From an uncultured Sphingomonadaceae bacterium (GTDB lineage: Bacteria > Pseudomonadota > Alphaproteobacteria > Sphingomonadales > Sphingomonadaceae): a stretch of DNA of 64,000 nt. Where the stretch lies: the NCBI GenBank assembly GCA_937995515.1, contig CALKJZ010000001.1, forward strand, positions 1 to 64,000, read 5' to 3'. The translations under genes were made by a program, and so were the position numbers. Shown here piece after piece: positions 1 through 64,000 of this stretch; within the stretch, counting starts at the first letter, position 1, and the number at the start of each line of letters is the position of its first letter. The notes under the pieces are model-generated. The model had not been told where the DNA came from. It did not search any database and worked only from the letters and a program-made list of their open reading frames with translations.

Positions 1-79
1 CGAGGTAGAGCCCATCGCCGTCGGCATAGCGCCCGGGCTGCCGCAGGCCGGCGATGCCCTTGACGGTGAGTTTACCCAC
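1..79 (-). CDS. Tyrosine-type site-specific integrase, N-terminal fragment (runs off left edge)
   Basis: Only the first 26 codons are inside the window. They read from a GTG at 79 and contain KLTVKGIAGL followed by PGRYADGDGLYL, the signature of the DUF4102 arm-binding domain that opens many tRNA-targeting tyrosine integrases. AAGGA lies 8 nt before the GTG, supporting that start; an in-frame TTG further upstream is possible. The gene is transcribed away from the 3' end of the adjacent tRNA-Ser, the usual arrangement at the edge of an island inserted in a tRNA. The catalytic domain (R-H-R-Y) lies outside the window, so activity cannot be judged. Confidence 0.75.
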   Translation of the reverse strand, partial: MGKLTVKGIAGLRQPGRYADGDGLYL

Positions 80-236
80 ACCCCGGATCCTTGCCCACAA
101 TGTCCCCCACAGTCGGCCGTGGTCATGATGCTACCGGACCGTACGGGCAAGGACAAGAGGGCGTCCAGATTATCCAGAAAATTCAGAGCTTTGTGTTCCG
201 GATGGAACTTTGGGCAACGGGAAGGAACGAGGCCGG
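80..236. other. Region between tRNA-Ser 3' end and integrase; probable attachment (att) junction
   Basis: This stretch separates the integrase start from the encoded CCA end of the tRNA and is visibly less G+C rich than its neighbours, as is common at island junctions. Integrases of this class normally recombine within the tRNA 3' end, so the crossover core is expected to overlap 237 to about 260. The second att copy would lie to the left, outside the window. No coding sequence is recognised here. The att assignment is inferred from context only. Confidence 0.4.
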
Positions 237-328
237 TGGCGGAGTCGGAGGGATTCGAACCCTCGGTACGGGGATTCCCGTACGGCGGTTTAGCAAACCG
301 CTGGTTTCAGCCACTCACCCACGACTCC
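237..328 (-). tRNA. tRNA-Ser, anticodon GCT
   Basis: Read on the minus strand, the 7-bp acceptor stem GGAGTCG/CGACTCC closes a complete class II tRNA. It has a D arm (GGTGAGTGGCTGAAACC), an anticodon loop TTGCTAA (anticodon GCT, reading AGC/AGU), a long serine-type variable arm and a T arm containing GGTTCGAATCC. Discriminator G and CCA are encoded in the DNA (237-240). The gene is intact, so an island inserted at its 3' end has restored it. Confidence 0.95.
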
Positions 329-348
329 GGGCCCGGCGGCGCCGCCCC

Positions 349-377
349 GCTATAGGTGCGCTGCAACACCCCCGCAA
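349..377 (-). promoter_or_regulatory. Candidate sigma-70 promoter of tRNA-Ser
   Basis: On the minus strand TTGCGG (372-377) and TATAGC (349-354) are separated by exactly 17 bp and lie about 20 bp before the mature 5' end of the tRNA, giving a short leader. Each hexamer matches the consensus at about four of six positions. It was found by eye and has not been tested. Confidence 0.45.
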
Positions 378-387
378 CTCCTGCCCC

Positions 388-1695
388 CTAGCGGCCCACC
401 CCGCTGTAGCTGAGCCCATGGCGCGCCATCTCGTCCGGCCGGTAGACATTGCGCAGATCGACGACCACCGGCCGCGCCAGAAGCCGCTTTACCCGCGCAA
501 GATCGAGCGCGCGGAAGGCATCCCACTCGGTGACCAGCACCATCGCATCGGCGCCCTCGAGCGCGGCATAGGGATCGTCGGCATAGTCAACCCCGGCGAG
601 CACCGCGCGCGCCTGTTCCATTCCCTGTGGATCATAAGCCCGGATCCGCGCGCCGGCATCCTGCAGGGTCTGGATGATGGCGATCGCCGGGCTGTCGCGC
701 ATGTCGTCGGTGTTGGGCTTGAATGTCAGGCCGAGCACTGCCACCGTGCGCCCACGGGCATCCCCGCCCATCGCCTGGATCACCTTGCGCCCCATCGCGC
801 GCTTGCGCGTGTCGTTCACGGCAGCCACCGTTTCGACGATCCGCGTCGGCGCATCATGATCCTGCGCCGTCTTGATGAGCGCCAGCGTGTCCTTGGGAAA
901 GCAGCTGCCGCCATAGCCTGGCCCGGCATTCAGGAACTTCGGGCCGATGCGGTTGTCGAGCCCGATGCCGCGGGCTACGTCCTGCACATTCGCCCCCACC
1001 TTCTCGCACAGGTCGGCCATCTCGTTGATGAAGGTGATCTTGGTCGCAAGGAAGGCGTTGGCGGCATATTTCGTCAGCTCGGCCGTGCGCCTGTTCGTGA
1101 CCATGATCGGCGCCTGGTTGAGGTAGAGCGGGCGATAGATCTCTTCCAGGATCTGCCGGGCGCGGCTGTCTTCCACACCGATCAGGATCCGGTCCGGCCG
1201 CTTGAAATCGGAAATGGCTGCACCCTCGCGCAGGAACTCCGGGTTCGAGGCAACGGCCACCTCCGCCTGCGGGTTGGTCTCGCGGATGATGCGCTCCACC
1301 TCGTCTCCCGTTCCGACCGGAACGGTCGACTTTGTGACCACCACCGTGAACCGGCCGGGTGCAAGGTTGGCTGCGATCTCCCGCGCCGCTGCGTAGACAT
1401 GGGAGAGATCGGCATGGCCGTCGCCGCGGCGGGAGGGTGTGCCCACCGCGATGAACACGGCCTCTGCATCCGCCATGCCCGCGGCCAGATCGGCCGTGAA
1501 GCGCAGCCGGCCGGCGCGGACGTTGGCTGCCACCAGCCCATCGAGACCAGGCTCGTAGATGGGCATTTCCCCGGCACAGAGCCGCGCGATCTTGGCCGAA
1601 TCCTTGTCAACGCAGGTCACGTTGTGGCCGAAATCCGCAAAGCAGGCCCCGGATACAAGGCCGACATAGCCCGACCCGATCATCGCGATTCGCAT
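388..1695 (-). CDS. ugd: UDP-glucose 6-dehydrogenase
   Basis: This enzyme oxidises UDP-glucose to UDP-glucuronate with two NAD+, supplying precursors for exopolysaccharide and modified lipids in the cytoplasm. The 435-residue product starts MRIAMIGSGYVGL, a Rossmann NAD fold at the very N-terminus, which fixes the ATG at 1695 rather than upstream in-frame codons. GGSCFPKD near residue 265 carries the catalytic cysteine, and LGLTFKPNTDDMRDSP marks the C-terminal UDP-binding domain. Length is normal for the family. It sits alone between tRNA-Ser and the heme genes, with no other polysaccharide genes nearby. Confidence 0.95.
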   Translation of the reverse strand: MRIAMIGSGYVGLVSGACFADFGHNVTCVDKDSAKIARLCAGEMPIYEPGLDGLVAANVRAGRLRFTADLAAGMADAEAVFIAVGTPSRRGDGHADLSHVYAAAREIAANLAPGRFTVVVTKSTVPVGTGDEVERIIRETNPQAEVAVASNPEFLREGAAISDFKRPDRILIGVEDSRARQILEEIYRPLYLNQAPIMVTNRRTAELTKYAANAFLATKITFINEMADLCEKVGANVQDVARGIGLDNRIGPKFLNAGPGYGGSCFPKDTLALIKTAQDHDAPTRIVETVAAVNDTRKRAMGRKVIQAMGGDARGRTVAVLGLTFKPNTDDMRDSPAIAIIQTLQDAGARIRAYDPQGMEQARAVLAGVDYADDPYAALEGADAMVLVTEWDAFRALDLARVKRLLARPVVVDLRNVYRPDEMARHGLSYSGVGR

Positions 1696-1774
1696 GGTTT
1701 GTCCGCTTGTCCCCGAAAGTGCCCTTGTGTGCCGGGCTAGCGAAGGCCGGGCGGGCTGCCAAGGGCCGCGCCGC

Positions 1775-2746
1775 TCAGCCGCCGGCGGCCGTGCTTCCGG
1801 GGCCCCTCCCAACCGCGCCGGCCAGGGGCGGATCGGGCACGTCCTCGATCAGGCGGAGCTCGAGGCGTTCCAGCGCCGCCTCTGCCGCCGCAACCCGCCG
1901 CGCATCCGCCAGCCAGCGCTGCACCCGCCCATCGCCTGCAGCGGGCTCGAGAAGCCCCACGGCGCGGGCGATGTCGCCCGTCTGCACGGCATCGATCGCC
2001 GCATCGAGGCGCGCGGGCGATGCCGCCGCAGCGCGGCGCACCCTTACCAGCGAGCCGAACCAGCTTCGCAGCCGCTCGATGACCGGGGCATCCGGGCCGG
2101 GCACGGCGAGCGGTTCCGGCGCATCGCGCAGGGCCGCAAGCCTTCGGGCAAGGTCTGCCGGTGCCACGGGCTCCCGCGACCAGGCCATGAGCGCCACCAT
2201 CGCCTCCGGGTCGCGAAGCGCATAGCTGCGTGCGAGCTTTGGCTCGAGGTCGCCAAGCGGGATCCCGCGCCCCAGCCGCCGGCGGGTGACCTCGAGCAGC
2301 AGGCCTTCGCGCATGCGTGCGGCAAGGGCCGGAAGATCGGTGCTGGTGCCGTCGAGCGCGGCCAGCACCGCGGCAAGCTCGGCAGCCTGCCGTGCGAAGG
2401 CCGCATCGGCCTCTTCCAGCTGGCGCAACCGCTTCTCGATGGCCGTGCCAACGTCCTGCGGAGGGTCTGCCGGGGTGCGCAGCCCCTCTGCCGGGCCTGC
2501 CGGCGCGGGGTAGAGCCCGCGCGGCAGTGGCGCTTCGGGCGCACCGGCCTTCTCGCTTGCCGGGGGCATCGGCCCTTCGCCCGTTTCCCGCACGAGGACC
2601 AGCGAGCCAAAGACCAGCGTTGCAAGGACGAGCAGGCCTGCAAGGCCCCCCACGACCAGCGGAACGGTGCCGCGCGGCCGCTCGCGCGGCACCCGCCCGG
2701 CTGGCGGCTCGGGCGCCTGCCCCGGCCCGCCCGGCGGCTCAGCCAA
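1775..2746 (-). CDS. Mitofilin (Mic60)-like inner-membrane protein, COG4223 type
   Basis: The 323-residue product has a Pro/Arg-rich cytoplasmic N-terminus of about 25 residues and a single membrane segment (VPLVVGGLAGLLVLATLVFG). A proline-rich spacer, a coiled-coil stretch (EKRLRQLEEADAAFARQAAE) and a C-terminal helical region with the mitofilin-type motif SWFGSLVRVRR follow. No ATG fits. A TTG at 2746 overlaps the hemD stop, giving translational coupling. Mitofilin homologues directly after hemD are a known alphaproteobacterial arrangement, and in that group they are linked to inner-membrane curvature. Sequence similarity in this family is weak, so the name rests partly on position and topology. 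Confidence 0.75.
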   Translation of the reverse strand: MAEPPGGPGQAPEPPAGRVPRERPRGTVPLVVGGLAGLLVLATLVFGSLVLVRETGEGPMPPASEKAGAPEAPLPRGLYPAPAGPAEGLRTPADPPQDVGTAIEKRLRQLEEADAAFARQAAELAAVLAALDGTSTDLPALAARMREGLLLEVTRRRLGRGIPLGDLEPKLARSYALRDPEAMVALMAWSREPVAPADLARRLAALRDAPEPLAVPGPDAPVIERLRSWFGSLVRVRRAAAASPARLDAAIDAVQTGDIARAVGLLEPAAGDGRVQRWLADARRVAAAEAALERLELRLIEDVPDPPLAGAVGRGPGSTAAGG

Positions 2747-3440
2747 GGGACGGCCCGCCTGCAAGGCCTGCCGCTGTGCCAAGCAGGGCCGCCTCGGTGG
2801 GCGCAGCCGCCACCGCGACCTGCCGCCAGCCGCTGCCGGCCGCTGCTGCCGCACGCGCCGAGATGGCGGCAAGGGCAACCGGGCTGCGCGAAAGCCCCGC
2901 CGCATCGACGAGCGAGGCAAAGATGGCAGCCGTGCGCGCCGAGAACAGGAGGACTGCGGAGCAGGCGCCTGAGGCCAGCGCCGCCCGTGCCGCGTCGGGC
3001 AGGCACTCGGCTGCCCGGGCCCGGTAGACCGCACGCTGTTCGAGGCGGAAATCGCCCGGCACGGCGAGCGCGGCGACGTCGGCGCCGCACAGGTGCAGCG
3101 CAGACCGCACGCCCTCGGCCGCCATGGCCGCAACAAGGGCGCTGCCATCGGAGCAGCCCTCGCCCGCCACCGAAAAGCCTGCCGCGCGGGCCGCACGGGC
3201 CGTCTGCGAACCGACCGCCCACGCCGGGATCTGCCGCAGGTCCGCTCGCCCGGCGACATGGGCCGGGGCCTGCGGGCTGGTGAAGAGCAGCGCCTCGGGA
3301 AGGACCTCGGGAAGGACCGGGCACAGGGGCTCGATCTCGAGAAGCGGCGCGACGACCGGCCGGAACCCTGCCCGCGCGGCTGCCTCTGCCGTCCCGGCCG
3401 CAAGACCGGCCGGGCGGGTGATGAGGAGCTGCGGCCTCAT
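2739..3440 (-). CDS. hemD: Uroporphyrinogen-III synthase
   Basis: HemD closes hydroxymethylbilane to uroporphyrinogen III, the step after HemC in heme synthesis. The 233-residue protein begins RPQLLITRPA and has the two-lobed layout of the family: LLFTSPQAPAHVA in the first lobe and AVLLFSARTAAIF in the second, typical of the substrate cleft. HemD proteins are poorly conserved, so context matters. The ATG at 3440 overlaps the hemC stop as ATGA, and the TGA overlaps the TTG of the mitofilin-like gene. The three genes therefore form a tightly coupled operon. Confidence 0.85.
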   Translation of the reverse strand: MRPQLLITRPAGLAAGTAEAAARAGFRPVVAPLLEIEPLCPVLPEVLPEALLFTSPQAPAHVAGRADLRQIPAWAVGSQTARAARAAGFSVAGEGCSDGSALVAAMAAEGVRSALHLCGADVAALAVPGDFRLEQRAVYRARAAECLPDAARAALASGACSAVLLFSARTAAIFASLVDAAGLSRSPVALAAISARAAAAAGSGWRQVAVAAAPTEAALLGTAAGLAGGPSLG

Positions 3441-4396
3441 GCGGGCGCCTCGAGGCTTCTTCGGATGGCCGGCGAGGCGCGCCGGAGCAGGTCGTCTGCC
3501 GCCTCCTGGCCGAGCCGGTACGGTTCCGCGGCACATCCCTCGGCCTCGTGGCGCAGCATGTCCCGGCCGTCGGGGCTGTAGACTTCGGCTCTCAGCCGCA
3601 GGCGGCCCGCCCCGCACGGCTCGGCATGGGCGGCAATCGCGCTGTGGCACGATCCGCCAAGTCCCGAAAGGAGCGCGCGCTCGGCCTCGACGGCCGCGCG
3701 GGTCTCGCGATGGTCCAGCCCCGCAAGCCGGGCGAGCACGGCCGCATCGGCGGCACGCACGGTGATCCCGATCACGCCCTGGGCGACGGCCGGCAGCCAG
3801 GTGTCAAGCGGCAGGGGCACGCCCGCCCGGATGCCGAGCCGGGCGAGGCCGGCAGCGGCAAGGAAGGTGGCCTGCGGCTGGCCGGAGCCCACGCGGGCGA
3901 GGCGGGTTTCCACATTGCCGCGCAGCGCCACGACCGAAAGGTCGGGCCGCCGGTTGAGCAGCTGGGCGGCGCGGCGCGGGCTCGACGTGCCAACCGTGGC
4001 GCCCGGGGGAATGGCGGCGATGCCGGCCGCGCCGACGAGATGGTCGCGCGGGTCGTCACGCGGCAGGACGGCGGCAAGCGCAAGGCCTTCGGCGAGCCGC
4101 GTCTCCACATCCTTCATCGAATGGACGGCAAGATCGATGGCGCCCTCGAGCAGCGCACGGTCGAGCTCCCGGGTCCACAACGCCTTGCCGCCGATCTCGC
4201 GCAGCGGCCGGTCCTGCATGCGGTCGCCGGCGGTCCGGATGGTCACGATGGTTGCCGCCTCAACGCCGCCCAGCGCCTCGGCGACCATCCGCGCCTGCAC
4301 CAGTGCAAGCGGTGAGCCGCGCGTGCCAAGCCGCAGCGGCACCGTGGACGATATCCCGTCATGGGCGCGGTCATGCGCCCGGTGCGTGCTGCTCAT
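3437..4396 (-). CDS. hemC: Hydroxymethylbilane synthase (porphobilinogen deaminase)
   Basis: HemC polymerises four porphobilinogens into hydroxymethylbilane on a covalent dipyrromethane cofactor. The protein has the family start LRLGTRGSPLAL, the catalytic-domain stretch DLAVHSMKD, and GLGGSCHSAIAAHAE, whose cysteine anchors the cofactor. The chosen ATG at 4396 has GGAA about nine bases upstream. A GTG seven codons earlier (4417) is an alternative, and both add an unusual hydrophilic leader of about 17 residues before the conserved core. It is the first gene of hemC-hemD-mitofilin-like, with roughly 240 bp of free upstream DNA for its promoter. Confidence 0.95.
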   Translation of the reverse strand: MSSTHRAHDRAHDGISSTVPLRLGTRGSPLALVQARMVAEALGGVEAATIVTIRTAGDRMQDRPLREIGGKALWTRELDRALLEGAIDLAVHSMKDVETRLAEGLALAAVLPRDDPRDHLVGAAGIAAIPPGATVGTSSPRRAAQLLNRRPDLSVVALRGNVETRLARVGSGQPQATFLAAAGLARLGIRAGVPLPLDTWLPAVAQGVIGITVRAADAAVLARLAGLDHRETRAAVEAERALLSGLGGSCHSAIAAHAEPCGAGRLRLRAEVYSPDGRDMLRHEAEGCAAEPYRLGQEAADDLLRRASPAIRRSLEAPA

Positions 4397-4636
4397 CCTC
4401 GCATCTTCCGTTTCCACAAGGCTCTCATTTCGACAAGGCGCGCCGGCCGCGCGCCGGACCGTTGGCGGCGTTCATGTTCGGCTCACAACCCCCTCTTGCT
4501 TTTGCCCAGACGCTGTTGCAATGGCGCAGCGCTTCGGCCCCCACCGACCGTGGAAGTCGGATAAGGTCGCAGTTTGCCGCAGCGGCCATGGCCTCAGGCG
4601 GCAAAACCCGGGCACCTGCCCTACTCGGAGGTTCGA

Positions 4637-4957
4637 ATGAACAAGGGTCTTACCCTCGCTGCTGCTGCAAGTCTTGCCCTGCTCGCCGCCTGTGGCGGCA
4701 ACCAGCCCGCCGCCGACGCGGCTGCCGAAGCCGACAAGGCTGCGGCTGAAGCGTCGATGGCTGCCGATGCCGCGATGGATGCGGCCGGTTCGGCGGTCGA
4801 TGCCGCTGCTGCCGGCACCGAAGCGGCCGCCGCCGGCGCCGAAGCGGCTGCAACCAACGCGGTCGACGCCGCAGCCGATGCGACTGCGGCGGCTGCCGAC
4901 GCGACGGCCCAGGCCGCCACGGCCGTGGCCGACGCCGCGAAGGAAATGAAGCAGTAA
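4637..4957 (+). CDS. Small alanine-rich lipoprotein
   Basis: The 106-residue product opens with a lipoprotein signal (MNKGLTLAAAASLALLAAC, lipobox LLAAC, lipidated Cys at about residue 19). The mature part is almost entirely Ala with regularly placed Asp, Glu, Thr and a few Lys, and ends KEMKQ. The pattern suggests a long amphipathic helix or coiled coil, comparable in style to Lpp-like or LEA-like helices, but no family is recognised. GGAGG at 4627-4631 supports the ATG. It is monocistronic, convergent with kup, and closed by a strong hairpin. +2 to +4 residues after the Cys are GGN, so outer-membrane sorting is likely but inferred. Confidence 0.75.
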   Translation: MNKGLTLAAAASLALLAACGGNQPAADAAAEADKAAAEASMAADAAMDAAGSAVDAAAAGTEAAAAGAEAAATNAVDAAADATAAAADATAQAATAVADAAKEMKQ

Positions 4958-4990
4958 CAGCCGCCCTCGCGGTCTGTTGCATACCCACGA

Positions 4991-5023
4991 ACGGGGCTGC
5001 AGCCAGCCTGGCTGCAGCCCCGT
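4991..5023. terminator. Strong hairpin, probable bidirectional terminator
   Basis: A perfect 14-bp stem (ACGGGGCTGCAGCC and its complement) with a five-base loop lies between the lipoprotein gene and the convergent kup gene. It is followed by TTCGCTT on the plus side rather than a clean T run. Confidence 0.7.
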
Positions 5024-5050
5024 TTCGCTTGGCCCGGGCGCGCAGGCCAT

Positions 5051-6937
5051 CTAGATCTCCACCTGGCTGCCCAGCTCGATCACCCGGTTGCTGGGCAGGC
5101 GGAAGAAGGACATCGCCGATTCCGCGTTGCGCAGCATCCACGCGAAGATCGTCTCGCGCCACAGCGGCATGCCGGGCCGGGCGGCCGGAAGAAGGGTCTG
5201 CCGCGAAAGAAAGAAGCTGGTTTCCATCATGCGCAGCGGCTGGCCGCAGGCCTCGATCCGCTTGAGCGCGGCGGGCACGTCGGGCTGCTGCATGAAGCCA
5301 TAGTGCAGGATCACCCGGAAGAAATCGTCGCCAAGGTCGATCACTTCCACACGCTCTGCGGCCGGCACTTCCGGCACATCGGCGATGGCCACGGTGAGAA
5401 GCAGGTTGCGCTCGTGGAGCACCTTGTTGTGCTTCAGATTGTGCAGGAGAGCCGGGGGCACGCCTTCCGCGGTCGAGGTCATGAACACCGCTGTCCCCGG
5501 CACGCGGATGGCCGCCCGGCCTGCCGAGCGGATGAAGACCTCGAGCGGCATGGCCGCCTCGCGGAGCTGCTGCTGCACGAGCTGCCGGCCGCGCGACCAG
5601 GTGGTGAGCGCGGTAAAGGCGATGAGGCCCGCCACCAGCGGGAACCATCCGCCCTCGGGAATCTTGGTGAGATTGGCGAGAAGATAGCTGCCGTCGATCA
5701 CGAGATAGAGGCCGACGACCGCAACACCGATCGCCCGCGGCCATTTCCAGACGTGGAGGATCACCAGCGCCAGCATGCAGGTGGTGATGAACATCGTGCA
5801 GGTCACCGCAATGCCGTAGGCGGCTGCGAGGTTCGAGCTCGACCGGAAGCCGAGCACCAGCAGCGACACGAGCACGAGGAGGGTCCAGTTGACGAACGGG
5901 ATATAGATCTGACCCTCGGCCCGCTCGGAGGTGTGAAGGATGCGCATCCGCGGCAGGAAGCCAAGCTGCACGACCTGGCGGGTGACGGAGAAGGCCCCGG
6001 AGATGACCGCCTGGCTGGCGATGATGGTGGCCATGGTGGCCAGCAGGATGAGCGGGATGCGCCATTCCTCGGGCGCGACGAGGAAGAAGGGGTTGGAGAC
6101 CGCGCCAGGGTCGCGCAGCAGCAGCGCGCCCTGCCCCAGATAGGTGAGCATCAGCGCCGGCAGCACGATGGCAAACCAGCTCTTTGCAATCGGGTTGCGG
6201 CCGAAATGGCCCATGTCGGCAAAGAGCGCCTCGACCCCGGTGATGGCGAGCACGACCGCCGAGAGCGACAGGAAGGCGGTCAGCCCGTCGGTTGCGAAGA
6301 AGCGGACCGCGTGCAGGGGTGAGAGCGCGTGCAGGATGTCCGGCGTGGCGGCGATGCTGCGTGCGCCCAGCACGGCGAGCGCGAGGAAATAGACAAGCGT
6401 GACGGGGCCGAAGAGCGCGCCCACCCGCCCGGCGCCGCGCGACTGTATGAGGAACAGGCCAACGATGATCCCGAGCGCCACGGGGACGACCATGGGCGCG
6501 AGCGCCGGTTCCACCACCGTCACGCCCTCCACCGCCGAGAGCACGGAAATGGCGGGCGTGATCATGCTTTCGCCGAAGAACAGCGAGGTGGCGAGAATGC
6601 CGAGCACCGCCACCGGGCCTGCCCAGCGCCGCCCGGCGCCGTGCTGCTGCAGGAGCGCCAGAAGTGCAATCGAGCCGCCCTGGCCGCGATTGTCGGTCCG
6701 CAGCACCAGATTCACATATTTGATGCTGACGATGAGGATCATCGACCAGAAGATGAGGCTGACGACACCAAGGACGTGGAAGCGGTCGACCGGCAGCGGG
6801 TGGGCGCCGGTGAAGGTCTCGCGCAGGGCGTAGATGGGGCTCGTGCCGATGTCGCCGAAGACGACGCCGAGCGCCCCGAGCATCAGCCGGTGCAGCCGTT
6901 CCCGCGGGGGCGCGTGCGCGCCGGTGGCAGTGCTCAT
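5051..6937 (-). CDS. kup: KUP-family potassium uptake permease
   Basis: This inner-membrane K+/H+ symporter has 628 residues and about twelve membrane helices in the first 430 residues, followed by a cytoplasmic tail, the standard KUP plan. The diagnostic N-terminal [20 protein letters not shown] is present, as are [11 protein letters not shown] and the [15 protein letters not shown] helix. The ATG at 6937 (MSTATGAH) was chosen over codons six residues upstream because the homologous region starts shortly after it. The gene stands alone. Two-way GST and lipoprotein neighbours give no functional link. Confidence 0.95.
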
Positions 6938-6976
6938 GCCGCACCTTGCGGGCAACGCGGGCAGGCCGCCACGGCG

Positions 6977-7603
6977 TCAGGCCGCGAAACTGTAGGCCCC
7001 GCCCTGCTCCAACGCACGCTGCCACGCCGGCCGGGCGTGCAGACGCGCAATCCAGGCCGCCATCGCCGGATAGGCGCCCCGCAGCCCGAAGGCGCCGGCG
7101 ATCTCGGCCACAAAGCTCATCTGGATATCGGCGCCGGTCAGATCGGTGCCGACAAGGAACTCCCGGCCGGCAAGCGCGCGATCGACAAACCCCAGGTGGC
7201 GGGCGAGCTCGCTGTCGATGCGCGGGCGCAGGGGTGCTGCCGCCTCGCCCAGGCGTGCCGTGTAGAGATGGAGCATCAGCGGCAGCATGGCCGAACCCTC
7301 GGCATAGTGCAGCCACATGATGTAGCGGTCGAAATCCGGATGGTCGACCGGCGGGGCAAGCCGGCCGCCGCCCCTGCGGCGGATGATGGTCTCGATGATC
7401 GCGCCGGATTCGATGAGTGTCACACCATCCATCTCGACGGTCGGCGCCTTGCCGAGCAGATGCACGGCCTCGAGTTCGGGCGGGGCGAGGCGCGTTGCGG
7501 CATCGCGCGCATAGGCGCGCAGCTCGTAGGGCAGGCCCAGCTCCTCCAGCAGCCAGAGGATCCGCTGCGAGCGGCTGTCGTTCAGGTGGTGGACGATGAT
7601 CAT
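6977..7603 (-). CDS. Glutathione S-transferase family protein
   Basis: The 208-residue product has a thioredoxin-like N-terminal half ending GKAPTVEMDGVTLIESGAII (cis-Pro and the Glu-Ser glutathione contact) and an all-helical C-terminal half with the N-capping box LTGADIQMSFV. The start MIIVHHLNDSRSQRILWLLEEL places a serine or nearby polar residue in the G-site, as in bacterial beta/theta-like GSTs. The substrate is unknown. It lies between kup and ccmE, with a 37-bp gap to ccmE, and may be read through from the ccm operon. Confidence 0.9.
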   Translation of the reverse strand: MIIVHHLNDSRSQRILWLLEELGLPYELRAYARDAATRLAPPELEAVHLLGKAPTVEMDGVTLIESGAIIETIIRRRGGGRLAPPVDHPDFDRYIMWLHYAEGSAMLPLMLHLYTARLGEAAAPLRPRIDSELARHLGFVDRALAGREFLVGTDLTGADIQMSFVAEIAGAFGLRGAYPAMAAWIARLHARPAWQRALEQGGAYSFAA

Positions 7604-7640
7604 GAGCGGTCTCCCGGCGGGTGGCCCGCCGCTGGCGGGC

Positions 7641-8117
7641 CTAGCGGGCCGCCTCGTGCGGCATCGCCCCGGATTTCTGCAAGGCCTGCGCGACCTCGGG
7701 GGGCATATAGTTCTCGTCGTGGCGGGCGAGCAGCTCGCGCGCCTCGAAATGGCCGTCGGGCGCAAGGCGGCCGGTTGCAACAACTCCCTGGCCCTCGCGG
7801 AACAGGTCGGGCACGAGGCCCGAATAGCTGACCCTCGTCTCGCGCGCGAGGTCGGTCACCACGAAGTCGAGCGTCAGCCCATCCGGCCGGCGGACGACCG
7901 AGCCTTCCTTGACCAGGCCGCCGAGCCGCACCTCGGCCGTGGGTGCCGGCGGCCGGCTGGCAAGATCCGACGGCGAATAGAAGAAGGTCGCCCTGTCCTG
8001 CAGGGCGAAGAGGGCGATCACGCCCGCTGCCAGCAGCGCGGCGAGGGCAAGGATGCCGAGCAGGAGGCGCTGCCGCTTGGCCGAGCGCAAGGAGGCGGAG
8101 GACGTGCGCGCGGTCAT
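7641..8117 (-). CDS. ccmE: Cytochrome c maturation heme chaperone CcmE
   Basis: CcmE carries heme covalently in the periplasm and hands it to the CcmF/H ligase for attachment to apocytochrome c. The 158-residue protein has one N-terminal membrane anchor (LLLGILALAALLAAGVIALFAL), an OB-fold domain, and the heme-binding motif HDENYMPPEV near the C-terminus, with the histidine that bonds the heme vinyl. The ATG overlaps the ccmD stop as ATGA. Later-acting genes ccmF, ccmG and ccmH do not follow here. Confidence 0.95.
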   Translation of the reverse strand: MTARTSSASLRSAKRQRLLLGILALAALLAAGVIALFALQDRATFFYSPSDLASRPPAPTAEVRLGGLVKEGSVVRRPDGLTLDFVVTDLARETRVSYSGLVPDLFREGQGVVATGRLAPDGHFEARELLARHDENYMPPEVAQALQKSGAMPHEAAR

Positions 8118-8233
8118 GGCCGGTCCCGCTCGCGCTCGGCGCGCCGCATCCACGCCCAGGAGCGGAGCAGCAGGCCGCCGATGGCCACCAGCGTGACCGT
8201 GTAGGCGGCAACGATGAACGGCGTGTGGTCCAT
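8114..8233 (-). CDS. ccmD: Heme exporter protein CcmD
   Basis: A 39-residue small protein: MDHTPFIVAAYTVTLV begins a single membrane helix, followed by a basic cytoplasmic tail (WMRRAERERDRP). Size, topology and position between ccmC and ccmE are typical of CcmD, which stabilises the CcmC-CcmE complex and helps release holo-CcmE. It overlaps ccmE by 4 nt and follows ccmC by 5 nt. Confidence 0.85.
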   Translation of the reverse strand: MDHTPFIVAAYTVTLVAIGGLLLRSWAWMRRAERERDRP

Positions 8234-8238
8234 GCGCG

Positions 8239-8958
8239 TCAGGCTGCAACCGCCCGGCGGCGCAGGCGGGCCTCGCGCTGCTGCTCGGCAAGGATCGCAC
8301 GCATCCGCATGAAGACGGCCGCCGCGAAGAGGAGCGCGAAGCCGATCGCCGAGATCAGCAGCGGCTGGAGCATGGCCGCGTGGATGCTGCTGCCCGAAAG
8401 CCGGATGCTGGCAGGCTGGTGGAGCGTGTTCCACCATTCCACGCTGAACTTGATGATCGGCAGGTTGATGGTGCCGACGATGGCAAGAAGGCCGGCCGCG
8501 CGCGCGCCCTGCGCCCGGTCGTCCCACGCGGAAAGCAGCGCGATCACACCGAGATAGAGAAAGAAGAGGAGCAGCATGGAGGTGAGCCGCCCGTCCCACT
8601 GCCACCATGTGCCCCAGGTGGGCCGGCCCCAGATGGAGCCGGTCAGAAGGCAGACGGCGGCGAAGGTGGCCCCCACGGGCGCGATCGCGTGGACCGCCAC
8701 ATCGGCCACGGGGTGCTTCCAGATCCTTGCCGTGAGTGCGGCCAGCGCCATGCCAAGATAGCCGCCGAGCGCGAGCCACGCGGCGGGCACATGCACATAC
8801 ATGATCCGCACCGACTGGCCCTGCAGATAGTCGGCCGGCGCAAGCACAAGCCCGATGAACAGGCCGGTGCCGACCAGCAGGAGGCCAGCGCCCGCAAGCC
8901 AGGGCGTGAGCGCCTCGGCGAGCCGGCGGAACCGTGCGGGATTGGCAAGCGCGTGCAT
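8239..8958 (-). CDS. ccmC: Heme exporter/handling protein CcmC
   Basis: CcmC loads heme onto CcmE at the periplasmic face of the inner membrane. The 239-residue protein has six predicted membrane helices and the tryptophan-rich WWD-type motif GTWWQWDGRLTS, flanked by histidines (YVHVPAAW and NTLHQPAS) that serve as axial heme ligands in the family. It is the second gene of ccmBCDE, 67 bp after the ccmB stop. Confidence 0.95.
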   Translation of the reverse strand: MHALANPARFRRLAEALTPWLAGAGLLLVGTGLFIGLVLAPADYLQGQSVRIMYVHVPAAWLALGGYLGMALAALTARIWKHPVADVAVHAIAPVGATFAAVCLLTGSIWGRPTWGTWWQWDGRLTSMLLLFFLYLGVIALLSAWDDRAQGARAAGLLAIVGTINLPIIKFSVEWWNTLHQPASIRLSGSSIHAAMLQPLLISAIGFALLFAAAVFMRMRAILAEQQREARLRRRAVAA

Positions 8959-9025
8959 GGTGCCCGTCTAGCAGCGCGCGGCAGGCCCTGTCAGCGGAAA
9001 TCGGTGCCGCAGCCGGGGCACCCGC

Positions 9026-9643
9026 TCAGCTGCGGGTGCCTGCCAACGCCTGCGCCACGGCAAACGGGGCCACCGCGACGAGCAGCAGCACCGAGGCGGC
9101 AAGCCAGAGCGCAGCGCTGCCCGGGCCGGCGGCCGTGCCCCCGGCTGCGCCAACGCCGAAGATCAGGATCGGCAGCGCCATCGGCAGCACCAGAAGCCCG
9201 GCAAGCCCGCCGCCGCCCCGCGCGCCGAGGGTGAGCGCGCCGGCCATGTTGGCAAGGGCGGCAAGGCCGAGGAGCCCGCCCAGCAGCCGGGCGGCATGGC
9301 CGGGCCAGGCCGATGGCTCGAGGCCGAGCATGAGGGCTGCAAGCGGAAAGGCGGGCAGCAGCGGCACTGCGAGCGCAAGCCAGAGCGAGCCGATGCGCGC
9401 AAGCGCCAGCGTCTCGCCGGCCACGCCGCGCACGGCGAACTGGTCGAGCGTGCCGTCGGCGGCGTCGGCGGCATAGAGCGCGCCCACCGGCAGGAGCGCT
9501 GCAAGAAGGGCAGCCACCCAGAGGATGGCGGGTGCAATCCTCGCAAGGAGAGCCCGCTCGGGGCCGATGGCGAAGGGAAAGAGGACCGCCACCAGCAGGA
9601 AGAAGATGGCCGGAAGCAGCCACTCTCCCGCCCGCGCAGCCAT
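9026..9643 (-). CDS. ccmB: Heme exporter protein CcmB
   Basis: CcmB is the membrane subunit of the CcmAB ABC transporter needed to release holo-CcmE. Six hydrophobic helices are visible, with family stretches LLPAIFFLLVAVLFPFAIGP, LDQFAVRGVAGE and GLLVLPMALPILIFGVGA. The only canonical start is the ATG at 9643 (MAARAGEWLLP, 205 aa), but homology to CcmB N-termini extends upstream through VGAILARDLAR. A CTG at 9703 overlapping the DUF1192 stop (CTGA) would give 225 aa, closer to the family's usual ~220. The ATPase gene ccmA, normally just upstream, is absent from this locus. Confidence 0.85.
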   Translation of the reverse strand: MAARAGEWLLPAIFFLLVAVLFPFAIGPERALLARIAPAILWVAALLAALLPVGALYAADAADGTLDQFAVRGVAGETLALARIGSLWLALAVPLLPAFPLAALMLGLEPSAWPGHAARLLGGLLGLAALANMAGALTLGARGGGGLAGLLVLPMALPILIFGVGAAGGTAAGPGSAALWLAASVLLLVAVAPFAVAQALAGTRS

Positions 9644-9699
9644 GCGCGCAAGGTCGCGGGCGAGGATCGCCCCGACGAGCGCGGGCGTGCCCGGCTGAC

Positions 9700-9906
9700 T
9701 CAGGGCACCTTCCGGCCGAACAGCTGGTCGGCCTCGGCGCGGAAGCGGGCAGCCGCAGCGCGCCTTGCGCGGGTGCGCGCGAGCTCGGCCTCGAGGGCGG
9801 CGATCCGGAGGTCGAGCTCTGCAACCGAAAGCGGGTCGAGATCCTCTCTGGCAAGTGCCCTCAGCGGGTCCTCTGCCCGCCGGGAAGGAAGATTGTCCGG
9901 CTCCAT
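9700..9906 (-). CDS. DUF1192 family small protein
   Basis: A 68-residue acidic-then-basic protein with the DUF1192 core DPLSVAELDLRIAALEAEL, a predicted coiled coil, ending in ARFRAEADQLFGRKVP. It is common in alphaproteobacteria and has no established function. ATG at 9906. Its stop touches the possible CTG start of ccmB, so it is probably the first gene of the ccm operon here, in the position where ccmA would be expected. Confidence 0.8.
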   Translation of the reverse strand: MEPDNLPSRRAEDPLRALAREDLDPLSVAELDLRIAALEAELARTRARRAAAARFRAEADQLFGRKVP

Positions 9907-9985
9907 CTGCCGCCCCTTGGCCTCGTGGCCCTGGTTCCGATGGCGATGCTCTTGGCACCGGCGTGGGCGGCCGGCAAGGGGGGGC

Positions 9986-10996
9986 ATGGCCGCGCCGATT
10001 CCCGAGACCATGCTGGCGATCGACCCGGAAGGCCCCGGCGGGCCGGAGGTGCTGGTGCCCGTCTTCCGGCCCGTGCCGCAGCCGGGCGCGGGCGAGGTGC
10101 TGATCGCGGTGCGCGCGGCGGGCGTCAACCGGCCCGATGTGCTCCAGCGGCGGGGCCTCTACCCGATGCCGCCCGGCGCACCTTCGATCCCCGGGCTGGA
10201 GGTGGCGGGCGAGGTGGCGCTGGTGGGCCGGGATGTCTCGTGGCCCCGGCCGGGAGACGCGGTCGTGGCCCTCGTGGCGGGCGGGGGCTATGCCCAGTGG
10301 TGCGTGGCACCGGCCGCCCAGTGCCTGCCGGTGCCTCCGGGCTGGACGATGGCCGAGGCGGCCGGGCTTCCGGAGACCTTCTTCACCGTCTGGTTCAACC
10401 TGTTCGAGCAGGCCGGCGCCACGGCTGGCCAGCGCGTGCTGGTGCACGGGGGGACATCGGGGATCGGCATGACGGCGATCGATCTCGGCCGCGCCTTCGG
10501 CCTCGAGGTGATCGTCACCTGCGGCAATGCCGAAAAGTGCGCACGGGCGCGTTCGGCAGGGGCGGCCCACGCCATCGACTATCGCGCCACCGATTTCGTG
10601 GCGGAGGTGTTGCGGATCACTGGCGGGCGGGGGGTGGAGATCGTGCTCGACATGGTGGGCGGGGACTATCTGCCAAGGAACCTCGCCTGCCTTGCGCACG
10701 GCGGGTGGCACCAGGCGATCGCCTTCCAGCGCGGGGCAAAGGCCGAGCTCGATCTCGCGCTGGTGATGCGCCGAAAGCTGCGCCTCTCCGGCTCCTTCCT
10801 GCGCCCGCAGCCGGCCGGCGTGAAGGCCGCGATCGCCGCGCGCCTGCGAAGCTCGGTGTGGCCGAGGCTGGCCGACGGCACGATCGGCCCGCGCCTCGAT
10901 TCGACCTTCCCGCTCGCTGGCGCCGCCGACGCGCACCGCCGCATGGAAGCGGGCGCGCACGTGGGCAAGATCGTCCTTGTGAACGACTGGGGGTGA
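9986..10996 (+). CDS. NAD(P)H quinone oxidoreductase, PIG3/zeta-crystallin family
   Basis: A 336-residue zinc-independent MDR reductase. The GroES-like half has AGVNRPDVLQRRGLYP and GLEVAGEV. The Rossmann half has VLVHGGTSGIGMTAIDLGRAFG near residue 150, followed by LDMVGGDYL. Such enzymes reduce quinones or enones with NADPH. The ATG at 9986 begins MAAPIPETMLAI; earlier in-frame codons lie inside the divergent DUF1192 promoter region. It is divergent from the ccm operon (79-bp gap) and 61 bp before the fibrillin-like gene, with which it may be cotranscribed. Confidence 0.9.
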   Translation: MAAPIPETMLAIDPEGPGGPEVLVPVFRPVPQPGAGEVLIAVRAAGVNRPDVLQRRGLYPMPPGAPSIPGLEVAGEVALVGRDVSWPRPGDAVVALVAGGGYAQWCVAPAAQCLPVPPGWTMAEAAGLPETFFTVWFNLFEQAGATAGQRVLVHGGTSGIGMTAIDLGRAFGLEVIVTCGNAEKCARARSAGAAHAIDYRATDFVAEVLRITGGRGVEIVLDMVGGDYLPRNLACLAHGGWHQAIAFQRGAKAELDLALVMRRKLRLSGSFLRPQPAGVKAAIAARLRSSVWPRLADGTIGPRLDSTFPLAGAADAHRRMEAGAHVGKIVLVNDWG

Positions 10997-11057
10997 ACGG
11001 GTGCAACAGCCGCCGGCCGCGGCTTGACAGGCCGCACCGGGCGCCGTTTCAGGCGCC

Positions 11058-11657
11058 ATGGCCGACATATTCGCGCTGAGGCGCCAGCTCGCCGAACTCG
11101 GCGCGCAGACCGAAATGGGGTTCCGTGAAACGGCCGGCCTCGGCGCCGAGATCCGCGCCTGTGCCGCGCAGCTCGAAGCGTGCAACGCCTGCGAGGAGCC
11201 GACTCGGGCTGCGGCCCTGCTGCGCGGACGCTGGCGCCTTCTTTATTCCAACTTCGGCTTCGCGCGCGAGACAACGCTTGCCCGGCTCACCTTCGGCGTG
11301 CTCCCGCCCGAGCCTGTCTCGGTTGTCGAGATGCTGCAGGAGGTGGACCCGGCCAACGGCCACTACGACAATCTGGTGAGCTACACCGACGCGGCGGGCG
11401 AGCCTGGCCTTGTTGTGATGATCGGCGCCTTCTGCCCCGTCGACGAGCGGCGGATCGACATCCGGTTCAGCCACGCGCTCCAGACCGGCCCGGCCGGGCA
11501 GGTGCGCCTGCCGGTCGAACATGGCCGGATCCCGCCGCTCCAGTCCGACATCACCTATCTCGACGACGGCTTCCGCCTGCACCGCAGCACGACGGGTGGC
11601 CTCTACATGTTCGAGCGGCTGGACGATGCGCCCATGCGCTGGGCGCGGGAAAGCTGA
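11058..11657 (+). CDS. PAP/fibrillin-family protein (plastid lipid-associated protein-like)
   Basis: The 199-residue protein has the PAP/fibrillin hallmark LLRGRWRLLYSNFGF (residues ~54-68), a central beta-rich lipocalin-like region and the terminal element LDDGFRLHRSTTGGLYMFER. In plants and cyanobacteria this family binds carotenoids or other lipids in plastoglobules and membranes; a few are found in proteobacteria. There is no signal peptide, so it is cytoplasmic or peripheral. It is followed 68 bp later by a carotenoid oxygenase, which suggests a shared isoprenoid substrate. The family call is by motif; the function is inferred from context. Confidence 0.75.
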   Translation: MADIFALRRQLAELGAQTEMGFRETAGLGAEIRACAAQLEACNACEEPTRAAALLRGRWRLLYSNFGFARETTLARLTFGVLPPEPVSVVEMLQEVDPANGHYDNLVSYTDAAGEPGLVVMIGAFCPVDERRIDIRFSHALQTGPAGQVRLPVEHGRIPPLQSDITYLDDGFRLHRSTTGGLYMFERLDDAPMRWARES

Positions 11658-11725
11658 GCGCCCGCGCAAATCCGGCAGGCGCGCGCCGGCGTTGCCCCGG
11701 CTAGATCAGGGCCGGGAGGAGCGCC

Positions 11726-13132
11726 ATGACCGAGCCATTTCCACGCCACCCCTATCTTTCCGGCTTCTACCGGCCCTTCGGCGCGGAGATGGACGCGCCC
11801 GACCTTGTGATCGAGGGATCCCTGCCCGCGGAGCTCGAGGGCACCTTCTACCGCAACGGGCCAGACCCGCAGCACCCGCCCCACCCGGACGACCGCTACC
11901 ATGTGTTCGACGGCGACGGCATGGTCTATGCCATCCGCATCGCCGGGGGGCGGGCCTCGCTGCGCAACCGCTGGGTGCGCACGCGCAAGTGGGAACTGGA
12001 GCGCGCCGCCGGCCGCCGGCTGTTTGGCGTGTTCGGCAACCCGCGGTTCAACGACCCTTCGGTCTCGCCGATGGACTACAACACCGCCAACACCCACATC
12101 TGGCCGCACGGCGATCTCGTCTATGCGCTGATGGAGGGCTGCCCGCCCACTGCCATGAACCCGGAGACACTCGAGACGCTGGGCTACGAGACGTTCGGCA
12201 ACACGGTGACGGGGCCGTTCACCGCCCACCCCAAGACCGACCCCGCCGATGGGGCGATGCACGCCTTCGGCTATTGCGCGAAGGGGCCCGGGTCCACCGC
12301 CATCCGCTACAATGTGATCGACGCCCGGGGCCGGCCGCGCCACCTGGCCTGGCTTGACCAGCCCTGGGCGTCGATGATGCACGACTTCGCGCTGACCGAG
12401 GCCCATGTCGTCTTCCCCTGCCTGCCGGTGGTGATCGACATGGCCCGCGCGCTCGAGGGCAAGCCCATGGCCGCCTGGGAGCCGGAGCGGCCCGCCATGT
12501 TCGGGATCATGGAGAAAGGCGGCCCGGGCGGAGAGTCGGTCAGCTGGCACGAGGCCGAGCAGACCTTTGCCTTCCACGTGGCGAACAGCTTCGAGGATGG
12601 GCGCGACATCGTGATCGACGTGGCCGGCGCGCGGCGCGCGCCCCTGATGCCTTCCGCCGATGGCACGCTCCCCGACGAGAACGAGACCCGCTTCCGCCTC
12701 ACCCGCTGGCGCATCGGCGGCAACGGCCATGTGAGCGAGGAGCGGCTGGACGATCTTGACATCCAATTCCCGCGCATCGACGACCGTTTCCAGGGGCGGC
12801 GCTACGCCCGGGTGTTCGCAAACGGCACGGCACGGCCCACGGCGGGGCGGATCGACGGGTTCGACAGCATCGCGACCATCGACCTTGCGCGCGGCACCCG
12901 CCATTCGTTCAGCTTCGGCGAGGGCGCCTATTGCGGCGAGCCGGTGTTCGTGCCGCGCGGCAGCCGCGAGGGGGATGGCTGGCTGCTCAGCCTCGTGTGG
13001 GACAGCAGCGCCAACGAGAGCTTCCTTGCCGTGCTCGACGCAGAGCATGTGGCAGCCGGGCCGGTGGCGCGGGTGCTGATGCCCGCGCGCATCCCCGGCG
13101 GCTTTCACTGCCACTGGCGGCCCATGGCCTGA
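11726..13132 (+). CDS. Carotenoid cleavage oxygenase family protein
   Basis: A non-heme iron dioxygenase of 468 residues that would cleave a carotenoid, apocarotenoid or stilbene double bond. The four iron-binding histidines of the seven-bladed propeller are recognisable in FTAHPKTD, SMMHDFALTE, FHVANSFED and the C-terminal GGFHCHW. The N-terminus has the family motif EGTFYRNGP and the FDGDGMV element. GGAGG lies before the ATG. It lies between the PAP/fibrillin gene and an enoyl-CoA hydratase in one direction, which could form a small uptake and degradation operon. Confidence 0.92.
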   Translation: MTEPFPRHPYLSGFYRPFGAEMDAPDLVIEGSLPAELEGTFYRNGPDPQHPPHPDDRYHVFDGDGMVYAIRIAGGRASLRNRWVRTRKWELERAAGRRLFGVFGNPRFNDPSVSPMDYNTANTHIWPHGDLVYALMEGCPPTAMNPETLETLGYETFGNTVTGPFTAHPKTDPADGAMHAFGYCAKGPGSTAIRYNVIDARGRPRHLAWLDQPWASMMHDFALTEAHVVFPCLPVVIDMARALEGKPMAAWEPERPAMFGIMEKGGPGGESVSWHEAEQTFAFHVANSFEDGRDIVIDVAGARRAPLMPSADGTLPDENETRFRLTRWRIGGNGHVSEERLDDLDIQFPRIDDRFQGRRYARVFANGTARPTAGRIDGFDSIATIDLARGTRHSFSFGEGAYCGEPVFVPRGSREGDGWLLSLVWDSSANESFLAVLDAEHVAAGPVARVLMPARIPGGFHCHWRPMA

Positions 13133-13175
13133 GCGGGGCCGCCTGCCATCCGCCCGCAACCAAGGGGAGACGACC

Positions 13176-13973
13176 ATGACCAACACGCCTGACAGCCTCG
13201 GGCGCGAGGTGCTCTACGAGAAGCCCGAGCCGCATGTGGCCGTCGCGCGCCTGAACCGGCCCGACAAGCGCAACGCCGTCAATGGCCATGTCGCCGCCGC
13301 GATGGACTGGATCGTCAAGGAAACCGAGCGCGATCCGGAGGTGCGGGTGGTGATCCTTGCCTCCTCGTCGGACGCAGCCTTCTGCGCGGGCGCCGATCTC
13401 GCCGAGATCTCGCAGGGCCGTGGCCATCTTCTCTCCACGCCCGATGGCGGCTTTGCGGGCTTTGCCACCCACCCGCGGGAAAAGCCCTGGATTGCAGCCG
13501 TGAACGCGCCCGCGCTCGCCGGCGGGTGCGAGCTGGCGCTGGCCTGCGACATGATCGTGGCAGCCGATACGGCCCGTTTCGGCCTGCCGGAGGTGAAGCG
13601 CGGGCTGTTTGCCGGCGCGGGCGGCGTGTTCCGCCTCACCCGCCGGCTCCCGGCCTCGATCGCCTTCGAGCTCGTGGCGACCGGCGACCCGATCGACGCG
13701 CCGCGCGCCCACCAGCTCGGGCTCGTGAACCGCTGCGTGCCGGCTGCCGAGGTGTTTGCGCAAGCGCTCGCGCTTGCGCGCGCCATCGCCGTCAACGCCC
13801 CGCTGTCCGTGCGCGAGTCCCTCAAGGTTGCGCGCATGAGCTTCGATGCGCCGGAGTCCGAGCTGTGGGCGGTCTCGCGGCAGACCTCCGCGAAGGTGTT
13901 CGCAAGCGAGGACGCGCGCGAGGGGCCGCTTGCGTTCCTCGAGAAGCGCGCGCCGGTCTGGAAGGGGCGCTGA
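13176..13973 (+). CDS. Enoyl-CoA hydratase/isomerase (crotonase) family protein
   Basis: The 265-residue protein has the crotonase oxyanion-hole segments SSDAAFCAGADL and NAPALAGGCELALACD, with the Glu of GGCELALACD at the first catalytic position and PEVKRGLFAGAGG covering the second. It probably hydrates or isomerises an enoyl-CoA. It starts 43 bp after the carotenoid oxygenase, with GGGGAG before the ATG, and is convergent with the rhomboid gene. The exact substrate cannot be told from sequence. Confidence 0.92.
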   Translation: MTNTPDSLGREVLYEKPEPHVAVARLNRPDKRNAVNGHVAAAMDWIVKETERDPEVRVVILASSSDAAFCAGADLAEISQGRGHLLSTPDGGFAGFATHPREKPWIAAVNAPALAGGCELALACDMIVAADTARFGLPEVKRGLFAGAGGVFRLTRRLPASIAFELVATGDPIDAPRAHQLGLVNRCVPAAEVFAQALALARAIAVNAPLSVRESLKVARMSFDAPESELWAVSRQTSAKVFASEDAREGPLAFLEKRAPVWKGR

Positions 13974-13993
13974 GCGCTTGCTGCGGCAGGGGC

Positions 13994-14668
13994 CTATTCC
14001 CGGGTGCGGGCGAGGCCGCGCACCCAGGGGACGCCATAGAGCAGGCCGATGACGAACCCGCCGATGTGCGTCCAGATCGCGATCCCGCCGCCCGGCGCGG
14101 CGCCGGGCAGGTTGAAGGCGACCGCAACCAGAAGCTGGAGGCCGATCCACAGGGCCGCGTAGCGCAGCGCCCGCACCGTCTCGCCCGAGATGATGAGGCC
14201 GAAGACCGTGGCGGGCGCCTCGCCCTGCCGCGCAAAAAGCAGCGCGTAGGTGGCAAACACGCCCGAGACGGCCCCCGAGGCCCCTACCACCGGGATCATC
14301 GAGGCCGGATCGCTGATCACCTGCAGGACGCCGCCCGCCACGCCGGCTGCAAGAAACAGGAACAGGAGGTGCCAGGGGCCGAGCAGCCATTCGACAAAAC
14401 GGCCCACCCAGGCGAGAAACACCATGTTCATGGCAAGGTGCAGCAGCCCGGCGTGCAGGAACATATAGGTGACGAGCGTCGCCATCGGCGGCGCGCCCTG
14501 CTCGAGGCCGACGACCTCGCCCGTCACCCGCGCCGGCACGAGCCCCCAGCCAAGCGCGAGCGCGGAGTCGAACCCGCGGCCCATGAGGCTCGCCAGCAGC
14601 TGGATGCCGACACACAGGAACAGGAGGACCCGGGTGGCGCGCGCGGGCGGCGGCTGGAACGGCCTCAT
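13994..14668 (-). CDS. Rhomboid-family intramembrane serine protease
   Basis: The 224-residue integral membrane protein has six helices. The catalytic serine is in VVGASGAVSG, the partner histidine in WTHIGGFVIGLLYG, and the family HLAMNMVFLAW motif (His-Asn contact helix) is intact. It cleaves transmembrane segments of unknown client proteins. The ATG at 14668 (MRPFQPP) was preferred; an upstream in-frame ATG at 14707 would add 13 residues. It follows greA by 76 bp on the same strand. Confidence 0.88.
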   Translation of the reverse strand: MRPFQPPPARATRVLLFLCVGIQLLASLMGRGFDSALALGWGLVPARVTGEVVGLEQGAPPMATLVTYMFLHAGLLHLAMNMVFLAWVGRFVEWLLGPWHLLFLFLAAGVAGGVLQVISDPASMIPVVGASGAVSGVFATYALLFARQGEAPATVFGLIISGETVRALRYAALWIGLQLLVAVAFNLPGAAPGGGIAIWTHIGGFVIGLLYGVPWVRGLARTRE

Positions 14669-14744
14669 GCCGGAAGCCCCCCGGGGCGCGCAGGCGCACA
14701 GCGCCATGGGCGCCAGCGGCCGGGCGCGGGCCGCCTGCCGCTGC

Positions 14745-15224
14745 TCAGCGGAACTCCACCCGCTCGATCAGGTAGCTGCGGTCGCCCGACGGCGTCACCA
14801 CCTCCACCTCGTCGCCCACCTTGCGGTTGATGAGCGCGCGGCCCAGCGGCGAGTTGTAGCTGATGCGGCCCTTCTTGGCGTCGGCCTCTGTCTGGCCGAC
14901 GATCTGGTAGACCAGCCTGCGGTCGTCCTCGTCGAGCAGGTGCACCGTGGCCCCGAACACCACCTTGTCGCCCGAGAGCATGCGCGGGTCGATCACCTGC
15001 GCGCGCGCGAGACGGTCCTCGAGCTCGGCGATCTGCGCCTCGATCTGGCCCTGGCGCTCCTTGGCCGCATGATACTCGGCATTTTCCGAGAGATCGCCGT
15101 GGCCGCGCGCCTCCTCGATCGCCTCCACAGTCTCGGGGCGCTCCACCTCCTTCAGGTGGCGGAGCTGCTGCAGCAGCATCTCGTGGCCTTCGGCCAGCAT
15201 CGGAATCTTCTCGATTGTCGCCAT
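14745..15224 (-). CDS. greA: Transcription elongation factor GreA
   Basis: GreA rescues backtracked RNA polymerase by stimulating transcript cleavage. The 159-residue protein has the standard length: an N-terminal coiled coil with the tip motif [17 protein letters not shown] carrying the two acidic residues that enter the polymerase channel, and a C-terminal FKBP-like domain ending [20 protein letters not shown]. It lies 144 bp after carB in the same direction. Confidence 0.95.
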
Positions 15225-15368
15225 TGGTCAGCTCTTGTCCTTCCCCGCCCCCCGGAACACCGCGACCCCGAGGCAGGAACCTGCCTTGCTCGCGCTGGAC
15301 ATCTTCGGGGGGCTCATCCGTCTCAGGAACGCCAAGTGTAAGCACAGCTGCTGCCGTTGGCAAGCTGC

Positions 15369-18300
15369 TCACCCGTGCCAGGACTGGAGCGAGCGGACTT
15401 CGAGCGGCCGCGCGCGGATCGCCGCAATGGCCTCCACCGAGGCAAGCGAGGCCGCCGCGGTCGTGAAGATCGGCACCTTGCGGGCCCAGGCCGCGGCCCG
15501 GATCGTCTGCGAGTCCTTCAGCGACTGGACCCCTTCGGTGGTGTTGAACACGAGGTCGACCGCCCCGTCGGTCAGCCGGTCGACGATGTGCGGCTGGCCC
15601 TCGAGCACCTTGTTGACGATCTCGACCGGCACGCCGTGCGCGGCAAGGAAGCGCGCCGTGCCGCGCGTGGCAATCAGCTGGAACCCCATGTCGGCAAGCC
15701 GCCGGGCGCCGGCAAGGATCACCTCCTTGTCGCTGTCCTTCACCGAGACGAAGACCGTGCCGGAGACGGGAAGCTCCACGCCCGCGCCAAGCTGGCTCTT
15801 GTAGAAGGCCATCGGGAAATCGGCATCGATCCCCATCACCTCGCCGGTGGATTTCATTTCCGGCGAGAGCACCGGGTCGATGCCGGGGAAGCGCGCGAAC
15901 GGAAACACCGCCTCCTTCACGGCGATGTGCCCGACCGGCCGGGCCGGCGGCACAAGGTCGGCAAGCCGCGCGCCGGCCATCACCCGGGCTGCGATCTTGA
16001 CGAACGGCACGCCGAGCGCCTTGGCGACGAAGGGCACGGTGCGGCTCGCGCGGGGGTTCACCTCGATCAGGTGGATCGCGTCGCCCTGCACGGCGAACTG
16101 GGCGTTCATGAGCCCTCTCACGCCAAGCGCTCGGGCGAGGGCCGCAGTCTGCGCCTCGATGCCGGCAACGATCGCGGGCGGCAGGCTGTGCGGCGGCAGC
16201 GCGCAGGCGCTGTCGCCCGAGTGCACGCCCGCCTCCTCGATATGCTGCATCACGCCGGCGATGTGCACCGTCTCGCCGTCTGCCAGCGCATCGACATCGA
16301 CCTCGATCGCATCGCGCAGGTAACGGTCGATCAGCACCGGCGCGTCTCCCGAGACGCGCACCGCTGTCTCGATATAGCCCTCGAGCTGCGCGCGCGTCTC
16401 GACGATCTCCATCGCCCGCCCGCCCAGCACATAGGAGGGGCGGATGAGGAGCGGAAAGCCGATGCGCCCCGCAACAGCCAGGGCTTCCTCCCGGCTGCGC
16501 GCGATGCCGCCGGCCGGCTGCTTCAGGCCCAGCCGGTCGACCAGCGCCGCAAAGCGCTCCCGGTCCTCGGCGAGGTCGATGGCATCCGGGCTGGTGCCGA
16601 GGATCGGGATCCGGGCGGCCTCGAGCGCGTGGGCGAGCTTCAGCGGAGTCTGCCCGCCAAGCTGCACGATCACGCCTTCAAGCGTGCCGGCCTGCTGTTC
16701 CACGTGCAGGATCTCGAGCACGTCCTCGGCGGTCAGCGGCTCGAAATAGAGCCGGTCGGAGGTGTCGTAATCGGTCGAGACCGTCTCGGGGTTGCAGTTG
16801 ATCATGATGGTCTCGAACCCGGCCTCGGTGAGCGCGAATGCCGCGTGGCAGCAGCAATAGTCGAACTCGATCCCCTGGCCGATGCGGTTCGGCCCGCCGC
16901 CGAGGATGGCGATCTTGGCGCGTGCGCTCGGGCCGGCCTCGCACTCGGTCCCGGCGTAGGTGGAATACATGTAAGGGGTCGCCGCCTCGAACTCGGCCGC
17001 GCAGGTATCGATCCGCTTGAACACCGGCCGCACCCCGAGCGCGTGCCGGCGCGCGCGCACCTCGGCCTCGGCAAGGCCGGAAAGCGCGGCGAGGCGCGCA
17101 TCGGAAAAGCCCATCGCCTTCAGGCGCCGCAGGGCTGCCGCGTCTGCCGGAAGCCCCTCGGCCTCGACCGCCCGTTCGGCGGCAACGAGCCCGGCAAGCC
17201 GCTCGACGAACCAGGGGTCGTAGGACGAGACGCGCGCCACCTCGGAGGGGACGATGCCCGCGCGCAGCGCATGGGCGGCCACCAGCAGCCGGTCGGGCGT
17301 GCGCTGGGCGAGGGCGGCGAGGATCTCGCCCTTGCCGGCCGAGGCGAGATGCCGGGGAGTGTCGAGGCCGGCAAGGCCGGTTTCCAGCCCGCGCAGCGCC
17401 TTCTGCAGGCTCTCCTCGAAGCTGCGGCCGATCGCCATCACCTCGCCGACCGATTTCATGGCCGTACCGAGGATGGCCTCGGCGCCCTTGAACTTCTCGA
17501 AGGCAAAGCGCGGGATCTTGGTGACCACATAGTCGATGGTCGGCTCGAAGCTGGCAGGGGTTGCGCCACCGGTGATGTCGTTCGGGATTTCGTCGAGCGT
17601 GTAGCCCACCGACAGCAGGGCTGCGACCTTGGCGATGGGAAAGCCGGTGGCCTTCGAGGCAAGCGCCGACGAGCGCGAGACGCGCGGGTTCATCTCGATC
17701 ACCACCATGCGGCCATCGGCCGGGTTGATCGCGAACTGGACATTGGAGCCGCCGGTTTCGACCCCGATCTCGCGCAGCACCGCAAGCGAGGCGTTGCGCA
17801 TCTGCTGATATTCCTTGTCGGTCAGTGTGAGCGCCGGGGCGACCGTGATCGAATCACCGGTGTGGGTGCCCATCGGGTCCACATTCTCGATCGAGCAGAC
17901 GATGATGGCATTGTCCGCGCGGTCGCGGATCACCTCCATCTCATACTCCTTCCAGCCGAGCACCGACTCCTCGATCAGCACCTCGCCGACGGGCGAGGCC
18001 TCGAGCCCGCCCAGTACGATGCGCACGAACGCCTCGCGGTTGTAGGCGATTCCGCCGCCGGTGCCGCCAAGCGTGAAGGAGGGGCGGATGATGGCCGGCA
18101 GGCCCACGATCCCGAGCGCGGCCAGCGCCTCGTCGAGCGTGTGGGCGAGCGCCGAGCGCGGCGACTGCAGGCCGATCCGCTCCATCGCCTCGCGGAACAT
18201 CAGCCGGTTTTCCGCCTTCTCGATGGCCGCCGCATCGGCGCCGATGAGCTCGACCCCGAGGCGCGCCAGCGTGCCATCGCGCGCGAGCGCGAGCGCGGTG

Positions 18301-18590
18301 TTGAGCGCGGTCTGCCCGCCCATCGTGGGCAGGAGCGCATCCGGCCGTTCCCTCTCGATGATCTTTGCCACCACGCCAGGCGTGATCGGCTCGACATAGG
18401 TCGCATCCGCCAGCTCCGGGTCCGTCATGATGGTGGCCGGGTTGGAGTTGACGAGGATGACGCGATAGCCCTCGCGCTTGAGCGCCTTGATCGCCTGCGT
18501 GCCCGAATAGTCGAACTCGCACGCCTGGCCGATGATGATGGGCCCGGCGCCGATGACGAGGATGGAGGCGATGTCGGTGCGGCGCGGCAT
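15369..18590 (-). CDS. carB: Carbamoyl-phosphate synthase large subunit
   Basis: CarB makes carbamoyl phosphate from bicarbonate, 2 ATP and ammonia channelled from CarA, feeding arginine and pyrimidine synthesis. At 1073 residues it is full length. It starts [22 protein letters not shown]. Two homologous ATP-grasp halves follow ([10 protein letters not shown] and [20 protein letters not shown] in the first; GGQTPLKLA and [12 protein letters not shown] in the second), then the MGS-like allosteric domain with [15 protein letters not shown]. It begins three bases after the carA stop. Confidence 0.97.
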
Positions 18591-18593
18591 GGC

Positions 18594-19760
18594 TCAGCCC
18601 CGCAACCCGTCGACGAAGCAGCGAAACAGCCAGAAGCTGTCCTGCGGGCCGGGTGAGGCCTCGGGGTGGTGCTGCACGGAAAAGGCCGGCCGGTCGGTGA
18701 GCTCGAGCCCGCACAGCGACCCGTCGAAGAGGCTGATGTGCGTGGCGCGGGCATGGGCCGGAAGCGTCTCGGCGAGCACGGTAAAGCCGTGGTTCATCGC
18801 GGTGATCTCGACCGCACCATCGGCCAGCCGCCGCACGGGATGGTTGGCACCGCGATGGCCCTGGTGCATCTTGCCCGTCCGCGCGCCGATGGCAAGGCCG
18901 AGGAGCTGGTGGCCGAGGCAGATGCCGAACAGGGGCCGCCCGGTGTCGAGCCAGGCCCCGATGGCCGCAAGCGCGTGGGCGCCGGTTGCCGCCGGGTCGC
19001 CGGGCCCGTTCGACAGAAACAGCCCGTCGGGTGCAAGCGCCATGATCTCCTCGATCGAGGCGGTTGCCGGCACCACCGTCACCCGCGCCCCGGCGCCGAC
19101 AAGCTGGCGCAGGATCGCCCGCTTCACCCCATAGTCGATGACCACCACATGCGGCGCATCCGGCGGCAGGTCGGGCCGCAGGTGGCCCTGCCCCGGAACC
19201 CAGGGGCCTTCCTCCCAGCGGTAGGTCTGGCGGGTGCTCACCTCGCGCGCGAGATCGGCGCCCTCGAGACCCGGCCAGGCACGGGCGATCTCGCGAAGCG
19301 AAGGGATGTCGAACCGGCCATCGGCGCGGTGCGCGATCACGGCCTTTGGTGCACCGTCCCTGCGGATGCGGCGGGTGATCGCGCGGGTGTCGACCCCGGC
19401 AAGGCCGATCCGGCCCCAGCCGAGAAGCCAGTCGTCGAACCGCTGCGTTGCGCGCCAGTTCGACGGGCCGGTGACGGCGTGCGCCAGCACGCAGCCCACC
19501 GCATGCGGGTTGCCGGCCTCGAGATCCTCGGGGTTTGCGCCCACATTGCCGATGTGCGGGAAGGTGAAGCTGATGATCTGCCCGGCATAGGACGGGTCGG
19601 TCATCACCTCCTGGTAGCCGGTCATCGCCGTGTTGAAGCAGAGCTCGCCCACCCCCTCGCCCTCGGCACCCAGCCCCGTGCCGGAGAAGACCGTGCCATC
19701 GGCCAGCACGAGGATTCCCGTCGCGCCGGGTTCGGGGCGCGCGGGGGCAGGCTCGGCCAT
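18594..19760 (-). CDS. carA: Carbamoyl-phosphate synthase small subunit (glutamine amidotransferase)
   Basis: CarA hydrolyses glutamine and passes ammonia to CarB. The 388-residue protein has the N-terminal CPSase small domain (GYQEVMTDPSYAGQII) and a class I amidotransferase domain with the nucleophile in FGICLGHQLLGLA and the His-Glu pair in QHHPEASPGP. First gene of carAB; divergent from yqeY with a 108-bp gap that must hold both promoters. Confidence 0.97.
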   Translation of the reverse strand: MAEPAPARPEPGATGILVLADGTVFSGTGLGAEGEGVGELCFNTAMTGYQEVMTDPSYAGQIISFTFPHIGNVGANPEDLEAGNPHAVGCVLAHAVTGPSNWRATQRFDDWLLGWGRIGLAGVDTRAITRRIRRDGAPKAVIAHRADGRFDIPSLREIARAWPGLEGADLAREVSTRQTYRWEEGPWVPGQGHLRPDLPPDAPHVVVIDYGVKRAILRQLVGAGARVTVVPATASIEEIMALAPDGLFLSNGPGDPAATGAHALAAIGAWLDTGRPLFGICLGHQLLGLAIGARTGKMHQGHRGANHPVRRLADGAVEITAMNHGFTVLAETLPAHARATHISLFDGSLCGLELTDRPAFSVQHHPEASPGPQDSFWLFRCFVDGLRG

Positions 19761-19868
19761 TCGGGCTCCTCAGGCGTTCGGCGGTTGCAGGCTGGGCCAC
19801 GGCGTTAGGGAGGGGTTGGCCCTTGGTCAATCCGGCTGGGAATGCCATTGTGTGCACACGGAGGCCCG

Positions 19869-20321
19869 ATGATCCGCGACGCGATAGGGGATGCGCTGGT
19901 GCAGGCAATGAAGGCGCGCGACAGTGCGCGCGTGGCCACCCTGCGGCTGGTCCAGGCCGCCATCAAGAACCGCGACATCGAGGCGCGCACCGGCAGCGCG
20001 CCCGCCGACGATGATTCGCTGGTGATCGAGGTGCTGCAGAAGCTTTCGAAGCAGCGCCGCGAATCGATCGCGATGTTCGAGGCGGGCGGCCGATGGGAGC
20101 TTGCCGCCGCCGAACGGGCCGAGCTTTCCGTCATCGAATCCTTCCTGCCCGCCCAGATGGGCGAGGCGGAGGCGGCCGAAGCCATCCGTGCGATTGTCGC
20201 AAGGCTGGGCGCCGCCTCGATGAAAGACATGGGACGGGTGATGGCAGAGGTGAAGGCAGGGCTCGCCGGCCGCTTCGATCTCGCGCGGGCCTCCGAGCTG
20301 GTGAAGGCGGAACTGTCCTGA
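19869..20321 (+). CDS. yqeY: GatB/YqeY domain protein
   Basis: A 150-residue single-domain protein (MIRDAIGDALVQAMKARDSARVATLR at the start) related to the tRNA-binding tail of GatB. It has the family core QRRESIAMFEAGGR and the C-terminal helical bundle SMKDMGRVMAEVKAGLAGRFD. Its role is unclear; tRNA amidotransferase-like function is assumed from homology only. It precedes dnaG by one base and rpoD beyond that, the usual alphaproteobacterial macromolecular-synthesis order, and is divergent from carA. Confidence 0.92.
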   Translation: MIRDAIGDALVQAMKARDSARVATLRLVQAAIKNRDIEARTGSAPADDDSLVIEVLQKLSKQRRESIAMFEAGGRWELAAAERAELSVIESFLPAQMGEAEAAEAIRAIVARLGAASMKDMGRVMAEVKAGLAGRFDLARASELVKAELS

Positions 20322-20322
20322 G

Positions 20323-22053
20323 ATGGGGCTGCCGGAAGGCTTTCTCGACGAGCTGAAGCGCCGCACGGATCTCGCCTCGGTCATTTCCCGAAAGGTGCGG
20401 CTCGAGCGGCGCGGGCGCGAACTCAAGGGCTGCTGCCCGTTCCACAACGAGAAGACCCCGAGCTTTCACGTCTATGCCGACCACTTCCACTGTTTCGGCT
20501 GCGGCGCGCATGGCGACGCGATCAGCTTCCTGCGCGAGCAGGAGGGGCTGGACTTCATGGGCGCGGTGCGCCTGCTGGCGGCCGAGGCGGGCATGGAGGT
20601 GCCGGAGCCGGCGGCAGGCCCGGCCGACCGGCGCCGCGCCGATGCGCGCGCCGTGCTTGATGCGGCCGGCCAATGGTACCGGGCGCAGCTTGCCGGGGTC
20701 GGCGGGGCCGAGGCGCGCGCCTATCTCGCCCGCCGCGGCATCACGCCGGACATTGCCGAGACATTCGGGCTCGGCCTTGCCCCCGAGGGGCGCGGCAGCC
20801 TTGCCCGCGCGCTCGCCCGCGCGCTGCCCGACGCCGACCCCGCGCTCCTCGTCGAGGCCGGGCTCCTCGGCGAGGCCGCGGATGGCCAGCGGTTCGAGCG
20901 GTTCCGCGGGCGGCTGATCTTTCCCATCCACGACGCCCGCGGGCGCCCGGTCGGCTTTGGCGGCCGGATCCTCGGCGCCGGTGAACCCAAGTATCTGAAC
21001 TCGCCCGAGGGCCCGCTGTTTGCCAAGGGGCGCCTCCTCTACAACCTGCACCGCGCGGCCGGGCCGGCGCGGAAGGCGGGCCGGCTGATCCTTGTTGAAG
21101 GCTATATGGACGTGATCGGGCTCGCCCGCGCCGGGCTTGCCGAGGCCGTCGCCCCGCTCGGCACGGCGCTCACCGAGGAGCAGCTGGCGCTGGCATGGCG
21201 GGTCGCCGAGGTGCCGGTGCTGGCGATGGATGGCGATGCGGCCGGCCGGCGTGCGGCATTCCGGGCGGCGCTGCGGGCGCTCCCCCACATCGGGCCGAAC
21301 CGCAGCCTTGCGATCGCGCTGATGCCCGCCGGCTCCGACCCGGACGACATCGCCCGCACGGGCGGCGCCGAGGCGGTCGAGCGTGTCCTCGCCGGGGCCC
21401 TGCCGCTCGACCGTTTCCTGTTCGAAGCCGAGCTGGACGCCGCGCGGCTCGAGACACCCGAGGGCCAGCAGGCGCTCCTCAGGCGGCTGATGGCTCATGC
21501 CGCAGCGATCGCCGACACGGGGCTCGCGCGCGCCTATGCGGCCGCGTGGCGCGATGCCTATTTCGCCCGGCTGCGCGCCAGGCGCGCGTCGGCCCGCCAC
21601 ACCGCTGCCGCGACGGCGCGCGCCCCGGCAAGGCCGCTTGCGGAAACCCGCGCCTCTGCCGGCCGCGCCGGTGCGCCCGCGCTCAGGCTGCTCCTCACGG
21701 CGATCGCAGCCCGGCCCGGGGCGGTCGAGCGGCACGCCGAGGCGCTCGGCGCGCTCGAGCTTGAGGACCGGGCGCTCGCGGCCCTGCGCGACGCGGTGCT
21801 GGCCGGCGCGCATCCGGGCGGGCGGGCCGATTTCGGCCGTGACCTCGACGACAGTGGCTTCGATTCGCTCGTCCGGCAGGCCCTTGCATGCCTTGACCAG
21901 TTGCACCACATAGACCGGGCGATGGGCGAACCGCGCGACTGCAGTTCGGAATCGGCCATGCGGCAGGCGGAGGCGCAGCTGATGGCGCTTCGCGGGGCCC
22001 GCGACGAGGCGGTTCGGCGGCTCTCGGCCCTGGTGATTGCAGACCCGGCCTGA
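20323..22053 (+). CDS. dnaG: DNA primase
   Basis: DnaG makes RNA primers at the replication fork together with DnaB. The 576-residue protein has the N-terminal zinc finger ([12 protein letters not shown] then [15 protein letters not shown]), the RNA-polymerase core with GFGGRILG and the Toprim domain ([16 protein letters not shown] and [14 protein letters not shown], acidic metal residues intact). A C-terminal helicase-binding region rich in Arg/Ala follows. It begins one base after the yqeY stop (TGAGATG). Confidence 0.97.
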
Positions 22054-22168
22054 CGCCGGGCCAGCGAGCCGGGCTGCTGCCGCGTGGCAGAGGTCCGGTG
22101 TGCCGGCCGGGGTTGGGCCCACATGCGCGCAAGGCCCTCGCGCCGCTCAGCTTGGGAAACGGACCTGG

Positions 22169-24195
<2,027 letters not shown>

Positions 24196-24199
<4 letters not shown>

Positions 24200-24888
24200 G
24201 GCCTCCCGCCGCCGCAGGGCGCGTCCTTGGTGCCGCGGCCCTGCTTCTGCTCGCCGCCCCGGCGCCTGCCGACCCGATGATCGAGGCGGTGCGCGCACAG
24301 GCCGCAAGGATCGGGCCGGTGGCCTTTGAGCGCACGGTCGACGCGACCGACCGGTCGGGCAGGACTGTGCGCCGCATCGAGCGGTTCACCCCGCAGGGCC
24401 GCGACGGCCGCGGCAACTGGGTGCTGGTCTCGGTCGACGGCCGGCCGCCGACCGATCGCGAGCGGCGCGAGCACGGCCGGGACGTCGCCGGCATCCCCGC
24501 GCCCGGCTACTGGCGGCTTGCAACCATCCTCTCCGGGCCGTTCACCCGGACGAAGGATCCGGCCGGCCAGCCCGTCTACCGGTTCGAGCCGCTCGCGCCT
24601 GGCAGCATCCAGACCCAGCGCGGCGACATCTCGGCCAATCTTGCAGCCGAGGCCCGGATCGAGATGGCAAATGGCCAGCCGATGGTGCGCTCCATCCGAA
24701 TCTTCGCGTCCAAGCCCTTCTCCATGATGGGGGTGGCACGGATGAACCGGTTCGATTCGCGCAACGATTATGCGCCCGACCGCGAGGGCGTGCCCACGCT
24801 CACCGCGCACAGTTCCGATGTCGAGGTGAAGGCGCCAGTGGTGGGCACCGTCACCAGCGCCACGCGGATGACCTACCGGCCGCTCTGA
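24196..24888 (+). CDS. Exported protein of unknown function
   Basis: A GTG at 24196 overlaps the rpoD stop (GTGA), giving a 230-residue protein with a Sec signal (a run of Ala/Leu ending [10 protein letters not shown]). The mature part is basic and beta-rich, with [21 protein letters not shown] and [21 protein letters not shown]. No family is recognised; the alternation of strands and its size recall LolA- or outer-membrane-lipoprotein-sorting folds, but this is only an impression. Its last 16 bases overlap the 3' end of the convergent TonB receptor gene. Confidence 0.75.
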
Positions 24889-26921
24889 GGCCGGAACAGC
24901 AGCCCCACCCAGACCGACCGCGGGCTGGCGCGCTCGAGCGCGCCACCGAGAAAGCCCGTCTCGACCGGCGCATCCCATACATTCTCGGCCTCCAGCGACA
25001 GCGAAAGACCAGCGCGAAGCGGCACCCGGGCGGCAAGATCGAGCGTGGTGGCAGGCGCCAGCCGGCGCACGTTCCGGTCGTCCTCGAACCGGGCCGACTG
25101 GTGGCGGAGCGTGGCCGCAAGCCGCGCGTCCGGCGCAGGCGTCCAAGAGAGGGTGGCGCTTGCCGCAAGCCGGGGGGTCTGCGCGGGCCTGCGGCCATCG
25201 AGGTCCGGGGCACCTGGCCCGCCCTCGAGGCGTGCGCGCACGGCGGCAACCGCGCCTGAGAGCCGCACGTCGCCCGCCTCCAGATGCGCGCGGGCCTCCA
25301 GCCCCTCCGAGCGGACGGCGTCGATGTTCCGGCGCTGGCGCACGAGCCCGCCTGCCGGCAGGAAGCCGACCCCGGGAAAGACGCCCGGCCCCGTTGCAAG
25401 CGTGACATTGGCAATCGCGTCCTCGAGGCGCGCAGCAAAGACGACGACCTCGCCGGCCACGGTCAAAAGCGGGGTCCAGCTCAGCCCGGCCTCGGCCATC
25501 AGCAGCCGTTCCGGCCGGAGGGCGGGGTTGGCCGCGGTTGCGTCGTTGCCGATGCGAAACGGCCGGTGCAGCTCGTTGAGCGTCGGCAGGCGGACACTGC
25601 GGGAGAGGGCGGCGGCAAGGCGCACGGCGCCCGCGCCTGGCGGCCGCCATTGAAGGCCGGCCGCGCCCGCCCATTCGAGACCGTCGCGGTCCGGCACGGG
25701 CTCGTCGCGGATGAGGGCGCCGGTTGCAAGCGAGATCTCGGTGAGCCGTCCGGAAGCCAGCTTCCAGCGCTGGAGGCGGGCGCCTGCGGCAAGCGCAAGC
25801 CCGGCGGCCGGGCGGAGCGCGGCGTCGGCAAACAGGCTGGCTTCCGTCTGGACCCCGCCCGCCTCGCGCAGGCCGCGCGGCACCCCGCCTGCGAAGTTGA
25901 ACCGCTCGCGCGCTGCGCCTTCGGCGCGGCGCCAGTCGGCGCCGAATGCAAGATCGAAAGTGTCGGCTGTCGGCGGGCGCAGCATCAGCCCGAGGCCCAT
26001 GCCGGTGGCCGGGGTTGCAAACTGGTCGAGCGTGATGCTGGCGCGGCTGCGCGCGGCATCGAGGCTTGTGGCCTGCATCGCAAAGTCGCGCAGCTGGAGG
26101 AAGCCGATTGCCTCCACACCCCACGCACCGCGATGGACCAGGCGGAGCGCCGCATCGCCGCCCGAGGCGTCGCTGCGCCCCTCGCGCGTGCCGCGCAGCC
26201 GCTGGTCGGAAAAGGCGGAAAGGCGCGCCTGCAGTTCGGTTGCCCCACCTTTTGGCACGACCAGCCGCAGCCCTCCGGCGCGCTGGCGGAACCGGGCCGG
26301 GACATCGGCCGCGCCGGCGACCGCCTCGTCGACCAGCAGGTGGCCCGCGCCCGCGGCAAGGCGCGCGTCGATGCCGAACGCCCCGGCTGCCACCGGAAGC
26401 GCGGCTCCGGCTGCCACATCGCGCGCGCTCCGGCTGCCGAGCCGCACCTCGAGGCGCGGCTCTGGCAGGGCCGATTGCAGCGCGAGCACCCCGCCAGCGC
26501 CGAGGCCGCCAAACAGCCGCGCGCCGCCGGCGCCCGTGCCGAGCCGGGCGGACTCGAGCGGCACCGACGACAGCGGCACGAAGGACACCCAGCCGGCGAA
26601 CAGGTCGTTCTGCGGCACGCCATCCAGCGTCACCAGCACGCGGCTTGCGGCGTTGCCGCCAAGGCCGCGCAGCGTCAGCCCCTGGGCGGTCTGGCTCGCG
26701 GTCGCCGACGAGGCGCGGCGGAACAGCGCAAGGGAAGGCAGTGCGGCCAGCGCCGCATCGAGCCGGCGCGACGGGGTCTCGAGCGCCTGCGCGTCGAGGA
26801 GGACGGAGGCTGCAACGGGTGCCGGCGCCGGCAGCGCCCGGCCGGTGACCACGATATCGGCCGCATCGGCCCCGGACGCGGTCGGCAGCAGAAGGAGAGC
26901 GGCCGCGACGAGACGCTGCAT
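24873..26921 (-). CDS. TonB-dependent outer-membrane receptor
   Basis: The 682-residue protein has a signal peptide ending ADA, a TonB-box-like ADIVVTGR just after it, a plug domain (LTLRGLGGNAASRVLVTLDGVPQNDLFAGW) and a 22-strand barrel with LSRSVRLPTLNELHRPF and NPALRPERLLMAEAGLSW, close in style to BtuB/FecA-like siderophore or cobalamin receptors. It ends RPQSGR rather than the usual terminal Phe, which matters for BAM recognition. The ligand is unknown. It is convergent with the exported protein gene and divergent from a nitroreductase (47-bp gap). Confidence 0.88.
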   Translation of the reverse strand: MQRLVAAALLLLPTASGADAADIVVTGRALPAPAPVAASVLLDAQALETPSRRLDAALAALPSLALFRRASSATASQTAQGLTLRGLGGNAASRVLVTLDGVPQNDLFAGWVSFVPLSSVPLESARLGTGAGGARLFGGLGAGGVLALQSALPEPRLEVRLGSRSARDVAAGAALPVAAGAFGIDARLAAGAGHLLVDEAVAGAADVPARFRQRAGGLRLVVPKGGATELQARLSAFSDQRLRGTREGRSDASGGDAALRLVHRGAWGVEAIGFLQLRDFAMQATSLDAARSRASITLDQFATPATGMGLGLMLRPPTADTFDLAFGADWRRAEGAARERFNFAGGVPRGLREAGGVQTEASLFADAALRPAAGLALAAGARLQRWKLASGRLTEISLATGALIRDEPVPDRDGLEWAGAAGLQWRPPGAGAVRLAAALSRSVRLPTLNELHRPFRIGNDATAANPALRPERLLMAEAGLSWTPLLTVAGEVVVFAARLEDAIANVTLATGPGVFPGVGFLPAGGLVRQRRNIDAVRSEGLEARAHLEAGDVRLSGAVAAVRARLEGGPGAPDLDGRRPAQTPRLAASATLSWTPAPDARLAATLRHQSARFEDDRNVRRLAPATTLDLAARVPLRAGLSLSLEAENVWDAPVETGFLGGALERASPRSVWVGLLFRPQSGR

Positions 26922-26968
26922 GCGCGCCCCGCTAGCGGCTTGCCCCCGCCTGTGCCAAGGGCGCGCGC

Positions 26969-27550
26969 ATGGCAGAGGCCAGTCCCGTCCTTTTGAACGA
27001 CCGGTCGAGCCCGCTCGGCCTCCTCCTGACCAGGCGGTCGGCCCGCGCGCGGGATCTCGTGGCCCCGGGGCCCGATGCGCAGCAGCTTTCGACCATCATG
27101 GCTGCTGCCACGCGCGTGCCCGATCATGGCAAGCTGGCGCCCTGGCGCTTCGTCGAGATCGTGGACCGCGACGCCTTTGCGGCCCTCATCCGCGCGGGGC
27201 AGCTGCGGATCCGGCCCGAGGCCGGGCGGGTGGAGCTGGAGGCGCTCGAGTCCTTCGCCCGCCAGGCGCCCTGCCTCGTTGCGGCCCTCTCCTGCCCGAA
27301 GGACAGTCACATCCCGCTGTGGGAACAGCAGCTTTCCATGGGTGCGGCCATCATGAACCTGCTCCTTGCCGCACACGCGCTTGGCTTTGCCGGGAACTGG
27401 CTGACCGGGCCGGCCGCCTATCTCGACGAGGTGGCAGAGGCGCTCGGCGGGCGCCCGGCCGGCTTCCTGTTCCTTGGCACCCCCTCGAGGCCGCTGGAGG
27501 AGCGGGTGCGGCCCGAGCCGGCGGCCGTGTTCGCGCGCTGGCCGGCCTGA
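26969..27550 (+). CDS. Nitroreductase family protein (YdjA-like)
   Basis: An FMN-dependent NAD(P)H oxidoreductase of 193 residues. Family elements are LLLTRRSARA (FMN phosphate contact), RVPDHGKLAPWRFVEI, SMGAAIMNLLLAAHALGFAGNW and the C-terminal LFLGTPSRP. Most resemble the compact YdjA/TdsD-type enzymes, which act on quinones, nitroaromatics or enones. Its physiological substrate is not evident. It is convergent with the next minus-strand gene, six bases apart. Confidence 0.88.
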   Translation: MAEASPVLLNDRSSPLGLLLTRRSARARDLVAPGPDAQQLSTIMAAATRVPDHGKLAPWRFVEIVDRDAFAALIRAGQLRIRPEAGRVELEALESFARQAPCLVAALSCPKDSHIPLWEQQLSMGAAIMNLLLAAHALGFAGNWLTGPAAYLDEVAEALGGRPAGFLFLGTPSRPLEERVRPEPAAVFARWPA

Positions 27551-27556
27551 GCGCGG

Positions 27557-28114
27557 CTAGCGCATCCGCCGGACCGGGATGGTGCGCCGGATGCGCATGA
27601 CGGTGAGGAGATAGCCACCCATCGCACCGCGCCGGATCTCGACCTCGTCGCCGGTGCGCACCGTCGGCACCGAAAAGCCCTCGGTCTGGCGCCACATCTG
27701 GCCGTTGTCGAGCAGGAGCACCGCCCGCCCGACGCCATCGGTCAGCGCCTCCTGCACCCGGGCCGCGAGCTGGTTCACCCGGTCTTCGCTGCCGCCGATC
27801 CGGAACCCTTCCGATCCAAACCGCTCCACCTGCGCCTGCCGGGCACTGGCCTCTGCCGCATCCTTTGCGCTGGCCTCGGCGGCCGCGCGCGCCTCGGCGG
27901 CGGCCGCGCGCTCGCGGTCGCGCCGCGCGGCAATCTCGCGCGCCTCGGCCGAGATGGCAGCCGCTGCGGCATCGTAGCAGGCCAGCCGCTCGGCATCGTC
28001 GGGCCGCGCCGAACAGTCGAGGAACGGCTTGACCGGCTGCGCCAGCGCCGGCCCGGCGGCCACGGCAGCAGCCAGGGGCGCAGCCGCAACGAGGCATGTG
28101 CGAAGATCCGGCAC
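27557..28114 (-). CDS. Exported coiled-coil protein of unknown function
   Basis: A 185-residue protein with a signal peptide (LVAAAPLAAAVAAGPALAQ). A cysteine-containing motif follows (FLDCSARPDDAERLACYDAAAAAI), then an Ala/Glu/Arg-rich coiled coil of about 50 residues and a beta-rich C-terminal part (LLLDNGQMWRQTEGF; GDEVEIRRGAMGGYLL). The double-cysteine D/E-RLxCYD motif recurs in many small proteobacterial periplasmic proteins of unknown role. The GTG at 28114 has GGGGAGA at good spacing; an ATG at 28138 lacks one. It is divergent from cysQ by 40 bp. Confidence 0.75.
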   Translation of the reverse strand: MPDLRTCLVAAAPLAAAVAAGPALAQPVKPFLDCSARPDDAERLACYDAAAAAISAEAREIAARRDRERAAAAEARAAAEASAKDAAEASARQAQVERFGSEGFRIGGSEDRVNQLAARVQEALTDGVGRAVLLLDNGQMWRQTEGFSVPTVRTGDEVEIRRGAMGGYLLTVMRIRRTIPVRRMR

Positions 28115-28154
28115 GGGCTGTCTCCCCAAGCTTGGCATCCTGCCGCATAGGGCT

Positions 28155-28961
28155 GTGGTGCAGACGGTTTCAAGCTTTCGCCTCGCGCAGTTGCGCGACG
28201 CCCTCGTGCCCGCCGTGCGCGCCGCCGGGCGCCTTGTCGAGGCGCTGCGCGCCCAGGGCCCCAGGGTCGACCGCAAGGCCGACGATTCGCCGGTGACCGA
28301 GGCAGACCGCGCCGCCGAGGCGCTGTTGTGCGACGCCATCCGCGCACTCGAGCCGGATGCGGTGATCGTCGGCGAGGAGGGGGTGGCCGACGGCCGCGTG
28401 CCACCGCCTGCCGAGACCTTCTGGCTCATCGACCCGCTCGACGGCACGCGCGATTTCGTAGCCGGGCGCGACGGATACACGGTCAATGTCGCGCTGGTGC
28501 ACGCGGGGGCGCCGCTGCTCGGCCTTGTCGGCCACCCGCCGAGCGCGCGCCTGTGGGCGGGCGGGGCAGGCCTTGGCGCGTTCGCCGAGGATGCCGGGGG
28601 GCAGCGCAAAGCCATAAGGGCGCGCCCGCTCGGCGACCGGCCCCGGCTGCTGGTCAGCCATTCCCACCTCGACCGGCGCACCCGCGCCTGGGCCGAGGCC
28701 GTGCCCCAAGCCGGGCGGACCGCTGCCGGCTCCTCGATCAAATTCTGCCTGCTGGCCGCCGGCGAAGCCGATGCCTATCCGCGCTACGGCCCGACATCCG
28801 AATGGGACACGGCAGCCGGCGATGCCCTGCTGCGCGGCGCGGGCGGCATTACGCTCGGCGAAGGCGGTCGGCCGCTTTGCTACGGCAAGCCGGGCTGGCG
28901 CAATGGCCCGTTCCTTGCCCTCGGCGACCCGTCGGCCTCGCTGCGCCTGCCACCCTTCTGA
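28155..28961 (+). CDS. cysQ: 3'(2'),5'-bisphosphate nucleotidase CysQ / inositol monophosphatase family
   Basis: This enzyme hydrolyses PAP to AMP, clearing the by-product of sulfate assimilation and sulfotransfer. The 268-residue protein has the Mg-dependent phosphatase motifs VGEEG, WLIDPLDGTRDFVAG and, characteristically for CysQ, SSIKFCLLAAGEADAYPR and SEWDTAAGDALL. Two adjacent GTG codons (28155, 28158) are the only reasonable starts; AGGG precedes them. It converges on glk. Confidence 0.9.
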   Translation: MVQTVSSFRLAQLRDALVPAVRAAGRLVEALRAQGPRVDRKADDSPVTEADRAAEALLCDAIRALEPDAVIVGEEGVADGRVPPPAETFWLIDPLDGTRDFVAGRDGYTVNVALVHAGAPLLGLVGHPPSARLWAGGAGLGAFAEDAGGQRKAIRARPLGDRPRLLVSHSHLDRRTRAWAEAVPQAGRTAAGSSIKFCLLAAGEADAYPRYGPTSEWDTAAGDALLRGAGGITLGEGGRPLCYGKPGWRNGPFLALGDPSASLRLPPF

Positions 28962-28996
28962 TGCCCGCGTGCGCGCCCGGCCTGCCGCGGCCCCGC

Positions 28997-30010
28997 TCAT
29001 GCCCCGTGCGCGGCGAGGTGCGCGGCCGCCGCACCCAGCAGCCCGGGCTCAGCACACAGGATCCGGCGGACGGGAAGCACGGCCATGCGCGCCGCAAGGC
29101 GGCCCTTGGCGACGAACCGGGCGTGAAAGCCCGAGGCCCCGAGCCGCGGCGCAACCCGGGCCACAAGGCCGCCTGCCAGCAGCACGCCCGCCGCGCCGTG
29201 GGCCAGCGCCAGATCGCCGGCAACAGCGCCAAGGCACAGGCACCAGCGATCGAGCGCCGCCATGGCAAGCGGATCCCGCCCCGCGAGGGCGGCGTCCCAC
29301 AGCGCGGGATCGGTCTGCTGCGGCACCGTCTGGCCAGCGATGGCGGCAAGCTCGGCATGGATTGCAGCAAGGCCGGGGCCCGAGACCAGCCGCTCGACGG
29401 ACACGCGGCCCACCTCTGCGCGCAGCCGCTGCAGCAGCCGGTCTTCGAAACTGTCGAGCGGGGCGAAATCGACATGGCCCGCCTCGGTTGCCTGCACATG
29501 GGTGAACCCCGGCCCGCGCAGCAGCAGCGCGGCACCGAGCCCGGTGCCGGGGCCGAGCACGGCAATCGCGCCCTCGCGAGGCAGCGGCTCATCGGGGCCC
29601 GCCACATGGCCGAATGCGGCCTCGCCGAGGACCCGGACGGCGTGCGCCACGGCTGCAAAATCGTTGACGAGGCTGACCGCGGCAAAGCCGCCCTCCTCCT
29701 GCAGCCGGCGCGGGGCGATCACCCACGGGGCGTTCACAAGCTTCACGGCCTCGCCTTCGGCGGGGGCGGCGACGGCAAGCGCAAGCTGCCGGGGCAGGGG
29801 GCGGCCGAGCATCCGCGCATAGGCGAAAAGCGCGGCCTCGAGGCTTGGATGATCCGCAACCTGCAGTTTCGCAAGGTCGAACAGGCGGATCGCGCCCGAG
29901 GCATCGCACCGGGCCCTTGCGAAGCGGGCATGGGTTCCGCCCACATCGGCAACCAGCAGCTCGGCCGCGCGGCGCCGTGCGCTGGCCCGATGCCGCGCGG
30001 GCGATTCCAT
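28997..30010 (-). CDS. glk: Glucokinase (Glk family)
   Basis: Glk phosphorylates glucose with ATP. The 337-residue protein has the phosphate-1 motif LLVADVGGTHARFA, the second phosphate motif AVLGPGTGLGAALL, the TEAGHVDFAP glucose-binding element and the adenosine motif GAAGVLLAGGLVARV. Its ATG overlaps the pgl stop by one base (TGATG), so the two are coupled. Together with the GH13 genes upstream it would feed glucose from oligosaccharides into the Entner-Doudoroff or pentose phosphate route. Confidence 0.95.
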   Translation of the reverse strand: MESPARHRASARRRAAELLVADVGGTHARFARARCDASGAIRLFDLAKLQVADHPSLEAALFAYARMLGRPLPRQLALAVAAPAEGEAVKLVNAPWVIAPRRLQEEGGFAAVSLVNDFAAVAHAVRVLGEAAFGHVAGPDEPLPREGAIAVLGPGTGLGAALLLRGPGFTHVQATEAGHVDFAPLDSFEDRLLQRLRAEVGRVSVERLVSGPGLAAIHAELAAIAGQTVPQQTDPALWDAALAGRDPLAMAALDRWCLCLGAVAGDLALAHGAAGVLLAGGLVARVAPRLGASGFHARFVAKGRLAARMAVLPVRRILCAEPGLLGAAAAHLAAHGA

Positions 30011-30708
30011 CAGGGGCACCAGTGGATGTCGATCGCCTGCTCGGCATCGGCAAGAAGCCGGCCGACGGGAAGCCGCGAGGACGGACCATCGGCGATTGCG
30101 CGTTCGAGGGTCGCCCGCATGTCCGCCCCCTGGAGCGCGAAGGTGATGGCGTCGGCTGCAAGCAGGGCCTGCCGGGTGAGGGTGACCCGCAGGACGGGCG
30201 CCTCGGCCGCCAGCGGATCCGGGCGGACCGCCACGGCAAGGTGCGGCGCCTCGAGCGCGTTGGCGAGATCGGGGCCGGGGAAGATGGATGCGACATGGCC
30301 GTCGGCACCCATTGCAAGCCAGGCGATGTCGGGCGCCCAGTCCAGCGCCTTCAGCCGCGCATTGGCGGTGCGGGCTGCAGCCGCCGGGTCGCCGTCGCCG
30401 CCCGCGGTCAGCGGGATCACCGTCGCGCCAAGCGGCGCGAAGATGCGGGCCAGCATGCCGGCGTTGGAGGCCGGGTCGGTGAAGGGGACCATCCGGTCGT
30501 CGGTGGGCACGATCGTCACCTGCGACCAGTCCAGCTCGGTGCCGGCAAGCCGCCGCAGCGCGGCCTCCTGCGCCCGCCCCGCGGGGAGCACGGCGAGCGC
30601 CTCGCCGCGCTCGGCGATCGCGCCGGACAGCACATAGTGCACGTCGCCCGCGACAGCGTCGACCATGGCTTCTGCCGTCTCGTAATCCCACCACTCATGT
30701 TCGATCAT
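30010..30708 (-). CDS. pgl: 6-phosphogluconolactonase
   Basis: Pgl hydrolyses 6-phosphogluconolactone to 6-phosphogluconate. The 232-residue protein has the SOL/DevB motifs VTIVPTDDRMVPFTDPASN and MGADGHVASIFPG and ends with the RLPVGRLL region. Overlap with glk indicates cotranscription. Zwf, Edd and Eda are not in the window, so the pathway is split between loci. Confidence 0.92.
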   Translation of the reverse strand: MIEHEWWDYETAEAMVDAVAGDVHYVLSGAIAERGEALAVLPAGRAQEAALRRLAGTELDWSQVTIVPTDDRMVPFTDPASNAGMLARIFAPLGATVIPLTAGGDGDPAAAARTANARLKALDWAPDIAWLAMGADGHVASIFPGPDLANALEAPHLAVAVRPDPLAAEAPVLRVTLTRQALLAADAITFALQGADMRATLERAIADGPSSRLPVGRLLADAEQAIDIHWCP

Positions 30709-30943
30709 GCCGCATCTTCCTGTCGCATGGGCCCGTCGCAGCTGGCCGCTGCAACCGGCGCCCGGGGGCCGGGGCAGACCCTGAGACCCTGCGCCCGCAG
30801 CCTGTCCTAGGCGATCCGGCGGCCCCTGTCTGCCCGGGCCGCACGCCCCCCGGTGCGGGCGGCGGAAAGGCGGCTTCCAGCGCCACCACGGGCAGCAGCG
30901 CCTGCCCTTGCGAAAAGAAAGAGGGGAAGGGCTGCAGGGACGG

Positions 30944-32551
30944 TCATCCGCCAACGATATCCGCACCGAATGGCGGCAGCCGGCCCCCGCCATCGGCGCC
31001 GTTGACGGCCCAGATCGGCACGCCCCCGCAAGGGGCATCCACGGCCGACTCCGAGATGTTGAAGCGGCACACCAGCCGCTCTTCCGCCGCCTCGCGGCAC
31101 AGGACGAGCAGCCGCTCGCCGGCCACCGTGCAGCGGACATCGCCGAGGCGCAGCGCCGGGTGGGCGCGGCGCAGCGCCACCAGCCGCCGTGTGAGGCGGA
31201 GGTGCGAGCCCGGGCTGGCCTCCTGCACGTCGGCTGCAAGGGCAGCGTGGGTTGCACCGAACGGCAGCCACGGCGTGCCGGAGGTAAAGCCGAGGCCGGG
31301 ATGGGCCTTCTGCCACGGCATGGGCGTGCGCGCGCCATCGCGGCCGAGGGTGAGCGGCCAGTTGGCGATCGCCTCGGGGTCGCGCAGCTGCTCGAACGGC
31401 ACGTCTGCCTGGCTCAGCCCCAGCTCCTCGCCCTGGTAGAGAAAGACATTGCCACGCAGGCAGAACAGGAGCGTCTGGGCCATGCGCGCAAAGGGCCCGG
31501 CGCAGCCGGGCGGCGCCCAGCGGGAGACCCAGCGCGGCGCATCGTGGTTGGAAAAGGCCCAGCTCGGCCAGCCCTCGCCCGGAGCGCCGGGCCAGGCGCC
31601 GAGCGTCTCGGCCACCAGCCCCGGGGTCAGGCGGCCGGCATGGAGAAAGGCGAACCCGTAGGCGCTCGACAGGCGCCGGTCGCCAGCGGTGAAAGCCTTC
31701 ATCTCGGCCACCGGGTCGGCCCCCACGACCTCGGCAACCGTGAAGATGGCGCCATGCGCATCGCACACCGCCCGCAGCCGCTCGAGAAAGCCGGTGATGC
31801 CGGGGTGGGACCGGTTGAAGCGCTGCTCCTGATAGTCGACGGGGCGCGTGCGCGGACCGCCCGGCGGTGCGGGCGGATTGTCCTTAAGGCCCGGTGCATG
31901 CATGGCGAAGTTGATGGCATCGAGCCGGAAGCCATCGACCCCGCGGGCGAGCCAGAAGCGCGCGATCCCGAGAAGTGCGGCCTCGACCTCCGGGTTGTGG
32001 CCATTGAGCTGGGGCTGTTCCTTCAGGAAGTTGTGCAGGTAATATTGGCGACGGCGGGCGTCCCATGTCCAGGCCGGGCCGCCGAACACCGATTGCCAAT
32101 TGTTGGGCGGGCTGCCGTCGGGCTTCGGGTCGGCCCAGACGAACCAGTCGGCTTTGGGGCCGGTCTGCGACTGGCGGCTCTCCCGGAACCAGGGGTGCTG
32201 ATCGGATGTGTGGCAGTAGACCTGGTCGATGATCACCCTGAGCCCCAGCGCATGGGCCCGGTCGAGAAGCCGGTCGAAGTCGGCGAGCGTGCCGAAGACC
32301 GGGTCGACGTCGCAGTGGTCGGCGACATCATAGCCGAAATCGGCCATGGGGGAGCGGAAGAAGGGCGAAAGCCAGATGGCATCGACCCCGAGCGAGGCGA
32401 TGTGGGGCAGCCGCTGGACGATCCCGGGAAGATCGCCGACCCCATCGCCGTCCGAGTCCTGGAAGCTGCGCAAATAGACCTGGTAGACAGTGGCGCCCTT
32501 CCACCATGGCGCCGCGCCCGGCGCCGTGCGGGGCCCGGTGGCGCAGCTCAC
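30944..32551 (-). CDS. GH13 alpha-glucosidase / oligo-1,6-glucosidase
   Basis: A cytoplasmic alpha-glucosidase of 535 residues (no signal peptide), releasing glucose from maltose or isomalto-oligosaccharides. It has all catalytic elements: VYQVYLRSFQDSDGDGVGDL, CHTSDQHPWF, the nucleophile Asp in GVDGFRLDAINF, the acid/base Glu in FTVAEVVGAD and the transition-state Asp in FSNHDAPR. The GTG at 32551 overlaps the stop of the upstream GH13-like gene (GTGA), so the pair is translationally coupled. A 235-bp gap separates it from pgl. Confidence 0.92.
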   Translation of the reverse strand: MSCATGPRTAPGAAPWWKGATVYQVYLRSFQDSDGDGVGDLPGIVQRLPHIASLGVDAIWLSPFFRSPMADFGYDVADHCDVDPVFGTLADFDRLLDRAHALGLRVIIDQVYCHTSDQHPWFRESRQSQTGPKADWFVWADPKPDGSPPNNWQSVFGGPAWTWDARRRQYYLHNFLKEQPQLNGHNPEVEAALLGIARFWLARGVDGFRLDAINFAMHAPGLKDNPPAPPGGPRTRPVDYQEQRFNRSHPGITGFLERLRAVCDAHGAIFTVAEVVGADPVAEMKAFTAGDRRLSSAYGFAFLHAGRLTPGLVAETLGAWPGAPGEGWPSWAFSNHDAPRWVSRWAPPGCAGPFARMAQTLLFCLRGNVFLYQGEELGLSQADVPFEQLRDPEAIANWPLTLGRDGARTPMPWQKAHPGLGFTSGTPWLPFGATHAALAADVQEASPGSHLRLTRRLVALRRAHPALRLGDVRCTVAGERLLVLCREAAEERLVCRFNISESAVDAPCGGVPIWAVNGADGGGRLPPFGADIVGG

Positions 32552-34392
32552 CGAACCGCCACCGCCCCGCCGCAGACGATGCCCTCAAGCGGCGGGATCT
32601 CGATGGCGAGGCGGCCCGGCACCGAAGGCTGGGCGCCGGTTCCAAGCCGGCAGGCGGTCACCTCGATGCGCGGGTCGATGGGGATGTTGGCCCGCAGAGG
32701 CAGGCCGGAGGTGTTGAAGGCCACGACAGTGGCGATGAAGGGGGCGCGGTTGCCGCCCGGCTCGCGCCGGGCGACTGCGAAGAGACCAGGCCCATCCGGC
32801 TCGGCGGCGCGCACGCGCTGGAGGCCGAGGCACAGGGCCGGATCCTCCGCCCGCAGGGCGGCGAGCGCTGCGATGCGGCGACAGAGCGGGTGGTCCGTAT
32901 CCCGGTTGGCCTCCTCAGCCGTCGCGGCCGTGCCATGGAGCGGCGTTGTGCTGTCGGACAAAACCCGGCTCGGCATCAGCGGCTGGCGCTCGTTGCCGGC
33001 CCCCTTGCCGACAAAGCCCTGCTCGTCGCCGAAACAGAGGGCGGGAACGCCGCGCAGCCGCAGCATGGCGTGCGGAAACTTCACCCGGGCGAGCTGCGCC
33101 TCGGGGCTGGCGGCCCGGTTGTCCGCGCGCACGAGGAAGGAGAGGCGGCCCCGTTTGTCCTCGCCCCGAAAGGTTGGCATGGCAAGCGCTGCCGCCTCGC
33201 CCCCTTCACAGGCCACATCCTGGGCAAACGGCCGGGCAAGGCGCGCGGGCGGCGCGCCTGCGGCCACCACCTCGACCACGGCCGCAGGGAAGGCGGCATC
33301 GCGCATGGCTGCAAGACCGTCGCGGCGGGTGCAGCCGGCATGGATGCCCGGCACCGGCTCGGGCGCGCCGCCGCAGATGTGGAAGTGGGGAATGCCGCGT
33401 GCCTGGGCCTGCGCCCGCATCGCCGGCACGAAGGCCTGCCGGAACTCGGGGTTTGCCCGGTTTGCGCCAAGCACGCGAAAGCCGTCGATCCCCGTCCGGT
33501 CGACGAGGGCGCCGAAGATGTCGATCATGCCCGCAGCCACCAGCGGATGGGATCTCACGAGGTCGTCGAGCCCGTCGATGTCGCCCCGGAGCGCGCCCTC
33601 GCCGTGCGCGGTTGCGGTGCCGCGATTGTGATACCAGATCCGATCGTTGAGCGAGGCCTCAGCCCTGGCGCGTTCCCGGCCGGGCAGCACGAACGGGCTG
33701 CAGGCATCGGTCGGGTCGGTCAGCTCGGCGACGTTGCCGGCCGTCTGATGCGCGGGCCAGGTGGCGAAAAGGCGGCCGTTGGTGGGATGGCCGAGGTCTT
33801 CAAGCCTGCGGGTCCACGGATCATGGGCAAGGATGCGATAGGGGCAGTCATTGGCCGGGCATTCCCGGTCGCCGATGATGTCGGCGGTGTGGCTGGCAAG
33901 GATGTCGAGACAGACCTTGATCCCTTGCGCGTGCGCGGCAGCGACCAGCGCCTCGAGCCCGGCTGCGGTGCCAGGATGCGGGTCGGGTCGCGTGAAGTTG
34001 CGGATCCACCTGCCGCGGTAGCCGGCCGATTCGCCGCCGGGCGGGCCGGCAACCGGCGTGTTCGCAGGGACGGGCCCGATCAGGATGGCAGTGACGCCCG
34101 GCCGCTTGAGATAGGCGAGCCAGCGTGCGAGGCGCCCGGAGTCGCCGCCATGGAAGACGCGCGCGTCGGCCGGGTCGAACCCATGGTCGAGCCGGCCGCC
34201 GCGGATGCCGCCGCGATCGTCGCCCGGGTCGCCGGTCTCGAACCGTTCGGGCAGGAGGTGGCAGAGGATCTCGTCTTCGGGCGGCCGGTCGCGAAGGGGT
34301 TGCGCCGCTGCCGGAGCGCCGGGCGAAAGCAGCAGGAGGCCAAGTGCCAGCCGCCAGCCGCCCGTCAGGCGCCGCCACATCCCCGCGGACAT
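32548..34392 (-). CDS. Exported GH13-like protein with lost catalytic residues
   Basis: A 614-residue secreted or periplasmic protein (signal LALGLLLLSPGAPAAAQ). It has the overall shape and many landmark motifs of exported alpha-amylase-family proteins: LPERFETGDPGDDRGGIRGG, FHGGDSGRLARWLAYL, GESAGYRGRWIRNFTRPDPH, RGDIDGLDDLV and LCFGDEQGFVG. The four classic active-site regions are altered. Region I reads LDILASHTAD (Asn to Ser before His). Region II reads GIDGFRVLGAN, with no Asp at the nucleophile. Region III reads FHICGGAPEP, with Gly for the acid/base Glu. Region IV reads TFRGEDKRGRL, where NHD is expected. It is probably not hydrolytic and may bind glucans. First gene of the sugar cluster. 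Confidence 0.85.
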   Translation of the reverse strand: MSAGMWRRLTGGWRLALGLLLLSPGAPAAAQPLRDRPPEDEILCHLLPERFETGDPGDDRGGIRGGRLDHGFDPADARVFHGGDSGRLARWLAYLKRPGVTAILIGPVPANTPVAGPPGGESAGYRGRWIRNFTRPDPHPGTAAGLEALVAAAHAQGIKVCLDILASHTADIIGDRECPANDCPYRILAHDPWTRRLEDLGHPTNGRLFATWPAHQTAGNVAELTDPTDACSPFVLPGRERARAEASLNDRIWYHNRGTATAHGEGALRGDIDGLDDLVRSHPLVAAGMIDIFGALVDRTGIDGFRVLGANRANPEFRQAFVPAMRAQAQARGIPHFHICGGAPEPVPGIHAGCTRRDGLAAMRDAAFPAAVVEVVAAGAPPARLARPFAQDVACEGGEAAALAMPTFRGEDKRGRLSFLVRADNRAASPEAQLARVKFPHAMLRLRGVPALCFGDEQGFVGKGAGNERQPLMPSRVLSDSTTPLHGTAATAEEANRDTDHPLCRRIAALAALRAEDPALCLGLQRVRAAEPDGPGLFAVARREPGGNRAPFIATVVAFNTSGLPLRANIPIDPRIEVTACRLGTGAQPSVPGRLAIEIPPLEGIVCGGAVAVR

Positions 34393-34481
34393 GGCAGCGG
34401 CTCTGGCAGAGATGGCCGCTGGCCTGCAAGCGGCCGCATCCCCCTTGGCGCGGGCGCGCGCGCGCTCTAACGCAGGCAGTC

Positions 34482-35156
34482 ATGGTCACCCCCTTCTCCC
34501 CCGTGCCGGACCGGCAGGCGCGGGCTGCGCGCCTTGCCATGGTCGAAAGCCAGCTGATGCCGAGCGGCGTCGTCGAGCCCCGGCTGGTCGAGGCGTTCCG
34601 CACGGTGCCGCGCGAGCGGTTTGTCCCGCCCGAGCGGCGGCTGCTGGCCTATGTCGATGCCGCCCAGCCGCTTGCGCCCGGACGCGCGATGATGCCGCCG
34701 CTCAGCCTCGGCCGGCTGCTGCAGGCGCTCGCGCCCCGGGGCGGTGAGCGCGCGCTCGTGGTCGGGGCGGGCATGGGCTATTCGGCCGCAGTCCTGGCGG
34801 CGCTCGGCTGCATCGTGACGGCGCTCGAGGAATCGCCCGATCTCGCAGCCGCCGCGCGCAGGGCACTCGCCAACTCGGCGCAGGTGGTCGAAGGGCGGCT
34901 GGTGGACGGCTGGGAGACCGACCCGCCCTACGACCTCATCCTGATCGACGGCGCCGTCGAGGAGGTGCCCGGGCGGATCGCAGGCCAGCTGCGCGAGGGC
35001 GGGCGCCTGGCGGCGGTGGTGATCGGCGGGGATGGCGTGCCGCGCGCCGCGGCCGGGGCGCGGGTGGCCGGACGGCTGCATCTGGAGCCGCTGGCCGAGG
35101 CCGGGGCGCCGCTCCTCGCCGGCTTTCAGCGCGCCCGGGGCTTCGTCTTTGCCTGA
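34482..35156 (+). CDS. Protein-L-isoaspartate O-methyltransferase-like protein
   Basis: A 224-residue SAM-dependent methyltransferase of the PIMT family. The SAM motif is RALVVGAGMGYSAAVLAALG, followed by YDLILIDGAVEEVP. True PIMTs have a GQTISQP loop that recognises the isoaspartyl substrate; here the aligned stretch reads PGRAMMPPLSLGR, so repair activity is doubtful. This degenerate type often precedes tolC in sphingomonads. ATG at 34482 with AGG nearby; its stop overlaps a possible TTG start of tolC. Confidence 0.8.
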   Translation: MVTPFSPVPDRQARAARLAMVESQLMPSGVVEPRLVEAFRTVPRERFVPPERRLLAYVDAAQPLAPGRAMMPPLSLGRLLQALAPRGGERALVVGAGMGYSAAVLAALGCIVTALEESPDLAAAARRALANSAQVVEGRLVDGWETDPPYDLILIDGAVEEVPGRIAGQLREGGRLAAVVIGGDGVPRAAAGARVAGRLHLEPLAEAGAPLLAGFQRARGFVFA

Positions 35157-35190
35157 CCGCATCGCGCCCCACCCGGGCCCGGCATGCGCC

Positions 35191-36603
35191 ATGCTGGTGC
35201 TCGCCCTCGTCTCCGCGCTCGTCGGGCTCGCCGCCCCGGTACACGCGCTCACGCTCGAGGAGGCGGTTGCCAGCGCCTATGCGGGCAACCCCGTGCTTGC
35301 GGCCCAGCGGGCGCTGGTGCGGCAGGTCGACGAAGGCGTGCCGATTGCGCTGTCGCAGGCCCGGCCCACGCTCAGCCCGCAGCTGAATGTGCGGCAGGAT
35401 CTGCGCGACGGCTTCAACGACGACGGCCGGCTCGTCTCGGCCGGAGCGGTGCTGGGCCAGCCGATCTTTCTCGGCGGGCGGGTGCGGGCCGGCGTGGAGG
35501 GCGGGGAGCAGCGGATCGAATCGGCGCGCGCGCGGCTGACAGCGGCCGAAAACGCCATCATCGTGGCAACGGTTGCCGCCTATGCCGACGTGCTGCGGGC
35601 GCGCAGTATCGTGCGGCTCAACGAAAACCAGGTCCGCGTCCTCGGCGAACAGCTGCGCGCCAGCCGCGACCGGTTCGAAGTCGGCGACCTCACCCGCACC
35701 GATGTGGCGCAGAGCGAGGCGCGCCTCGAGGCCGCGCGCGCCAACCTGATTGCGGCGCGCACGCGCGAAGTGCAGGCCGAGCAGGCCTTCCAGCGCCTGA
35801 CCGGCCTCGCCCCGGCCGACCTCCAGCCGCTGCCGCCGCTGCCACCGCTGCCGCCGAGTGCCGCCAGCGCCCGCGAGCAGGCGCTTGCCGCCAATCCCGA
35901 CCTTAAGGCCGCCCGGTTCGACGAGAATGCGGCGCGCGCCGATGTGAAGTCGATCGCCGGCGAACGCTGGGGCTCGGTGCGGCTGCAGATCGCGGGCCAG
36001 TATCAGGATTTTTCGGGCGGCGGCGGTACGGTCGGCTTCGGCGGCTTTTCGGGCTTCAACGCCAGCATCGGGGTGTCGGCCACCATGCCGCTGCTGACCG
36101 GCGGGCTGATCGCCGCCCGCACCCGGCAGGCCCAGGCGCGCCAGAGCCAGCTGCTCGAGACCATCAGCCAGACCGAGCGGCTGCTCGACGAGGAGGTGGC
36201 CCAGCGGTTCGCGCAGCTGCGCAACGCCGAGGCCACCATTGCCTCGGCACAGGCAGCCGTTGCCGCCAACCGGCTCGCGGTGGAAGGCGTGCGGCAGGAG
36301 AATCTGGTGGGCAGCCGCAACATCATCGATGTGCTCAACGCCGAGCAGGAGCTCCTGAACGCAGAGATCGCGCGCGAGAATGCCGAGCGCGACCGCTATG
36401 TCGCGGCCTATGCGCTCCTCGAGGTGACAGGCGACCTGTCCGCGCTGATGGCCCGCCTGCCCGTCAGCCGCTATGATCCGGGCGAGAATGCAAGGCGCGT
36501 GCGCCGCTCGTGGGGCGAGTTCCGCGTCGATCCCGACCCGCGCGAGAGCCGCGAGCGCAACCGGGCACGCCTTGCACCGGGCGCCGTTGCGGAGGAGCGC
36601 TGA
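35191..36603 (+). CDS. tolC: TolC-family outer-membrane efflux channel
   Basis: The outer-membrane exit duct for type I secretion and RND/MFS efflux, 470 residues. It has a signal peptide (LVLALVSALVGLAAPVHA), two OEP repeats with long helices, the LSQPIFLGGRV-like strand pair (GAVLGQPIFLGGRVRAG and SATMPLLTGGLIAART) and the hairpin motif DLTRTDVAQSEARL. The C-terminal tail is Arg-rich. ATG at 35191 used; a TTG at 35149 overlapping the upstream gene would lengthen the signal peptide by 14 residues. Next gene starts one base after the stop. Confidence 0.92.
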   Translation: MLVLALVSALVGLAAPVHALTLEEAVASAYAGNPVLAAQRALVRQVDEGVPIALSQARPTLSPQLNVRQDLRDGFNDDGRLVSAGAVLGQPIFLGGRVRAGVEGGEQRIESARARLTAAENAIIVATVAAYADVLRARSIVRLNENQVRVLGEQLRASRDRFEVGDLTRTDVAQSEARLEAARANLIAARTREVQAEQAFQRLTGLAPADLQPLPPLPPLPPSAASAREQALAANPDLKAARFDENAARADVKSIAGERWGSVRLQIAGQYQDFSGGGGTVGFGGFSGFNASIGVSATMPLLTGGLIAARTRQAQARQSQLLETISQTERLLDEEVAQRFAQLRNAEATIASAQAAVAANRLAVEGVRQENLVGSRNIIDVLNAEQELLNAEIARENAERDRYVAAYALLEVTGDLSALMARLPVSRYDPGENARRVRRSWGEFRVDPDPRESRERNRARLAPGAVAEER

Positions 36604-36604
36604 G

Positions 36605-36892
36605 ATGGCCCGCAAACCGCTCGACCCCAATCTGAACGACATCCTGAAGTCCATCCGCGAGACGATGGGCGCAGCCGAGGGACCCGCCGCAGGCGACGGG
36701 CCGGCCCCCGAGGCGGAGGCGCCCGCGCCGCCGCTTGCGCCGCCGCCCTCCCCTGCCGTCCAGCGCACCGTCGAGGATGTGCTCGCCGAGCTTGCCGCCC
36801 CGCACGTGAAAAGCTGGGTCGATGCGCATCTGCCGGAGATTGTCCAGCGCATGGTGGCCGCGGAGGTGGAGCGGCTTCTGCGGCCGAAATAG
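36605..36892 (+). CDS. DUF2497 / PopZ-like protein, miniature form
   Basis: The 95-residue protein has the three-part PopZ layout in compressed form. There is an N-terminal amphipathic helix ([15 protein letters not shown]), an acidic proline-rich linker of only about 30 residues ([14 protein letters not shown]), and a C-terminal oligomerisation region ([18 protein letters not shown] and [17 protein letters not shown]). PopZ organises cell poles and anchors ParB-parS in Caulobacter. The position between tolC and valS matches the conserved alphaproteobacterial neighbourhood. Function in this organism is inferred. Confidence 0.8.
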
Positions 36893-36938
36893 GGCCGCCT
36901 TGCCGAGGCCGGACGACGCCGCTACGCCGCGCCGCAGC

Positions 36939-39569
36939 ATGGCCGAACCCACTCTGCCCAAGACATTCGAACCCGCCGCCTTCGAGGCCCGGTGGTACCG
37001 GCGCTGGGAGGAAACGGGCGCGTTCCGCCCGGCCCGCCCGGAGGCGAGGCCCTATACCATCTGCCTGCCGCCGCCCAATGTCACCGGCTCGCTGCACATC
37101 GGCCACGCGCTCGACCAGACCCTGCAGGACGTGCTCATCCGCTGGCAGCGGCTGAAGGGTGCCGACGCGCGCTGGATCGTGGGCACCGACCATGCCGGGA
37201 TCGCAACCCAGATGGTGGTGGAGCGGACCCTCGCCGCCGAGGGGCTCACGCGCGAGGCGCTGGGCCGGGACGCGTTCCTCGAGCGGGTGTGGCAGTGGAA
37301 GGCGCTCTCGGGCGGTGCCATCACCCGACAGATGCGCCGGCTCGGCGCCTCGTGCGACTGGGCACATGAGCGCTTCACGATGGACGACGGCATGACGCGC
37401 GCGGTCACGCACGCCTTCGTCACGCTCCACGAGCGCGGCCTCATCTACCGCGACAAGCGGCTGGTCAACTGGGACCCGAAGTTCCAGACCGCGATCTCCG
37501 ACCTCGAGGTCGAGAACCGCGAGGTGGAGGGCCACTTCTGGCACCTCATCTACCCGCTTGCCGACGGCTCGGGCCACCTGGTGGTGGCAACGACCCGGCC
37601 CGAGACGATGCTCGGCGATACGGCCGTCGCCGTCCACCCCGACGATGCGCGCTACCGGCACCTCGTCGGCCGCATGGTCGCACACCCGCTGACCGGCCGG
37701 ACGATCCCCGTCATCGCCGACCCGTGGGCCGACCCGGACCTCGGCTCGGGCTGCGTGAAGATCACCCCGGCCCATGATTTCAACGACTGGGCGGTCTTCG
37801 AGCGCAACCGCCACATCGGCTGGCTCACCGTGATGGACAGCCACGCGCGGATCATCGCCGCCGATGGCGTGCCCGAGCGCTTCGTCGGGCTCGACCGGTT
37901 CGAGGCGCGCCGGGCCGTCGTGGCGGAGCTGGAAGCCCTCGGCCTCGTGCACCGCATCGAGGACCGCCTCGTGCAGGTGCCGCACGGCGATCGCTCGGGC
38001 GTTCCCATCGAGCCGCTGCTCACCGACCAATGGTATGTCGATGCGCCGCGGCTGGCGATTGCGGCGCGGCGCGCGGTGGAGGATGGCCGCACCCGGTTCG
38101 TGCCGGAAAGCTGGGCGAAGACCTATTTCCACTGGCTCGACACCATCCAGCCCTGGTGCATTTCCCGCCAGCTCTGGTGGGGCCACCGGATCCCGGCCTG
38201 GTACGATCCGCAGGGCCGCGTGTTCGTCGCCAGGACCAAGGCCGAGGCGCAGGCGCACGCGGGCAAGGATGTGCCGCTGCGGCAGGACGAGGATGTCCTC
38301 GACACCTGGTTCTCCTCCGGCCTGTGGCCGTTTGCAACCCTCGACTGGCCCGACAAGGAGCCCGACCCGCGGCACTTCCCGGGCTCGGTGCTGGTGACGG
38401 CCTTCGACATCATCTTCTTCTGGGTTGCGCGGATGATGATGCAGTCGCTGGAACTGACCGGCTCCCACCCGTTCGACACCGTCTACATCCACGGTCTCGT
38501 GCGCGACCAGGCCGGGCAGAAGATGTCGAAATCGAAGAACAACACCGTCGACCCGCTGGAGCTGGTGGACCGCTATGGCGCGGATGCGCTGCGCTTTACC
38601 ATGGCCGCCTGCGAGACCCAGGGCCGCGATGTCCGGTTCGACGAGCAGCGGGTGGCCGGATACCGCAACTTCGCAACCAAGCTCTGGAACGCGGCGCGCT
38701 TCGCGCAGACCCAGGGCATCGGCGCCTCCGCCTCCCCCGAACCGCCCGGCGCGGCCCACGCCATCAACTGCTGGATCATCGCCGAGACGGCCGCCATGGC
38801 CGCCGACGTCGACCGGCACCTTGCCGGGTTCCGCTTCGACCAGGCAGCCGAGCGGGCCTATCATTTCACCTGGGGGCTGTTCTGCGACTGGTATCTGGAA
38901 CTGGCAAAGCCGCTTCTGGCCGGCGGAGACGCGACAGCCGCCGAGACGCGCGCGGTCGCAGGCTGGGCGCTCGACCAGATCCTCGTGGTGCTGCACCCGT
39001 TCATGCCGTTCGTGACGGAAGAGCTCTGGCACGCGCTTGGCGCGCGCGGGCACGATCTCATCCTCGCGGCCTGGCCGGCCGCGCAGACCGGGCGCCCGGA
39101 GGCAGCCGACGAGATCGGCTGGCTGATCGAGCTCATCTCGGCCATCCGCTCGGCCAGGGCCGAGCTCAACGTGCCGGCCGGCGCCCGGCTGGCCCTGCAC
39201 GCGCCCGAGGCCGACCGCGCAACCGCCGCGCGGCTCGAACGGCACCTGCCGGCGCTCGAACGGCTGGCGCGGGTGGGCGAGATCCGCAGCGGGCCAGCGC
39301 CCGCCGGCAGCGCGGCGCAGATCGTCGTGGCCGGCGCCGCCTACGCCCTGCCGCTCGAAGGGGTGATCGATCTCGCCGCCGAACGCGCGCGACTGGAAAA
39401 GGCCGCAGCCCAGGCCGAGAGGGAGGCCGCCGCCCTCGCGGCACGGCTGGCCAATCCGGGCTTTGCCGGGCGCGCGAAGCCGGAAGCCGTGGCGAAGGCC
39501 CGCGATGACCATGCCGCGCGCAGCGCCGAGGCCATCCGGCTGCGCGCCGCGCTGGCGCGGCTGGGATAG
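36939..39569 (+). CDS. valS: Valyl-tRNA synthetase
   Basis: Charges tRNA-Val with valine and edits threonine. The 876-residue enzyme has class Ia signatures [15 protein letters not shown] (HIGH) and [10 protein letters not shown] (KMSKS), the CP1 editing insert ([19 protein letters not shown]) and a C-terminal coiled-coil arm ([20 protein letters not shown]). The ATG at 36939 starts [12 protein letters not shown]. It follows the PopZ-like gene by 46 bp and converges on ygfZ. Confidence 0.97.
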
Positions 39570-39597
39570 GCCGCACGCCCCCGGCGGGAGCCGGCCC

Positions 39598-40395
39598 TCA
39601 GGTGGCGGAGGGCGGCAACCAGGGCGGGCGCACCAGCTCTGCCGGATACCCGCCGACGCACAGGTCCGCACCGAGAAACTCGGTGCGCAACAACGCGAAC
39701 TGCAGATCGCCATGGCGGGCCCCGCGCAGCACGCCGGCCTCCCGCTCGCCCGCCATGACCGGCCCGGCCGCAGGTGCCTCGGGCGGCAGCCGCAGCGGCA
39801 GCAGCCGCTTGCGCAGCCGGTCCCGGTAGTGCATCCGGGCGGTGTTTTCCTGCCCGACGAAACAGCCCTTGGTAAAAGAGATCCCGTGCAGCTCGCGGGC
39901 GTTGGTCTCGAGCCACAGCAGCTCGTCGCGGCCGATTTCCGGCGCCTCGGGCAGGCCCTGCTGCAGCCGGTGGCGGTGCCAGTCGGCAAGGCCGGCATCA
40001 GGCGCGCTGCTTCCGGCCGGGCCGATCCAGCGCGTGGCTGCCGGCGGATACCGCGGATCGGGGGCATGGCCGGTCGCCACATGGCCCCAGTCGGCAAACA
40101 CGCACAGGCCCGGCTCGGGCGCAATCTCCACCTGCCGGCGCAGGCGAAACATCGCGAGCCGCCGGGCAAGGTCCGGCGCGTCGTCGGCCGCGAGGTCGAT
40201 CAGCACATCCTCGCCATCGGCAAACAGCAGGAAGGCAAACAGGGTCTTGCCCTGGGGCGAAAGCAGGCCCGCATGGAGCGGGCGCCCGGGTGCGAGGAGG
40301 CCGATATCGTGGGTGATGAGGCCCTGCAGGAAGGCGCGCGTGTCCGGCCCGGAAAGGCGGAGGACGGCGCGGTTGTCGAGTTTGGCAAGCGGCAT
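39598..40395 (-). CDS. ygfZ: Folate-binding YgfZ-family protein (GcvT-like, Fe-S cluster assembly)
   Basis: YgfZ/IBA57 proteins use tetrahydrofolate in maturation or repair of Fe-S enzymes. The 265-residue protein has the diagnostic KGCFVGQENTARMHYRD motif with its essential cysteine, and the N-terminal GcvT-like fold (GPDTRAFLQGLITHDI; GLLSPQGKTLFAFLL). It is divergent from pyrC with 45 bp between starts and convergent with valS. Confidence 0.88.
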   Translation of the reverse strand: MPLAKLDNRAVLRLSGPDTRAFLQGLITHDIGLLAPGRPLHAGLLSPQGKTLFAFLLFADGEDVLIDLAADDAPDLARRLAMFRLRRQVEIAPEPGLCVFADWGHVATGHAPDPRYPPAATRWIGPAGSSAPDAGLADWHRHRLQQGLPEAPEIGRDELLWLETNARELHGISFTKGCFVGQENTARMHYRDRLRKRLLPLRLPPEAPAAGPVMAGEREAGVLRGARHGDLQFALLRTEFLGADLCVGGYPAELVRPPWLPPSAT

Positions 40396-40440
40396 CGCCG
40401 CTGCTAGCTAGACGGTCGAGCGGCAGACGAAAAGGCGGTC

Positions 40441-41805
40441 ATGGAACGGGGCGCGCGAGGGGAGGATTTCGAGCTGATCCTGCGCGGCGGCCGGGTGTGG
40501 CTTCCAGGCGGCCTTGCAGACGCCGATGTCGCGGCAGCAGGCGGACGGATCGCCGCCATCCTGCCGCCCGGGGCCGCAGCCGCCGCCGAGGAGCGGGACT
40601 GCCGCGGCCTTGTCATCCTGCCCGGCTGCATCGACACGCAGGTGCACTTCCGCGAGCCCGGGCTCGAACACAAGGAGGACCTTGAATCCGGCTCGCGCGC
40701 AGCGGTGATGGGAGGCATTACCGCGGTTTTCGAAATGCCCAACACCTCGCCTCCGACCGACACGGCCGAGGCCCTTTCCGACAAGCTGGCGCGCGCGCAA
40801 GGGCGCATGTGGTGCGACCACGCCTTCTATGTGGGCGCGACCGCCGGGAATGTGGACCGGCTGGCCGAGCTCGAGCGCCTGCCCGGCTGCTGCGGCGTGA
40901 AGCTGTTCATGGGGGCCTCGACCGGCAATCTCCTCGTGCCGGATGACGAGACGCTGGCGCGGGTTCTTGCATCGGGCCGGCGCCGGGTTGCAATCCACGC
41001 CGAGGATGAGCCGCGCATGCAGGCGCGCGCCGGGCTCCGGGTGGCGGGCGACCCTTCGAGCCACCCCGTGTGGCGCGACGATGAAAGCGCGCTGCTTGCC
41101 ACGCGCCGCGCCATTGCCGCGGCCCGCGCAGCCGGCCGGCGGGTCCACATCCTCCACGTGACCACCCCGGGGGAACTGGCGTTCCTCAAGGATCACAGGG
41201 CGATCGCAAGCGTCGAGGTCACGCCCCAGCATCTGACGCTCGCCGGCGAGGAGGCCTATCCCCGCCTCGGCACGCTGGCGCAGATGAACCCGCCGGTCCG
41301 CTCGGCGGCCCACCGCGAGGGTCTGTGGCACTGGCTCAGCCAGGGCGTGGTGGACGTGATCGGCTCGGACCATGCGCCCCACACCGGTGCGGAAAAGGCG
41401 CGCCCCTACCCCGAAAGCCCCTCCGGCATGCCCGGCGTGCAGACCCTGGTGCCGCTGATGCTGACCCATGTGGCGGCCGGCCGGCTCAGTCTCGGCCGGC
41501 TGGTCGACCTTCTGTGCGAGGGGCCGCGCCGGCTGTTCGGGCTTCTCGGCAAGGGGCGGATCGCAGCCGGCGAGGATGCGGATTTCACCATCGTCGATCC
41601 CGCCGCGCGCTGGCGGATCGAGCCGGGCTGGCTGGAGTCGCGCTGCGGCTGGTCCCCGTTCGAGGGAATGGAGATGGTCGGCCGGCCGGTCGGCACGATC
41701 GTGCGCGGGCAGGTGGTGATGTGGGAAGGGCAGCGGCCCGGCACGCCCGGCGGGCAGCCGCTGCGCTTCGAGGACACGGTTGCGGGTGAGGAGGACAAGA
41801 CGTGA
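40441..41805 (+). CDS. pyrC: Dihydroorotase-type amidohydrolase
   Basis: A 454-residue cyclic amidohydrolase, annotated as dihydroorotase (pyrimidine synthesis). It has LPGCIDTQVHFREPGLEHKED, VKLFMGASTG (carboxylated Lys), IHAEDE, HILHVTT and VIGSDHAPHT. The first metal motif is DTQVH instead of DxHxH: Gln replaces the first metal-binding His, a variant shared by an alphaproteobacterial subfamily, so the substrate and metal site deserve checking. Its stop overlaps the GTG of pepA. Confidence 0.9.
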   Translation: MERGARGEDFELILRGGRVWLPGGLADADVAAAGGRIAAILPPGAAAAAEERDCRGLVILPGCIDTQVHFREPGLEHKEDLESGSRAAVMGGITAVFEMPNTSPPTDTAEALSDKLARAQGRMWCDHAFYVGATAGNVDRLAELERLPGCCGVKLFMGASTGNLLVPDDETLARVLASGRRRVAIHAEDEPRMQARAGLRVAGDPSSHPVWRDDESALLATRRAIAAARAAGRRVHILHVTTPGELAFLKDHRAIASVEVTPQHLTLAGEEAYPRLGTLAQMNPPVRSAAHREGLWHWLSQGVVDVIGSDHAPHTGAEKARPYPESPSGMPGVQTLVPLMLTHVAAGRLSLGRLVDLLCEGPRRLFGLLGKGRIAAGEDADFTIVDPAARWRIEPGWLESRCGWSPFEGMEMVGRPVGTIVRGQVVMWEGQRPGTPGGQPLRFEDTVAGEEDKT

Positions 41806-43307
41806 CGATCAGCGTGGGTTTCCGTACCGAAGCCGAGGCCGGCTTTGCAGGCGCAGCCGTGGTGCTCGCCGGGCCGGACGGGGCCCTGTCGCCGGCGGCA
41901 CAGGCGGCTGACGAGGCCTCGGGCGGGCAGCTCGGCCGCGCGATCAGGGCCGCGCGGTTTGCCGGCAAGAAGGGCCAAATCGTCGAGATCGTGGCCCCGC
42001 ACGGCCTTGCGGCCGAGCGGCTGCTGCTGGTGGGGCTTGGCGAGCCAGCAAGGGCGGACCGGCGCGTGTTCGAGGATGTGGGCGGGGCCATCGCCGCACG
42101 CCTGCTTGCCAGCGCAGAGAGTGCCGAGGTCGATCTCTCGGGCCTGTCGGGGCTCGGCACCTCGCCGATGGAAGCCGCCGCGCACCTCGGTCTTGGTGCC
42201 ATGCTGCGCGCCTGGCGGCACGACCGGTACCGCACCCGGCTGAAGGAGGAGGACAAGCCGAAGCTCGCCGAGCTCCACATCGTGACCGCGGCCGATCCTT
42301 CGGCCTATTTTGCCAACCTGCAGCATGTCGCAGCCGGGGTGTTTCTGGCCCGCGAGCTGGTAACCGAGCCGGGCAACATCATCTACCCTGAAAGCTTCGT
42401 TGCGCGCGTGCGCGCCGAAGTCGAACCGCTGGGCGTCAGGGTGACGGTGCTCGATGTGCCGGCCATGGAACAGCTTGGCATGTGGTCGCTGCTCTCGGTC
42501 GGCCAGGGCTCGGCGCGGCCGTCGCGCCTCCTTGCCATGGAATGGATGGGCGGCGCCGAGGGCGCGCCGCCGCTCGCCCTCATCGGCAAGGGCGTCACAT
42601 TCGACACCGGAGGCATCTCGCTCAAGCCCGCCGCCGGCATGGAGGACATGCGCACCGACATGGGCGGCGCGGCCGCAGTCGCCGGCGCGATGCGGGCGAT
42701 CGCGGGGCGCCGGGCGAAGGCAAATGTGGTGGGCGTCTGCGGGCTCGTCGAGAACATGCCATCCGACCGCGCCACGCGGCCCGGCGATGTCGTCACCTCC
42801 ATGTCGGGCCTGACCGTCGAGATCATCAACACCGACGCCGAGGGACGGCTGGTGCTCATCGACACCATGACCTGGGCCCAGAAAACCTACCGGCCCGACG
42901 TGATGATCGACCTAGCCACGCTTACCGGCGCGATGGTGATTGCAGTCGCCCACGAATATGCGGGCATGTTCCCCAACGACGACACGCTGGCCGAGCAGCT
43001 GATTGCCGCCGGGCTCGCCGTCGACGACAAGGTCTGGCGCTTCCCGCTCTCGGAGGTGGGCGGCCATTACGACAAGATGATCGACAGCCCGCTGGCCGAC
43101 ATGAAGAATGTGGGCCCGCGCGAGGGCGGCTCGATCACTGCGGCGCAGTTCCTCCAGCGGGTGGTGGAAGATGGCGTCAAATGGGCGCACCTCGACATCG
43201 CGGGCGCCGTCTCGCGGCCGAAGGAGGGCGCGCTGCACGGCAAGGGTGCCACCGGCTACGGCGTGCGCCTGCTCGACACCTTCGTTTCGATGACACGGGA
43301 GGGCTGA
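41802..43307 (+). CDS. pepA: Leucyl (cytosol) aminopeptidase
   Basis: M17 dizinc aminopeptidase of 501 residues releasing N-terminal residues from peptides in the cytoplasm. The C-terminal catalytic domain has GKGVTFDTGGISLKPAAGM (Lys and Asp ligands), the family signature NTDAEGRLVL and the DMKNVGPREGGSITAAQFL segment. GTG start at 41802 overlapping the upstream stop (GTGA). Followed by holC seven bases on, a frequent pepA-holC pairing. Confidence 0.97.
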   Translation: MTISVGFRTEAEAGFAGAAVVLAGPDGALSPAAQAADEASGGQLGRAIRAARFAGKKGQIVEIVAPHGLAAERLLLVGLGEPARADRRVFEDVGGAIAARLLASAESAEVDLSGLSGLGTSPMEAAAHLGLGAMLRAWRHDRYRTRLKEEDKPKLAELHIVTAADPSAYFANLQHVAAGVFLARELVTEPGNIIYPESFVARVRAEVEPLGVRVTVLDVPAMEQLGMWSLLSVGQGSARPSRLLAMEWMGGAEGAPPLALIGKGVTFDTGGISLKPAAGMEDMRTDMGGAAAVAGAMRAIAGRRAKANVVGVCGLVENMPSDRATRPGDVVTSMSGLTVEIINTDAEGRLVLIDTMTWAQKTYRPDVMIDLATLTGAMVIAVAHEYAGMFPNDDTLAEQLIAAGLAVDDKVWRFPLSEVGGHYDKMIDSPLADMKNVGPREGGSITAAQFLQRVVEDGVKWAHLDIAGAVSRPKEGALHGKGATGYGVRLLDTFVSMTREG

Positions 43308-43314
43308 GCGGGGC

Positions 43315-43770
43315 TTGACCGAAATCGGCTTCTATCACTGCACCCGCCAGCCGGCTGTCGACGTGACCGTCCGGCTTGCGGAAAAGGCACTCGCGGCCGG
43401 CCAGCGGGTGCTGGTGGCAGCCGAGGAGGCGCTGCTCGACACGCTGGACATGCGGCTGTGGACGGATCGTGCGGAGAGCTTTCTCGCCCATGGCCGCGCC
43501 GGCGGGCCCGATGCCGCCCTGCAGCCGATCCTGCTTGCCGGCCCGGGCGCGCTTGCGGCCGCGCCCGAGAATGGCGCGCCGCTCTTGATGCTCGTGTCGC
43601 TCCCGCTTCCCGCGCGGCTGGAGCCGTTCGAGCGCATCTTCCTCCTGTTCGAGGAGGGAAGCCCGGCCGAGGCCGAGGCGCGCCGCGCATGGAAGGGGCT
43701 CGCCGGTCGGGCAGACGTGAGGCGGACCTACTGGCAGCAGCAGGGCGGCGCGTGGAGGAGGGCCCGATGA
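43315..43770 (+). CDS. holC: DNA polymerase III chi subunit
   Basis: HolC links the clamp loader to SSB. The 151-residue protein starts at a TTG (43315) seven bases after pepA: TEIGFYHCTRQPAVDVTVRLAEKA is the family N-terminus, and LWTDRAESFLAHG and RIFLLFEEGSPAEAEARRAWK are typical of chi. Weak start and close spacing suggest expression depends on translation of pepA. Confidence 0.85.
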   Translation: MTEIGFYHCTRQPAVDVTVRLAEKALAAGQRVLVAAEEALLDTLDMRLWTDRAESFLAHGRAGGPDAALQPILLAGPGALAAAPENGAPLLMLVSLPLPARLEPFERIFLLFEEGSPAEAEARRAWKGLAGRADVRRTYWQQQGGAWRRAR

Positions 43771-43809
43771 GGGCCGCACCGCCGAGAGGTCGGGCCTGCG
43801 CGCGGCCCG

Positions 43810-45330
43810 TCAGACAAGTGCCGCGAGATTGACCGTGTCGGTCGGCCTGACCACAACCGGCCGGCCGACGACGGGCACGTCGACGAGCGCCGCACAGCCC
43901 TCGTGCACCTGGGCGAGGAAGCGCCGGCCATCGGCCTCCAGCCGCCCGATCAGGATGGCAAAGCGCGGCTCGCCACGGTCGTGGACCACGGTGAAGGTCT
44001 CGATGGTGCCGCGGCCTTCGGGCCGCTCGGCAAGCGGCGGGCCTGCCATGGCATCGATCTCGCGCTGGCAGGCCGCCGAACCGGTGCCGGGAAAGGCGCG
44101 CGGCGTGGTGCTCCACACCCCGAAGCTGTGCTTGGTGAGATAGCCGCCATTGGCGAAGACGAAGCCGAAGCTGCCCGGTGCGGCGCGGCAGCGGGCGGCC
44201 ACCTCGGCGATCGCATGCATCGAATAATTGTTCCCGGGCCCGCCGAAATAGGGAAGCCCGCCCGTCAGCGTGAGGCCGCGCGGATCGTCGTGGGCGAGGC
44301 CCACCATGTCGGCTGCGATCTCGACCGCCGACGGAAAGCAGGAATAGAGATCGATGTGGGCAAGGTCGGCGGGAGCAATCCCGGCACTGGCAAGCGCCTG
44401 GGCCGCACCGAGCCGAATGGCGGGCGAGGAATGATAGTCCACCCGGTCGGAGACAAGGATCTTCTCGGCCACATCGGCCGCGCCATGGAGGAACAGCCGC
44501 CTGTCTGCCGGCACGCCGAGGCGGTCGGCAGCTGCGAGCGACATCAGCAGGATGGCCGCCCCCTGGTCCACGAACATGTTGGAGTTGAGATATTTGGTAT
44601 AGGGATAGCCGATGTAGCGATTGTCGTTGGAAGGCGTGATCAGCTCCTCGGCCGTGCGCGCCAGCGGGATCTGCGCATGGGGATTGGCAGCTGCCACCTC
44701 GGTAAAGCGCGCCATCAGCGCGCCGATCGCCCGGCGATGCGCAACCGGATCGCGGCCGTAATGGGCGCACAGCGCATTTTCGAACAGCGGATAGACATGG
44801 ACCGGAAGGGCAATGCCGTGGGCGAGTTCGTGCCGGCTCACCATCGCGACTTCGGGGAACGGGGCTTTGGCGTCTTCTGGTGCCTCCTCGGCCCAGTCGA
44901 GCGCTATTCCGGCCTTCTGCGCGCGGGACTGGGTGCGGATCGCCTCGCAGCCTGCGAGCAGCACCACGTCGGCTGCGCCCTCGGCAATGGCGGCCATGTA
45001 ATGGTTGGCAAGCATCTGGGGCGTGTTGCCGCCGACGGGGCCGTAGACGAACGACCGCGGACTTGCGCCGATCCGCCTCGCCACCGACCAGGCCAGATTG
45101 TTCTGCCGGCCGAAGGGCGAGGCGAAGGCAGGCGACGAATCCGCAAACAGGCGCACCACCGCGATGGTGTCGATCGCCTCTGCTAGCCCGGTTCCGCCAG
45201 CGTCGGCAATCGCGCGGCGCGCCGCCTCGGCGAGCAGGTCCATGGGCGAAAGGCCGGCGCCGGGGGCACTGTCGCGGTCGACAAGCTGGCCGGCGCCAAC
45301 GAGAATGGGCGTCTGCGGGTCGAGGCTCAT
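43810..45330 (-). CDS. Thiolase-like protein (acetyl-CoA acetyltransferase family) lacking both cysteines
   Basis: A 506-residue member of the thiolase superfamily with N-terminal and C-terminal thiolase domains plus an extra C-terminal domain of about 90 residues (from IETFTVVHDRG). The nucleophile loop, normally containing Cys, reads VYGPVGGNTPQML. The C-terminal acid/base Cys motif reads FGFVFANGGYLTKH. The His of GGPGNNYSMHAIAEV is kept. This matches the described thiolase-like class in which condensation chemistry is not expected, so the common product name is misleading. It lies after aconitase on the same strand. Confidence 0.88.
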   Translation of the reverse strand: MSLDPQTPILVGAGQLVDRDSAPGAGLSPMDLLAEAARRAIADAGGTGLAEAIDTIAVVRLFADSSPAFASPFGRQNNLAWSVARRIGASPRSFVYGPVGGNTPQMLANHYMAAIAEGAADVVLLAGCEAIRTQSRAQKAGIALDWAEEAPEDAKAPFPEVAMVSRHELAHGIALPVHVYPLFENALCAHYGRDPVAHRRAIGALMARFTEVAAANPHAQIPLARTAEELITPSNDNRYIGYPYTKYLNSNMFVDQGAAILLMSLAAADRLGVPADRRLFLHGAADVAEKILVSDRVDYHSSPAIRLGAAQALASAGIAPADLAHIDLYSCFPSAVEIAADMVGLAHDDPRGLTLTGGLPYFGGPGNNYSMHAIAEVAARCRAAPGSFGFVFANGGYLTKHSFGVWSTTPRAFPGTGSAACQREIDAMAGPPLAERPEGRGTIETFTVVHDRGEPRFAILIGRLEADGRRFLAQVHEGCAALVDVPVVGRPVVVRPTDTVNLAALV

Positions 45331-45378
45331 GCGCCGGGCCTAGCGGCACCACGCCGCGGGTTCACCCCGTCAATTTGC

Positions 45379-45422
45379 GCCGGGCCCGCGCCGGGCCCGC
45401 ACCGAGCCCGCACCGGGCCCGT
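45379..45422. repeat. Four tandem 11-bp repeats
   Basis: Four consecutive units of the form (G/A)CCG(G/A)GCCCG(C/T) fill the space between the aconitase stop and the thiolase-like gene start. Each contains the near-palindrome CGGGCCCG. They lie upstream of the thiolase-like start codon and could fold or vary in copy number. Confidence 0.7.
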
Positions 45423-45435
45423 GCTCGGGCGGCCC

Positions 45436-48135
<2,700 letters not shown>

Positions 48136-48320
48136 GAGGGTCTCCGCTGGTCGGGATGCCGCTCGTTAGGCCGCGGCGCCCGGCCCTTCAAGCCGTGCGG
48201 TACGCGGGAAAAGGGCGCAGCCGCCCCGGGGCCCGCTCTGGTCGGGCCAAGGCTCCGCGCGCTAAACCGGTCGGGCGCGCGCCCGTGAAGCAGGGCAAGG
48301 CGAGGCAAGGAACGTGCGGC

Positions 48321-49454
48321 GTGGAACAGACTTTCTCATGGAACAGCCCGACCCGGCTTGGCACCAACGGCGCGGCCAGCCAGGCCTCTGCCGCCGCGGA
48401 GACGGCCGCTCACCCCGAGCTTGCCATCTACGACAGCATCCGCGCCCTGCTGCTCAGCACGGGCCTCTCGCCCGATCCTGAGACCTACGAGCTGTTCTGG
48501 CTCTATGCCACGGGCGCCGATGCCGCGCTCGTGCGCGAGCTCGACCGGCTTCTGGCCGAAGGCCCGATTGCGCGCGAGACGGTGACGGCGCTGCGGCGGG
48601 CGCATGTGGGCGCGATCGCAGCCGGCGAGGTGCAGGAGCTCGTGGCCACGGCGCGGACCGAGACCGAGCAGCTGGAGGAAGGCGTGCGCACCGGACAGCG
48701 GGAGCTCGCCGCCTTCGACTCGTCGGTCGCAGAGGAGGATTCCGCGCTGGCGCGCGGCCTGAGCGCACCGGAGCTGACCGAGCTCGTCCAGCGGCTCCGC
48801 CGCGCCAATGCGCGGATGATGAGCGCCAACCGTCGCCTCGAGGCCGAAATGCGCAAGACGCTGCTGCGCACCGGCGAGCTGATCGAGCGCCTGGCCGAGG
48901 CCGAGGCCGCCGCGCGCACCGACCCGCTGACCGGCCTGCTCAACCGCCGCGGAACCCATGACGCGCTGCGCACGGCCATGGAGGCGGCAAACGCGGCCGA
49001 CGAGCCGCTGAGCGTCTCGGTTGTCGACATCGATCATTTCAAGCGCCTGAACGATCAGTGGGGCCACGCGATCGGCGACGAGGTGCTGCGCCACGTGGCG
49101 ACGGTCCTGCGCGCGCAGGTTGCAAGGCTTGCAGGCGAGGCAAGCTTCGTCGGCCGGATCGGCGGCGAGGAGTTCCTCGCCGTGATGCCGGGCGCGATCC
49201 TCCCCAGGGCCTGTGCGGCCGTCGATGCAGCCCGTGCCAGCCTCGCACGCCAGGTGCTGCGCAGGGCTTCCGACGGCATGAGCCTCGGGCGGGTCAGCTT
49301 CTCGGCCGGGGTTGCGAGCCTGCGGCCGGAAGACACGCGCGAGACGCTCATCGACCGCGCAGATGCAGCGCTTTACACCGCCAAGCGCGCCGGGCGGGAT
49401 CGGGTCCTGCCCGAAGCCCCGGCGCACAACGGGGCGGGGCCCCGCCCGACCTGA
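48321..49454 (+). CDS. GGDEF diguanylate cyclase
   Basis: A soluble 377-residue protein predicted to make c-di-GMP. The N-terminal ~200 residues are helical, with a coiled coil leading into the GGDEF domain (ARTDPLTGLLNRRGTHD; VVDIDHFKRLNDQWGHAIGDEVL; RIGGEEFLAVMP). The active-site GGEEF is intact, but an RxxD inhibitory site is not seen at the expected place upstream. The GTG at 48321 was chosen because AAGGA lies ten bases ahead and the upstream reading is Arg-rich noise. The sensory input is unknown. Confidence 0.9.
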   Translation: MEQTFSWNSPTRLGTNGAASQASAAAETAAHPELAIYDSIRALLLSTGLSPDPETYELFWLYATGADAALVRELDRLLAEGPIARETVTALRRAHVGAIAAGEVQELVATARTETEQLEEGVRTGQRELAAFDSSVAEEDSALARGLSAPELTELVQRLRRANARMMSANRRLEAEMRKTLLRTGELIERLAEAEAAARTDPLTGLLNRRGTHDALRTAMEAANAADEPLSVSVVDIDHFKRLNDQWGHAIGDEVLRHVATVLRAQVARLAGEASFVGRIGGEEFLAVMPGAILPRACAAVDAARASLARQVLRRASDGMSLGRVSFSAGVASLRPEDTRETLIDRADAALYTAKRAGRDRVLPEAPAHNGAGPRPT

Positions 49455-49548
49455 GCCGCCCCCGGCCGCTCTGAAAAGGAGAAGCTGGACGCAGCCTGCC
49501 TCCTCCGGGCACAAGGGGCCCAATGGCCAGAAGGCCGGGAGGTGGACG

Positions 49549-51468
49549 ATGGCGGATTCTGGGAATGGCGGGCGGCACGCGGCCGGCCCCGCCGAGAGGG
49601 CGTCGTTCGACGCCGCCCTTGCAACGTGTCACCTGCCGACGCTTGCCGTGTGCGTGGCGCAGGCAGCCGGCGAGGATTCGCTGCTTGCAGGCGAACGGCC
49701 GACCTATGATTTTTTCGGCGACGGAATGGGCGGGTTCAGCCCGGCCTTCGAGGCGCGGATCCGTGCCGAGGCCGAACGGGTGCTCTGGCCGGTGCTTGCC
49801 GGCACGCGCCCAGCCGCGCCCCCGCCTTCCGGGGCGCGTATCCAGCAGATGATGAACTGGCTGGCCGGTGCGGACATTCCGCCCCGCTATCTGCCGTTCC
49901 TCATGGAAGAGCTCGCGCTCGATGGCACGGACCACCGCCGGCCCGCCCCGATCGAAGGCGCCGGCCGGCTGCGTGCGCTCGTGATCGGGGCGGGCATGTC
50001 GGGCCTTCTTGCCGCACACCGGCTCCGGCAGGCCGGCGTCTGCGTCACCATCCTCGAGGCGATGGACGATGTGGGCGGCACCTGGCTTGCCAACCGCTAC
50101 CCGGGCGTGCGCGTCGACACGCCAAACCACCTCTACTCCTACAGCTTCGAGCCCAACCACGGCTGGCCCGAGTTCTACAGCCAGGGCGACGTGCTGCTCG
50201 ACTATTTCCGCACCTTCGCCGACCGGCACGGCCTGCGGGCGATCACCCGCTTCGGCACGCGCGTGGACGAGGCCCGGTGGGACGAGGAGGCCGGCCTGTG
50301 GCGGGTGACCGCCTCGGGCGCCCACGCTGGCACCTTCGAGGCGGAGATGCTGATCTCGGCCGTGGGCCAGCTCAACGTGCCGCGCCTGCCCGACATCCCC
50401 GGCCGTGACCGGTTCGCGGGCCCAGCCTTCCATTCCGCGCAATGGGATCCATCGGTCGAGCTTGCGGGCCGGCGCGTGGCCGTGATCGGCACGGGGGCCT
50501 CGGCCTTCCAGTTCGTGCCCATCATTGCCAAGACAGCCGCGGAGCTGCGCGTGTTCCAGCGGACCCCGCCCTGGCTCGGGCCGACCGACAACTACCACGA
50601 CCCGGTGCCGGAAGGCTTCCGCTGGGCCGTGGAGCACATCCCGGCCTACGACAAATGGTACAGGTTCTGGCTGTTCTGGATGCTGACCGACGGCGTGCTG
50701 CCGGCAGTCGAGGCCGAGGAGGGATGGAACGGGCCCGAGGGCACCATCAGCGCTGCCAATGCAGAGCTTCGCGCGGCTCTCGTCGAGCGGATCCGGGCGC
50801 AGCTGGCTGACCGGCCCGATCTCGAGCCGCTGGTCGTCCCGCGCTATGTGCTGGGCGGCAAGCGGTCGCTGCGCGACAATGGGGTTTGGATTGCAGCGCT
50901 CAAGCGGCCGAATGTCGAGCTCGTCACGAGCCCGATCGCGCAGATCGTGCCCGACGGGCTCGTCACCGAGGACGGGCGGCACCACCCCGCCGACGTGCTG
51001 ATCTTCGGCACGGGCTTTCGCGCGTCGGACTTTCTTTCAACCTTCCGCGTGTTCGGGATCGGCGGCCGCGAGCTGCACGCGCACTGGGCCGGCGACGCGC
51101 GCGCCTATCTTGGCACCAGCGTGCCCGGCTTCCCCAACTTCTTCATGATCTACGGCCCCAACACCAACATTGTCGTCAACGGGTCGATCATCTTCTTTTC
51201 CGAGTGCACGGTGCGCTACATCGTCGAGGCCGCACGCCTGCTCGTGCAGGAAGGCGCACGGGCAATCGACGTGCGCCCGGAGGTGCACGACCGGTTCAAC
51301 GCCGAGGTGGACCGCGGCAATGCGCGCATGGCCTGGGGCCAGCCGGGTGTGAGCAGCTGGTACAAGAATGCGCGCGGGCGGGTGAGCCAGAACTGGCCGT
51401 TCGCACTTGTCGACTATTGGGAGGCGACCCGCGCCCCGCGCCGGGAAGACTATCGCCTGAGCGCCTGA
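49549..51468 (+). CDS. Type I Baeyer-Villiger monooxygenase, HAPMO-like
   Basis: An FAD/NADPH enzyme of 639 residues inserting oxygen next to ketones. An N-terminal extension of about 140 residues precedes the FAD motif ALVIGAGMSGLLAAHRL, as in 4-hydroxyacetophenone monooxygenase (~640 aa). GGTWLANRYPGVRVDTPNHLYSY follows, then the BVMO fingerprint FAGPAFHSAQWDP and the NADPH motif VAVIGTGASAFQFVP. The ATG at 49549 has a GGGAGG-type ribosome site. The natural substrate is unknown. It stands alone. Confidence 0.92.
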   Translation: MADSGNGGRHAAGPAERASFDAALATCHLPTLAVCVAQAAGEDSLLAGERPTYDFFGDGMGGFSPAFEARIRAEAERVLWPVLAGTRPAAPPPSGARIQQMMNWLAGADIPPRYLPFLMEELALDGTDHRRPAPIEGAGRLRALVIGAGMSGLLAAHRLRQAGVCVTILEAMDDVGGTWLANRYPGVRVDTPNHLYSYSFEPNHGWPEFYSQGDVLLDYFRTFADRHGLRAITRFGTRVDEARWDEEAGLWRVTASGAHAGTFEAEMLISAVGQLNVPRLPDIPGRDRFAGPAFHSAQWDPSVELAGRRVAVIGTGASAFQFVPIIAKTAAELRVFQRTPPWLGPTDNYHDPVPEGFRWAVEHIPAYDKWYRFWLFWMLTDGVLPAVEAEEGWNGPEGTISAANAELRAALVERIRAQLADRPDLEPLVVPRYVLGGKRSLRDNGVWIAALKRPNVELVTSPIAQIVPDGLVTEDGRHHPADVLIFGTGFRASDFLSTFRVFGIGGRELHAHWAGDARAYLGTSVPGFPNFFMIYGPNTNIVVNGSIIFFSECTVRYIVEAARLLVQEGARAIDVRPEVHDRFNAEVDRGNARMAWGQPGVSSWYKNARGRVSQNWPFALVDYWEATRAPRREDYRLSA

Positions 51469-51621
51469 GCGCGGCGCGCCCGAAACTGGCGCCTCCTGGC
51501 ACCGGCCAGCGTGAAGGGCCCGGGCGAGGCCAGGCGCCGCTTCGCCGCCGCGCGGGAGCAGCGGGCGCTCCCTTCCCGCACGCACGCGCCGGGGCGGCAC
51601 CGGGCGGCGTGCGAACCAGGA

Positions 51622-51655
51622 GAGGGGGCGCGGGCCGCGTGGCCCCCGCCCCCTC
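51622..51655 (-). terminator. Hairpin after first PEP-CTERM gene
   Basis: GAGGGGGCG (51622-51630) pairs with CGCCCCCTC (51647-51655), with an inner GGCC/GGCC pairing. It lies about 20 bp beyond the stop of the gene ending at 51677. No clean U tract. Confidence 0.6.
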
Positions 51656-51676
51656 GAAGCGTTTGCAGAGCCCCGG

Positions 51677-52327
51677 TCAGGCCGCGTGGCGCGCGATCGG
51701 CACCCGCCGGCGCAGCGACAGGCCGACGACGCCGAAGCCGGCGATCATCATCGCCCAGGTCGCGGGCTCCGGGACGATGGTGCCAGACAGCGTGTAGCGA
51801 AGCTGCGCGACTGCGAAATCCGCACCCGAGGTGACCCGCACGCTGGTGAAGCTGTCGCCCGGATCGGCGATCGCGGCAAACAGCCGCGCACCGGCATTGC
51901 CGTCGACCGGGCGGGTGATCGTGCCCAGCAGCGTCGCGCCATTGTAGAACTCGGCCGTGACGTCGAACACGGCAAACGGCGTCGGCTCCGCCTCGAAACC
52001 CCAGACCGTCAGCGGCGTGGAAAAGCCGAACTCGAGCGAGAAGACACCCTGGGTCCAGAAGACGCGCGGATTGTCCTGCTCGGTCTCCGGCGGCGAACCC
52101 CAGGTCGCCCAGCCCATGCCCACCGTCCGCGGAAGGAGCGGGGTGGAGAACGAGACCATGAGGTCGGCGTCGCCCCAGAAGCTCCGCTCCGACGGCCAGG
52201 CCGGCATGCCGATGAGCGTGGTGGCCGACCGGTAGGCCGCATCGGGAAAGCTGATGACAGTGATGGCGGATGCGGGCGCCGACACGGCAATCGCTGCAAG
52301 GGCTGCGAGACCGACGGCAGGACGCAT
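51677..52327 (-). CDS. PEPxxWA-CTERM sorting-domain protein (copy 1)
   Basis: A 216-residue exported protein with a signal peptide (GLAALAAIAVSAPASA) and a beta-rich mature domain (FWGDADLMVSFSTPLLPRTVG; DVTAEFYNGATLLGTI). It ends in the PEP-CTERM tripartite tail VPEPATWAMMIAGFGVVGLSLRRR, recognised and cleaved by an exosortase (EpsH/XrtA type) in the inner membrane. Such proteins are usually linked to exopolysaccharide and floc formation. AAGGGG precedes the ATG at 52327. Preceded by a sigma-54 type promoter. The tail is nearly identical to that of the next gene, while the mature domains differ. Confidence 0.85.
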   Translation of the reverse strand: MRPAVGLAALAAIAVSAPASAITVISFPDAAYRSATTLIGMPAWPSERSFWGDADLMVSFSTPLLPRTVGMGWATWGSPPETEQDNPRVFWTQGVFSLEFGFSTPLTVWGFEAEPTPFAVFDVTAEFYNGATLLGTITRPVDGNAGARLFAAIADPGDSFTSVRVTSGADFAVAQLRYTLSGTIVPEPATWAMMIAGFGVVGLSLRRRVPIARHAA

Positions 52328-52386
52328 CAGACGACCCCTTTCATCAGTGGCGAGGATCAGGCTCCGTTGCGGCAGCCTTAAAGATC

Positions 52387-52402
52387 TGCAAGACCGGTGC
52401 CA
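52387..52402 (-). promoter_or_regulatory. Sigma-54 (-24/-12) promoter of PEP-CTERM copy 1
   Basis: On the minus strand TGGCACC-GGTC-TTGCA gives GG and GC exactly ten bases apart, matching the consensus TGGCACG-N4-TTGC almost perfectly. It implies a transcript start near 52376 and a leader of about 50 nt, consistent with the known RpoN dependence of many PEP-CTERM genes. Confidence 0.7.
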
Positions 52403-52475
52403 ACCCCTGCGGATCCGCATCCTCGCAGGACCCCCCGAAACGCATGCGAGGGCCCGGGTGCTGCCAAGCCCGATG

Positions 52476-52492
52476 TGTCAAGCCTGCCGACA
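52476..52492. promoter_or_regulatory. Possible activator site upstream of copy 1 promoter
   Basis: TGTC-N9-GACA with an inner GCCTGCC, about 75 bp upstream of the -24 element, resembles the better palindrome before copy 2. Sigma-54 promoters need an enhancer-binding activator. Weak symmetry; speculative. Confidence 0.3.
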
Positions 52493-52634
52493 GTCGGGGT
52501 CTTGTTCTGCAGGCATCCGGGCTCCCTGTCCAAGTCGCGGCGCACAGCTCAGGAGACGGCGACGAGCTCGGGCCGGAAAGGCCGGCCGCAGGCTGACGGG
52601 AGGCTTGCGGCCACAGGGCATGGAGCCATGGCAA

Positions 52635-52664
52635 TGGGGCGGGGGCCGCAGGGCCCCCGCCCCA
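52635..52664 (-). terminator. Hairpin after second PEP-CTERM gene
   Basis: A perfect 13-bp stem (TGGGGCGGGGGCC and complement) with a four-base loop, 20 bp beyond the stop of the gene ending at 52684. On the minus strand it is followed by TTGCC, so the U tract is poor. Confidence 0.65.
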
Positions 52665-52683
52665 CAAAGCCCGGATGACCCGG

Positions 52684-53259
52684 TCAGGCGGCGTGGCGCG
52701 CGATCCGCACCCGCCGGCGCAGCGACAGGCCGACGAGGCCGAAGCCAACGATCATCATCCCCCAGGTCGCGGGCTCGGGGACGATGGTGTTGGTCCACAG
52801 CCCGGCAAAGGCAAAATTGGTCTCGTTGATGGCCGTGGGGAATGCCACGTTCACGAAGAACGTGTCACCCGGCTGGAGCCGGTCGGCGAAGGTCGGCGCC
52901 TTGAAGGTCACCTGCTGCGGCGAGACCACAACGATATTCCACGGCGTGAACCCTAAGCCCTTGTTGACCTGGAGCGTGGAGGAACCGAAGTCGATCCCGG
53001 AAGCCGGGCCGAGCAGAAGGACGAAGCGGAACTCGGTGGCATAGTCAACGCCATCGCCGAATGTTGCCGCGCCGGTGTTGAAAGTGAGGCTACCGAGGCC
53101 CGGCATGCCCCACGACGGCGGCGTGTTGGAGGCGACCCAGGTGTGGCCGAGCGGATCGGTGCCGGTGGCCGGGCCGCCAAAGGCGGTGATGACAGCGTTC
53201 GCCGGGACAGCCGCAAGGCTGACGGCCGCTGCTGCGAGTGCAAACCTGAGAGTGGTCAT
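52684..53259 (-). CDS. PEPxxWA-CTERM sorting-domain protein (copy 2)
   Basis: A 191-residue exported protein: signal peptide LRFALAAAAVSLAAVPANA, beta-rich mature domain (VDYATEFRFVLLLGPASG; LQPGDTFFVNVAFP) and the C-terminal sorting tail VPEPATWGMMIVGFGLVGLSL followed by basic residues. The tail differs from copy 1 at only a few positions, including Gly for Ala in the PEPxxWA element. AAAAGGGG precedes the ATG at 53259. Flanked by its own sigma-54 promoter and terminator, so each copy is a separate transcript. The exosortase gene is not in the window. Confidence 0.85.
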   Translation of the reverse strand: MTTLRFALAAAAVSLAAVPANAVITAFGGPATGTDPLGHTWVASNTPPSWGMPGLGSLTFNTGAATFGDGVDYATEFRFVLLLGPASGIDFGSSTLQVNKGLGFTPWNIVVVSPQQVTFKAPTFADRLQPGDTFFVNVAFPTAINETNFAFAGLWTNTIVPEPATWGMMIVGFGLVGLSLRRRVRIARHAA

Positions 53260-53304
53260 GAGCTTACCCCTTTTCCATGCCAGAGACTGGACATGCCTCA
53301 TATA

Positions 53305-53320
53305 TGCAAGACGCATGCCA
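53305..53320 (-). promoter_or_regulatory. Sigma-54 (-24/-12) promoter of PEP-CTERM copy 2
   Basis: On the minus strand TGGCATG-CGTC-TTGCA has correct GG-N10-GC spacing and a single departure from TGGCACG-N4-TTGC. An AT-rich ATATG follows. The inferred transcript start is near 53294, leaving a leader of about 35 nt. Confidence 0.65.
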
Positions 53321-53372
53321 AAGTCTAACCCGTTGATCTGGAGTGACTTTCGTAAATCGGGCGGCAGCGATT

Positions 53373-53390
53373 TGTAAGGCTTGCCTTACA
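53373..53390. promoter_or_regulatory. Palindromic operator candidate upstream of copy 2 promoter
   Basis: TGTAAGGC-TT-GCCTTACA is an 8-bp perfect inverted repeat with a two-base centre, about 53 bp upstream of the -24 element and in one of the few AT-rich patches of the window. The position fits an upstream activating site for a sigma-54 activator such as PrsR. The activator is not in the window. Confidence 0.4.
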
Positions 53391-53472
53391 GCTGGTTGCC
53401 ATGACACGGGAATGTCATGGAAGCGGGAGGCCCGGGCCGCGCCCGGAGGCGCCGCGCGAGCCGATCCCTGCC

Positions 53473-54006
53473 TCAGTCGATCAGATGGTCCTCGAGGTCC
53501 CCGGCCTCGGTCTCGGAAATGCACCAGCCGCGCACCGAGGCGCCAACCGCGTGCACCCGGTTTCGGTCGCCGCACTCCAGATGGTGCCAGGGGGGCAGGG
53601 GCTTGCCGGCTGCCACGCGGCGGTAGGCGCAGGTTCCGGGCAGCCAGTCGAGCCGGGGAACGGCCGCCGGGGTGAGCTTAACGCAATCGGGCACGTGCCG
53701 GCGCCGGTTGGGATAATCGGTGCAGCGGCAGCTTTGTGGATCGAGGAGCCGGCAGTGCACGTTGGTGCGATAAAGGCGCCCCGTTTTCTCGTCCTCCAGC
53801 TTGTGGAGGCAGCACTTGCCGCAGCCGTCGCACAGCGCCTCCCACTCGGCGCGGCTCAGTTCGGCAAGGCGCCGGCCCTCCCAGAAGCGCGGCCGCAAGC
53901 CCGCGGCCGAGGCAGCGCCGCCATCGCCGGACTGCCCGGCCGCAGCGGCGGCCGGGCAATGGTCGGAGGGGCTGGCGGCAGGCCCGGCGGAAGGCTCGGC
54001 AGACAT
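53473..54006 (-). CDS. YcgN-family (UPF0260) cysteine-cluster protein
   Basis: A 177-residue protein with the YkgJ-type cysteine cluster: CDGCGKCCLHK, then HCRLLDPQSCRCTDY, then TCAYRR and RGWCISE. It probably binds zinc or an Fe-S cluster, but the role is unknown. An Ala/Ser-rich leader of about 45 residues precedes the family core (FWEGRRLAELSRAEWEALC). The ATG at 54006 lies in unit 1 of a 14-bp tandem repeat; another in-frame ATG exists 14 codons upstream (54048). It follows sco on the same strand with 55 bp between. Confidence 0.85.
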   Translation of the reverse strand: MSAEPSAGPAASPSDHCPAAAAAGQSGDGGAASAAGLRPRFWEGRRLAELSRAEWEALCDGCGKCCLHKLEDEKTGRLYRTNVHCRLLDPQSCRCTDYPNRRRHVPDCVKLTPAAVPRLDWLPGTCAYRRVAAGKPLPPWHHLECGDRNRVHAVGASVRGWCISETEAGDLEDHLID

Positions 54007-54073
54007 CAGCGCACAGGCATCAGCGCACAGGCATCCGCGCGCCGGCATCCGCGCACCGGCATCAGCGCACATG
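54004..54073. repeat. Five tandem 14-bp repeats spanning a stop and a start codon
   Basis: Units CATCAGCGCACAGG (twice identical), two diverged copies (CATCCGCGC...), and a fifth overlapping the sco stop codon. Each unit carries CAT, so every copy offers an ATG on the minus strand. 14 is not a multiple of three, so frames shift from copy to copy. The YcgN start lies in unit 1. Confidence 0.8.
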
Positions 54074-54646
54074 GGCCTCGAGCATCGCGGCAACGGCCTC
54101 GGGCCGCGCCTCCGGCCCGGCGATGAACTGGACCGGGGCGCCCTGCGGGTCGAACAGGTAGACAACCGCCGTGTGGTCGACGAGATAGCCGTCGTCGCTG
54201 CCGCCCTCGGCGCGCCGGGCATAGATGCGGAAGGTCTTCAGCGCGGCATCGACCTCTTCCGGTGTGCCGGTCAGCCCGACGAGGCGCGGGTGAAACGTGC
54301 GTGTGTACTCGGCGAGCACCTCGGGCGTGTCGCGCGCCGGGTCGACGGTGACGAACAGCGGCTGGACCCGCGCCGCGCGCGCCGGGTCCTTCGCCTCGAA
54401 CTGTTTCAGGCCATTGGCGAGATTGGCGGTATCGACCGGGCAGACATCGGGGCAGAAGGTGTAGCCGAAATACATCAGCCGCCACCGGCCGTCGAAGCTT
54501 GCGGAAGTGACCGGGCGGCCGGTCTCGTCCACCAGCGCGAAATCGCCGCCGATGCTTGCGCCTTCGAGATTGCCCTTGGGCGGCTTCGAGCAGGCGGCAA
54601 GCGCAAGGAGCATCAGCCCTGCTGAGGCAATCGCGAGTCTGGTCAC
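54062..54646 (-). CDS. Sco1/SenC/PrrC-family copper chaperone lipoprotein
   Basis: A 194-residue thioredoxin-fold protein delivering copper to cytochrome c oxidase and, in Rhodobacter, influencing RegB/PrrB signalling. A lipoprotein signal (LMLLALAAC, lipobox LAAC) anchors it. The copper motif is YTFCPDVCPVD and the ligand His is in YLVDHTAVVYL. GTG at 54646 is preceded by GGGGA; the ATG 11 codons earlier lacks one. It is divergent from ank-regB-regA, matching the known regB-senC-regA association. Confidence 0.9.
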   Translation of the reverse strand: MTRLAIASAGLMLLALAACSKPPKGNLEGASIGGDFALVDETGRPVTSASFDGRWRLMYFGYTFCPDVCPVDTANLANGLKQFEAKDPARAARVQPLFVTVDPARDTPEVLAEYTRTFHPRLVGLTGTPEEVDAALKTFRIYARRAEGGSDDGYLVDHTAVVYLFDPQGAPVQFIAGPEARPEAVAAMLEAHVR

Positions 54647-54811
54647 ATCAGATCCCCATGGTCTATGGTCTTGGTCCATATGGGCGCCGATGGCCGGAGT
54701 CCAAGCCGGGCCGCAAGAGGCCTGCGTGGCCTCCTGGCCTTGCGCCCGAGGACAGGCGACAGGCGGGCTGGGCGCAGGCGCAGCCGGACAGGACAGGAAC
54801 CGGACGGGAAC

Positions 54812-55456
54812 ATGGCAGGCGGACCACGGCAGGCGGGCAGGCATCTGGCCGGAAGGCTTGTGGCGGGGATGCTGCTCGCCGTCGTGCTGGCGTCGGGAAG
54901 CGCGGGGCCGGGGCCTGCGGCCGCGCAATTCTCGGATGGCTTCAACTTCCTCAAGGCCGTGCGCGAGCGCGACGTGCTGCGTGCGCGCGCGCTGCTCGAC
55001 AAGCCCGGCTCCACGATCGTGAACGCGCGCGACCTCGACACGGGCGACACCGCGCTCCACATTGCAACCCGGCGGCGTGACACGCCGTGGATGGCGTTCC
55101 TGCTGCAGAACGGTGCCGATCCGAACGCGCGCGACCGTGCGGGGGAGACACCGCTGATGGTTGCCGCGCGCACGGGCTTTGCCGATGGCGTGCGGGTGAT
55201 GATCGCGGTGAAGGCGCAGGTCGATGCCGCCAACGCCCGCGGCGAGACGCCGCTGATGATCGCCGTCCTGAACCGCGATCCCGCGGTCGCCCGGCTGCTC
55301 CTCGAGGCGGGCGCGGATCCCGACCGGCCCGACAATGCAACCGGCCTTTCGGCGCGCGAGCATGCCGCCCGCGATCCGCGGGCCGGGCCTGTCGGCCGGC
55401 TCCTGGCCGAGGCGCCGCGGCGCGAGACGCGGTCGGTCTCCGGCCCGCAGCTCTGA
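54812..55456 (+). CDS. Exported ankyrin-repeat protein
   Basis: A 214-residue protein with a signal peptide (LVAGMLLAVVLASGSAGPGPAAAQ) and about four ankyrin repeats: a capping repeat (FNFLKAVRERDVLRARALLD), TGDTALHIATRRRDTPWMAFLL, AGETPLMVAARTGFADGVRVMI and RGETPLMIAVLNRDPAVARLLLEAGADP. It is a periplasmic protein-binding scaffold, partner unknown. The stop overlaps the regB ATG (TGATG), so it is translated with the kinase and may be part of its sensing complex. Confidence 0.85.
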   Translation: MAGGPRQAGRHLAGRLVAGMLLAVVLASGSAGPGPAAAQFSDGFNFLKAVRERDVLRARALLDKPGSTIVNARDLDTGDTALHIATRRRDTPWMAFLLQNGADPNARDRAGETPLMVAARTGFADGVRVMIAVKAQVDAANARGETPLMIAVLNRDPAVARLLLEAGADPDRPDNATGLSAREHAARDPRAGPVGRLLAEAPRRETRSVSGPQL

Positions 55457-56772
55457 TGGGCATGGCGCCGCGCCACCCGCTCGGCCACCTGCTGGCGCTC
55501 GACCGGCCGGGTGTCCGGGTGCGCACGCTCGTGCAGCTGCGCTGGGCGGCCATCGGCGGCCAGCTCGCCGCGCTGCTGACGGTCGGGCTGTGGATGGGCT
55601 TTCCCATTCCCTGGGCGCCGACACTGGCAGCCGTCGGCGCATCCGTCTCGCTCAATCTCGGCCTGCAGTTCCTCTACCGGCGCCGCGACCGGCTCGATGG
55701 CGGCTCGGCGCTGTTCCATCTGGGCTTCGACCTTGCCCAGCTTTCGGTGCTCCTGTTCCTGACCGGCGGGCTCGCCAACCCCTTTGCCATCCTGCTTGTG
55801 GTGCCGGTCACCATCTCCGCCTCGTTTCTCTCCGCGCGCGCGACCGTGCTGCTGGTCTCCTTCGCGCTCCTCATCCTCGTGCTGCTGTGGCGCTGGTCGC
55901 TGCCGCTGCCGTGGACAGCCGAGGGGCTCGACCTGCCCGAGACCTACCGGCTCGGCATCCTGCTTGCCATCGCGCTCGGCATGATCTTTCTTTCCCTCTA
56001 TGCGTGGCAGGTCAGCCACGAGGCGCGCCGGCGGCAGGCAGCGCTGGTGGCCACCCAGGCCGCCCTCGAGCGCGAGAGCCGCATGGGTGCGCTCGGTTCG
56101 CTGGCCGCGGCCGCGGCGCACGAGCTCGGCGGACCGCTCGGCACCATCACCCTCATCGCCCGCGATCTCGAGGATTCGCTGCGCGCCGACCCGCTCCTCG
56201 GCCCGGACGTGCAGCTGCTTGCGCAGGAGGTGCGGCGCTGCCGCGAGATCCTCGCCGGCATCGCCGCCCGCGCCGAGGCCGAAGACCCGTTCCCCGAGCT
56301 GCCGCTGCCCGCGCTGCTGCACGAGGTGGTGGAGCCCTTCGAGCCGACCCGCGTGCCGGTGGACATCCAGGTGATGTGGGAGCCGGGGGGCGGGCCCGTT
56401 GTCACCCGCTCGCCCGAGCTGCTGCACGGGCTGCACAACCTGCTTTCGAATGCGCTGCGGCACGCCCGCGGGCGCGTGAAGCTGGAGGCGGGCGAAACGA
56501 CCCACGAGATCTTCGTTGCCGTGCGCGACGACGGGCCGGGCTTCAGCCCCGACGTGCTGCCGCGGCTCGGCGAGCCGTTCCTCGGGCCATCCTTCTCCCG
56601 TTCGGGCTCCACCGGTCTTGGCATCTTCATCGCCACCACGCTCCTCGAACGCACGGGCGGGCGGCTGACCTTCAGCAACCTCCCAGAAGGAGGAGCGAGG
56701 GTGGAAATCCGGTGGCCAAGGTCCGATATCGAGGGGGCGACGCAATCCCGCGCCGAAAAGGAGCTGCAATGA
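55456..56772 (+). CDS. regB: RegB/PrrB/ActS-type redox sensor histidine kinase
   Basis: A membrane kinase of 438 residues with six N-terminal helices. The quinone-sensing loop TGGLANPF matches the RegB GGxxNPF motif. The H-box is [14 protein letters not shown] (His about residue 222). The redox cysteine is in [12 protein letters not shown]. The ATPase domain has [23 protein letters not shown] and [15 protein letters not shown]. It would sense quinone/oxygen state and phosphorylate RegA. The H-box has GGP where RegB commonly has GTP. It overlaps ank upstream and regA downstream. Confidence 0.92.
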
Positions 56773-57335
56773 CCGCGATCGAAACCTTTGCCCCTGCAGA
56801 TGGTACGCCGCTGCACGGCAGCCTGCTGCTCGCGGAAGACGACAACAGCTTCCGCCAGCGGCTTTCGGTGATGCTCTCGCGCCGCGGCTTTGCCGTCACC
56901 GCGGCCGGAAGTGCGGCGGAAGCGCGCGCGGCCATCCCCGCGCTCAAGCCCGATTTCGCCGTGCTCGACATGCGGCTTGGCGACGGCAACGGGCTCGACC
57001 TCGTGAAGGAATTGCGCGCCGCGCGCGACGACACCAAGGTCGTGATCCTCACGGGCTATGGCAATCTCGCAACCGCGGTTGCCGCGGTGAAGGAAGGCGC
57101 GATCGACTATCTCGCCAAGCCGGCCGACCCGGAAGATATTGTGAGCGCACTCCTCGCCGAGGATGGCGAAAAGCCGCTGCCGCCGGCCGAGCCAATGTCG
57201 GCCGACCGGGTCCGCTGGGAGCATATTCAGAGGGTCTACGAGCTGTGCGACCGCAATGTCTCGGAAACGGCGCGGCGTCTGAAGATGCACCGGCGCACGC
57301 TGCAGCGGATCCTCGCCAAGCGCTCGCCGCGCTGA
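56769..57335 (+). CDS. regA: RegA/PrrA/ActR-type response regulator
   Basis: A 188-residue regulator. The receiver domain has the phosphoacceptor in [13 protein letters not shown] (Asp about residue 67), LLAEDD acidic pocket and YLAKPAD lysine. A short Pro linker leads to the Fis-type helix-turn-helix [20 protein letters not shown], which is almost invariant among RegA orthologues. RegA controls respiration, carbon and nitrogen fixation and photosynthesis genes. ATGA overlap with regB. Confidence 0.95.
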
Positions 57336-57388
57336 GCGGGTCTTCCCCGGGGTTGCACCCGGAGGCCGGGCGCGCCACAGCCGAAGCC

Positions 57389-58399
57389 ATGTCTGGCAGG
57401 AACAAGACACGGCCGCTGGTCGACAGCTTCGGCCGGCGGGTCACCTATGTCCGACTGTCGGTCACCGACCGGTGCGACTTCCGCTGCACCTATTGCATGC
57501 CGATGGACATGGCCTTTCTGCCGAAGGCCGAGATCCTGACGCTCGAGGAAATCGCCGCCATCGCGCGCGCGTTCGTTGCGCGCGGGGTCACCCGAATCCG
57601 ACTGACCGGCGGCGAGCCGCTGGTGCGGCGCGGCTTCCTCGATCTCGTCCGCGATCTCTCCCGCCTCCTCGCCGAGGGCCTTGAAGAACTCACGCTCACC
57701 ACCAACGGCAGCCAGCTTGCACGCTTTGCCGGGCCGCTGTTCGAGGCCGGCGTCAGGCGGGTGAACGTGAGCCTCGACAGCCGCGACCCGGACCGGTTTG
57801 CGGCGATCACCCGGCGCGGCCGGCTTGCCCCGGTGCTGGAAGGCATTGCCGCCGCGAGAGCCGCGGGGCTTGCGGTCAAGATCAACATGGTCGCGCTCAA
57901 GGGGCTGAACGAAGACGAAATCCTGCCAATGGCCGACTGGTGCGCGCGCGAGGGCCACGACCTGACCTTCATCGAGACCATGCCGCTCGGCCTCATCGAG
58001 GAAGACCGGACGGACCGCTACCTGCCGCTCACCGAGGTGCGGCGCGTGCTCGAGACGCGCCTGACGCTCGTGCCGAGCCCGGAGCGAAGCGGCGGCCCCG
58101 CTCGCTACTGGCGGGTGGCCGAAACCGGCCAGAAGCTGGGCTTCATCACCCCGCTCACCCATAATTTCTGCGAAAGCTGCAACCGGGTCCGCGTGACGGC
58201 GACGGGAACGCTGTTCATGTGCCTCGGCCAGGCCGACCGGGTGGAGCTGCGCGATCTCCTGCGCGCCGGCGGGGCGAGGGCGCTCGATGCCGCGCTCGAC
58301 GAGGCGATGGCGCGCAAACCCCGGGGCCATGATTTCGTGATCGAGCGCCGCCATGCCCCGCCCGCGGTCGACCGGCACATGAGCATGACGGGCGGCTGA
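57389..58399 (+). CDS. moaA: GTP 3',8-cyclase MoaA
   Basis: Radical-SAM enzyme for the first step of molybdenum cofactor synthesis, 336 residues. N-terminal cluster [11 protein letters not shown]-binding cluster [21 protein letters not shown] element TGGEPLVR and the conserved C-terminal Gly-Gly (SMTGG) are all present. It follows regA by 53 bp and precedes nadK by four bases. Confidence 0.95.
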
Positions 58400-58403
58400 C
58401 CGC

Positions 58404-59168
58404 TTGCGCCTGGGGCTTGCCGTCTCGAACACCCCCGCAGCCGAGTGCGGCGCCGAGGAGCTTCTGCGCCACACCAGCTTCGTGCCGGCCGCCGAGGCGG
58501 ATGTGATCGTGGCGCTTGGCGGCGACGGGTTCCTGCTGCACACGCTGCACGGGATGCTGGCCTCGGGCGACATCCGGCCCGTCTTCGGCATGAACCGCGG
58601 CACGGTTGGATTCCTCATGAACGAGTTCCGCGCCGAAGGCCTGCCGGATCGCGTGGCGCAGGCGCGGGCCTTTCATCTCTCGCCGCTGTGCATGGACGCC
58701 GAGACGGCCGACGGCACGCATGTGCGCTCGCCGGCCATCAACGAGGTCTCGCTGCTGCGCGAGACACGCCAGGCGGCCAAGATCGAGATTGCAATCGACG
58801 GCAGGGTCCGGCTTCCCGAGCTCAGCTGCGACGGTGTTCTGGTCGCGACGCCGGCCGGCTCGACCGCCTACAACCTCTCGGCCAACGGCCCCATCCTGCC
58901 GCTCGAATCCGACCTCCTGGCGCTCACCGCCATCAGCCCGTTCCGGCCGCGGCGCTGGCATGGCGCGCTGATCCCGGCCGCCTCGCGGATCACCTTCCGG
59001 ATCCTCGAGGCCGACAAGCGCCCGGTCTCGGCGGTGGCCGACCAGGTGGAGGTGCGCGACGTGGCCGCAGTGCACGTGACCACCGACACGAGCCGCCGGC
59101 TGGAACTGCTGTTTGACCCGGAATATGCGCTCGACGACCGGATCCTGATGGAGCAGTTCCTGAGCTGA
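58404..59168 (+). CDS. nadK: NAD kinase
   Basis: Makes NADP+ from NAD+ and ATP. The 254-residue protein has VALGGDGFLLHTLH (GGDG), NRGTVGFLMNEF, INEVSLLRE and DGVLVATPAGSTAYNLSANGP. It starts at a TTG four bases after moaA; no ATG or GTG fits the family N-terminus. Confidence 0.92.
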   Translation: MRLGLAVSNTPAAECGAEELLRHTSFVPAAEADVIVALGGDGFLLHTLHGMLASGDIRPVFGMNRGTVGFLMNEFRAEGLPDRVAQARAFHLSPLCMDAETADGTHVRSPAINEVSLLRETRQAAKIEIAIDGRVRLPELSCDGVLVATPAGSTAYNLSANGPILPLESDLLALTAISPFRPRRWHGALIPAASRITFRILEADKRPVSAVADQVEVRDVAAVHVTTDTSRRLELLFDPEYALDDRILMEQFLS

Positions 59169-59187
59169 GACGGGAAGGGAGGAAGGA

Positions 59188-60111
59188 ATGCCGTTCGTGC
59201 GCGAGGATGTTGCGGCCGTGGTCAACCTCATCAATGCCCAGCCGGGCCCGCTGATGCACGAGGTGGACGCGGCCACGGCCCGGGGCATGTATCTTGCCAT
59301 GGTGGCCGCGCTCGAGGCGCCGGCGGCAAGCCTCCACCGCAGGGCGGATCTCCTGATCCCCGGGCCGGCCGGCCCGCTCCGGGGCAGGATCTACCAGTCG
59401 GCCGAACCGGCGGCGCAGGCGCCCGTCCTCACCTATTTCCACGGCGGCGGCTGGGTGATCGGCGACCTTGAGACCCACGATTCGCTGTGCGCGGAAATCG
59501 CGCGCCTGTCGGGCCACACCGTTGTCGCGGTCGATTACCGGCTCGCGCCCGAGGCACCCTTCCCGGCTGCAACTGAGGATTGCCTCGCGGCCGCGCGCTG
59601 GGTGGCTGGCAGCCCGGCAGAAATCGGCCACGGGGTGTCAGGGCAGATCCTGGCCGGAGATTCGGCGGGCGGCAATCTCGCTGCCGCCGTCGCCCGCGAC
59701 CTCAGGCACGAGATCCCGCTCCTCGCCCAGTGGCTCATCTACCCGGGGGTGGACATGGCGGCATCCGGCGGCTCGCTCGAGGCCTTTGCCGAGGGCTATC
59801 TGCTGACCGCAGCCGGCATGATGTGGTTCATGCAGCAGTATCAGCCCGACCCGGCGCACCGCTGGGCGAGCCCGCTCCATGCCGCCGAATGGGATGGGCT
59901 GCCGCCGGCACTGGTCTTCACCTGCAGCCTCGACCCGCTGCGCGACCAGGGCCGCGCTTATGCGGCGCGCCTTGTCTCAAACGGCATCCGCACCATCTTC
60001 CGCGAGGCTGAGGGGCAGGTGCACGGCTGCATGAATGCGCGCGGCGCCGTCAGGTCCGCGCAGGCCGATCTGGAAGGCCAGATCGCCGACCTGAAGGCGC
60101 TTCTGGCATGA
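59188..60111 (+). CDS. Alpha/beta-hydrolase, hormone-sensitive-lipase (family IV) esterase
   Basis: A 307-residue soluble esterase. Oxyanion-hole motif HGGGWVIGD, nucleophile [13 protein letters not shown], acidic residue in [10 protein letters not shown] and histidine in EGQVHGCMN. It probably acts on short acyl esters; substrate unknown. Preceded by GGGAGGAAGG. The rppH start overlaps its stop (ATGA). Confidence 0.88.
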
Positions 60112-60587
60112 TCCTGCCCTACCGGCCCGGGGTGGGGATCATGCTTGCCAACCGGGCGGGCGACATCTTCGTCGGCCAGCGGCTCGATTCGGCGGTGGAG
60201 GCCTGGCAGATGCCGCAGGGCGGCATCGACGAGGGCGAGGACCCCTGGGCGGCTGCCACGCGCGAGCTGGAAGAGGAAACCGGGATCGCGCCGCACCTCG
60301 TCGAGCGGCTCGCGGAATCGCGGGAGTGGCTGGAATATGACCTCCCGCCCGAGCTGATGGGGCGCATCTGGGGTGGCCGCTACCGCGGCCAGCGGCAGAA
60401 ATGGTTCGCCTGCCGCTTCCACGGCACCGACGCAGACGTGAACATCTTCACGCCGCACCAGGAGTTCCGCGCGTGGGAATGGAAGCCGCTCGCCCAGCTT
60501 CCGGCGCTGATCGTCCCGTTCAAGCGGCCGCTTTATGGCGCGCTCCTCGCCGAGTTTGCGCCGCTGTTCGCAGGCCCGGCGAGGTGA
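60108..60587 (+). CDS. rppH: RNA pyrophosphohydrolase (Nudix)
   Basis: RppH removes pyrophosphate from 5'-triphosphorylated RNA, triggering decay. The 159-residue protein has [14 protein letters not shown], the [12 protein letters not shown] lead-in and a complete Nudix box (GGIDEG... RELEEETGI), followed by [12 protein letters not shown]. It overlaps the esterase stop by four bases and converges on the TonB receptor gene. Confidence 0.92.
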
Positions 60588-60596
60588 GGCCGCAGG

Positions 60597-63272
<2,676 letters not shown>

Positions 63273-63766
63273 GTCGAAGCTCCAGGGAAGGTGCGAGGAG
63301 GGGCCGCTGCGGCCTTGGGCCAGGCCGGCTTAGCCAGCAGATTGCAGCCGCGCAACACGAAGCGGCCGAAACCCTGTTTTCGGGTGGGAGGCGGCCACAG
63401 ACAGGCAACGCCCGGCACGGAGCCGGGCAGAGGGCGGCCGCAGGCAGCTGCGACAGGGGCAAGGACAGGCGGCGGCGGGCTGTGCGCCCGGCGCCTCCAG
63501 CCGGAGGCAGCGCATCGTCCTAGGGCCGGCCTCGCCGGGGGCAAGGCGCGGCGCCCACTCGGGACAGTCGGGTGGTCCCCGAGGTCGTCCCTGCTGTTGA
63601 CCCGGCCGGGCAAGACGGCGGCATGTGCGGCCTGCCCGGGCGGCGTGCCCGCGGCGGCAAGCGTGCGCGGGCGGAGACTGAAGATCTCCATGGCCGATTT
63701 CAGGATGCCCTTGCGGTTTCTGTGCGGGATGCGGGCTGGGCCCTGTTGCCCGGCCGCCCGGGCGTC
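63273..63766. other. Intergenic region, no gene recognised
   Basis: Upstream of the TonB receptor on the minus side. It contains the A/G-rich GAAACCCTGTTTTCGGG patch (~63369-63386), otherwise G+C-rich sequence. I looked for cobalamin and TPP riboswitch elements and for Fur-like palindromes and saw none convincing. The receptor promoter must lie here. Confidence 0.5.
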
Positions 63767-64000
63767 ATGGTCGGACTGAACCTTGTCCCATGGCCAACAG
63801 GCATGGGCAGGCGCGCTCCAGACCGGTCGCGGGCGCCGTTTCCCTTCGCGGCTGCCTTGACGCCGGCGGGCGCTCTGCTTCTTCTGCCGCCCATGCAGGC
63901 CGAGGCCCCGACAGACGCGCCGCTCGCCCCGCGGGCGGGCGCGATGATCGCAGCCGGCGCGCTCGCCGCCTGGGATGTGCCGGCCGAGGCGCTTGCCATG
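63767..64000 (+). CDS. Possible start of a gene running off the right edge
   Basis: An open frame of 78 codons continues to the window end: it starts VGLNLVPWPTGMGRR and includes LTPAGALLLLPPMQAEAP. Earlier in-frame starts exist (TTG 63746, GTG 63722). The reading has no stop in high-G+C DNA, which alone is weak evidence; no family is recognised and no ribosome site stands out. Confidence 0.3.
   Translation, partial: MVGLNLVPWPTGMGRRAPDRSRAPFPFAAALTPAGALLLLPPMQAEAPTDAPLAPRAGAMIAAGALAAWDVPAEALAM

Follow-up and report, generated by a model that had tools for sequence, protein, structure and literature searches.

The window analysed in this study is a stretch of 64,000 nucleotides from an uncultured Sphingomonadaceae bacterium (genome G000), and it begins exactly where contig C1 (66,526 bp) begins in an assembly of 2.42 Mb and 31 contigs. 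At this edge lie the head of an integrase gene, a spacer, a serine tRNA gene and, on the 5' side of the tRNA and outside the island, the chromosomal neighbour ugd (Table 1). For ugd, whose open frame extends over 388-1812, the ATG at 1695 was chosen as the start, and the same tRNA-ugd neighbourhood is also present in the relative G007. An earlier sequence-only reading of this stretch had described an integrase N-terminus pointing away from the 3' end of an intact tRNA-Ser(GCT) with encoded CCA, across a less G+C-rich spacer, and our analysis bears out each part of this description. Both ARAGORN and Rfam RF00005 recognise the tRNA, the minus strand from 79 to 1 starts with a GTG codon, translates as VGKLTVKGIAGLRQPGRYADGDGLYL and has no stop before the contig edge, and the spacer part at 112-236 has 56.8% G+C against 71.0% for window positions 329-64000. 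The integrase frame is also open upstream of the GTG, with a TTG at 100, and the integrase visible at the window edge amounts to 26-33 residues only. A promoter and terminator scan of positions 1-420 found no sigma-70-like promoter and no terminator.

Table 1. Coordinates of the features at the left edge of the window
Feature	Position	Strand	Remarks
Integrase gene, first 26 codons from GTG at 79	1..79	-	cut by contig end
Third GTGGG	75..79	-	overlaps putative integrase GTG start
Integrase-side att arm between tRNA and integrase, 157 bp	80..236	.	84% identity to C12 copy
GTGGG-N7-GTGGG tandem pair, candidate arm-type sites	94..110 (110-106, 98-94)	-	putative function
tRNA-Ser(GCT), intact, encoded CCA at 239-237	237..328	-	ARAGORN; Rfam RF00005, 58 bits
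Predicted attachment core, last 15 nt of tRNA, CCTCCGACTCCGCCA	237..251	-	predicted for this genome
ugd, UDP-glucose dehydrogenase	388..1695	-	Pfam PF03721, PF00984, PF03720

A paralogous junction and the broken contig edge

Positions 1-270 of the window align with C12:72259-72528 of the same assembly at 84% identity over 270 bp (E 2.4e-78), a stretch where a second integrase lies beside tRNA-Ser(CGA) near a contig end. The integrase head in the window is probably of the Arm-DNA-bind_3 type, as the C12 paralogue is 85% identical to it over its residues 1-33 and matches PF13356 and PF22022 (Arm-DNA-bind_3 and Phage_int_M); the PF13356 score of 59.5 bits against a cut-off of 27 is that of the paralogue, the window copy having only its 26-33 residues. 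Judged from the sequences, this match puts the window junction beyond chance, and the junction, its spacer motif and the paralogous junction can all be read directly in the DNA of this genome. The junction is in fact one of several of its kind in the genome and the genus, which the sequence-only reading had missed.

The C12 integrase frame is open for 250 residues, up to the contig end. Both C1 and C12 are thus broken within the integrase, and by a PF00589 search the catalytic part of the two enzymes is absent from the assembly; the search gave three matches, on C7, C19 and C17, which belong to separate frames of 345-415 residues. Because C1 starts at window base 1, the remainder of the island is missing from the assembly. 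An integrase that touches the contig edge could reflect a chimeric contig end, in which the integrase head would be foreign to this tRNA, and other contig ends of G000 do have 141-bp graph-break overlaps, though the C1 end has none. However, the order of tRNA, spacer and integrase recurs with near-equal spacing in named isolates and in the one-contig genome G019, and the identity to C12 continues through the spacer at 84% and not 100%, which makes such an artefact extremely unlikely. The exact 141-bp overlaps between G000 contig ends, which include C2/C30, C15/C23, C3/C19 and C7/C10 among others, are typical of a k=141 assembly graph; the first bases of C1 share no such overlap with other contig ends, so that no continuation of the window was found by this route.

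A search of G000 with the exact last 15 nt of the tRNA matched the tRNA itself only, and the last 22 nt, with up to three mismatches allowed, had no copy in the 2.42-Mb assembly besides the other three serine tRNA genes. The missing second copy does not refute an insertion at this site, because the relevant DNA is absent from the assembly. An empty-site comparison through G007 was abandoned because gene order is too variable: the genes beyond its tRNA-Ser(GCT) have G000 counterparts on C26, which sit inside that contig behind other core genes and without a copy of the tRNA end. In G006, one downstream protein matches the start of C16 at 55%. The downstream flanks of G003 and G001 gave no blastn match at G000 contig ends, and their tblastx matches, among those listed, were discounted as short, of low identity and in G+C-rich sequence.

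Integrases at serine tRNA genes in the genus and in relatives

The comparison within the genus covered 17 serine tRNA sites in five genomes (four each in G000, G001 and G003, three in G004 and two in G002), and at six of them an integrase adjoins the tRNA, namely GCT and CGA in G000, GGA and TGA in G001, CGA in G002 and GGA in G004, the last of which is broken. The GCT and CGA sites of G004 have the same head as its GGA site, and their contigs end after it. Compared over 133 bp, these three heads are identical at 132 and 133 positions despite the different tRNAs, with the first base past the CCA as the sole difference, suggesting that they may represent one repeated element broken by the assembler. 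They are located at the ends of C2, C6 and C8 of G004 (L189, L116 and L054). The GCT site of G001 has an element in which an integrase was not detected. The remaining eight sites, including all four in G003, have no integrase beside the tRNA; at one of them, the TGA site of G000, an integrase of another type lies about 4.7 kb from the tRNA. At all eight sites with an integrase or head, less than 2 kb of contig (133-1929 bp) follows the tRNA on its downstream side. The same holds for one of the other nine sites (G003 TGA, about 1.3 kb), and the contigs of G000 GGA and G002 TGA end just past 2 kb. This suggests that draft assemblies in the genus tend to break at such islands, and their cargo may therefore be under-counted.

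A comparison with relatives that lack the insert, which the sequence-only reading had proposed, is provided by a sample of 18 tRNA-Ser(GCT) loci (L114-L131). An integrase is found at this tRNA in G018, a weak match in G012, and the G004 locus lies at a contig end. At the other 15 loci, tblastn with two integrase queries (E 1e-4) found nothing in the 1.3-10.8 kb downstream that were covered, a search that more distant integrases could escape. These loci include the same-genus G003, which contradicts the idea of a catalytically dead integrase fixed at this tRNA in all close relatives. At 13 further loci with an integrase at tRNA-Ser(GCT) (L089-L100 and L105), the 5' side of the tRNA is common between genomes and the DNA past the integrase mostly is not. 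Pairwise alignment of 12 loci (66 pairs; L095 was excluded as short) gave a median identity of 92.3% for the integrase end against 69.8% for the core 5' flank. In 43 of the 66 pairs the identity of the integrase ends is more than 5 points above that of the core flanks, and in 63 fewer than 300 bases align past the integrase. These loci are not a random sample of genomes because they were picked by integrase similarity; at the level of sequence, the comparison indicates that a common end has recently spread by horizontal transfer while its cargo differed.

In a quick tree of 57 integrases, several forks of which are poorly supported, the C12 paralogue was placed in lieu of the window copy, which is too short. 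The paralogue joins the G001 integrase at tRNA-Ser(GGA) (SH-aLRT 98) and then that of G010 at GGA (91). The larger, weakly supported clade around them (84) has 31 rows, of which 24 are at GCT, GGA or CGA serine tRNAs, one is at tRNA-Tyr and six have no tRNA in view; the G001 TGA and G002 CGA integrases form a separate pair. By these comparisons, the element belongs to a sphingomonad family whose integrases evidently use serine tRNA genes of several isoacceptors.

Some integrases at the same kind of site in relatives are damaged. The integrase at tRNA-Ser(GCT) of G018 is broken into split matches with a stop, and that at tRNA-Ser(GGA) of G004 has only its C-terminal part in one frame. With only 26-33 integrase residues on view in the window, the integrase end there might likewise be a decayed scar that is no longer mobile and is soon followed by core genes. 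Against this, no stop interrupts the part of the frame that can be seen, the C12 paralogue reads through all 250 residues available before its contig ends, and the window copy has retained the full spacer motif, so that we regard a mere remnant as doubtful.

Repeats and candidate arm sites at the two ends

The last 15 nt of the tRNA were used as a probe in 14 relatives with a homologous integrase at tRNA-Ser(GCT). Exactly one second copy was found in 10 of them, on the same contig and strand and on the island side, at distances of 9.3-61.5 kb (G019 9.3, G064 13.7, G069 18.0, G068 18.3, G062 18.7, G061 20.8, G063 22.3, G065 25.3, G067 47.4 and G059 61.5 kb). The second copy lies on another contig in G060 and G066, and no second 15-nt copy was found in G070 and G023; the reversed pattern, used as a control, gave one match in 15 genomes. 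Repeats of 22 nt lie at 5.1 kb in G001 and at 38.5 kb in G018. The far-end repeat comprises 15-17 nt of tRNA plus 0-3 nt past the CCA in 12 relatives, and 21 nt of tRNA plus 1 in G018 and G001; a 21-nt probe of the tRNA end with up to two mismatches detected bounding copies in these two only among 19 genomes. Just inside the repeat, 45 nt are alike in 8 of 13 far ends and the outer DNA differs, with the exception of G059 and G067, where it is 83% identical. An exact-repeat scan of the Erythrobacter-type loci found none in 10 kb each, because their far ends lie past the 10 kb scanned. The claim that the tRNA 3' end serves as the integration site is therefore supported at the level of the family, since direct repeats bound the islands in relatives.

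The spacer of the window contains a tandem GTGGG-N7-GTGGG pair, lying 127 and 139 nt beyond the end of the tRNA. This pair was found by inspection and then counted on the same loci, for which reason the Fisher value of the contrast serves as description only; it is present in 29 of 32 serine-tRNA loci with an integrase or head versus 0 of 21 without an adjacent integrase. The 29 include the GCT and CGA loci of G004, counted for their common head, and once similar flanks are collapsed the pair is present in 13 of 15. It spans 114-140 bp from the CCA, starting at 114-117 or 127-128 nt, always in a 12-bp register. The three loci without it are G000 CGA, where the first GTGGG is changed, G002 CGA and G012. 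These counts cover serine-tRNA loci and not integrases beside a different tRNA or lacking one in view, and they leave out the GCT element of G001, where the pair is present and no integrase was found, and four serine-tRNA loci of another integrase clade, none of which has the pair. In the remaining 63.6 kb of the window the pair does not occur, and contig-end stretches totalling 281 kb contain it twice. At their far ends, 13 of 14 elements have a TGTGG located 69-74 nt inside the repeat, G066 being the exception, and in three of them another TGTGG follows 12 nt further. By analogy with ICEMlSym(R7A), these GTGGG and TGTGG sites are most likely bound by the N-terminal domain of the integrase. 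The pair might instead serve the integrase gene as operator or leader, as nearly every locus has it immediately before the integrase start and, in the available account of the KplE1 prophage, arm sites overlap the integrase promoter (PMC2951348). However, a matching TGTGG at the far ends, 69-74 nt inside the repeat, and the presence of the motif at both ends of the G001 element, which has no detected integrase, render a purely regulatory role unlikely.

A different integrase type in G000 is represented by C17:1-1245 (L007) and C4:84300-84851 (L051), which are 93% identical over 180 residues. Both are at contig ends with no adjacent tRNA, both are preceded by a GTGGG-N7-GTGGG pair in the upstream sequence, and relatives of this type are found in G004 (72%) and G001 (62%).

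From the junction in this genome and from the direct repeats, variable cargo and motifs at both ends that are seen in relatives at the sequence level, positions 1-251 of the window very probably represent the integrase-side end of an integrative element that was site-specifically inserted at the 3' end of tRNA-Ser(GCT). Such an element would bring along its own version of the final 15-22 nt of the tRNA, and its insertion would thereby restore the tRNA gene. The catalytic domain would exchange strands within the common tRNA end, CTCCGCCA together with part of the T arm, while the N-terminal domain would bridge arm sites at both element ends, that is, the 12-bp-spaced GTGGG pair near the integrase and the TGTGG about 71 nt inside the far end. 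In this scheme, we infer both arm-site function and excision.

An element of this design is of an ordinary, known kind. In the available part of the Islander study, 3' tRNA fragments are the usual type, accounting for 3760 of 3919 islands (PMC4383910), and the islands described there share with ours an intact tRNA gene, a tyrosine integrase and a displaced 3' fragment as the bound. Ours differ from them, as far as that account goes, in that the fragment is only 15-22 nt long in relatives and is absent from the present assembly, and in that related integrases use several serine isoacceptor genes. ICEMlSym(R7A) of Mesorhizobium, whose integrase IntS acts on a 283-bp attP with the arm consensus TGKTGGTATC in the portion of the report consulted (PMC11963761), resembles our element in having the integrase gene beside the att site and several arm-type sites, which here are candidates. 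Unlike that system as reported there, the candidate sites here read TGTGGG in a strict 12-bp register and conjugation genes were not seen. The KplE1 prophage, with IntS at argW and an integrase promoter that overlaps the att region, likewise has arm sites close to the tRNA end, as do the candidates here, but it uses a different tRNA and its arm motif is a conserved TAAA, according to the available text (PMC2951348). Our literature search, which covered titles and the beginnings of abstracts, found no description of this serine-tRNA integrase family, no paper joining sphingomonad, tRNA-Ser, integrase and genomic island, and none on integrase-less defence islands. Islands at tRNA genes are one of the main routes of bacterial gene gain. 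The parts that deserve attention here are the use of serine tRNAs across isoacceptors and the two-ended arm pattern, and the recognition pattern of tRNA end, 12-bp arm pair and far-end arm can be used to find and bound islands, including those without an integrase.

Cargo of related islands and an element without a detected integrase

The cargo of related islands was sampled through ten large proteins from eight islands, taken from the first ~10 kb past the integrases. Among them are TonB-dependent receptors, an M16 peptidase, an RND efflux protein, a metal P-type ATPase, a pyruvate carboxylase-like enzyme, an ABC1 kinase-like protein and a TrwC relaxase (L091), and the 9.3-kb island of G019 carries a MarR regulator with an RND efflux pump. 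None of the ten matched a phage structural family at E 1e-8, and one had no family. A scan for defence systems gave partial matches in two of the ten, both from L091, the larger of which is the TrwC relaxase.

This cargo bears on whether the element is a temperate phage at a tRNA gene and not an island. Relatives of the integrase are encoded in 69 of 50,697 phage records, the best listed match being 41% identical in a Caulobacter phage. All 69 records are below 60% identity, however, one scan of viral contigs confirmed no integrase relative, and the sampled cargo includes the RND pump of G019 and no structural family among its ten proteins, so that a phage seems very unlikely and an integrative island remains our preferred reading.

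The same-genus relative G001 has a 5.1-kb element at its tRNA-Ser(GCT) (L114:10065-15190), which is bounded by the 22-nt repeat of the tRNA end and has the arm motif at both ends. It encodes IetA- and IetS-like genes, detected by PADLOC models, and CcdA- and CcdB-like fragments in different frames, and no integrase was found within it. The IetA- and IetS-like genes link this element to the IetAS anti-phage defence system (PADLOC), as cargo of a relative and not of the window. The element may be moved by the integrases at other serine tRNAs of G001. We speculate, tentatively, that the serine tRNA genes could form one shared docking system, in which an integrase family reads the common tRNA end and a 12-bp-spaced arm motif. 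An integrase from one island could then act on elements at every serine tRNA gene, inserting, moving or copying them, and small defence cassettes with both end signals but without an integrase, such as the 5.1-kb IetAS element of G001, would be among these; this broader proposal is possible but not the expected outcome.

Some islands have cargo in common. L098 and L113, which are located at different serine tRNA genes (GCT and GGA), have 4.9 kb of aligned cargo in common. Similarly, 3.5-5.5 kb of aligned cargo is common to L091 and L100, from two Croceicoccus species, and L092, from an unclassified member of Sphingomonadaceae. In L091 this common cargo includes the TrwC relaxase, close to the integrase, suggesting that the islands at L091, L092 and L100 may be mobilizable.
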